From NCBI GenBank assembly GCA_003663325.1, contig QMZT01000006.1:1-39918 (forward strand): a DNA stretch of 39,918 nt, read 5' to 3'. How positions within the stretch are numbered: the first letter of the stretch is position 1; each line of letters starts with the position of its first letter. Shown here piece by piece: positions 1 to 39,918 of this stretch. The notes under the pieces are model-generated. The model saw only the letters and a list, made by a program, of their open reading frames with translations. It made no database searches and was not told the DNA's origin. The translations under genes and the position numbers were made by a program. The DNA is from Candidatus Aenigmatarchaeota archaeon. GTDB taxonomy: Archaea > Aenigmatarchaeota > Aenigmatarchaeia > QMZP01 > QMZT01.

Positions 1-777
1 AGGGAAAGTGTGCATACAGCCACACCAAAACCTGTAGAGGGAAAGTCTCCTAACAAACACAACCGTTTCTACATTGTTGTTGAACCATTAGAAGAGAGGG
101 TGTATCAGGCAATGGTAAACGGGGAGATACCTTCTGAGCTTGAGGTAAAAAAGAAGAACCTTGAACTTCAGCAAAAGCTTGTAGATTTGGGTTTTGATAA
201 AGATGAAGCAAAGAAGGTAAAGCTCATACACGAGAGAAATATATTGCTAGATATGACATATGGTGTAACAGCTATACTTGAGGTAATAGAAATGGTCAAA
301 CAAGCGTTTACAGAGGCTATGGATGAAGGACCGCTTGCCAGAGAGCCTGTAGCAGGCGTTAAGGTAAAGCTTGTTGATGCTGTCTTGCATGAAGATGCCA
401 TACACCGTGGTCCTGCTCAGGTTATACCCGCTGTTAGGCAAGCAATAAGAGAGGCTATGCTAAACTCTAAGCCATATATACTTGAACCAAAACAGATAAT
501 AAGGATAGATGTTCCTACAGAAGAGTTAAGCGGTGCAATGAAGGAGATACAAAACAGAAGGGGACAAGTATTGGAGATGAAGGAAGAGAGAGGTGTTACG
601 ACAATAAAAGCAAAGATGCCTGTGGCAGAGATGTTTGGCTTTAACTCAGCTTTAAAGTCATCAACATCTGGTAAGGGCTTTTATTGGCTCGTAGACGTGC
701 TTTATGAACCGCTTCCAAAAGAGCTTGAGGCAAAGGTAATAAAGGAGATAAAGGAAAGAAAAGGTATAACAGAATAA
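1..777 (+). CDS. fusA: Translation elongation factor 2 (aEF-2), C-terminal part
   Basis: Ribosomal translocase GTPase; only the last 258 codons (domain IV and the C-terminal domain) are inside the window. The frame is open from base 1, so the GTG at position 10 is internal and not the start. The segment VEGKSPNKHNRF is typical of archaeal/eukaryotic EF-2. DAIHRGPAQ contains the diphthamide-modified histidine (codon 403-405), so the genome should also encode the Dph pathway elsewhere. The C-terminal run FNSALKSSTSGKGFYW matches EF-2 domain V. The stop is TAA. The next gene begins 34 nt downstream behind its own TATA-like element. Identity is secure; only the 5' truncation by the window edge limits the call. 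Confidence 0.96.
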   Translation, partial: RESVHTATPKPVEGKSPNKHNRFYIVVEPLEERVYQAMVNGEIPSELEVKKKNLELQQKLVDLGFDKDEAKKVKLIHERNILLDMTYGVTAILEVIEMVKQAFTEAMDEGPLAREPVAGVKVKLVDAVLHEDAIHRGPAQVIPAVRQAIREAMLNSKPYILEPKQIIRIDVPTEELSGAMKEIQNRRGQVLEMKEERGVTTIKAKMPVAEMFGFNSALKSSTSGKGFYWLVDVLYEPLPKELEAKVIKEIKERKGITE

Positions 778-782
778 AAGTA

Positions 783-793
783 TTTTTATATAC
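783..793 (+). promoter_or_regulatory. TATA-like box before the surface-protein gene
   Basis: A TTTTTATATAC element is centred about 24 nt before the ATG at 812, the spacing expected when transcription starts at or next to the start codon. No Shine-Dalgarno site precedes the ATG, so the mRNA is probably leaderless. This is inferred from spacing only. Confidence 0.5.
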
Positions 794-811
794 TCACCTT
801 AAAATTTTTAT

Positions 812-3307
812 ATGCATAAATTCAGTTTTTTAGGTATTTGTATATTTTCACTTTTTCTTTTGTTTATAGATACGTGTTATGCAGAGGTGTGCAACTCATC
901 CTATGTTGATGCTATCTGGGTTATTTACGGGAATTGTAGCAATGAGGTTTTAACCTTCAATTCCACTGTTAAAGTGCCCGAAGGCAAAAAATTAATATTA
1001 AAGGATTCTGTGATATGGCTTAATGTGAGCGAGGAGGAGGAGCCGGAGTTTATTAACGATGGTGAACTTGCTTTGTTATCAAGCACAATTATCAACCCAT
1101 ACCCATACAACTCAAAATGGAAGTTTACAAGTAGTGGCATGTGCCTTATAAACTCCTCTATGCTTTATTCCCTCGATGCTTATCTTTCCAATAGCAAGAT
1201 AATAAATACAACGTTTGTTGGAAAGAGCGGGAAAGAGCCTAACAGCATGGTTATTATGGAAAACAATATAGCTTTTATAAACAACACCCTTTTAAATTTT
1301 TCTTTATTTATAAATGGGGCCAATAATATTATTAAAGGCAACAAGATACAAGCTAAACAAGCTGACTTTAGTGTTGCTGGGAATAACAATTCATTGATAG
1401 CAAACAAGATAAATTCTTCCTTTGTTGTAATTGCTTTGAATAAGAGTTATGTTTTTGATAATACATTCCAAGAAGCCAGTGTGTACATTGAGAGCTCTTC
1501 TACGGAGTTTAAAAACAATAAATTAATCAACAGCGATGCTGCAATCGTTGCCAGTAAGATAAACATATCCAACAGCGTGTTTGATGGCAATGGGCATAAT
1601 ATAACACTTGCTTTCATATCAACAAGCGCAACTATAAGAAATACAACGATAACTGATGGGAGGCCGTTTGATCTCTATTCCCTTTCCTCATCCTTAAAGG
1701 AAGATAATGTTAAATATGAAAGCTATCTCAAAGCTTGGCTTGTTTCTATAGAGGTTATTAACGCAAAAGGCGAGCATGTCCCGAATGCAAAGATAACAAT
1801 AAAAGATAGCAGGAATGTTAGTGTTGCGGTAGGAGAAACGGGAGATGGTGCGAAGAAGGGTATATTTGATGTGGTGCTTAATGAAACATTTAAGAATAAG
1901 ACACACCAGCTAAGCCAAAATCCATACACCATTATTGCCACGAAAAATAACATAGCGAATACTACAGTCTGCAATATAACACGGGACACCAATATAATAC
2001 TAATGCTTGCTATTAATGAGACTAATGAGACAAACATCACGGTTTACAAAGGTCCTGTGATTGTTGAGATAAAGAGACCGGAGAACAAAACATACCTGAA
2101 ACGGGATTTAATAAATGGTACTTACATCCTTATTGAGGCTTACTCAAATTTCAACATGAGTAAGTGCAATTATAGCATTATTAGTGAGAAGAAGGTTATA
2201 AAGATGAGTTCTAAAGCATCTGAAAAAATGTTTGAGAGCAGGATAGATGTGAATTATTACCCGCTCCAAGGTCAAATAAAGCTTTTGCTTACATGTACAT
2301 TTGAGAACGGCATGGAAAATACCACATCTGTTATGTTCACCGTTTACCCCGGCTATGAATGCTTAACAAATGATGATTGCGAATACGATGAGTTTTGCAA
2401 CGCAAACCTGTGTGAGAATGTGAGCTGTGAATGTGGTTATATTGAGGATCATGAATGCAAGGTGTATGAGTGCTGTTCAAATGATGCGTGCGAAGATAAC
2501 GAATATTGCGATCTTGAGGATCACGAATGCAAAGAGGTAACATGTCCAGACAATTGTGGGATAATAACCAATCACGAATGCATAAAGCCAGAGGGTTATT
2601 GCTGCTGGGATCATGAATGTGGGGAAAGGCAAATATGTGACACAGAAAAGCATAAATGCGTAACTCAATACCTCCATATAGAGATACCGAAAAAGGAGCT
2701 TCTAAAGGGTGATGAGATAGAAATTATCGTTAGAGATCAGTACAATAACACGGTTGCTGGAGTGGATATAACTATTACATTTGCTAGTGGTAATACAATA
2801 AATGCTGTCACGGATGAGAATGGCATGGCTAGGGTAAAGCTCTTGGAATCTGGCCCTTTTGCTGTTTCTGTAAGAAAAAAAAGATATACCCCAGCTTACA
2901 TTCAACGCAATGTGAAAGAACCGTTTAATATAGCGATCGTAATTATTTCTCTTGTAATAATAATAGCTACGCCAACAGCTCTGTATCTTTACTATTACAG
3001 AAAAAAGGATATATTAAAGTTAGAGAAGCATGTTGGTGGCAGGAATGTTCTTTTGGTTATAAAGAATCTATCCAAGGATACACTAAGGAATTTGATTGTT
3101 ACAGATAGCGTACCTAAAGGTAGCTTTTATGGATGCAATGTGAATCCCTTGATAACAGATAGAGGTAGTTTTGATGAGCTTACATGGGAAATATTAGAGC
3201 TTCCACCAGGGGAAGAGGTTGTAATAGAGTATGAGGCATCGAGCACAAGTGATAGCTTTTCCGTTAAGTATGGGGATAAGATTTACGTGTCAACAAAAAA
3301 GTTCTAG
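812..3307 (+). CDS. Large cell-surface protein: beta-helix, Cys-rich repeats, C-terminal membrane anchor
   Basis: An 831-residue exported protein. Residues 1-24 are a signal peptide (hydrophobic core, likely cleavage after CYA). Residues about 60-300 are N/S/T-rich with repeated short strands (NNTLLN, NNIIKGNK, NTTITDG), as in right-handed parallel beta-helix (NosD-like) domains. An Ig-like segment follows at about 305-400. Residues about 513-615 hold a cysteine-rich block with repeats of the type C-x3-D-x-C / EYCDLEDHEC. A second Ig/carboxypeptidase-regulatory-like domain spans about 623-700. One transmembrane helix lies at about 705-727, and a roughly 100-residue domain follows it that resembles DUF11-type beta-sandwiches (LIVTDSVPKGSF). 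There are many N-x-S/T sequons. It is probably a glycosylated envelope protein whose ligand is unknown. It stands alone between EF-2 and the hyp genes. Confidence 0.75.
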   Translation: MHKFSFLGICIFSLFLLFIDTCYAEVCNSSYVDAIWVIYGNCSNEVLTFNSTVKVPEGKKLILKDSVIWLNVSEEEEPEFINDGELALLSSTIINPYPYNSKWKFTSSGMCLINSSMLYSLDAYLSNSKIINTTFVGKSGKEPNSMVIMENNIAFINNTLLNFSLFINGANNIIKGNKIQAKQADFSVAGNNNSLIANKINSSFVVIALNKSYVFDNTFQEASVYIESSSTEFKNNKLINSDAAIVASKINISNSVFDGNGHNITLAFISTSATIRNTTITDGRPFDLYSLSSSLKEDNVKYESYLKAWLVSIEVINAKGEHVPNAKITIKDSRNVSVAVGETGDGAKKGIFDVVLNETFKNKTHQLSQNPYTIIATKNNIANTTVCNITRDTNIILMLAINETNETNITVYKGPVIVEIKRPENKTYLKRDLINGTYILIEAYSNFNMSKCNYSIISEKKVIKMSSKASEKMFESRIDVNYYPLQGQIKLLLTCTFENGMENTTSVMFTVYPGYECLTNDDCEYDEFCNANLCENVSCECGYIEDHECKVYECCSNDACEDNEYCDLEDHECKEVTCPDNCGIITNHECIKPEGYCCWDHECGERQICDTEKHKCVTQYLHIEIPKKELLKGDEIEIIVRDQYNNTVAGVDITITFASGNTINAVTDENGMARVKLLESGPFAVSVRKKRYTPAYIQRNVKEPFNIAIVIISLVIIIATPTALYLYYYRKKDILKLEKHVGGRNVLLVIKNLSKDTLRNLIVTDSVPKGSFYGCNVNPLITDRGSFDELTWEILELPPGEEVVIEYEASSTSDSFSVKYGDKIYVSTKKF

Positions 3308-3308
3308 A

Positions 3309-4310
3309 TTAGCATATTCTGGGATAGAGTTCTCCTATTGGTGACTCAAGGTAGCGCTTACTTCCTATCTTTGTCTCAATAAAAACCTTCCCGCTCCCTT
3401 TCACCACATCGCCTATTATGCTTGCATTTCTATCAAACCTTTTTGCCATATTTAGAATCTCTTCAGCCTTTTCTTCTTTTGCAATTATAACGCACCTCCC
3501 TTCGCATGCCGTGTGCATAGGATCTATACCCAGCACCTCTCCTACACTTCTTACTTCCTCCTTTATTGGTACCTTGTCTTCATACACCACCATATCAACC
3601 TTTGATTTCTCTGCTATCTCATTCAGACATGCTGCCAGCCCGCCTCTGGTTGGGTCTTTCATAACCCTTATACCCCCTGTTTTTAGTAAGGAAAGCGCCA
3701 TGCTTGCTATAGAGCTACAATCTGATTTAAGTTTTGTTTCAAATTTGAACCTCCTTGCAAGCAAAGCCATCCCATGATCACCAATACTACCACTAACCAT
3801 TACTTTATCTCCTGGTCTTGCATAGTAATCGCTTACATCATACCTTACTATCCCTATACCAGCTGTATTTATTATTATCTTATCAATCTTCCCCTTCTCC
3901 ATTACCTTTGTATCTCCACTTATAATGGCAACGTTTGCTTTTTTTACCTCTTTGTTGATATCCATGACTATTTTCTTTAGCTCCGCCATAGGGAATCCTT
4001 CTTCTAAAACAAGAGCAAGGGTTAATGCCAGTGGTTTTGCACCCATAACGGCAAGATCGTTTATAGTTCCGCATACAGCAAGCTTACCTATACTACCACC
4101 AGGGAAGAAGATGGGATCTACAGTATAAGAGTCTGTCGTGAATGCTATCTTTGTTCCATTTATATTAGCTATGCCCGCATCCTCCAATACATCTATACCC
4201 CTACCATCTCTTGTTTTTTTGTTTTCTATAATACTAGCTATTTCTTTAATAAGCTCTTGCATCATCCTGCCGCCAGCTCCATGCGACACACTTATCTTTG
4301 CCTTATCCAT
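3309..4310 (-). CDS. hypE: Hydrogenase maturation factor HypE
   Basis: HypE carries the carbamoyl group on its C-terminal Cys and dehydrates it to the thiocyanate that supplies cyanide ligands to the NiFe site. Visible family marks are SVSHGAGGRMMQELI near the N-terminus, DSYTVDPIFFPGGSIGKLA, the ATP-binding segment DPTRGGLAACLNEIAE, and the essential C-terminal PRIC ending. The length of 333 residues is normal. I chose the ATG at 4310, because an upstream extension in the same frame (to 4424) lies wholly inside hypD and is not conserved-looking. This ATG overlaps the hypD stop by 8 nt, so translation is probably coupled. It is the last gene of a hypC-hypD-hypE run. No hydrogenase structural gene is in the window. 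Confidence 0.95.
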   Translation of the reverse strand: MDKAKISVSHGAGGRMMQELIKEIASIIENKKTRDGRGIDVLEDAGIANINGTKIAFTTDSYTVDPIFFPGGSIGKLAVCGTINDLAVMGAKPLALTLALVLEEGFPMAELKKIVMDINKEVKKANVAIISGDTKVMEKGKIDKIIINTAGIGIVRYDVSDYYARPGDKVMVSGSIGDHGMALLARRFKFETKLKSDCSSIASMALSLLKTGGIRVMKDPTRGGLAACLNEIAEKSKVDMVVYEDKVPIKEEVRSVGEVLGIDPMHTACEGRCVIIAKEEKAEEILNMAKRFDRNASIIGDVVKGSGKVFIETKIGSKRYLESPIGELYPRIC

Positions 4311-5361
4311 ATCTAAATGCAACATTGCATGCACCTTCAACGGAGACCATACATGGGCCATATGGCTTATAAGGAGTGCATTCCTTTCTGAATAGCTTGC
4401 ATTGTGTTGGCAGCGCGTTGCCAACTATTATTTTACTGCATAGACAGCCTGGTTTTATTTCCTTAGCATCCTTGAGCTTTATTTTGTACCTTTTTGGGGC
4501 ATCGAACCTCTTAAACCTATTTCTTAGCTTTAAACCAGAGCTTGGAATATTACCAATACCTCTCCAATACGCGTTGCTTGCTTTAAACACTTTGTCCATT
4601 TTTTCTCTTGCAATCTTATTGCCTTCGTATTTTACGAGCCTTTTATACTCTATCTCTACCTTGCTTATATTGTTTTTTATTTGGTTTAGTATCATAAGTA
4701 TAGATTTTAAAACATCTATAGCTTCAAACCCGGAAATTACACAGGGCTTTTCATAAACCTTTGCTATCCTTTCATAGGGTTTTGCTCCTATTATCGCTGA
4801 AACGTGGCCAGGACATATAAACCCATCTATCTTGCAATCATTCTTTATAAGATATTGCATAGCTGGTGGTATAAGCTTGTTAGATGGTATTATGGAAAAG
4901 TTCTCTAGCTCGGGATTTTTTAATAAGACAGAAGCAATAGCTGGTGCGGTTGTCTCAAAGCCAATGGAAAGGTGAACAAACTCTTTATCCCTTTGAGCTC
5001 TGCACATCTCTATAACCTCATCAACACTATATACTATTTTTACGTTTTTCCCAACCTCAGCCAAACTTTTTTCGCTACCCGGCAGTTTGTATGCATCTCC
5101 ATATGTAGTTATAATAACATCCTCTTCTTCTGCAAGCTTTATTGCAAGATCAACATGAGAGGCAGGGGTGACACACACAGGGCAACCCGGTCCAGATATA
5201 AGTTTTATGTTTTCTGGAAGAATGTTTTTTATACCGTATCTTGCGATCGTTTGTGTATGTGTTCCGCAGACCTCCATTATCCTTACTTCCTTCTTTATTC
5301 CCAGCTTTTTTATATCCCTTAGTATATCTCTAGCCATATCTTTCTCTTTACATGAGCTCAT
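4303..5361 (-). CDS. hypD: Hydrogenase maturation factor HypD
   Basis: HypD is the [4Fe-4S] protein that, with HypC, assembles the Fe(CN)2CO unit of NiFe hydrogenases. Conserved signatures are all present: CGTHT, the GPGCPVC motif, GFETTAPA, CPGHVS, and a C-terminal cysteine-rich segment PTQCKLFRKECTP...GPCMVSVEGAC. The family normally runs to 350-380 residues, and this one is about 352. Several starts are possible: TTG 5370, ATG 5361 (used here, overlapping hypC) and ATG 5337 (just after the hypC stop, MARDILRDI). The choice among them is uncertain, but all retain the conserved core. Confidence 0.95.
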   Translation of the reverse strand: MSSCKEKDMARDILRDIKKLGIKKEVRIMEVCGTHTQTIARYGIKNILPENIKLISGPGCPVCVTPASHVDLAIKLAEEEDVIITTYGDAYKLPGSEKSLAEVGKNVKIVYSVDEVIEMCRAQRDKEFVHLSIGFETTAPAIASVLLKNPELENFSIIPSNKLIPPAMQYLIKNDCKIDGFICPGHVSAIIGAKPYERIAKVYEKPCVISGFEAIDVLKSILMILNQIKNNISKVEIEYKRLVKYEGNKIAREKMDKVFKASNAYWRGIGNIPSSGLKLRNRFKRFDAPKRYKIKLKDAKEIKPGCLCSKIIVGNALPTQCKLFRKECTPYKPYGPCMVSVEGACNVAFRYG

Positions 5362-5533
5362 TCTCTTCAACCCTCTCTATTGCAAAACCAGCATGTACCA
5401 TCACTAAATCTCCTACCCTCACCTTTGGCAAGAGTGTTATGTTTACATCTCTTTTCACATTTCCGAAATCGATCAATGCCTTTTCCTTTTTCTTATAAAT
5501 CTTTACAACCCTTCCTGGAAACGCTAAGCACAT
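5348..5533 (-). CDS. hypC: Hydrogenase maturation chaperone HypC/HybG family
   Basis: A 61-residue protein starting MCLAFPGRVV, which matches the family signature M-C-[LV]-[AG]-x-P; Cys2 (after Met removal) binds the iron being loaded. It is slightly shorter than most HypC proteins (70-90 residues) but complete through the OB-like barrel (VRVGDLVMVHAGFAIERV). It is the first gene of the hypCDE unit. A TATA-like CTATAAAT lies on the minus strand at about 5570-5578, so the hypC and tRNA-Pro promoters share a 45-bp divergent gap. Confidence 0.93.
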   Translation of the reverse strand: MCLAFPGRVVKIYKKKEKALIDFGNVKRDVNITLLPKVRVGDLVMVHAGFAIERVEENELM

Positions 5534-5578
5534 AAAAAACCCTGTAAAGATTAATAAAAGGAATAAATAAATTTATAG

Positions 5579-5653
5579 GGGGTTGTGGTGTAGCTTGGTC
5601 TAGCATCCGGGCTTCGGGAGCCCGCGACCGGGGTTCAAATCCCCGCAACCCCA
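5579..5653 (+). tRNA. tRNA-Pro (CGG)
   Basis: A complete cloverleaf of 75 nt. The acceptor stem is GGGGTTG (5579-5585) with CAACCCC (5646-5652) and discriminator A5653. The anticodon arm is CGGGC-TTCGGGA-GCCCG (5608-5624), giving anticodon CGG at 5615-5617, which reads CCG proline codons. The T arm is CGGGG-TTCAAAT-CCCCG (5629-5645). There is no intron and no encoded CCA tail, since TAA follows the discriminator. Confidence 0.95.
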
Positions 5654-5685
5654 TAATTTTTATTATCCAATTCTAATTCCTAATC

Positions 5686-6945
5686 ATGGACATTTCATTT
5701 GGCTTTGATGACTTTGCAACAGAGCTTACAAGCTTAGAGGTTAAGAAGGCAAGAAAGTTTGAGAGGGTATGGAAGATAACAGAAGGTGGAAGCAGTGCTG
5801 GAAGTATAATAAACAACGGCATTGCTTTTATTTTTGCCTGCGATAGAAATGTTTATGCTTTTGATATAGAGAAAAGGGAGATAATATGGAGATTTATGAG
5901 CGGGGGGATAAATTTAAGCAATGGTGTTGTAAGCAATGGTGTGCTTTATTTTGGTTCATATGATAGCTATGTTTATGCGATAGACATAAAGGATGGTAGT
6001 GAATTGTGGCGTTTTAAGACTGGAGATAAGATTTTGAGCATTCCTAATATTCTTGATAATATGCTTTTCATAGGCTCTAAGGATGGCCATTTGTATGCAA
6101 TAGATGCAAGCAATGGTAGTGAATTATGGCGTTACTATGCTGGAGATGCTGTTAATAGCTCTCCAACCATATATGAGAACATGGTTATATTTGGTTCATC
6201 TACCGGCTTTTTATACTTCTTGGATTTGAATGGTAATGAGCTCTGGCGGTTTAAGACGGGAGATGAAATATACAACGATTCTGGATATTTCACAGTAAAA
6301 GATGGTGTTGTATATTTTGGTTCATATGATGATTATTTGTACGCGGTAAATATATATAAAAGGAAAGAGCTATGGCGCTTCAGTACGGGAAAGTATGGAA
6401 ATGCGGCAACACCCCTTATTTATAACAATATTTTATATTATGGTAGCAGAGATGGTACGCTTTATGCAATAACATTAGAAGGCAAAGAATTATGGAGATT
6501 TACCACAGGTGGTGGAATATTGCTTAGAAAGCCAACAATTTATGAAGGAAAGCTTTATTTTGGTTCAGAGGATACGAACGTTTATTGTTTGGATACGAAT
6601 GGTAATGAATTATGGCGCTTCAAATGTGATAGCGGTGTTTTCGATTCCATAAAAATATTTAGAGAAACACTATGCTTTTCATCATGGAATGGTAAATTTT
6701 ATCGCTTGACTATGGACGGTAGGAAAATTTGGCAACATGCCATCACATCTGGCAAGCCTGCATATCTGCCCCCTGCCTATGAGGAGTGGGAAACAGAGAT
6801 AAAGACAGAAGGCGGGGAAGAATATGAAGAAAGCAAAGAAGATAAATATTCAAGAAGCTTGGCCATGCAGGAATTTGACAGCTATAAAGCAAAATCAGAA
6901 TACACTATGAAATCGGAGTATGCAAGCAAGAGCGAGTATAAATAG
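5686..6945 (+). CDS. PQQ-type beta-propeller repeat protein with SEY-repeat tail
   Basis: A 419-residue protein made of about eight tandem blades of roughly 40 residues, each with the pattern G-x-LY/VYF-GS-x-D-x-x-LYA-[IL]-D...G-x-ELWRF-x-TGD, typical of PQQ-binding-like (BamB/YncE-type) propellers. There is no signal peptide or transmembrane helix, whereas most relatives are exported. The N-terminal 25 residues are acidic and helical. From about residue 355 the propeller gives way to a charged, probably disordered tail (many E and K) that ends in three spaced K-S-E-Y repeats. TTTTTATTA lies about 25 nt before the ATG, suggesting a leaderless transcript. Whether it binds PQQ cannot be judged; many such domains are protein scaffolds. 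Function unknown. Confidence 0.75.
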   Translation: MDISFGFDDFATELTSLEVKKARKFERVWKITEGGSSAGSIINNGIAFIFACDRNVYAFDIEKREIIWRFMSGGINLSNGVVSNGVLYFGSYDSYVYAIDIKDGSELWRFKTGDKILSIPNILDNMLFIGSKDGHLYAIDASNGSELWRYYAGDAVNSSPTIYENMVIFGSSTGFLYFLDLNGNELWRFKTGDEIYNDSGYFTVKDGVVYFGSYDDYLYAVNIYKRKELWRFSTGKYGNAATPLIYNNILYYGSRDGTLYAITLEGKELWRFTTGGGILLRKPTIYEGKLYFGSEDTNVYCLDTNGNELWRFKCDSGVFDSIKIFRETLCFSSWNGKFYRLTMDGRKIWQHAITSGKPAYLPPAYEEWETEIKTEGGEEYEESKEDKYSRSLAMQEFDSYKAKSEYTMKSEYASKSEYK

Positions 6946-7029
6946 CTTAATTTAGTTTTATCTGGAGCAAAGAATTTTTTCTTTTAATACTTTTTAAAAG
7001 TTTAAAAATATTAAAAACATAAGATAAAT

Positions 7030-8679
7030 ATGAAAAATGTAAAAGATGTTACAAATGTTACAACATCCTATGCCGGTAAGCTTCCTCACAAAACACTATC
7101 TGTATGTTGGAAATGTGGAAGAGTTTTGGATGCAATAGTTTATGAGGAAAACGGGAAGGTGTGGATAGAAAGGAAATGCCCAGAGCATGGCAAGCTGAAA
7201 GAAGTTTATTGGGAATCTGCTGAATACTATGATAGAGCAAGAAAATACTATGATGCTGGTATAAGGCTTGAGAATCCGAATATGTCCAAAATCGGTGTTA
7301 GCGGTATAAATTGTCCGTACGACTGTGGCCTTTGCAGCTTGCATAAAAGCCATACAGCCCTTATCAATCTTGTTGTTACAAATAGGTGCGATTTAAGTTG
7401 CTGGTACTGCTTTTTTTATGCCAGAGAAGGTGACCCTATATATGAGCCCAGTTTAGAACAAATAAGGAGTATGCTAAAAATATTAAGAGAACAAAGGCCT
7501 GTAGCTGCAAATGCTGTACAGATAACGGGCGGTGAACCAACACTTAGAGAGGATTTAGTAGAGATAGTGAAGATTGCAAAGGGCTTAGGGTTTGATCATG
7601 TACAGGTAAACACAGATGGTATAAATCTTGCACTTAATCCTGAGCTTGCTATTAAATTAAGAGAAGCTGGAACAAACACCATATACATGAGTTTCGATGG
7701 TATAAGCGAGCGCGCAAACCCTAAAAACCATTACGAGGTACCACTTGCATTGGAAAACCTAAGAAAAGCTAAGCTAGGTGTTGTTCTTGTTCCAACTGTT
7801 ATAAGGGGCGTTAACGATCATGAAATTGGTGGAATAGTCAATTTCGGTTTAAACCATATAGATATAGTAAGGGGTATTAATTTCCAGCCCGTATCACTTG
7901 TTGGCAGAATGCCAGCAAAGCTGAGAGAAAAGCAGAGAATAACAATACCTGGTGTGATTAGCTTGCTGGAAGAGCAAAGCAACGGAGCTATAGCGAAGGA
8001 GGACTTTTATCCAATACCTGTCATAACACCAGTAAGCCACTTTGTTAAGGCATTCACGGGCAAGCCTCAATATACCCTTTCAAACCATTTTGCATGTGGT
8101 GCAGCAACCTATGTATATTTGGATAAGGAGAAAAAAAGCGTCATACCATTGCCAAGATTCATAGATGTTGATGGATTCATGGAATATCTTAAAGAGAAAA
8201 CAGAGGAGCTAAAGAAAGGGAAAAGTAAGAAGATAATAGCGATTAAATTGTTGTTAAAGCTTAGAAGATTTGTAATAAAGGAGAAGCAACCCAAAGGTTT
8301 CAATATAACCAAACTTTTGTTCAATGCCCTAATAAAACATAACTATAGCGCTCTTGGGGCCCTTCATCATAAGGTTCTATTTATAGGTATGATGCATTTC
8401 ATGGATAAGTATAATTATGATATAGAGAGGGTTCAGAGATGTAACATACATTATGTGCTGCCAAACGGTAAGGTTGTTCCATTTTGTACATTCAATGTTT
8501 TCCCAGAAATATACAGAGACAAAATTCAAAGACAGCACAGCATATCATGGACAGAGTGGAAAAAGCGAAACAAGGGGAAAAAGCTAGAAGATGAGAAATA
8601 CAAAAGAGATATAGAAAAGTTAAAGAATACCCCCGCATACAAGGAAGCATACAGGCTTGTTGATTATTTCGGTGGTTAG
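7030..8679 (+). CDS. tes: Radical SAM protein, tetraether lipid synthase (Tes/MJ0619)-like
   Basis: A 549-residue radical SAM enzyme. The [4Fe-4S]-SAM motif CDLSCWYC supplies Cys120, Cys124 and Cys127, followed by the GGEPTLR motif of the TIM barrel. Upstream of the barrel there are further cysteine clusters: CWKC at 26-29, KCPEHG near 52, and CPYDCGLC at about 97-104. The C-terminal region (about 440-549) has more Cys (RCNIHY, PFCTFN). This layout matches the Tes family, which joins phytanyl chain ends of archaeal diether lipids into GDGT/macrocyclic membranes. Related radical SAM methylases share the fold, so the exact substrate is inferred. A TATA-like element at about 7000-7010 lies near leaderless spacing. 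The next small gene follows after one base. Confidence 0.78.
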   Translation: MKNVKDVTNVTTSYAGKLPHKTLSVCWKCGRVLDAIVYEENGKVWIERKCPEHGKLKEVYWESAEYYDRARKYYDAGIRLENPNMSKIGVSGINCPYDCGLCSLHKSHTALINLVVTNRCDLSCWYCFFYAREGDPIYEPSLEQIRSMLKILREQRPVAANAVQITGGEPTLREDLVEIVKIAKGLGFDHVQVNTDGINLALNPELAIKLREAGTNTIYMSFDGISERANPKNHYEVPLALENLRKAKLGVVLVPTVIRGVNDHEIGGIVNFGLNHIDIVRGINFQPVSLVGRMPAKLREKQRITIPGVISLLEEQSNGAIAKEDFYPIPVITPVSHFVKAFTGKPQYTLSNHFACGAATYVYLDKEKKSVIPLPRFIDVDGFMEYLKEKTEELKKGKSKKIIAIKLLLKLRRFVIKEKQPKGFNITKLLFNALIKHNYSALGALHHKVLFIGMMHFMDKYNYDIERVQRCNIHYVLPNGKVVPFCTFNVFPEIYRDKIQRQHSISWTEWKKRNKGKKLEDEKYKRDIEKLKNTPAYKEAYRLVDYFGG

Positions 8680-8680
8680 A

Positions 8681-8983
8681 GTGGCTAAAGAAATGGTCAT
8701 GTTTGAGGTTGAGATAGAAGGAATGAGAAGTAACAGGGATGCACAGCATATCCAATACAATCTTTTGCTTAATGAAAATATTGTGCATGCACACATCAAT
8801 TTCCCAAAAAGGAAAGGTATTCTAATATGCAAGGGTATGGATAAGAAAGATATCGTTGATATGATAAATAATATAGTGCATTATGAAGTAAATGGTAAAT
8901 ATAGTGCAAGAATACACGGCATGAGGAAAATAGATTATGAGAAAGAATTTATCTTAAATATGTTAGGACAGGGCAAATCTTAA
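8681..8983 (+). CDS. Small protein, ferredoxin-like (HMA-like) fold, coupled to the Tes-like gene
   Basis: About 100 residues. I used GTG 8681 because GGTGG (8671-8675) sits 5 nt before it, right after the Tes-like stop codon; ATG 8693 is an alternative. The sequence alternates beta/alpha segments (MFEVEIEGM..., HIQYNLLLNEN, IVHAHINFPKRKGILIC, DIVDMINNIV), which suggests the beta-alpha-beta-beta-alpha-beta fold of heavy-metal-associated domains. The CxxC metal site is absent (only RSNRD follows the first strand), so it is unlikely to be a metal chaperone. Tight coupling implies a job with the radical SAM enzyme. Its 3' end overlaps the convergent aRF1 gene by 21 bp. Confidence 0.7.
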   Translation: MAKEMVMFEVEIEGMRSNRDAQHIQYNLLLNENIVHAHINFPKRKGILICKGMDKKDIVDMINNIVHYEVNGKYSARIHGMRKIDYEKEFILNMLGQGKS

Positions 8984-10177
8984 TATGGCTCCAATACCCC
9001 CCATTTCCAAAAATTGTTTCCCTTCTCTTGTGTCAGTGGAAATGAATTCTATTGTTGCTCCTGTATCCTCTGCTGCCTTTACTATCCTATCCTCTATACT
9101 CTCATCATACATTATCTCCACATCACCCCCGCACTCTTTACATTTCTCGCTATCCAAATCCTTTCTTTCTATAATCTTTTCATATACACAGCTACATGCG
9201 TTGCATTTAAATTTTGCCTTTACATAGTCAAACTTTTCAGATATTAGCAATACCTCCACATTCCCTTTTTGCAGCGCGTTGGCAACTTCTTGTAAACCAT
9301 AAGCCACAAGCCTCGAATCCCTAGCCAATAATGTGAAAAATTTCTCAAGCACAGCCTTTTCTTTCATTATAGATGCTTCCGTGAGCAGGTTCTCAGCCCT
9401 ATTTATAGCCTCTTCCAGTCCATACTCGCCCGTGTACGAGGTGTTCACAATACCTAGAATCTTTTTCTTTATATCATACCCTAAAAAATCGCCTTTATAG
9501 AAATCCTCTTTTATTGGACCAGGACCAGCTATTATCACACCTTTCAAATCTTCCCCGTACTTCCTAAATTCATTTGTTGCTATATCACCAACCGTTTTCA
9601 TAAAATCTCTGAGCAAACCTTCCCTTATCCTCTGATACCTTGCCTGACTCCATCCACCTTTTGTTGTTTTTCCTGGTACTATGGAGGTAAGATGTTTTAA
9701 ATGCTCAATCCTCTTGCCTATTAAAACACCAATGTCTGCTTCTGATTTATCTATAACTATAACACCATATACCTCTTTCTCTCTTACCATCTCCTTTAAT
9801 GGCTTTAGAATAAATTTTTGATCACACCAATAAAGCCTGTGTTTTAGGGGCTCTGGCGGTTCTATTGCCCATATCTCTATATCTGCCACACCCTCCTTTT
9901 CCGAAACATTTCCAGCGAAAATAGCCAGACCGTTCTTTGGTGTGGCTTTGTATAACTTTAAATGCTGCAATATTCTTTCCAAGGCTGACATCACGTTCTT
10001 CCTAACGGTTTTTGATTTTATATTCTGGGCTGTGCTTTGTTCCTGTCTTATTTGTTCTGCTACCTTGTTTATGTTATAGCCTTGGGGTATATAGACTGTT
10101 ACAAGCTCTGTATGCCTGCCCTTAATTCCTTCTAAGTGCTTAATAATGCCTATAAGCTCTCTATACCTGTCCTTCAT
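8963..10177 (-). CDS. prf1: Peptide chain release factor aRF1-type, with GGW in place of GGQ
   Basis: A 404-residue member of the eRF1/aRF1 family (usual archaeal length about 410-415). Domain 1 has the stop-codon-decoding NIKS (residues 52-55) and YWCDQKF, which fits YxCxxxF (116-122). Domain 3 has an intact zinc ribbon (CNACSCVY...CKECGG) and the final segment FISTDTREGKQFLEMGGIGAILRF typical of aRF1. The domain 2 loop reads TTKGGWSQARYQR: the universally conserved GGQ glutamine is a tryptophan (codon 9650-9652, TGG), with another Gln two residues later. Start: ATG 10177 preceded by GTGGTTGGG; an upstream TTG at 10192 is less likely. It is either the cell's termination factor with an altered catalytic loop or a ribosome-rescue paralogue. 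Confidence 0.9.
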   Translation of the reverse strand: MKDRYRELIGIIKHLEGIKGRHTELVTVYIPQGYNINKVAEQIRQEQSTAQNIKSKTVRKNVMSALERILQHLKLYKATPKNGLAIFAGNVSEKEGVADIEIWAIEPPEPLKHRLYWCDQKFILKPLKEMVREKEVYGVIVIDKSEADIGVLIGKRIEHLKHLTSIVPGKTTKGGWSQARYQRIREGLLRDFMKTVGDIATNEFRKYGEDLKGVIIAGPGPIKEDFYKGDFLGYDIKKKILGIVNTSYTGEYGLEEAINRAENLLTEASIMKEKAVLEKFFTLLARDSRLVAYGLQEVANALQKGNVEVLLISEKFDYVKAKFKCNACSCVYEKIIERKDLDSEKCKECGGDVEIMYDESIEDRIVKAAEDTGATIEFISTDTREGKQFLEMGGIGAILRFALS

Positions 10178-10246
10178 CCCAACCACGATCAAGCTATGAA
10201 TTTCTCATAAATAAGATTTTTAAACCTATAGAAATAAAAATAAAAT

Positions 10247-12664
10247 TTAGGCATGCTTTCCGCCCGCTCTGACAAAAGATGCCACCTTGTCTCCTTCACC
10301 AAGCCTCATTACCCTTACCCCCTGCGTTGCTCTGCCCATGATGGGTATTTGGCTTGCTGGAACTCTTATCGCTATTCCATTTTTGCTCACTATTATTATA
10401 TCATCTTCTTCCCTTACATTACTAATACCAACAACATCACCATTCTTTTCTCTTATTTTCATATTTATAATCCCCTTGCCGCCTCTCCTTGTTATCCTAT
10501 AAAGCTCATATCTGCTTCTCTTTCCGTAACCTTTCTCTGTTATCGTTAGCAAGCTACCATTTTCATCAACAACAGCACTTCCCACTACTTTATCATCTTG
10601 AGCGAGCCTTATACCTCTAACGCCGGCGGCATTTCTCCCCATAGCTCTTACATCCTTTTCCTTAAACCTTATTGCCCTGCCTTTCTTCGTTGCTATTACT
10701 ATTTCTTCTTTGCCAGAGGTAAGTATCACATTTACCAGCTCATCTTTATTAAGTTTTATTGCTATTATTCCGTTACCTCTTATATTTTTGAAATTTTGCA
10801 AAGCCGTCTTTTTTATTGTTCCATTTTTGGTTATCATCACCACGTACTTACCATCACTGAATCCTTTTATAGGTATGAGTGAAACAACCTTTTCGCCTTC
10901 ATTCAGATTTAATAGGTTAACTAAAGCCTTTCCTCTTCCATATCTTCCAACATCTGGTACCTTGTATGCCTTGAGCATGTAAACCTTGCCCATATTTGTA
11001 AAGAAAAGGAGTATGTCATGGGTATTTGCAACAAAAACATCCTTTACTATGTCCTCCTCCTTTGTACGTGTCCCTATAATCCCCTTGCCACCTCTTCTCT
11101 GAGCTTTGTAAACGCTAAGCGGTAATCTTTTTATGTAATTGTTTTGCGTGAGTAATATGACCACCTCTTCCTTTTTTATTAAATCCTCTTCCTCTATTTC
11201 CACCTCGCTCTCTATCTCAACAATTTCACTCCTTCTTTCATCTCCATATCTCTTTTTTATCTCTTTCAGCTCTTCTTTTATTATCCCCAATATCTTCTCT
11301 TCGCTCGCAAGCACCGCTCTTAGCTCAGCTATTAACTTTTGCAATTCCTCATATTCATTCTTTATCTTTATTCTTTCAAGATTTGTGAGTTTCTGCAACC
11401 TCATATCCAATATTGCCTGAGCCTGTATCTCTGTAAGCTCAAATCTCTCCATCAAACCGGTTCTTGCTTCATCCACACTCTTTGAAGCCTTTATTAATGC
11501 AACAATCTCATCTATGTGATCAAGTGCTGTCATTAGCCCTTCAAGTATATGCGCTCTGTGCTCTGCTTTATTCAACTCAAACCTTGTCCTTCTTGTAATA
11601 ACCTCTTTTCTATGTTTTATGTACTCCTCTATGAGTCCCTTTATTCCAAGAACACGTGGTTGATTATCAACCAATACAAGCATTATAACACCAAATGTCT
11701 CCTGCAGCCTTGTATGCTTGTAAAGCTGGTTCAGAATAAGCTCCAGTGGGATATCTTTCCTAACCTCTATAACAATCCTCATCCCCTCTTTGCTTGATTC
11801 GTCCCTAAGCCCTGTTATGCCGTCTATAACCTTGTTCTTAACAAGTTCAGCAATATGTTCTATAAGCTCAGCTTTATTAACCATATAGGGTATTTCCGTT
11901 ACTATTATTCTATGCTTCTCTTCATCTAGCTCCGCTTTTCCCCTTACTATTATCTTTCCTCTGCCAGTATGGTATATACCTAACATTGCGCCGTTCTTTA
12001 TTATAATACCGCCTGTTGGGAAATCAGGACCTTTTATCGTTTCCATAAGCTCTTTTGTATCTATTTTCGGATTTTCTATAACCTTTATTATCCCATCTAC
12101 CACTTCGCTAAGATTATGCGGTGGTATATTTGTTGCCATACCCACAGCTATTCCGCTTGCACCATTGACAAGCAAGTTAGGAAACTTACCAGGCAATACC
12201 GTTGGCTCTTTGAGAGAGGCATCAAAATTGGGCATGAAATCAACTGTGTCCTTATCTATATCTGCAAGCATTTCCTCCGCTGTCTTTGCGAGCCTTGCCT
12301 CAGTATAACGCATAGCTGCAGCGCTATCACCATCAACAGAGCCAAAATTACCTTGCCCATCTATAAGTGGATAGCGCAAAGAAAATGGTTGAACCATCCT
12401 TACCAAGGCGTCATAGACTGCTTGGTCGCCATGTGGATGGTACTTACCAAGCACTTCACCAACTATCCTTGCACATTTCTTGTAGGGCTTATCATGCCCC
12501 ATGCCCATCTCATGCATAGCAAAAAGTATACGTCTGTGTACAGGCTTTAAACCATCCCTTACATCTGGTAAAGCTCTGCTTATTATAACAGACATTGCAT
12601 AATCCAAATAGCTTTCCTTCATCTCTTCTTCTATAGGACGTGAAATTATTCCCCTTTTATGCAT
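10247..12664 (-). CDS. gyrA: DNA gyrase subunit A
   Basis: The breakage-reunion subunit of DNA gyrase, 805 residues from ATG 12664. That ATG is preceded by GAGGTGA five bases upstream and overlaps the Nudix stop. The winged-helix region has [10 protein letters not shown], the GKYHPHGD segment and the catalytic tyrosine in [11 protein letters not shown] coiled-coil tower is visible around 430-480. The C-terminal beta-pinwheel carries the GyrA box QRRGGKG, which separates gyrase (DNA wrapping, negative supercoiling) from topoisomerase IV ParC. Archaeal gyrases are of bacterial origin. It is the last gene of gyrB-Nudix-gyrA. Both gyrase and Topo VI are encoded in this window. Confidence 0.97.
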
Positions 12665-13250
12665 CGATCTCACCTCTAATCAAAGCATCATACACTACCT
12701 TTGACCAATCCTCCATCAGATTATAAAATTTCCTCGCCTCTCCTATATCCACAAGCTCACCTTCTATATTTTCCTTTTCCTTTACCTTTACACTTTTCCC
12801 CTTCACAACAAAAACCGCACCAAAATGAACCCTATCGACGCTTGTTTGTTCAAGATTAAGAAAGCCGCAAAGCTTATAAGATTCAGCATCATGCTCTACT
12901 TCTTCATTGAGCTCCCTTTTCATACCAGCCACAAGTATATTGCATGCGTTGCTATCTATGGGATTTATGTGTCCTCCTATACCTATCGAGTATCTCTCCT
13001 GCAACCTTGCCTCAGAGCCTGCTAACCTTTTGTAAAGGAATATCTTTCTATTGGGTGTGATGAATAATATATAGGGTATTATTTGTTTATACTCTGGATT
13101 TTGTTCAACATCGCTCCGTGGCATAAACAAGTAATTCTCTTTAATTATATCCAATAGATTTGCTGTTTTAATATTTCTAAATCCCACAAAAAATCTTTCA
13201 CCATTGCTGCCAAAAAGCTTCTCCCTTCTAACAACCATCACCTTCTCCAT
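12657..13250 (-). CDS. Nudix hydrolase, COG4112-type
   Basis: A 197-residue protein starting at ATG 13250 ([14 protein letters not shown]), 8 nt after the gyrB stop. Longer readings toward 13424 lie inside gyrB and are rejected. The Nudix helix is seen as GGHINP...[11 protein letters not shown]. The preceding block [18 protein letters not shown] plus [12 protein letters not shown] and IGIGGHINP matches the COG4112 group of predicted phosphoesterases better than MutT. It probably hydrolyses a nucleoside-diphosphate-linked compound; the substrate is unknown. Its position between gyrB and gyrA, with a 1-8 nt gap on one side and an overlap on the other, means it is co-translated with gyrase, though no biochemical link is known to me. 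Confidence 0.82.
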
Positions 13251-13258
13251 AGCAATAC

Positions 13259-15292
<2,034 letters not shown>

Positions 15293-15559
15293 ATGCGACC
15301 GGCTCAAAGAACAAAGGGTTTGAGAAAGGTGAAGAAAAGAAGCCCTGGCGGTAAACAGATTATTCATTATGAGAGAAGGAAAGGGAAGCCTGTTGTATGC
15401 GCGTTATGTAAAAAGCCGTTACACGGCATACCCAGAGCCAGGCCCTCTGAAATGAAAAATATGGCAAAGAGTAAAAAAACTGTTAATAGGCCCTATGGCG
15501 GAAATTTATGCTCAGAGTGTATGAGGAATGTTATAAAAAGCAGGATATTTGAGAAATAA
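15293..15559 (+). CDS. rpl34e: 50S ribosomal protein L34e
   Basis: An 88-residue basic large-subunit protein found only in archaea and eukaryotes. It starts MRPAQRTKGLRKVKKRSPGG. The zinc-ribbon-like pairs CALCKKPLHGIPRARP and GGNLCSECM are the family signature. A strong Shine-Dalgarno site (AAGGTGA) precedes the ATG. It is monocistronic here, with 107 bp of AT-rich sequence to the next gene. Confidence 0.95.
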   Translation: MRPAQRTKGLRKVKKRSPGGKQIIHYERRKGKPVVCALCKKPLHGIPRARPSEMKNMAKSKKTVNRPYGGNLCSECMRNVIKSRIFEK

Positions 15560-15666
15560 AAGTGCAGGCTATTTAGGCTATTAATTTTTTGACCTTTAAG
15601 TAATCAGAGAATGCATCTAATCTTTTTATTTGCACTAAGATAAATATTTAATGGAGGTGAGCTTTA

Positions 15667-16767
15667 ATGAAGATCACGCTTTCTGTACTTAAGGCTGATG
15701 TTGGCGGTTTTGTTGGACACAGCCATAGCCATCCCGATATATTGAAGAAGGCTAGAGAGATGCTAGAAGAGGCGAAAAATGATAACAAGATAATAGATTT
15801 TTATGTTACCGCATGTGGCGATGATCTGGAACTTATAATAACACATAACAAAGGTATAGAGAACAAAGAGGTACATGGTATTGCATGGAGCATATTTACT
15901 GAAACAAGTAAGCTAGCTAAGGAATTAAAGTTATATGGGGCTGGCCAAGATATACTAAAAACAACATTCTCTGGGAATTTGAGGGGGCTTGGTCCAGGTG
16001 TTGCTGAAATGGAGTTTGAGGAGAGGGAATCGGAACCTGTTATAATATTTATGGCTGATAAAACAGAGCCCGGTGCATTCTCTTTACCTCTCTACAAAAT
16101 GTTTGGAGATGCGTTCAATACCCCAGGCCTTGTTATAGATCCCAATATGAGAGGTGGGTTTAGCTTTGATGTTCATGATGTTAAAAAGCACAGACATGTA
16201 TGGCTTCACCTCCCAGAGGAGATGTATAAGTTGCTCGGGCTTATAGGAACGGTAGGAAGGTATGAGATAAAGAGTGTTATTAGGAGAGAGGATAATGAGA
16301 TTGCAGCTGTGACATCTACTGAAAGGCTTAATCTCATAGCTGGAAAGTATGTGGGTAAAGATGATCCCGTGCTAATAGTAAGAGCCCAGCATGGCTTTCC
16401 AGATGTTGGTGAGATCCTTGAACCCTTTGCAATCCCTCACTTCGTTGCTGGATGGAATAGAGGAAGCCATAATGGACCTTTAATGCCCGTTCCTCAAAGA
16501 TATGCCAACACATCACGTTTTGATGGACCACCAAGAATAATAGCATTAGGCTTCCAGCTAAACAATGGTAAGCTCGAGGGTCCTGTAGATATGTTTGACG
16601 ATCCAGCGTTTGATGACGCGAGGAGGCAAGCAATCGAGATGGCAAATTATATAAGAAGGAACGGCACATTCCAGCCACACAGACTGGAGGAGGATGAAAT
16701 GGAATATACAAAGATAACAGCTGTTGAAAAGGAGCTGGAAGAGGCAAAGAGGTTCGAAAAGCTCTAG
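15667..16767 (+). CDS. fbp: Archaeal fructose-1,6-bisphosphate aldolase/phosphatase (class V FBPase)
   Basis: A bifunctional enzyme of gluconeogenesis: it condenses DHAP and GAP to FBP and dephosphorylates it to fructose-6-phosphate. The length of 366 residues is typical. Family marks are the N-terminus MKITLSVLKADVGGFVGH with HSHSHPD, TACGDDLELI, FSGNLRGLGPGVAEMEFEE, MFGDAFNTPGLVIDP, and the late QRYANTSRFDGPPRI. The gene has an excellent Shine-Dalgarno site (GGAGGTGA ending 6 nt before the ATG). The stop TAG is followed after 8 nt by the ATA proposed as the glycogen synthase start, so the two genes form a coupled gluconeogenesis-to-glycogen unit. Confidence 0.96.
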   Translation: MKITLSVLKADVGGFVGHSHSHPDILKKAREMLEEAKNDNKIIDFYVTACGDDLELIITHNKGIENKEVHGIAWSIFTETSKLAKELKLYGAGQDILKTTFSGNLRGLGPGVAEMEFEERESEPVIIFMADKTEPGAFSLPLYKMFGDAFNTPGLVIDPNMRGGFSFDVHDVKKHRHVWLHLPEEMYKLLGLIGTVGRYEIKSVIRREDNEIAAVTSTERLNLIAGKYVGKDDPVLIVRAQHGFPDVGEILEPFAIPHFVAGWNRGSHNGPLMPVPQRYANTSRFDGPPRIIALGFQLNNGKLEGPVDMFDDPAFDDARRQAIEMANYIRRNGTFQPHRLEEDEMEYTKITAVEKELEEAKRFEKL

Positions 16768-16775
16768 GTGATACA

Positions 16776-18599
16776 ATAGAGCCGGATTTTGTATTTGAGG
16801 TATCCTTTGAGAGTGGAAATAAGGTAGGTGGCATATATACTGTTATCTCTTCAAAATCAAAGGAGATGGTAGAAAGGTTTGGCAACAGATATATTACTAT
16901 TGGTTTTTACGATCCCGTCCAGGCCGTTAAGGAATTTTCTCCCCAGGCGCCAGAGAAAGAATGGCAAGAGGTTTTTAATTCCCTCGCACAAAAAGGTATA
17001 AAGTGTTACTATGGGAGATGGATAAACGCAAACAATGCAAGGCTTGTGCTATTGGATACCAAAAGATTTGCACAGATGTTGGATAATGGGGACGTAAGGA
17101 TAAACAGCATAAAGTATTGGCTATGGAAAAACTTCAAAATAGATTCCATAAGAGCTGGGGATGATTTCGATACCCCTGTAGCATGGAGTTATGCAACAGG
17201 TATGCTTTTAGAAGAACTGTATAATAGGGTTATGTCTGGCAATACTATTGTTGCTCATTTTCATGAATGGTTATCTGGTACTGGTATGTTATACCTCAAA
17301 AATAATGGCGTTCCTATACCAACGGTCTTTACTATACATGCTACTGTTTTAGGAAGAACGAAGAGTGGTTATAATATAGAGTTCTTCAAAGAGGTTAGAA
17401 AGGGATTAAGCAATGGTACCATGGTGGACGTAAGGGATGCATATAAGTATGGGGTCGAGGCGAAGCATTTGATGGAGGTTGCATGTGCAAAGCATTGTGA
17501 TGTGTTTACAGTGGTGTCCCAAGGCTTAAATGAGGAAGCAAAGTATGTATTGGGGAGGGAAGCGGACATAATAACGCCTAATGGGCTTGACTTTTCGCTG
17601 CTTCCCGATATAAGGGCGCTAAATAAACTCCATCTAAAATATAAGGAAAGGGTTTTGAGCTTTTTCGAAGCGTACTTTTCTCCATACTATAGCGTAAGGA
17701 GCGGGGATAAGGTTATATTCTTTACTAGTGGCCGTTACGAATTCTTTAACAAGGGGTATGATATATTTATAGATGCGCTTGGCCTGTTAAACAAGCTTAT
17801 GAAGAAAAGGGATATGGAGAAGGAGGTATATGTGCTTATATTAGTGCCTGGGGATGTGAGAAGGTTGAAAGAGCATGTTGATGAGCTTAACGATTTATTT
17901 AACAGGCTAAAAGAGCTTGTTGAGGAAGAGACTGACAGCATTAAACATAGACTTATAAGGTTGTTATTGAGGAGGGAAGAATTGAGTGCCAGTAATATGC
18001 TTTCCAAGGATTTCATGCTTCACTCAAAGATACTCTGTAACTTTATAAAGGATATTAAAAGATCTGAGCTTCCAGATATATGCCCCTTCGAGCTCAATTA
18101 TCCAGAAAGCAAGGATTTGATAATAAAGAGGATAAAAGACAATGGATTGTTAAACAGGGAGGAAGACAGGGTAAAGGTTATATTTTATCCACGTTATCTT
18201 AGCATAGCTGATGATGTCTTTGGTATGAATTATTATGATGTTGTTATAGCGGCTAGTATGGGCGTATTTCCATCTCGTTATGAATCTTGGGGCTATACAC
18301 CACATGAAGCAGCAGCATTAATGAATACCACTGTTACAACAAATATTACAGGTTTCGGTAGCTTTGTTAAGAGCATTGGAAGCAATAATGGGATTAAGAT
18401 TTTAGATATAGGGAAGGAATACAAGGCTGTGGTTAAAGATCTTGCACAGTATATGTTCAAAATTGTATGCATGGGAGAAGATGAAAGAATAAAGGCTAAG
18501 CTTGATGCGAGAAGTGTAGCAAATAAAGCCAGCTGGAAAACACTCATAAAAAACTATCTCTCAGCATATAGTATGGCTATAAAGAAAGTGAAAGAATGA
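16776..18599 (+). CDS. Glycogen synthase, GT3 type, with apparent AUA start codon
   Basis: About 607 residues of the GT3 (eukaryote-like) glycogen synthase family, which transfers glucose from a nucleotide sugar to growing alpha-1,4-glucan. The N-terminus FEVSFESGNKVGGIYTVISS is the sugar-nucleotide loop with the GT3 lysine. Further marks are HFHEWLSGTG, TIHATVLGRTKSG, and near the C-terminus ESWGYTPHEAAAL with the catalytic glutamate and TNITGFGSF. The first ATG (16866) falls after the KVGGIYT loop and would remove it. Upstream the frame is open only to 16728 and contains no ATG, GTG or TTG. ATA 16776 follows AGGTGA (16766-16771) by 4 nt. This is either a non-canonical start or a one-base error/mutation. 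The downstream gene overlaps the stop. Confidence 0.87.
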   Translation: MEPDFVFEVSFESGNKVGGIYTVISSKSKEMVERFGNRYITIGFYDPVQAVKEFSPQAPEKEWQEVFNSLAQKGIKCYYGRWINANNARLVLLDTKRFAQMLDNGDVRINSIKYWLWKNFKIDSIRAGDDFDTPVAWSYATGMLLEELYNRVMSGNTIVAHFHEWLSGTGMLYLKNNGVPIPTVFTIHATVLGRTKSGYNIEFFKEVRKGLSNGTMVDVRDAYKYGVEAKHLMEVACAKHCDVFTVVSQGLNEEAKYVLGREADIITPNGLDFSLLPDIRALNKLHLKYKERVLSFFEAYFSPYYSVRSGDKVIFFTSGRYEFFNKGYDIFIDALGLLNKLMKKRDMEKEVYVLILVPGDVRRLKEHVDELNDLFNRLKELVEEETDSIKHRLIRLLLRREELSASNMLSKDFMLHSKILCNFIKDIKRSELPDICPFELNYPESKDLIIKRIKDNGLLNREEDRVKVIFYPRYLSIADDVFGMNYYDVVIAASMGVFPSRYESWGYTPHEAAALMNTTVTTNITGFGSFVKSIGSNNGIKILDIGKEYKAVVKDLAQYMFKIVCMGEDERIKAKLDARSVANKASWKTLIKNYLSAYSMAIKKVKE

Positions 18600-18895
18600 T
18601 AAAGGTGGAGGTAAAGAAGATTGAAAATATAGCCCATGTGTTTATAGATTCACGCTATAAAAACATTTACCTTTCAGCTGTAGTTTCCAACAGAGGGAGG
18701 GAGCTTGTATTCTTGCCTGAATCAGAGAGAGGATATGGAATAGTATATCCAGCAAGCCATACCAATTTTATTTATAAGATAAATGACAAGAGGTATTATT
18801 TTTGCTTTAATACAAAAAGCGGCACAAGCTATAAGATTACAATCTTCTTTAGAAGAGGGAAAGCTAAGGGAGAAAAGGAGGTATGGGTTGTATAG
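18596..18895 (+). CDS. Small hypothetical protein coupled to glycogen synthase
   Basis: A 99-residue protein whose ATG overlaps the glycogen synthase stop (ATGA). I do not recognise the family. It is basic and rich in beta-type segments (HVFIDSRYKNIYLSAVVS, RYYFCFNTKSGTSYKITIFF), with no signal peptide or transmembrane helix. The compact beta-rich make-up would suit a small all-beta domain. Co-translation with glycogen synthase suggests a role in glycogen synthesis or its control, an inference from position only. Convergent with the regulator gene that ends 4 bp further on. Confidence 0.7.
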   Translation: MIKVEVKKIENIAHVFIDSRYKNIYLSAVVSNRGRELVFLPESERGYGIVYPASHTNFIYKINDKRYYFCFNTKSGTSYKITIFFRRGKAKGEKEVWVV

Positions 18896-18898
18896 AAA

Positions 18899-19402
18899 TT
18901 AAAGACTTACCTTGTTATCCTTTGGAAGTTTTATCTTGGAAAGCATATCCACATATCCTTCAAGCCTTTTTATCTCACCCTCCAACATCTTTATGGCCAG
19001 CATAACATTCTTTTTTTCCTTCCCGTCCTTTATCTTTTCTAACTCTTTTCTCGTTCTTTCAAAAACTACATAGGATTCACTCACACTTTTCTTTATCCTC
19101 ATTAATGTGACCCCTTTTAGAAGCTCAAGCAAATCACCACATAACTCAACATAAAGCTTTCTATCTGCTACCTTTTTTATTCTCTTTATGACACCTATAA
19201 CCTCAAGGAAATCCAAGCTCAAGGAGATCATTGATAAAGAATATCCCGTTTCCTTTGCCAGCTCCTGCAATGATACAGGCCTTTGTTTTACTATAAGCAC
19301 ACCTATTATTTTTCCATGTATAGGGGAATAGCCTATAGTACTGGCAACACTTGCAAAGATATTATATATTTCCTTCTCTATATCCTTTAGCCTCTCTTCC
19401 AT
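18899..19402 (-). CDS. GbsR/MarR-like winged-helix regulator
   Basis: A 167-residue transcription factor. Residues about 10-90 form a winged helix: ASVASTIGYSPIHGKIIGVL, then SLQELAKETGYSLSMISLSLDFLE as the recognition-helix region, then GVIKRIKKVADRKLYVEL as the wing. This fits the GbsR-type (COG1510) branch of MarR-like regulators. Residues about 105-160 are a long charged coiled coil (dimerisation). The gene is divergent from a small membrane protein across a 96-bp gap, which may be its target. The ATG has no clear Shine-Dalgarno site, so it is probably leaderless. The ligand is unknown. Confidence 0.8.
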   Translation of the reverse strand: MEERLKDIEKEIYNIFASVASTIGYSPIHGKIIGVLIVKQRPVSLQELAKETGYSLSMISLSLDFLEVIGVIKRIKKVADRKLYVELCGDLLELLKGVTLMRIKKSVSESYVVFERTRKELEKIKDGKEKKNVMLAIKMLEGEIKRLEGYVDMLSKIKLPKDNKVSL

Positions 19403-19498
19403 AAATTTAGTATAAGCTCTTGTATTTTATTTATTTTTCGCTTATTGACGAACAAAGTTTTATATTTAGGTTAAATTAAGTATATATTAGGTGCTTGT

Positions 19499-19765
19499 AT
19501 GGGTGTGGATGTATACCTTGCTGTGGCAGTTTTGCTTGCACCAGTATTTGCGGAGTACGCAAAAGTAAGAGCGAAAGCAGAAAAGGCATTTAGTATGCTT
19601 GTGGTCTCAGGGCTGTTTTTCTTGCTCTCATTGAGCTTTGGTGCAACAGTATTTGCTGGTTTTGGTTCTCTGGCTTTGTTTGGAACAATGTTGTTTGAAG
19701 TGCTTGGCTGGCTGTTATTGCTAATAGGTGCAGTGTGGGTTGCTGTTCTCTTACTTAAAGAATAG
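19499..19765 (+). CDS. Small hydrophobic membrane protein
   Basis: An 88-residue protein with an N-terminal hydrophobic segment (VYLAVAVLLAPVFA), a short KVRAKAEK linker and two longer membrane helices (about 32-60 and 64-86). AGGTG lies five bases before the ATG, supporting the start. No recognisable family. It is divergent from the GbsR-like regulator and may be controlled by it. A T-rich tract follows the stop. Confidence 0.7.
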   Translation: MGVDVYLAVAVLLAPVFAEYAKVRAKAEKAFSMLVVSGLFFLLSLSFGATVFAGFGSLALFGTMLFEVLGWLLLLIGAVWVAVLLLKE

Positions 19766-19791
19766 TCTTATCTCTTCTTTTTCTTTTTATT
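19766..19791 (+). terminator. T-rich transcription end
   Basis: After the stop at 19765 the plus strand reads repeated CTTTTTCTTTTTATTTT, the oligo-T type of signal used by archaeal RNA polymerase. It also lies at the 3' end of the convergent gene. Assigned from composition only. Confidence 0.4.
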
Positions 19792-20670
19792 TTATCTGAC
19801 AAGATCAGCCAGCAAATCTAAGATTTCTACTATATCTTTCTCCCTATTGAGTGTTTCAAAGATAAGTGTACCTTTTATGTTATAAGCCATTATAGTCCTT
19901 ATCAGATACTCAAGCTTTAAATCGGTGTCTATTATCCTCCTATGTTCTATTTCTCCAGATGGACCATAAATAATACCAGAAAATATAAAGTATGCATTGT
20001 TAAGCCACCCTGTGCCAATACCTCCTTTAACAATATCAACAACCTGCATGAAATCCTTTTCTGTTCTCAATGCTCCAGAGCCCCTTGCATGTACATGGGC
20101 CCAATTTATAACAGGTTCTGTCATTCTCGTCCTATCAACTATATCCAAAACCTCTTCAAGACTACCAACCTCGTTAACCCTGCCAGTGGTCTCTATACCA
20201 AACTTTACCCTAACATCCCCTTCACTCACAATCTCATTCAACTTATAAACCACAAGCTTTAATGCTTGATCCTTGGGCATCATCTTGTAAAATGTGGGGT
20301 GAAGAACAAACAGCCTGCAATCCATTACATTTGCAATTGTAGAGTATATCTTTAAGGCATCACCTAGAAATGGCTCCTCAGGCAAGGAATTGTTGTGTAT
20401 GGCAAGCTCTATGTTATACTTGCTTGCAAGCATCTTTATCCTTATCAGATTAGTGTAATGCTCCTTGTATAATTCTGAAAGATCATTTATATCTTTAAAA
20501 AGCTGTTGTGGCAAGAGAAATGCTTTCAAACCAGCCCTGTAAAAATCCTCTAAGGCTGTAAAAACATCCTCAGTTTTCTCAACAATACCTATATTTGAGC
20601 TTCCATATGCGACCCCTATTCTCATCCCTAACCTTTCCTGTATTTTCAATGCTTTTTTCCTTATTAGCAT
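19792..20670 (-). CDS. AP endonuclease family 2-like (Nfo/xylose isomerase-like TIM barrel) protein
   Basis: A 292-residue TIM-barrel protein. The pattern fits endonuclease IV-like proteins: MRIGVAYGSSNIG at the first strand, a metal-ligand His in ELAIHNNSLP, LFVLHPTFYKM, FGIETTGR (Glu ligand), WAHVHARGSG (His ligands), FSGIIYG, and the late TLIFETLNRE (Glu). A trinuclear zinc site is therefore likely and DNA abasic-site repair plausible, though sugar-isomerase relatives share the fold. The ATG at 20670 is preceded at about -26 by ATTTAT, giving a leaderless transcript; ATG 20625 (MRIGVA) is the alternative start and would match the usual Nfo N-terminus. Confidence 0.78.
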   Translation of the reverse strand: MLIRKKALKIQERLGMRIGVAYGSSNIGIVEKTEDVFTALEDFYRAGLKAFLLPQQLFKDINDLSELYKEHYTNLIRIKMLASKYNIELAIHNNSLPEEPFLGDALKIYSTIANVMDCRLFVLHPTFYKMMPKDQALKLVVYKLNEIVSEGDVRVKFGIETTGRVNEVGSLEEVLDIVDRTRMTEPVINWAHVHARGSGALRTEKDFMQVVDIVKGGIGTGWLNNAYFIFSGIIYGPSGEIEHRRIIDTDLKLEYLIRTIMAYNIKGTLIFETLNREKDIVEILDLLADLVR

Positions 20671-20710
20671 AATATATTATTGTTTCAAAATAGATAAATA
20701 TGATCGCCCA

Positions 20711-21457
20711 TTATCCATGCCTTTTTCTCCTCATCTTCCTTACCCATTTCAACCTTTCAACAACCCTCAACAAATCCTTCTCATCTATTCTATTATCCTT
20801 TTCCAAATCAAACTTACTATTCCAATTTGGATTTGTTGGTTTTGCTCCATATCTCTTTGCAACAATAACCAAATCAAAGATATTAACAATACCGTCGTTG
20901 TTCAAATCTTCTGTATAGCTACATGTTCCAGAGCAACAGTAATAGTTTGGTTGGCATGTACCAGCAATGGCATTGCAATCATGGTATGTATTGCAAGGAT
21001 TTGGATAGCATTTTCCATTAGCTTTTAAGCAAGAATTTGTTATTAAGGAAATAGTGAAGGTGCCAGGGCTGGATTCAAAGTATATAGTGCCCTGAGGTGA
21101 TGCTTTCTTTTCAAACAATAGCTTGCCATTCTTGTAAATGGCATAGCTTGCATTGGGTATTAGTAGGGGAGGATTTCTTTTCTGATTATATGGCGCAGTA
21201 GCATTTCCTACTATATATACATAACCTTCTCCAAACTCATACTTTTCAATCTTGCTAGACTTGCTATGCCATCTATATTCTCCAAGGTCATTTATTAGGA
21301 TACCATTATGAAATTCTGTATCTCCAAGGATTCCAGAATGGGAGTAAATATTAACATCTGGAGCAAGCCATTCATGTTTAAATATAGTAAATGTGTTTTG
21401 GTCGGCATGAGAATGGTCACCCTTTCTTACACTACATTTAAATTTTATTGGTGAGGC
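20711..21457 (-). pseudogene. 5'-truncated heparinase II/III-like protein with Cys-rich linker and dockerin
   Basis: An open frame of 248 codons from after TAA (21458-21460) to the stop at 20711, with no ATG or GTG anywhere and only a mid-domain TTG (21118). Its beginning, KGDHSHADQNTFTIF followed by EWLAPD and GDTEFHNGILI, matches the C-terminal catalytic/beta-sandwich part of heparinase II/III-type polysaccharide lyases (the HSHADQNSF motif). A Cys-rich stretch follows, then a dockerin with two Ca-binding F-hand repeats: DLNNDGIVNIFDLVIVAKRYG and DLEKDNRIDEKDLLRVVERL. The alpha-toroid domain and signal peptide are missing; the divergent promoter of the next gene lies immediately upstream. 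Best read as the residue of a secreted polysaccharide-degrading enzyme. Confidence 0.75.
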
Positions 21458-21498
21458 TTAAAATAATTACATACGTCAGTTTCTTCTCGAGGGAAAAT

Positions 21499-21509
21499 CT
21501 TTTTAAACC
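21499..21509 (+). promoter_or_regulatory. TATA-like box before the ATP-grasp gene
   Basis: CTTTTTAAACC is centred about 25 nt before the ATG at 21528, and no Shine-Dalgarno site intervenes, so a leaderless transcript is likely. Inferred from spacing. Confidence 0.45.
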
Positions 21510-21527
21510 TAACTTCAATTTGTTCTT

Positions 21528-22451
21528 ATGGGTTTGTGTATTATTGGAAGTGAGAAGTCTGAAAGTAATCTGAAGTTATTAGAGTATGCAAAAAGAAAAT
21601 TTGATTCTGTGTTCTTAGTTCCCATTAACGGTATAAGACTAACCCTAGGTAAAGAATTCATGATACACTATAGAACTACAAACCTCATGAAATTTGATGC
21701 CGTGCTCACAAGGATACCAAAGGAGTTTTATACCTTTGCATACCAGCTACTTTCTCTTTTCCCTCCTGACACATACATGCCAATAAAACCCATATCATTT
21801 CTTGTTACAGAGGAAAGGTTTTTCATGATGAGTGTTTTGAGAAAAAGGAATATACCTACTATAGATATAAATCTTGCAAGGTCTTCTAAAGCAATTCAAT
21901 TTATATTGGAAAATGCCAACTACCCCTTACTTTTAAGGGTACCAGGAAATGATATAGGGGTTGTTGTTGAGACGCAAAAAGAGGCAAAATCTATAGTCGA
22001 GACTATAGAAAGCTTGAAAAGTCCCGTAATAGTTGAAGAGATTATAAAAGATCTCGTTTCTCTTTACGTGGTTGGTAATGAGGTTGTTGTTGCTGTAAGA
22101 AAGAAAAGTGAAGAAAAGGATTTAGTATTTGGTAAGGGGAAGATTAAAAAAGAGGGTAATATAGATGCTGAGGTAAAATATATCGCCACGGATACAGCAA
22201 ATGCTATAGATACACAAATAGCGAGAATAGATATAACAACAATCCCACAGCCAAGGGTTGTTAATATAGAGCTTAATCCCGCACTCATAGATGTAAGCAA
22301 GGTGTGTAAGGTAGATATTGCTAAACGTATAATAGATACAATCTATACAGGCTATCTAAAGAATAAAGAAAAGCCGTTGCTGGTTAAATTTTTTGAAGAT
22401 GCAAAATCTGTTGTTAAAGAGGTGTTAAAGAACAGCAAGATATTAATATAA
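21528..22451 (+). CDS. ATP-grasp protein, RimK/glutathione-synthase-like
   Basis: A 307-residue ATP-grasp ligase. Visible parts are the pre-ATP domain (about 1-95, GLCIIGSEKSESNL), the central nucleotide-binding segment (NYPLLLRVPGNDIGVVV and PVIVEEIIKDLVSLYVVG), and the metal/ATP motif NIELNPALIDVS near residue 243, which corresponds to the E-x-N signature of RimK-like enzymes. The glycine-rich loop is weaker than usual (RVPGNDIG). It most likely joins an amino group to a carboxylate, with substrate unknown. The last 40 residues are a basic helix. It probably shares a transcript with the downstream channel gene 22 nt away. Confidence 0.78.
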   Translation: MGLCIIGSEKSESNLKLLEYAKRKFDSVFLVPINGIRLTLGKEFMIHYRTTNLMKFDAVLTRIPKEFYTFAYQLLSLFPPDTYMPIKPISFLVTEERFFMMSVLRKRNIPTIDINLARSSKAIQFILENANYPLLLRVPGNDIGVVVETQKEAKSIVETIESLKSPVIVEEIIKDLVSLYVVGNEVVVAVRKKSEEKDLVFGKGKIKKEGNIDAEVKYIATDTANAIDTQIARIDITTIPQPRVVNIELNPALIDVSKVCKVDIAKRIIDTIYTGYLKNKEKPLLVKFFEDAKSVVKEVLKNSKILI

Positions 22452-22473
22452 AGTTTAACTAATAGGTTTTAAT

Positions 22474-23325
22474 ATGGATGTTTTCCAAATAGGTGCGCAT
22501 CTTGCAAAAATTATAGGTACTTATCTTAACGTACTCTTTTCCATCCTAATAAACGAGCTAAAACTGATAACAAACCTGCAATTTATAATCAGCATTGTTG
22601 CAATAATCGTTTTTGGTTTCATTGCTGGGAGGCTGTTAAAATTTATAATAGTGAAGATATTGGTTACAACAGGCATAAGAAGGATGACACAAAATGCGTG
22701 GATTAATGAATTTCTCAAGATATCTGGCTATAAAAAGGATGTTGTAGAACTTATAGGTGACATTGTAAAGTGGGCTATATATATTTTAGCTATAACCCTT
22801 ATTTTACAAGCATTCGGTCTTTCAAGCATATCCTTCGTATCAGCCGAGATAATAAACCTCATACCACGCTTCATTTTCTCTGTTCTCTTGCTTATAGTTG
22901 GATTTTTGATAGCAGATTTTTTTGGAAAGGCTTTTGAGGAGGCTGCACTCAAGTTCTTTGGCGATGAAGGTGTAGGGAAGTTGTCAGGTGGTGTAGCAAA
23001 ATATTCTATTGCAATGGCATCGCTTACGCTTGCTCTGGCTTTGCTTGGTTTTGATGTTAGCGCCTTGTTAATATTACTGGTCGCGCTAATAGGTGTTGTT
23101 ATACTCATGTTATATATAAGCTTTAAAGACGTCCTTCCCGAGTTTTCAGCTGGATTTAGTGCAAGGCAATTGATTAAAATTGGCGACAAGGTAGTTATAG
23201 GTGAGTATAAAGGCAGGGTAGAGAGATTCGAGCCGTTTTCTATTGTGTTAAAGAATGGGAACAAGATAGTAAGAATACCGAATACCTTTTTAATAAAAAG
23301 GCCCGTTATAAAAATAGAAAAATAG
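22474..23325 (+). CDS. MscS-like small-conductance channel / conserved TM-helix protein
   Basis: A 283-residue membrane protein with about five transmembrane helices (starting near residues 35, 95, 130, 180 and 205), followed by a short beta-domain. The region LLIVGFLIADFFGKAFEEA and the pore-lining-like Gly/Ala helix (LSGGVAKYSIAMASLTLALALLG) match the 'conserved TM helix' repeat of MscS-related proteins. The C-terminal RQLIKIGDKVVIGEYKGRVE and NKIVRIPNTFLIKRPV form the MscS beta-domain and its Asn-x-x-Leu end. The usual large C-terminal cage is missing. It probably releases solutes under hypo-osmotic stress. Confidence 0.82.
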   Translation: MDVFQIGAHLAKIIGTYLNVLFSILINELKLITNLQFIISIVAIIVFGFIAGRLLKFIIVKILVTTGIRRMTQNAWINEFLKISGYKKDVVELIGDIVKWAIYILAITLILQAFGLSSISFVSAEIINLIPRFIFSVLLLIVGFLIADFFGKAFEEAALKFFGDEGVGKLSGGVAKYSIAMASLTLALALLGFDVSALLILLVALIGVVILMLYISFKDVLPEFSAGFSARQLIKIGDKVVIGEYKGRVERFEPFSIVLKNGNKIVRIPNTFLIKRPVIKIEK

Positions 23326-23339
23326 AAAGGTAAATTATT

Positions 23340-24608
<1,269 letters not shown>

Positions 24609-24712
24609 ATTCTCCCTCCTTAGATATCTTGCTCAGATTTCGTTATATATAAGAAGGTTTGTATATTTAAAAATTTATGCAAATTAAGAGCAAATGAAGA
24701 TTTGACCTTTAA

Positions 24713-25105
24713 CTATGCTCTTCTGCCCCTTCTTCCACCGGGCTTTCTGGTAGTATCGTGAGGTATTGGTGTAACATCTTCTATTGTCCCTATTTTTAAT
24801 CCTGCCCTTACCAATGCCCTTATTGCTGGCTGAGCACCCGGGCCGGGTATCTTCTTTTTATGTCCTCCTGGCGCCCTTACCCTCAAATTAACACCTATTA
24901 TACCTTTATTTAACGCCTCCTCTGCAGCCTTTTTAACGGCAAGTATGGCTGGGTATGGTGTTCCTTTGTCTTTATCTCTTTTTGTCATCATGCCACCACT
25001 AACCCTTGCTATTGTCTCTGCTCCCGTTATATCGGTTATATGGATTATGGTATTGTTAACAGAGGAGTATATATGTGCAATACCCCATTTTTTCTCATCA
25101 TGCAT
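24713..25105 (-). CDS. rps11: 30S ribosomal protein S11
   Basis: A 130-residue protein of the small-subunit platform. Family sequences are [54 protein letters not shown] and the C-terminal [19 protein letters not shown]. The ATG directly abuts the S4 stop, with AAAGGTGG six bases upstream inside S4. It is the third gene of the S13-S4-S11 run. Confidence 0.97.
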
Positions 25106-25567
25106 CTAACCACCTTTAATCCTGGCCTCTATCTTCTCTTCCTCTTCTACGGGGACGAGATAGGATGGAGAGCTTATTCTCCTTTTATTTATCATTATGT
25201 GACCATGAACTATGTACTGTCTTGCTTGCTTTGGTGTATTTGCAATACCTTTTTTCCATACTATTGTTTGCAGCCTTCTATTTAATATATCCCTTACACT
25301 TAATCCAAGAACATCATCAAGCGTGCTATCTTTCCCTAGCAAGCCCAATTTTTTTAACTTGGCAAGCAATAAATCAATCTTTTCTTTATCCTTTACCGCT
25401 ATAAGTTCTCTTGCCCTCCTTCTATAATTTCTGAGTATATCTTCAGCTACCCATATCTCTCTCTTTCTCCTAAGCCCGTACTCTTCTAATATTTTCTTCT
25501 CCTCTTCAATCCTTGCTGAATCATATGGCCTTTTAGGCCTTTTGTACCTCTTTTTAAACCTTCTCAT
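25106..25567 (-). CDS. rps4: 30S ribosomal protein S4
   Basis: A 153-residue archaeal-length S4. The start is ATG 25567 (MRRFKKRYKRPKRPYD), preceded by GTGATGGT; an apparent extension to 25600 lies in the S13 end. The S4 RNA-binding domain is seen in RRLQTIVWKKGIANTPKQARQYIVHGHIMINKRRISSPSYLV. S4 nucleates small-subunit assembly on 16S rRNA. It lies 7 nt after S13. Confidence 0.96.
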   Translation of the reverse strand: MRRFKKRYKRPKRPYDSARIEEEKKILEEYGLRRKREIWVAEDILRNYRRRARELIAVKDKEKIDLLLAKLKKLGLLGKDSTLDDVLGLSVRDILNRRLQTIVWKKGIANTPKQARQYIVHGHIMINKRRISSPSYLVPVEEEEKIEARIKGG

Positions 25568-25574
25568 ACCATCA

Positions 25575-26024
25575 CTACTTCTTCTCCTTTCTCTTAACAC
25601 CTATCGTTCTGCCTTTCCTAAATGAAGATCTAGTTCGTTGACCTCTAACAGGCAAGCCCAAGGCATGCCTTATACCCTTGTACGTCTTGATCTTTTTCAT
25701 AAAGTTTATATCTAGCTTTGTTGTCAATTGCAGTTGGGAAGCGGTTAGATGTTTATCTTCCCCTGTACTCATATCCCTTCTTCTATTAAGCAGCCAACTC
25801 GGTATCCCATATTTTGTTGGATTTAGTATGATATCTTCCAATCTCTTTAGTTCATCCTCGCTAAGCTCCCCAATCTTTTTATTTTCAAAACCTGAGACCT
25901 TTGATACGGCATTTGCAAACATAAAAGATACGCCTTTTATGCTCATTATACCTCTAGCTATACCTTTATTACCATCTATATTTGTCTCACCTATTCTTAC
26001 TATTTTTTGTATCTCCTTTCCCAT
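25575..26024 (-). CDS. rps13: 30S ribosomal protein S13
   Basis: A 149-residue small-subunit head protein contacting the central bridge and tRNA. The start is ATG 26024 (MGKEIQKIVRIGETNIDG), with GGTGA six bases upstream. A longer frame to 26153 runs antisense through the 5S rRNA gene and is not used. Marks are IRIG-type RIGETNIDGNKG, the helix-two-turn-helix KGVSFMFANAVSK, and the C-terminal GIRHALGLPVRGQRTRSSFR. The stop of S13 is 7 nt before S4. Confidence 0.97.
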   Translation of the reverse strand: MGKEIQKIVRIGETNIDGNKGIARGIMSIKGVSFMFANAVSKVSGFENKKIGELSEDELKRLEDIILNPTKYGIPSWLLNRRRDMSTGEDKHLTASQLQLTTKLDINFMKKIKTYKGIRHALGLPVRGQRTRSSFRKGRTIGVKRKEKK

Positions 26025-26094
26025 ACCCTCACCGTTTTTATTGTTATGTTTTGTCTTGAAAGCTTTATAAAATTTTGTATAAAATATGTTTACA
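26025..26094. promoter_or_regulatory. Divergent promoter between rps13 and 5S rRNA
   Basis: A 70-bp AT-rich gap. On the plus strand, CTTTATAAAATT (about 26064-26074) lies about 26 nt before the 5S start. On the minus strand, ATTTTATAC/AATTTTATAAAG can serve S13, leaving a leader with GGTGA. The ribosomal protein operon and the 5S gene thus share one control region. Confidence 0.5.
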
Positions 26095-26246
26095 GGGCGG
26101 CCAAAGCGGGGAGGTTCACCCGTTCCCATACCGAAATTGAAACCGCCCTGCAACCGGTGGTTTTTGACGGGAACACGGAAGTTAAGCTCCCCAGCGATGT
26201 GGCTTGTACTATACCGTCATGGTATGGGAAGGCCAGGACGCCGCCC
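26095..26246 (+). rRNA. 5S ribosomal RNA with internal expansion segment
   Basis: Helix I is GGGCGGC (26095-26101) with GCCGCCC (26240-26246). Conserved parts follow in order: AAAGCGGGGAGG, CACCCGTTCCCATACCGAA (loop C), CACGGAAGTTAAGCTCCCCAGCG (26174 onward), and helices IV/V with ATACC/GGTAT and GGGAAGGCC. The span of 152 nt exceeds the usual 115-125 because 38 nt are inserted at 26136-26173. Without that insertion the gene would be an ordinary archaeal 5S. It stands alone, not beside 16S/23S genes, and is divergent from rps13. Ends may be off by one or two bases. Confidence 0.93.
26136..26173 (+). other. 38-nt hairpin expansion segment inside 5S rRNA
   Basis: Extra sequence between ...CCGAA and CACGG..., where archaeal 5S rRNAs read CCGAACACGG without interruption. 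It contains a 9-pair stem GAAACCGCC (26139-26147) with GGTGGTTTT (26156-26164), including two G-U pairs, and an 8-nt loop. GTTCCC (26122-26127) can also pair with GGGAAC (26169-26174), extending helix III beneath the new hairpin. GAA flanks both ends, so the exact boundary can slide by three bases. Confidence 0.85.
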
Positions 26247-26262
26247 ACTTTTTATTCTCCTT
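26247..26262 (+). terminator. T-rich end after 5S rRNA
   Basis: ACTTTTTATTCTCCTTTT directly follows helix I of the 5S gene, an oligo-T stretch suited to archaeal termination. Composition only. Confidence 0.4.
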
Positions 26263-26271
26263 TTACCGTGC

Positions 26272-26409
26272 TCAGACCATTAATGTCGATAAAAGAAAAA
26301 GCATGAATAGCATAAGAAACAAGAAGAATAATATCCCGCCTTGCAAAAGCGCTATTCTTATCATCTCTTCCCTTTTAGACATTATCAGGTATTTTGTTCT
26401 TAGTCTCAT
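26272..26409 (-). CDS. Possible 45-residue single-span membrane protein
   Basis: A short frame in the otherwise gene-free stretch between 5S rRNA and the next gene. Translation from ATG 26409 gives a basic N-terminus (MRLRTKYLIMSKREEM) and one strongly hydrophobic helix rich in L, F and M (about residues 18-44), ending at TGA. The positive-inside pattern resembles real small membrane proteins. No clear Shine-Dalgarno site; AT-rich sequence lies about 25-30 nt upstream. Support is only the composition, so it may be chance. Confidence 0.4.
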   Translation of the reverse strand: MRLRTKYLIMSKREEMIRIALLQGGILFFLFLMLFMLFLLSTLMV

Positions 26410-26520
26410 TAGTATAATTGTAGCCGCACACTTAAATTATTTTTCAAATTTGCGTGTTTTTGGATAAGAAAATGTTTAAATACCTTTATTTTATATTAAA
26501 GCTAGCTTGAATGTGGAACT

Positions 26521-27573
26521 ATGGAAGAGGTTTTGCAATTGATGGAAAAGCCGGTAAAAGAGGCATGGGCAAAGCTTATGCTCGATAATGAATACAGAGG
26601 CTTTGAGACAACTAAGAAGTGCATGGAGAAGGTAAGAGAAAGTGAGTTCGTAAGAAAGTTTAGAGAAGAGGTAGAGGGCACAGATAGCCCAAGAAAAATC
26701 AATGAAGGTATAAAGAAATATTTTATTGGGGCGCCTGAGGAATTTGATGGGACGGGAATAAGCAAGGATCCCTACAAAGATTTTGTCCAAAGCATGCCTT
26801 ACTTCTTTCTTAAAACAAAACAGCCTAACTGTTTAGGCAGAGCAATTATAGTGGCAAGTATCTTTCCAGAGACGAAAATAGCAGAGGTGTTAAAAACAAA
26901 TCAACTTGATAATCTTTTCGATGAGCTAAAGATGGCAAGTAAGTTAATAGAGGATGACAAAGTCTATATGAGCAGAAGGTGGGACGGAACGCCTGTATAC
27001 ATCACAGGGAAAACAGCAAAAACTTCTATCCTAGAAGCAATACTATACAATGAGGAGCCTCATCCTACAATAATTGATAGTTATGAAAATATCCTTGACC
27101 CTGTTGAGTTTGAGTTTGGAGCTCCTATCTATATAGAGTATCCTCTAATAGAAGGTATAACGGCCATGACCTTTAATAACCTTTGCGGATTTATTGGACT
27201 TTTCTCTCCATATTTCGCAAGAGGAGAGGAAAGAAGGAAAGAAGCTGAGTATCACTTAAAGGGTATGCTCAAGGTTACACCAGAAAGTGTTACAATAAGG
27301 CGTAACCTCATGCTTTTCAAAGACCTAAGTGAACAATATGAACTTCTTAGAGAAATAGAGGACATATACACCTCTAAAGGTGTAGATATGCCTTGCAATC
27401 TTTATATAGTAAAGGCCTATCTTCAAACCTTGAGTGGGAATTATAACAAGGCAAGGGAAACATTGGAATATATAAGGGAAAAGTATATATTACCTTATTC
27501 TATTGAAATAATAAAGAGAAATATCCCATTGCTTGAATATGTAAGGACTTATACGGGGTGGAAGGATGGGTAA
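26521..27573 (+). CDS. Hypothetical protein, possible Cys-centred domain plus helical repeats
   Basis: A 350-residue soluble protein that I cannot place in a family. Residues about 1-85 are helical and charged. At about 100-112 the segment KQPNCLGRAIIVASIF resembles the Cys-helix of transglutaminase-like/SirB1-type proteins (N-C-x-G-x-A), but a matching His/Asp pair is not obvious. Residues about 235-345 look like TPR-type helical hairpins (NLYIVKAYLQTLSGNYNKARETLEYI). TTTTATATTA lies about 30 nt before the ATG. The next gene overlaps its end by 8 nt, so the two are an operon. Confidence 0.65.
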   Translation: MEEVLQLMEKPVKEAWAKLMLDNEYRGFETTKKCMEKVRESEFVRKFREEVEGTDSPRKINEGIKKYFIGAPEEFDGTGISKDPYKDFVQSMPYFFLKTKQPNCLGRAIIVASIFPETKIAEVLKTNQLDNLFDELKMASKLIEDDKVYMSRRWDGTPVYITGKTAKTSILEAILYNEEPHPTIIDSYENILDPVEFEFGAPIYIEYPLIEGITAMTFNNLCGFIGLFSPYFARGEERRKEAEYHLKGMLKVTPESVTIRRNLMLFKDLSEQYELLREIEDIYTSKGVDMPCNLYIVKAYLQTLSGNYNKARETLEYIREKYILPYSIEIIKRNIPLLEYVRTYTGWKDG

Positions 27574-27847
27574 AAGGTATAGTATGGAAGTAGTTGATTA
27601 TTTCCTTGATCAATACCCAGGATTTATGGATATGCCATATAAAGAGCAGGTTAGAGTAGTAGCTGATTATTTAGGGCTTCAGCTTGATCAAGAAGGTATT
27701 ATGACAGCAGGAGAGTTTATCAAAGATGTCACAGAGGCAAAGCTCAAAAAATCTGCCTTGCGTGCAGCAATCCCTGCTATTATGATAAGAAATAACACAA
27801 CAAGCTATGGATCAAGAGTTCTAGAATTATATGCCTTCTATCTGTAA
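27566..27847 (+). CDS. Hypothetical protein overlapping the preceding gene
   Basis: A 93-residue protein, ATG inside the last codons of the gene before it (GGATGGG; overlap 8 nt). It is predicted to be mostly helical: VVDYFLDQYPGF, MPYKEQVRVVADYLGLQLD, then ALRAAIPAIMIRNN. No known motif, signal peptide or membrane span. The tight overlap implies co-translation with the 350-residue protein. The stop abuts the convergent gene. Confidence 0.62.
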   Translation: MGKRYSMEVVDYFLDQYPGFMDMPYKEQVRVVADYLGLQLDQEGIMTAGEFIKDVTEAKLKKSALRAAIPAIMIRNNTTSYGSRVLELYAFYL

Positions 27848-28471
27848 TTAAAAAGCGCGCCAGATTGGGACAATCTTATCAGCATATCTTTTTAACGCCC
27901 TTGCAACATTTCTTGCTTTTTTCAAGGTTTTAGTGTCAATGCCCACCTTTTCTCCTATCTCAACAGCCTCATCTATTTGCGAAGCAATGGTATCTGCTTC
28001 TTTTAACCTGTATTCTATCCATTCCTTATCTACTGTTGGTATTCTTGTATCAGTTAGCGTTTTGATACGAGAAGCTAAAAAATAACCTGCATCTTCATTG
28101 CCTAATGATTCGTAGAGTTTCCTTACGCTGTCTATCCCTCCATCAAGCCCTTGCAATATTTCTCCAGCACTAATCACAGCATCTTCCACTCCTTTATCAC
28201 TTACTATCTTTTTCCCTTTCCCTTTCTCCATAAAATCTTCCGGCCTTAGTCCAAGCTCTTCTCTTTTCTCTGGGTCAATTGAGCGGTAAACATTCAAAGC
28301 TACAGGGTCAATTTCTTTTTCCCAACCATAAAATTTATCTAAAAGCCCGCGCCTTTTTAGCTCATTGTAGAATGCTGGATCAATCTCCTTTAATTCATCA
28401 GATGTTAAATAAGAATATCTTTCATTAAAAATACTCTTTATTTGCCTGTCACTCATATCTTTATATTCCAT
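27848..28471 (-). CDS. Hypothetical helical protein
   Basis: A 207-residue acidic, helix-rich protein of unknown family. The N-terminus has a short motif-like stretch (MSDRQIKSIFNERYSYLTSDELKEIDPAFYNELKRRGL), where DPAFYNELKRRG and DPEKREELGL are two related-looking helices. The second half is long helices (VEDAVISAGEILQGL, EADTIASQIDEAVEIG) ending with ARALKRYADKIVP. No catalytic signature is visible. It is convergent with, and touches, the two-gene unit to its left. Confidence 0.6.
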   Translation of the reverse strand: MEYKDMSDRQIKSIFNERYSYLTSDELKEIDPAFYNELKRRGLLDKFYGWEKEIDPVALNVYRSIDPEKREELGLRPEDFMEKGKGKKIVSDKGVEDAVISAGEILQGLDGGIDSVRKLYESLGNEDAGYFLASRIKTLTDTRIPTVDKEWIEYRLKEADTIASQIDEAVEIGEKVGIDTKTLKKARNVARALKRYADKIVPIWRAF

Positions 28472-28599
28472 TCTATCCCCTTATAATATCAACAGCAAGT
28501 TTTTTAAAACTAACTATTTCTACCCAGCTTCTCTTTCCTGCAGGTATTTTACAATTTTATAATTATAATTTTATATATAAAACAAAAATATATTTTTAT
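28472..28599. promoter_or_regulatory. AT-rich divergent promoter region
   Basis: A 128-bp gap between a minus-strand hypothetical gene and the MinD-like gene. On the plus strand TATATATAAAAC and TATATTTTTAT precede the ATG at 28600 at about 15-35 nt, with no Shine-Dalgarno site, so leaderless initiation is likely. No longer inverted repeat was found. Confidence 0.4.
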
Positions 28600-29349
28600 A
28601 TGGTAAAAAATAGGGTTATTGGTGTAGTTTCTGGAAAAGGTGGTGTCGGCAAAACAACATTTGTTGCTAATGTTGGTCTTTCTTTGGTCGAGATAAATAA
28701 TGATGTTACAGTAATAGATGCTGATATTTCCACATCCAATCTTGGTATGCATTTAAACCTCTATCAATTCCCCTTGGGCTTGCAAAATGTGCTGGATGGA
28801 GATTTGGATATTTTCAATGCCACATATATGCATCCTACAGGGTTAAAGGTTATACCAACACCTCTTTATATACAAAACCCGAGAAAAAGCTACAGCCCAA
28901 ATGCTCTTAAAAATTTACTTGAAAATGAAGCTGGTATATTTATAATAGACTCACCGCCCGGATTGAATAGAAATGTTGACCTTGTTCTCAAAGCAAGTAA
29001 CGAAGTTATAGTTATTACCACGCCCGATATAGCTTCTGTTACAGATGCTATGAAGACCGTAAAGCTTGCAAGGGATAATGGGATAAAAAATATAAATATA
29101 GCGGTTAATAGGGTTTCCGGAAAATATGAGCTAACAAGAGAAGAAATAGAGTCCGCATGCGATGCTGAGGTTATAGGCGAGATACCAGAAGATAAAGCCA
29201 TGAAAGCATGCCTAATGTACGGAACACCAATAGTTCTGGCTAAGCCGTATTCAAAATCTTCTATAGCATTCAGAACGATAGCAGCCAAAATTATGGGAAA
29301 GGAGTATCAACCGCCAAGATTTTTATTCATCAAGAGATTGTTTGGTTAG
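28600..29349 (+). CDS. minD: MinD-like ParA-family ATPase
   Basis: A 249-residue deviant-Walker ATPase. The A motif is SGKGGVGKTT with the signature lysine; DADISTSNLG is the A' region; IFIIDSPPGLNRNV is Walker B. The C-terminus FLFIKRLFG forms a short amphipathic basic helix resembling the membrane-targeting tail of MinD, so it may cycle on and off the membrane. No MinE, MinC or CetZ/FtsZ partner is nearby. Archaeal MinD homologues act in positioning surface structures or division, so the exact role is open. It is convergent with top6A, overlapping its 3' end by 4 bp. Confidence 0.87.
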   Translation: MVKNRVIGVVSGKGGVGKTTFVANVGLSLVEINNDVTVIDADISTSNLGMHLNLYQFPLGLQNVLDGDLDIFNATYMHPTGLKVIPTPLYIQNPRKSYSPNALKNLLENEAGIFIIDSPPGLNRNVDLVLKASNEVIVITTPDIASVTDAMKTVKLARDNGIKNINIAVNRVSGKYELTREEIESACDAEVIGEIPEDKAMKACLMYGTPIVLAKPYSKSSIAFRTIAAKIMGKEYQPPRFLFIKRLFG

Positions 29350-30425
29350 GGAAGGAATTCTTTGTTTTCTATTTTATGGGGAAGGTAAGTCTTGGTAATG
29401 AATCTTATGCCCTTTGATGATAATGCCTCTAGCTCAAGCTTATAGCCAACCCTCAGCATCTCTTTTAGCTCTTTTTGCCATTCCCTTGGCTTGAACCAAA
29501 TATAGCCCATAAGCTCTTTTACCCTTTTTCTATCATTTTCATTAAGCTTTATTGTAACATTTTTTGATATTCCAAATTCTTTCACGTCATCAACTGTAAG
29601 CCCTATGAATTTTGCCTCTGGCGTGCCCAGTCTTTCTGATAGAAATGAAAGATTAATAGAGCCTTGCTTTATAACAGAATAAATGTAATAACCCCATGGG
29701 TCTGCATCAGTAAGCACATATATGGGAAGCTTAAGCTCGTGGTGGAGGCGGTGGATAAGCCTTCTTGCCCCTCTTGCGGGCTGTCCCTTTCCGGTAAGTA
29801 TTATACAATTATTTTTTTCCCAAAATTTATCTTCATTAAGGCGTTGCCATACAGCATCTTTTTCTATAACAAGAACATATTCAGCCTCGTTCTTTACAAA
29901 CTTTATTACATCCTTCTCAACGTTACTTGGTATTGCCCATCCCGAGCTTCCCATCTTTGAGCAATCTATTTCATATCCTGCATCCCTTAAAACTATATTC
30001 CCAGCCATATACCCCTTTCTGTCTGCATTCAAATTCAACTCTTCTCTTAAGAGATTAAGCATAGCCTCCAAATCCTCTATTATTGGATCACTCTCACTTT
30101 GTTCTTCAAACGTGTTCTCCTTTGTATCCCCTATAGTATGCTTTAATGCGTAGTAGAGGTCCCTTATAGATATCCTCACGCCTTCGTCTATTATCTTCTT
30201 GGCCTCAGCGGCAACAAGCAAGGTTTGCATGAACTTACGGGAAAACGCTATGTTCAAATAGCTTCTTTTTGCAAATTTGTTGCCGATCTTTATTAATCTT
30301 CTTTTTTCATCGAAGTATATATTGGAGAGGGTTCTGACAGGTAACTCTATAGTTGGATTTTTCTTATTCTTTATATCATTAAGTACCTTAAGACCAAGTT
30401 CAACCAACTTCTTCCTTTTCTCCAT
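29346..30425 (-). CDS. top6A: DNA topoisomerase VI subunit A
   Basis: The Spo11-related cleavage subunit of Topo VI, about 359 residues. The winged-helix domain holds the catalytic tyrosine in [15 protein letters not shown]. The Toprim domain has the metal-binding [15 protein letters not shown] and the preceding [16 protein letters not shown]. Start: ATG 30425 ([11 protein letters not shown]) with AAGGTGG close upstream; a GTG at 30443 is possible. It overlaps the end of top6B, so the two subunits are made together, as is usual. Confidence 0.96.
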
Positions 30426-31941
30426 GTCCACCTTCTTCACCACCTTTAACTTTAGAATTTATAAGATCTACAAGCATTTTATAGATTTCATCCTTTCTCA
30501 CGCCTGTAAGTATATAAAGCGAGTTTGCTATTTCCCCAGCGTATCTTTCAAATATCCTCATTTTTCTTTCTATATGCTCTCTTTTTCTCTTTCCTGCTAA
30601 GTAAAGCCTTAGCTTTCTTGCAGCATCTTGTAATGCAAGCTTTATTTCCTTAATTATTACACCATAGCTCCCTATAGCCTCCTTAGATTCTGAGGTAAAC
30701 GGAACCCATACAGAGAGTATGTGAACTAATATAACTACGGGATCCGAAATCACACCTGAATTGACCTGTATTCCATACCTTTTCCAATCTATACTAAATA
30801 CAGATTTTGTTATTGCACATTCTCCCTGCTGATAAAGTAATGGGACCCTGTTGGCAAATCTCATTATCTCGGCTTGCTTTATTGAACCACCATACGCTAT
30901 GCCAACCTCTACCTGAAAAGGCCTGCCTCTGTAAACACTTGGAAAACGTGATACTGCAGTAACAAACTCTGGATTAAGCTCTTTTTTAAGCCCTGCCTCT
31001 ATCACATCCTCGCCAAGGGGGGAAAGGCAATCTGTTGGTGGTCTAAGAAGCTTCACATGTTTTATAGCACGCATGAGCTTCTTTATATCATCTTCTCTCA
31101 ACTCCTTCGGCTTAGCTTTACAGTCTATACAAGCCTTATTACATATTTCAATCGCAGTTTTCTTTCCAATCCTGCTAAATTCTGTGGTAAAGAAGGTCTC
31201 TAAGCTTCTTGCTTTTGTTTCATAAAGCATTCTTGAAAGCAATCCTATCTCGACACCATCCAAATGTATCTTTATTTCCTTTGCCTCTTTGGGGAGCTTG
31301 TCCGTGGCTCTTTTGAAAACTACCCTGCCTTTTGGGGAATCAAACACTATGTTTGCATGGGGATTTATTATTGCCGTTCTCTTTAAATATTCCAATATCG
31401 ATTGCTTATGCTCTTTATAAACACCCTCAGCAATAAGTCTTATCTCTACACCATGCCAAACATTACCAAAAGATATCATTTCTCCTAGTATTATTGGTTC
31501 ATTCTTCTTAACATCGATCTTTATTTTATATACATGGGTCCTGCCATCACCAGTAGAGCTTTTTACCACTGTTGCCTCTCCGCTTGTTAGTTGCGAGTAA
31601 AGCACGGCTCCACTTATACCTATGCCTTGCTGCCCTCTGCTTTGTTTTAACCTATGGAATTTGCTTCCATAAAGGAGCTTTCCAAAAACACGGGGTATTT
31701 GCTTTTTCTCTATCCCGGGTCCATTATCCCTTATCCTTATTTCATACTTTTCATTTTCAACCTCTTTGACAGAGACGTATATGTCTGGCAATATACCTGC
31801 TTCTTCACATGCATCTAATGCATTGTCTACGCCTTCTTTTACTATTGTTAGCAGGGCCTTTGCTTTATTATCATAACCTAAAAGCTGCCTGTTTTTTTCA
31901 AAAAACTCAGAGACACTTATCTCCTTTATTTCAGCTTTCAT
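30400..31941 (-). CDS. top6B: DNA topoisomerase VI subunit B
   Basis: The GHKL ATPase subunit of Topo VI, 513 residues. ATP-site motifs are [28 protein letters not shown] and the lid [18 protein letters not shown]. An H2TH-type middle part includes [15 protein letters not shown], and the transducer domain ends at about residue 470. It relaxes and decatenates DNA. Its ATG overlaps the KH-protein stop by 4 nt, and top6A starts within its last codons, giving a KH-top6B-top6A chain. Confidence 0.97.
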
Positions 31942-32432
31942 TCAATCTCCCTCGATGATCTTTTAAGGTAACTAAAAACATATTGATGCGTTTTTCCGTC
32001 AACTAACATATCTATGGCTTTTCTTGCCCTTTCAACATTATCCCATTTACCGATCATGGCTATGGTTTTACCGTACACAGAGATATTGGTATGTGTGTAT
32101 ATTTCTATCTTCTTTTTAGCTGTGCCCTTTCTTCCTATAACCCTGGCTATGATTCTTTTAAGAGCGTTCTTGTTCTTTCCACTAAGGCTTACTATCTCCA
32201 ATCTATAATCTTCGTCTAATAAAGCTAAAGCCTTATCCGGTGAAAACCCTCTCCCTATCGCCATAACTATATCTTTGGCTTTCAGAACGCCTATTACATC
32301 CCCATCTATTGATACATCATCCCCTACATTTATTTTAACATTGAGTAATTCCTCTATCCTTTTCCTTACCCCGCCTTTTTTTCCTATCAGAACCGCCTTC
32401 CTTTTATCCGGTATTTTTATTATTTCTATCAT
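31938..32432 (-). CDS. KH-domain RNA-binding protein, Pno1/Dim2-type
   Basis: A 164-residue protein with two KH domains, in the archaeal branch of Dim2/Pno1 (small-subunit biogenesis). KH1 shows [22 protein letters not shown] (GxxG = GKKG). KH2 shows [21 protein letters not shown] (GxxG = GRKG), then [12 protein letters not shown]. Start: ATG 32432 (MIEIIKIPD); the ATG at 32441 adds three residues and is possible. The usual neighbour, a Rio kinase gene, is not present, but aIF-1A lies directly upstream. Confidence 0.9.
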
Positions 32433-32463
32433 ACTACCCAAACATGGTAGAATTTACAGTCTA

Positions 32464-32745
32464 TTACCATTCAATATATCCTTTATTCCTTAACCAATCA
32501 ATTTGCGCTCTCTTATATTTAAATATGATGTCGCCTCTCTCATCGCTCTGCACTTCCCATGGCATTATAAGTACAACATCACCCGGCCTTATCCATGCCT
32601 TTTTTTTAAACTTTCCAGATACCCTGCATATTCTTTCATTGCCATCGCTGCATGTTACCCTGAACCTTCCAGCACCCAGCATTTCTTCTACCAAACCAAA
32701 GACCTCGTTTCCTTCAGGAAGCCTTACTCTTATAACCTCCTCCAT
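32464..32745 (-). CDS. eif1A: Translation initiation factor aIF-1A
   Basis: A 93-residue OB-fold protein that binds the ribosomal A site during start selection. Family sequences are VRLPEGNEVFGLVEEMLGAGRF, RVTCSDGNERICRVSGKFKKKAWIRPGDVVL and MPWEVQSDERGDIIFKY. The basic N-terminal tail is short, as in archaea. It is the first gene of the aIF-1A, KH, top6B, top6A chain. The ATG lies close to the AT-rich region bounding the accessory patch. Confidence 0.95.
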   Translation of the reverse strand: MEEVIRVRLPEGNEVFGLVEEMLGAGRFRVTCSDGNERICRVSGKFKKKAWIRPGDVVLIMPWEVQSDERGDIIFKYKRAQIDWLRNKGYIEW

Positions 32746-32815
32746 ATCAATCCCATATTAATAATCTACCCTTTTAAAAATAAAAAATCAAACGATAGCC
32801 ACACTATACAAAAAT

Positions 32816-33141
32816 TTATCCTGGTAAATTCCAGTCTTTCACTTCCTTACTTCCAAAATACCAAGCACCCTGTTAAATTTAATACTGGAAATACCAAGTC
32901 TTATGCAATTTTCTACAATGCGTTTCGCTAGCACCAACTCATCAACTTTATTTTTAAAAACTCCCCACTCGAAGGCGTGAAAATCTTCCCATAACTCGAA
33001 GGATATTCTTTTTATCCAAGTATCTATTGGTTGGAGATATATAAGATCTTGAGGTGGAATAGTTTTTTCTAAATTTAGTAACCAAACTGTATCTCGTAGA
33101 ATAAAACTAGCCAACTCTACAAAAGACTTGAAAATTCGTGG
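32816..33141 (-). pseudogene. 5'-truncated, frameshifted remnant of an unidentified gene
   Basis: An open frame begins right after TAA (33142-33144) and reads FVELASFILRDTVWLLNLEK, PPQDLIYLQPIDTWIKRIS..., without any ATG. Near 32872 the frame changes sense: after KFN the zero frame gives RVLGILEVRK, but assuming one deleted base (AAC-CAG to AACAG) it becomes QGAWYFGSKEVKDWNLPG, ending at TAA 32816-32818, a far more protein-like end. The segment YLQPIDTWIKRI together with KFNQGAWY is faintly like HhH-type DNA glycosylase C-termini, but I would not insist on that. A fossil gene end in an AT-rich accessory patch. Confidence 0.6.
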
Positions 33142-33198
33142 TTATCAAAAAGTTCTGGAAGAACCCAAAATATTAGCAATATTAAAATATGGAAAATA

Positions 33199-33214
33199 AC
33201 CATAATATTATGGT
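33199..33214. promoter_or_regulatory. Perfect 16-bp palindrome before the MNT gene
   Basis: ACCATAATATTATGGT equals its own reverse complement and ends 8 bases before the ATG at 33223. Its last bases form the GGTGA Shine-Dalgarno site. An AT-rich TATA candidate lies just upstream. The position suits an operator bound by the winged helix of the gene it precedes. Confidence 0.6.
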
Positions 33215-33222
33215 GATATACC

Positions 33223-33786
33223 ATGATTGAAAAAAAGATAAAGATAGTAAAAACAATTTTGGAGAATGAGGAACTAAGCATAAGAAAAATCGCCAATTTA
33301 AGCGGAATTGATTATAAGAATGCATATTACCTGGTTAAAACTTTGGTAAAAGAAGGAATCCTTGATCTAAAAAAACACGGAAATTCCTATGTGGTTTTCC
33401 TCAAAAAAAGGTTTGATCCGATTGTAATTATGGGCGAATATAAAAGAAGGGAGAAAATTCTTAAAAACAAAACAATTAAAATAATTTTCAATAATCTAAA
33501 AAAGATAAATTTTCAATTCATCGCCATACTCTTCGGCTCTTTCATTAAACGAAAAAATTACGGTGATATAGACTTGCTTATTATATGTGAAAAAAACAGA
33601 GAAAGTGAAATAGAGGAATCTCTTTCTATTTTACCTCTGAATTTACACCTGAACTTTTTCACGTACTTGGAGTTTATTTCAATGCTAAAAAGCAGAGAGT
33701 TTAATGTTGTAAACGAAGCTTTGAAGCATTATGTTGTTTTAGTTGGAATAGAAGATTTTTGCAGGTTGATTGAAAATGCTGAGTGA
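33223..33786 (+). CDS. mntA: Winged-helix plus MNT nucleotidyltransferase (antitoxin-like)
   Basis: A 187-residue protein with two parts. Residues about 1-65 form a winged helix (ENEELSIRKIANLSGIDYKNAYYLVKTLVKEGIL). Residues about 95-185 are a minimal nucleotidyltransferase: AILFGSFIKRKNYGDIDLLI gives the GSF and D-x-D metal site, with a third acidic position less certain. In archaea such proteins pair with HEPN RNases as MNT-HEPN toxin-antitoxin modules, with MNT adenylylating the toxin. The next gene overlaps its end, matching that layout. Marked AT-richness and ATT/AAA codon preference differ from neighbouring housekeeping genes, suggesting transfer. Confidence 0.82.
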   Translation: MIEKKIKIVKTILENEELSIRKIANLSGIDYKNAYYLVKTLVKEGILDLKKHGNSYVVFLKKRFDPIVIMGEYKRREKILKNKTIKIIFNNLKKINFQFIAILFGSFIKRKNYGDIDLLIICEKNRESEIEESLSILPLNLHLNFFTYLEFISMLKSREFNVVNEALKHYVVLVGIEDFCRLIENAE

Positions 33787-33964
33787 TAAAAGAATATGGG
33801 AAGCCGAGAGGAATGTAAAAGATTACTTGGAAGAAGGCCTGCTCACAAAAGTTGATAAACCTGATAAGAAAATTCTTAACATTCTTCTGAAAAACTCAGA
33901 TGAGAGTTTGAAGCGAGCGAAAAGATTTTGTTTTGAACTGAGAAAGTTGGTGGAAGAAGCATGA
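33776..33964 (+). CDS. Short HEPN-like partner, probably truncated
   Basis: A 62-residue helical protein from ATG 33776 (MLSDKRIWEAERNVKDYLEEGLL), overlapping the MNT stop by 11 bases. The beginning, with AERNVKDYLEEGLL and later NSDESLKRAKRF, resembles the first two helices of HEPN-family proteins. Full HEPN domains run to 110-140 residues and carry an R-x4-6-H RNase motif, which is absent here. After the stop the sequence has only an 18-codon frame from ATG 33961. Most likely a toxin that has lost its catalytic half; a naturally minimal partner is possible. Confidence 0.6.
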   Translation: MLSDKRIWEAERNVKDYLEEGLLTKVDKPDKKILNILLKNSDESLKRAKRFCFELRKLVEEA

Positions 33965-34066
33965 CGGAATATAACTTAAATTGGCTAAAAGAGAAAGGAT
34001 TGGAGGAGCGAGGTTAAAAGTTTTGCGGTGCTGTATAATTGTTTTATGGATTATCTTAACAGGCTC

Positions 34067-34960
34067 TTATATACCCATTGCAACTTTTATATTTTCTAAA
34101 ATATTGTGGAAAATTGCCTCAAATTTTTTATTATATTTGGCTGCAGGTATTAGATTAACGGTAGCTTTTACAAAATCATCTTCATAGGGGACTCTTCCCA
34201 AAATTTCAGCTCCCTGCCTGTTTGCAAAATTAGCTATTTTTCTACTCATAGGATCATTTAATCCGTGCTTGTTTATAACAATACCAAATTTTATACCAAA
34301 ATGATTCACAACGCTTACTACTCTTTTCAGGTCATTCAACGCCGGTTTCGTTGGCTCTGTAATAGCAACTACAAAATCTGATCCGGTTATAGAGGCAATA
34401 ACAGGGCACCCTATGCCAGCAGCAGCATCAACTATCATCACCTCGCTCCCTTCCTTTTCACCTATCTCAATTGCTTTGTTTTTTATAAGTGTTACAATTT
34501 TTCCAGATCCAGATTCACCCATTTTTAGTTGTCCAGAAACAACTTTAACGCCATAAGGAGATGTAGCTACACCTATTCTGCCATTCTTAACCTTCTTCAA
34601 TGCTATAGCATTTGCTGGACATATTATTTGACAGGCTCCACAGCCCTCACACAGAAACTTATTAAATACAGGTATTTTTCTTTTATTATCAAAAGTAATC
34701 GCAGAGAAATTGCAAACATCTACACATCTCCCACACCCGATACATCGCTCCTCTATAAGCTGTGCCCTTTCGCTTGTTTGTATATCTTGCCAGCAGAAGT
34801 TGTTATCTTTCAAACCCAAGCTCAATCCAAGATTAGGTGCATCGACATCGCAATCAACAACTATTATCTTTTTTTCTTTTGCTAGTAAAACAGCAAGTGA
34901 AGAGGCTAGTGTTGTTTTACCCACACCACCTTTACCAGAAACTATGGTTAGCACGTTCAT
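34067..34960 (-). CDS. P-loop ATPase with inserted 2x[4Fe-4S] ferredoxin domain (COG1149/MRP-like), copy 2
   Basis: A 297-residue protein. The deviant Walker A motif SGKGGVGKTT is at residues 6-15. The ferredoxin insert at about 65-125 has CIGCGRCVDVC and CEGCGACQIICP, ligating two [4Fe-4S] clusters. The Walker B region is VMIVDAAAGIGCPVIAS. These proteins belong to the SIMIBI class near Mrp/NBP35 and occur in clusters with NifX-like and DUF5320 proteins. Start: ATG 34960, overlapping the DUF123 gene's stop (ATGA). The last gene of the metal operon and paralogous to the gene at 35309-36184. Confidence 0.9.
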   Translation of the reverse strand: MNVLTIVSGKGGVGKTTLASSLAVLLAKEKKIIVVDCDVDAPNLGLSLGLKDNNFCWQDIQTSERAQLIEERCIGCGRCVDVCNFSAITFDNKRKIPVFNKFLCEGCGACQIICPANAIALKKVKNGRIGVATSPYGVKVVSGQLKMGESGSGKIVTLIKNKAIEIGEKEGSEVMIVDAAAGIGCPVIASITGSDFVVAITEPTKPALNDLKRVVSVVNHFGIKFGIVINKHGLNDPMSRKIANFANRQGAEILGRVPYEDDFVKATVNLIPAAKYNKKFEAIFHNILENIKVAMGI

Positions 34961-35346
34961 ACTATCCTCTCCAAAAATTTTTCTAAAAAATCTATACTTT
35001 TCACTTTGTATAAGTGACTTATACATTTGCAATCCGATGAGCCGAAGCCTTTAATTGCATAACCTTGTTTGGAAATAATGCTTGCTATTGCACACTCCTC
35101 TTTTGTATCAGATTCTTTTATATATACTCTTTCTACCTCCACGCGATTATTTGAAAGTAATCTATCAATATGCCAGAACACCTTCTTTTTCCTTTTAAGA
35201 TGCCTTTCAACCCTTTTCTCAATGCTATTCATAGCTGAGCCTATATATACATATCTTCCCTTTCTAAACTTTATTTTTCCCAGCTTCCCTATATTTTCCA
35301 CTATATCATCATTTATCTTTATTACCAAGCAATACGCTCCTTTCAT
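34957..35346 (-). CDS. DUF123 (GIY-YIG-related) protein
   Basis: A 129-residue protein of the DUF123 family, with a GIY-YIG-like core. GAYCLVIKI...YVYIGSAMNSIEKRVERHLKRKKKVFWHIDRLLS is the family signature: the first strand pair is the GIY-YIG counterpart (AYCLV...YVYIGSA) and R-x3-R-H follows. Later Cys/His residues include CAIAS and SSDCKCISHLYKV. The domain is often fused to endonuclease III in archaea, so a DNA- or RNA-related role is likely. It is embedded between two paralogous ferredoxin-P-loop genes, overlapping both (38 bp upstream, 4 bp downstream). Confidence 0.87.
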   Translation of the reverse strand: MKGAYCLVIKINDDIVENIGKLGKIKFRKGRYVYIGSAMNSIEKRVERHLKRKKKVFWHIDRLLSNNRVEVERVYIKESDTKEECAIASIISKQGYAIKGFGSSDCKCISHLYKVKSIDFLEKFLERIV

Positions 35347-36184
35347 TTAATCCCTCAACAAATTTAGCTATCTTTTCAATCGCTTTGTCTTTTACAACCT
35401 TTCCATTAAAATAACGCCGAGCAATAGATTTTTTATACGGCACCTCTGCTATAACCTCAGTTTTATACCTCCTTACCACTTTATAAATCAATTCCCTCTT
35501 GCCAATAGTTGATTTGTTTATAACCACTTTTGCTTTTATTTTCAGTATTTTCAAAAGTTTCAAGATAAGTTCTAAATCATGAGCTGCAAAGGGTGTTGGC
35601 TCTGTTACAGCAATAGCTACATCACAACCAAGTAATGCAGATATAACATTACAATGTGTACCAGCAGCTGTATCTACGATTGTAAATTCATAAGATCCCG
35701 TTTTGCTTGCAAATGCTTTTGTAGCATTGACAACAGGTGATGATTCCTCATTGCCGATTCTCATTTCTCCAGAGACCAGCGCAAGGGTATTTGGCTTGGC
35801 AGTGCCCGAATATATGGTTCCAATCTTCCTCTTGCCTTTATTTATAGCCCCGAATGGGCATGCTATCATGCATGCAGAACAGCCTGTGCACTGCTCCTCT
35901 ATCAGAATGGGAAACCTATTTTTTACGAAAACTATTGCATTTTCTTTGCATACCTTTGAACATATGCCACATTTTCTGCACTTTTCTAAGTTAAATCTCG
36001 GAACAGGCTGGAATATATCTTTTTCCTTTGTTCTTTCTATTGAAAGTATTATATGATCATTTGGGCAGTCTACATCAGCGTCTATGAGCAATACCTTGTA
36101 TCTTTTAGCTAACTCAGAAGCTAATGCGGTTGCTATTAGCGATTTTCCAACACCACCTTTACCGCCTGTAACAGCTACTTTCAT
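35309..36184 (-). CDS. P-loop ATPase with inserted 2x[4Fe-4S] ferredoxin domain (COG1149/MRP-like), copy 1
   Basis: A 291-residue paralogue of the gene at 34067-34960 with the same order of parts: GGKGGVGKS deviant Walker A (residues 7-15), ferredoxin insert CRKCGICSKVC and CTGCSACMIACPFGAI, and Walker B TIVDTAAGTHCNVIS. Differences lie in the C-terminal third and the tail (LNERSVLLGNKDK). It sits 7 nt after the ZIP gene. Clusters of such pairs with NifX-like proteins are known as part of the ORP (orange-protein) type operons in anaerobes; a role in metal-cluster delivery is inferred. Confidence 0.9.
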   Translation of the reverse strand: MKVAVTGGKGGVGKSLIATALASELAKRYKVLLIDADVDCPNDHIILSIERTKEKDIFQPVPRFNLEKCRKCGICSKVCKENAIVFVKNRFPILIEEQCTGCSACMIACPFGAINKGKRKIGTIYSGTAKPNTLALVSGEMRIGNEESSPVVNATKAFASKTGSYEFTIVDTAAGTHCNVISALLGCDVAIAVTEPTPFAAHDLELILKLLKILKIKAKVVINKSTIGKRELIYKVVRRYKTEVIAEVPYKKSIARRYFNGKVVKDKAIEKIAKFVEGLNERSVLLGNKDK

Positions 36185-36191
36185 AGCTTGC

Positions 36192-36914
36192 TCACTTTAT
36201 TAAAGACATAATGAGTATTCCAAGAATGAATATTGCAAATGTACTTAAGGATTTTTTAATATCCTTTTCCTTTCTTATCTCGGGTATTAAATCGGAGGCT
36301 GCGATGTATATGAAGCCACCGGCAGCAAATGGTAAAAGGAGTGTAATATAGTTGCTATAGCCAATGGTATATCCAAAAATCCCACCAAATATCGCTGTGA
36401 TGGCGCATAAAAAATTTAAAATTAGCGCTCTTATTTTTTTGAGCCCGGCATAGACGAGCACACCAAAATCTCCAAGCTCTTGTGGGATTTCATGCAATGC
36501 TATCGATACGCTTGTTGCTATCCCTAGATGCGTGTTCATTAAAAAGGCCGCAGCTATTATAACACCGTCAATAAAATTGTGTACACCATCACCAATCAGA
36601 TTTATATATGCAAACGTATGTACTGGGCATTTCCCTTTGTGGCAATGCCTCCAGTGTAATATCTTTTCAACAAAAAAGAAAAGTATAAAACCCAGGAGAA
36701 CAAAAGAAAAAACGTTAGCATGTTTTATTTCTTCTACTGCTTCTGGTATTAGATGTAGGAACGCCCCGCCCATTAACGCTCCAGCAGAAAGAGCCACCAA
36801 GGCTAATATTATCTTCTCAAGCAACTTTTCTCTTATTAAAAGTGTCAATATACCTATAAACGATATTATACTTACAAGGAATGTAACTATGATTATCCAG
36901 AGCAGCACACCCAT
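36192..36914 (-). CDS. ZIP-family metal transporter
   Basis: A 240-residue polytopic protein of the ZIP (Zrt/Irt-like) family that brings Zn2+/Fe2+ into the cytoplasm. About eight helices are visible. The metal-binding helices carry HNFIDGVIIAAAF (helix IV) and HEIPQELGD (helix V), the family's diagnostic pair. The loop after helix III contains WRHCHKGKCPVH, a short His/Cys cluster that could sense or recruit metal. Start: ATG 36914 after GTGAGG. It follows the CDF exporter by 10 nt, so an importer and an exporter are co-transcribed. Confidence 0.9.
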   Translation of the reverse strand: MGVLLWIIIVTFLVSIISFIGILTLLIREKLLEKIILALVALSAGALMGGAFLHLIPEAVEEIKHANVFSFVLLGFILFFFVEKILHWRHCHKGKCPVHTFAYINLIGDGVHNFIDGVIIAAAFLMNTHLGIATSVSIALHEIPQELGDFGVLVYAGLKKIRALILNFLCAITAIFGGIFGYTIGYSNYITLLLPFAAGGFIYIAASDLIPEIRKEKDIKKSLSTFAIFILGILIMSLIK

Positions 36915-36924
36915 ATCCCTCACA

Positions 36925-38166
36925 CTATTCTTTCCTTTGTGTAGGTTTTTTAAGCCTAATGAGATTGTTATTTAAAAAGTTATTTACAACCTCGCCCGCG
37001 GTTTCACCCTTTATTTTATATATATCGACAAGGTGGTCACGTAGTGTGTGGAAAGATATCTCACCTATCTCTTTTGTTACAAGCACATCCACATTTTCTT
37101 TTATCAAAAAATGAGCAGTTGCTAGGCCAGCCCTGATTTGCTTCTCACTAAATGGGTTTCGCTTGGAGTAAAAACCGCTTATATTTTTCTTATCGGTGGT
37201 TACGAAAAGAAAAAATTTCGATCTGCCAAAGAATTTTGTCACCCTCGAGCCCATGCCCATAGGCTTTTCAATTGGTATGGCGATTTTATGCTTTTCACCT
37301 TTATACGGTTCTATATGCACTATGAACGAGTCCACAATGTTTAATCGTTTTTTGATTCTCTCTTCAATTTCATCGGCAATTTCATGGGCCTTCTCAACAT
37401 TTATAAATTCCTTGACCTTTATGCTCACCTCGCCAAAAATAAATGGACCGGATTTTCTTAATCTTAGATTATTAAATCCTACAACGCCTCTCGTGCTTTT
37501 TATAATCCTTTTAATAATCTCCTCGCTCTCTTTGCTCGGGCTGACGTCCATAAGTGCAAATACCGAATCCTTTACAGCAGAAAGACCTATCTTTAATATC
37601 ATGAGCGATATTAAGATGGTAACGATGCCTTCAGCATATAAAACCCTGTAATAGGAAAGGAGTATCGCTACGAACACAACAGCTGAGGAGACGGCATCCA
37701 TCAATCTTTCTTTTGAGCTCGTCACAAGCAATTGAGAGTTGATCTCCCTGCCCGTTCTCATGAGATATCTTGATATTATGAAAGATGTGATAAAGGATAA
37801 AGATGCAGCGAAAAGAGCTAGTGCAGGCATATGAATCTTGGGCACTAAAAAAAGCCTTTCATACCCCTCCTTTAAGAGATTAATAGAGCTGTAGAGAATG
37901 AAAAAGGAAATGAACATAGTTGCCAATGATTCTGCTTTATAATATCCATAAGGAAATTTCTCGCTGGGCTTTCTTTCAGCTATTTTAAGGCCAAACCATG
38001 AGGCAAGCATAACTACCATATCTGCTCCACTATGCAAAGCATCACTAAGCAATACCACGCTTCCTGTAATAAAAGCAACCAAGCCTTTGACCAAAGCTAA
38101 AATAAAACAAATTATAAAAGAGATAGATGCCGCTTTGCTGCCTTTTCTTAGCATATTTATTGCCAT
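36925..38166 (-). CDS. Cation diffusion facilitator fused to a NifX/NifB-type domain
   Basis: A 413-residue protein. Residues about 10-210 are the CDF membrane domain with six helices and the transport site LLSDALHSGADM plus LMDAVSSAVV (equivalent to the H/D-rich helices II and V). Residues about 210-295 are the cytoplasmic CDF metal-binding domain (RIIKSTRGVVGFNNLRLRKSG, ending VDSFIVHIEP). Residues about 300-400 match a dinitrogenase iron-molybdenum cofactor (NifX-like) domain: HKIAIPIEKPMGMGSRVTKFFGRSKFFLFV..., DVLVTKEIGEISFHTLRDHLVDIYKIKG. CDF-NifX fusions are known in some archaea. Start: ATG 38166 inside the end of the previous gene; M5 is an alternative. Probable metal exporter controlled by a bound metal-cluster precursor. 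Confidence 0.9.
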   Translation of the reverse strand: MAINMLRKGSKAASISFIICFILALVKGLVAFITGSVVLLSDALHSGADMVVMLASWFGLKIAERKPSEKFPYGYYKAESLATMFISFFILYSSINLLKEGYERLFLVPKIHMPALALFAASLSFITSFIISRYLMRTGREINSQLLVTSSKERLMDAVSSAVVFVAILLSYYRVLYAEGIVTILISLMILKIGLSAVKDSVFALMDVSPSKESEEIIKRIIKSTRGVVGFNNLRLRKSGPFIFGEVSIKVKEFINVEKAHEIADEIEERIKKRLNIVDSFIVHIEPYKGEKHKIAIPIEKPMGMGSRVTKFFGRSKFFLFVTTDKKNISGFYSKRNPFSEKQIRAGLATAHFLIKENVDVLVTKEIGEISFHTLRDHLVDIYKIKGETAGEVVNNFLNNNLIRLKKPTQRKE

Positions 38167-38579
38167 CCTCTACCTCTGCCAAACCCAAAACCACCTCTGC
38201 CAAAACCTCTTCCCATACCAAAACCCATTGGTGCTGGTGCTGAGACCTCTTTAAGCTTGTTTTCAATCATCATTTTAACATTTTCTTCTACGGTTCCGGG
38301 TACAGCTGTAAATATTTTAATACCGAGTTGTTGCAAAACAGCAAACGCTCTGGGACCAATGGCAACGGAAATCACAGCACCAACATTTTCATTAGCAACT
38401 AATTGCGCTGCCATTATGCCTGCCCCACCGCTTTGCATCATAGCTGCATTCTCTATACTTTTCTCGCTCCTTATCTCTTTACCTTCTATATCAACGATAA
38501 CAAAATAGGGGCATCTACCAAAAACTGGGCTGACTTGGCTATTTAGCCCGCTTCCCATCGAACTAACAGCAACCTTCAT
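38157..38579 (-). CDS. NifX/NifB-like (dinitrogenase Fe-Mo cofactor domain) protein
   Basis: A 140-residue RNase-H-fold protein. It starts MKVAVSSMGSGLNSQVSPVFGRCPYFVIVD and continues GGAGIMAAQLVANENVGAVIS, VAIGPRAFAVLQQLGIKIFTAVPG, VEENVKMMIENKLKEV, all hallmarks of NifX-like small proteins that bind metal-sulfur precursors. The tail (about 118-140) is Gly/Arg/Phe-rich (MGRGFGRGGFGFGRGRGWQ). No nitrogenase genes are present, so a general role in metal/iron-sulfur handling is likelier. It overlaps DUF5320 by 4 nt upstream and the CDF gene downstream. Confidence 0.9.
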   Translation of the reverse strand: MKVAVSSMGSGLNSQVSPVFGRCPYFVIVDIEGKEIRSEKSIENAAMMQSGGAGIMAAQLVANENVGAVISVAIGPRAFAVLQQLGIKIFTAVPGTVEENVKMMIENKLKEVSAPAPMGFGMGRGFGRGGFGFGRGRGWQ

Positions 38580-38920
38580 TCTTCCTTACCTCTCTTTAGC
38601 TCCTCCAGCTTTTTCTCTATTTCTTTAATCCTTTCTTCCATAGCCTTCATTTCGTTTACTATCATCTCTTTCTCCTGCTCTAACGCTTGAATTTCTTGGT
38701 TCTTGCTCTCAGTTACCGTCTGTGCTACTTGCGATTCTAATTGCGGACCTTGGGGTGTCCAAACAACCCTGCCGTACATGCCAGTCCACCACCATCTTGG
38801 GAGCCAAGGGTACCAAAAGCATCTACCGAATGCTAGCTGTGGGTAGCTTGCTCTTGACCATCCTGGAGTTCCTGTTAGATAATACCACCATCTAAATCCT
38901 CTTCCCCAACCAAACGGCAT
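38576..38920 (-). CDS. DUF5320-family protein, first gene of the metal operon
   Basis: A 114-residue protein with a Trp/Gly/Arg/Tyr-rich N-terminal half (MPFGWGRGFRWWYY...WLPRWWWTGMYGR) and a C-terminal coiled coil of about 45 residues (ESKNQEIQALEQEKEMI..., IKEIEKKLEELK). This is the DUF5320 layout, often found beside NifX-like genes and MRP-like ATPases in anaerobic archaea and bacteria. A perfect GGAGGTGA Shine-Dalgarno site lies 7 nt before the ATG, and the promoter carries the 16-bp palindrome at 38949-38964. Function unknown. Confidence 0.85.
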   Translation of the reverse strand: MPFGWGRGFRWWYYLTGTPGWSRASYPQLAFGRCFWYPWLPRWWWTGMYGRVVWTPQGPQLESQVAQTVTESKNQEIQALEQEKEMIVNEMKAMEERIKEIEKKLEELKRGKEE

Positions 38921-38948
38921 GCTCTTTCACCTCCTTTTTGCTTTTATA

Positions 38949-38964
38949 ATGAACATATGTTCAT
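38949..38964. promoter_or_regulatory. Putative ArsR/SmtB-type metal-sensor operator (16-bp palindrome)
   Basis: ATGAACATATGTTCAT is a perfect palindrome with core TGAACA-TA-TGTTCA, the 6-2-6 form reported for zinc/cobalt sensors of the ArsR/SmtB/CzrA family. It lies 29-44 bases before the DUF5320 start. AT-rich TATA candidates flank it on the minus strand (TTAAATAAAT at about 38966-38975 upstream, TATAAAAG at 38941-38948 downstream), so a bound protein would block initiation. It also lies 45 bases before the divergent nucleosidase-family gene. Confidence 0.65.
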
Positions 38965-39009
38965 AATTTATTTAAGAATATTATCTATTTATTTTTATTT
39001 AGTGATTTT

Positions 39010-39795
39010 ATGACTAAAAAATTAAGCAAACGTAAACTAAGCCATCAAATAGAAGGAGAGATATCGGAATTTGTGATTCTGCACGATAGTCTTGATTTTC
39101 TGGGAAAAATAAAAAGTATGATGGAAAATGTAGTTGAGCTAAGTAGCAGGAGGTATAAAATATATAAGGGAAGCTACAAGGGTAAAGAAATAACGCTTGT
39201 GCATACCCATATGGGGGCTGGAAATACCGCATTAGTTGTAGATCAGTTAATTGATAATAATGCATGCTATTTACTTAAGATAGGAACGTTTGGGGCTTTA
39301 CAAGGTGATTGGAGGCTTGGGGATATTTTAGTGCCTATAGGAGCTGTTAGGTGTGATGGAGTTAGTGATGCTTACGTACTTAGAGAATTTCCTGCTGTAC
39401 CTCATATAGAATTTGTAAAAATAATAAGCAAGGTTTTAGATAATGCCAAGGCACGCTATAGATATGGAATAGTGTGGAGCACAAATGCGTATATGCCTAT
39501 TGTTAAAGATAGTAGCCCAGATATTAGGTTCAGATATGAAACGTGGAGAAATGCAGGCGTTGTGGGTGTTGAAATGGAATGCTCCTCGCTATTTATAGCG
39601 TCTTGTTTAAGAAACGTCAAGGCTGCAGCTATACTGGTATGCAATAGGGAGTGGAGTGTTATAGATGCGTTTAGAAAAGGCAAAAATGTGGATTGGAATG
39701 GGTACAAGAGGAGCAAAAGAATGAAAATCGCAAACGATCTTCTTGCTTCTCTTGCACTTAGAATAGCTGTATCAACCCCGAATAATGTTTCATAG
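39010..39795 (+). CDS. Nucleoside phosphorylase / nucleosidase (PNP-UDP family)
   Basis: A 261-residue member of the PNP/UDP-phosphorylase superfamily. Marks are THMGAGNTALVVDQL (phosphate/ribose-binding loop), LLKIGTFGALQGDWRLGDILVP, and the ribose-binding VVGVEMECSSLFIAS. The late catalytic segment ILVCNREW is less usual; phosphorylases often show a D-x-x-x-G motif here. It cleaves a purine or pyrimidine nucleoside (uridine phosphorylase-like by the VGVEMECS motif). It is divergent from the metal operon across an 89-bp gap. The stop lies 2 bp before a possible convergent gene end. Confidence 0.87.
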   Translation: MTKKLSKRKLSHQIEGEISEFVILHDSLDFLGKIKSMMENVVELSSRRYKIYKGSYKGKEITLVHTHMGAGNTALVVDQLIDNNACYLLKIGTFGALQGDWRLGDILVPIGAVRCDGVSDAYVLREFPAVPHIEFVKIISKVLDNAKARYRYGIVWSTNAYMPIVKDSSPDIRFRYETWRNAGVVGVEMECSSLFIASCLRNVKAAAILVCNREWSVIDAFRKGKNVDWNGYKRSKRMKIANDLLASLALRIAVSTPNNVS

Positions 39796-39797
39796 AT

Positions 39798-39917
39798 TCA
39801 AACGGGCTCTGCAAATTTAATTCTTGATGGAAATTCCTCTATCCTGCCAAGCTGTATATTTTCTTTCGAGAAAGAAGACTCGGGTTTATGGATGTAAATC
39901 CTGCGGAAGAATATTTG
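39798..39917 (-). CDS. Possible 3' end of a gene continuing past the window
   Basis: On the minus strand 39 codons are open to the window edge and end with TGA (39798-39800), reading ...IFFRRIYIHKPESSF, SKENIQLGRIEEFPSRIKFA. The segment is protein-like in codon use but too short to identify. A competing plus-strand frame from ATG 39827 (MEIPLSCQAVYFL... YGCKSCGRIFG) resembles a zinc-ribbon start. Only sequence beyond the window can decide. Confidence 0.35.
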   Translation of the reverse strand, partial: QIFFRRIYIHKPESSFSKENIQLGRIEEFPSRIKFAEPV

Positions 39918-39918
39918 G

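Follow-up and report, generated by a model that had tools for sequence, protein, structure and literature searches.

Archaeal introns of the bulge-helix-bulge (BHB) type have long been known from 16S and 23S rRNA and from tRNA, with examples in the 23S rRNA of Desulfurococcus mobilis and the 16S rRNA of Thermoproteales (PMC4496867). Their motif consists of a helix of four pairs with a 3-nt bulge on either side (PMC7714728), and cutting falls after the second nucleotide of each bulge (PMC12397907). As a host of such introns 5S rRNA is apparently unreported; we found no earlier 5S rRNA intron in the literature searched, the coverage of which was partial and does not prove priority.

Enlarged 5S rRNAs have been described in haloarchaea and in bacteria. 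That of Halococcus carries a structured 108-nt insertion and is the only 5S rRNA found in its genome; the insert lies at 104.1-105, the one archaeal expansion site given by Stepanov and Fox, and cryo-EM places it, retained, in the ribosome (PMC7530397, PMC7812874). Bacterial expansions occur in loop C (34-37) and at the helix III bulge (52-53), and excision was considered possible by the same authors for inserts that seem incompatible with the ribosome (PMC7812874). Among 645 CPR 5S genes no insertions of at least 100 bp were reported (PMC11270868); introns of 20-96 nt would have escaped this threshold.

We analysed a contig stretch of 39,918 nt from an Aenigmatarchaeota archaeon (GCA_003663325.1, QMZT01000006.1), hereafter the window, in which the 5S rRNA gene is enlarged by 38 nt. 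Sequence comparison makes it highly probable, in our judgement, that positions 26136-26173 are an archaeal BHB intron spliced by the tRNA-splicing enzyme. The locus resembles the introns of 16S, 23S and tRNA in a central helix between two 3-nt bulges, in the NN^N cuts predicted there, in the pairing of the intron 3' end with exon 1, in the canonical RNA left by excision and in the presence of a splicing endonuclease gene; it differs in its host, in the very short inserts found here (20-96 nt) and in the window's helix, which has three of the four pairs and one mismatch. As in Halococcus, a structured insert enlarges the only 5S gene found in an archaeal genome, but here the insert lies in loop C/helix III, outside the haloarchaea, and has BHB geometry. 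The bacterial expansions fall in the same region, 52-53 coinciding with the third of our insertion sites, but both of those tested (L058 and L068) lacked this geometry.

The 5S rRNA gene and its 38-nt insert

The Rfam model RF00001 (5S_rRNA, gathering score 38) matched the window end to end at 26093-26249 with 56.6 bits and an E-value of 2e-9, and the surplus at loop C corresponded exactly to 26136-26173, confirming the gene, the coordinates and the additional 38 nt reported in the initial annotation. The gene scored 98.5 bits with R1, a model built from 35 5S sequences of the phylum, the window's own among them. Helix I, also claimed previously as a landmark of archaeal 5S rRNA, can be read directly (GGGCGGC/GCCGCCC, 26095-26101/26240-26246), both helix III and loop C can be recognised, and the conserved 5S positions are intact. 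The gene is solitary, downstream of a ribosomal protein operon (S13, S4, S11) that lies on the minus strand and is divergent from it. Neither RF00001 nor R1 found a second 5S gene in the assembly (735 kb in 28 contigs, 82% complete), so the check for other copies proposed initially left the interrupted gene as the sole 5S found. Features of the locus are collected in the table.

Table. Observed and predicted features of the 5S rRNA locus in the window.
Feature	Positions	Strand	Remarks
TATA-like promoter element TTTATAAA	26064..26071	+	24 nt upstream of the 5S gene; read from sequence, function putative
5S rRNA gene	26095..26246	+	152 nt as encoded, 114 nt without the insert; basis RF00001, phylum model R1 and helix I pairs
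Central helix, exon strand ACCG	26130..26133	+	opposite 26168-26171, with three G-C pairs and an A.G mismatch
5' splice-site bulge AA^A	26134..26136	+	predicted cut 26135/26136, placed by the BHB rule
Predicted 38-nt BHB intron at site B (E. coli 46/47)	26136..26173	+	excision gives canonical loop C
Intron stem-loop UUGAAACCGCC, loop CUGCAACC, GGUGG(U)UUUUGA	26137..26167	+	11 pairs, one bulged U; abuts central helix
Central helix, intron strand CGGG	26168..26171	+	pairs with 26130-26133
3' splice-site bulge AA^C	26172..26174	+	predicted cut 26173/26174, placed by the BHB rule
T-rich stretch, likely terminator	26249..26264	+	3' of the 5S gene; read from sequence, function putative

Because GAA recurs at both ends of the insert, its boundaries are ambiguous by 3 nt. 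Excision of 26136-26173 restores loop C, CCCAUACCGAACACGG, and a 5S length as in relatives. The 9-pair hairpin and the GUUCCC/GGGAAC pairing described initially are both real folding options, and the rod that they form is the minimum-energy fold of the window 5S; the BHB fold lies 4.1 kcal/mol above it. In the BHB fold, three of the four central-helix pairs are present, the first six pairs of the abutting intron stem are all formed, and both bulges, AA^A and AA^C, have three nucleotides at the BHB register, at which cutting is predicted. The shuffle test gave p = 0.0011 when only the exact site was considered and 0.007 when seven registers were allowed, and in a blind scan the expected excision ranked 18 of 9,315. 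The window's own case is the weakest of the set described below and alone only suggestive; it becomes convincing because a family of inserts shares its geometry.

Two other assignments were discarded. Placing the excision at the upstream site A of the window (UCCC/GGGA) would take out CCGAA, so that the remaining 5S is non-canonical, and the intron stem does not abut the helix. Group I and group II introns have a conserved catalytic core and are well over 100 nt long; the insert has 38 nt, and no intron family reached its Rfam gathering score in the window.

Inserts and predicted splice geometry among relatives

The initial annotation had suggested a search of related genomes for the same insert, and inserts were found at three fixed sites in 15 other DPANN archaea. 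A class-wide survey (class and phylum being equivalent here), run with Rfam 5S and then with R1, yielded 13 intron-bearing genomes (G000, G013, G021, G023, G025, G026, G041, G068, G072, G077, G090, G123 and G125) among about 125 Aenigmatarchaeota with a 5S match, and a pattern scan over named genomes added three Woesearchaeota, giving 18 inserts in 16 genomes. Six of the genes (G013, G021, G041, G068, G123 and G125) had no Rfam 5S match and were found with R1 alone. In E. coli numbering, the inserts lie at site A (40/41, nine cases), site B (46/47, seven cases including the window) or site C (52/53, two cases); the sites are spaced exactly 6 nt apart. Insert lengths range from 20 to 96 nt, the sequences are without obvious likeness, and the 5S genes of G021 and G072 contain two inserts each. 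Distribution is patchy: all eight same-family relatives of the window genome have an ordinary, intron-free 5S of 112-115 nt, G023, G025 and G026, from another family of the same order, carry loop C inserts of 41-52 nt, and G089, G091 and G093, congeners of G090, have none. In Nanoarchaeota, a strict pattern over 371 genomes found only the known case; an RF00001 survey of the same genomes gave the best 150 matches, which hides long genes at the tail, and the number of Woesearchaeota with inserts is accordingly a minimum.

We imposed the BHB rule on each excision that restores a canonical 5S, and scored the 18 inserts. In the canonical register, the central helices had 71 of their 72 possible pairs and the intron stems 93 of 108 (the first six per insert), the 17 inserts other than that of the window each having all four helix pairs; sliding the splice sites by 1-4 bases reduced the central-helix pairs to 8-54 and the stem pairs to 32-56. 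Exchanging intron ends among genes lowered central-helix pairing (p = 0.006, sites B and C) and stem pairing (0 of 100,000). As judged from these pairing comparisons, exon and intron ends covary. Shuffle tests over seven registers, which only partly correct for splice sites having been placed with the BHB rule in mind, gave p ≤ 0.024 in 10 of the 11 inserts tested, the exception being G025 (0.23), and p values of 0.27-0.98 for five control inserts. In blind scans of all splice-site pairs the expected excision took the top rank, alone or in a tie, in 11 of 16 genes, and removal of the insert left an ungapped canonical 5S in every case. For several other introns the BHB fold lay 2-7 kcal/mol above the minimum. 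On the sequence evidence, BHB introns are likely to reside in the 5S rRNA of two or more DPANN phyla; their three insertion points, 6 nt apart, fall in loop C and helix III, their distribution is patchy, and two genes carry them doubled.

Enlarged 5S genes of other kinds were also encountered. Six Aenigmatarchaeota loci (L091, L092, L093, L004, L052 and L050, from G043, G056, G055, G054, G131 and G119, respectively) have additions of 30-45 nt in helix IV/loop D, in which neither the shuffle test nor the blind scan revealed a convincing BHB; these are likely true expansion segments, at a site unlike the haloarchaeal one. The 5S genes of Thermoflavimicrobium dichotomicum (L068, 6720-6801) and Sporotomaculum syntrophicum (L058, 1253-1319) contain inserts after CCCAU/CCCAUCC, and both genera are absent from the main text of the 2021 expansion-segment survey. 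A further six bacterial 5S loci (L057, L061, L063, L064, L067 and L070) show partial tandem duplications or 5'-half joins, L064 containing N, and are probably chimeras or assembly joins.

Splicing endonucleases and a candidate maturation pathway

The window genome has a PF01974 match, a 394-aa protein whose orthology with the ARMAN-2 epsilon2 endonuclease extends over the full length (PDB 4FZ2, 9W2K; residues 7-394 aligned to 4FZ2, E 1.9e-98). All of the residues Y160, K161, K228, Y236, H251, R275, K282 and W384, active-site positions named for the ARMAN-2 enzyme (PMC12397907), are kept in the alignment, and activity on a 5S precursor is predicted. The ARMAN-2 enzyme has broad substrate specificity (PMC12397907), and the relaxed BHB motif of the window fits an enzyme of this type. 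In G041, G090 and G125 the only endonuclease listed has a frame of 199-222 aa and the introns have perfect central helices, which fits a stricter enzyme, although three genomes are too few for proof. Matches to the family were confined to the archaeal genomes among the controls. Splicing endonucleases of Aenigmatarchaeota fall into two size classes, one of about 180-230 aa and one of about 390-435 aa, which occur together in several genomes.

We propose that a 5S precursor of about 152 nt would be transcribed from its own promoter and that pairing of the intron end CGGG with the exon ACCG, which lies immediately before the 5' splice site, would leave both splice sites in bulges of three bases. 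The epsilon2-type endonuclease would cut each bulge after its second base, and the exons would be joined by the tRNA-splicing ligase into an ordinary 114-nt 5S rRNA, then able to bind uL5 and uL18. As unspliced loop C should not bind these proteins normally, splicing would precede assembly of the 5S particle.

The window genome also has a 130-nt tRNA gene (L081, 1276-1405) and an 86-nt tRNA-Ile(GAU) gene (L075, 1501-1586) with extra bases in the anticodon region. Both are probably intron-bearing, although no clean BHB intron could be assigned in the former. As RF00005 found only 12 tRNA genes in this genome, more may be split.

Competing explanations and significance

The initial annotation favoured an expansion segment kept in the mature 5S rRNA and named a spliced intron as the alternative; the intron is now the best-supported explanation and the retained segment, which we consider unlikely, the weaker one. 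Retention would have UUCCC/GGGAA stack on helix III and the hairpin project as a rod from the central protuberance, a situation resembling that of Halococcus morrhuae, although at a different site. The folding energy still favours the rod by about 4 kcal/mol in the window RNA, Halococcus and Thermoanaerobacterium provide proven cases of retained 5S expansions (PMC7812874), and the helix IV extensions of other Aenigmatarchaeota look retained. Yet a retained rod gives no account of non-homologous inserts at three sites that share one splice register and covary with their exons, and the expansion-type control inserts fail the BHB test. Stepanov and Fox describe expansions as having no complementarity to the core and, with one exception, as leaving conserved motifs uninterrupted, and report that insertions at the nearby 42-43 are blocked by uL5 (PMC7812874); the window insert splits the conserved loop C run, and its 3' end pairs with exon sequence in the geometry of the splicing endonuclease, as do the 17 other inserts, which sets it apart from expansions so described.

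It is very improbable that the insert is excised and the exons left unjoined, as a fragmented 5S held by base pairing in the manner of bacterial intervening sequences. Fragmented rRNAs do exist in bacteria and the products of archaeal endonucleases require a separate ligase, but the exon ends coincide exactly with those that a standard BHB splice would leave, loop C forms a hairpin loop that binds protein, and archaeal introns are normally ligated. Least probable of all is that the gene is a pseudogene or an assembly error and that an ordinary 5S lies in sequence missing from the assembly, a reading that draws on the incompleteness and fragmentation of the assembly. The intact conserved positions speak against it, and an artefact is unlikely because independent assemblies carry inserts at the same sites; moreover, no 5S other than the interrupted copy was found in any of the 13 intron-bearing Aenigmatarchaeota, and the genomes of six of these are 87-93% complete.

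If the BHB intron is confirmed, 5S would join 16S, 23S and tRNA among the RNAs interrupted by endonuclease-spliced introns. Introns would also account for the failure of standard models to detect 5S in some DPANN genomes; since six intron-bearing 5S genes had no Rfam match, reported absences of 5S in DPANN deserve re-checking, and the BHB test can sort published over-long 5S genes into introns and true expansions. Maturation of archaeal 5S rRNA would gain an unrecognised splicing step at the binding surface of uL5 and uL18 and, more speculatively, this splicing could act as an assembly checkpoint.
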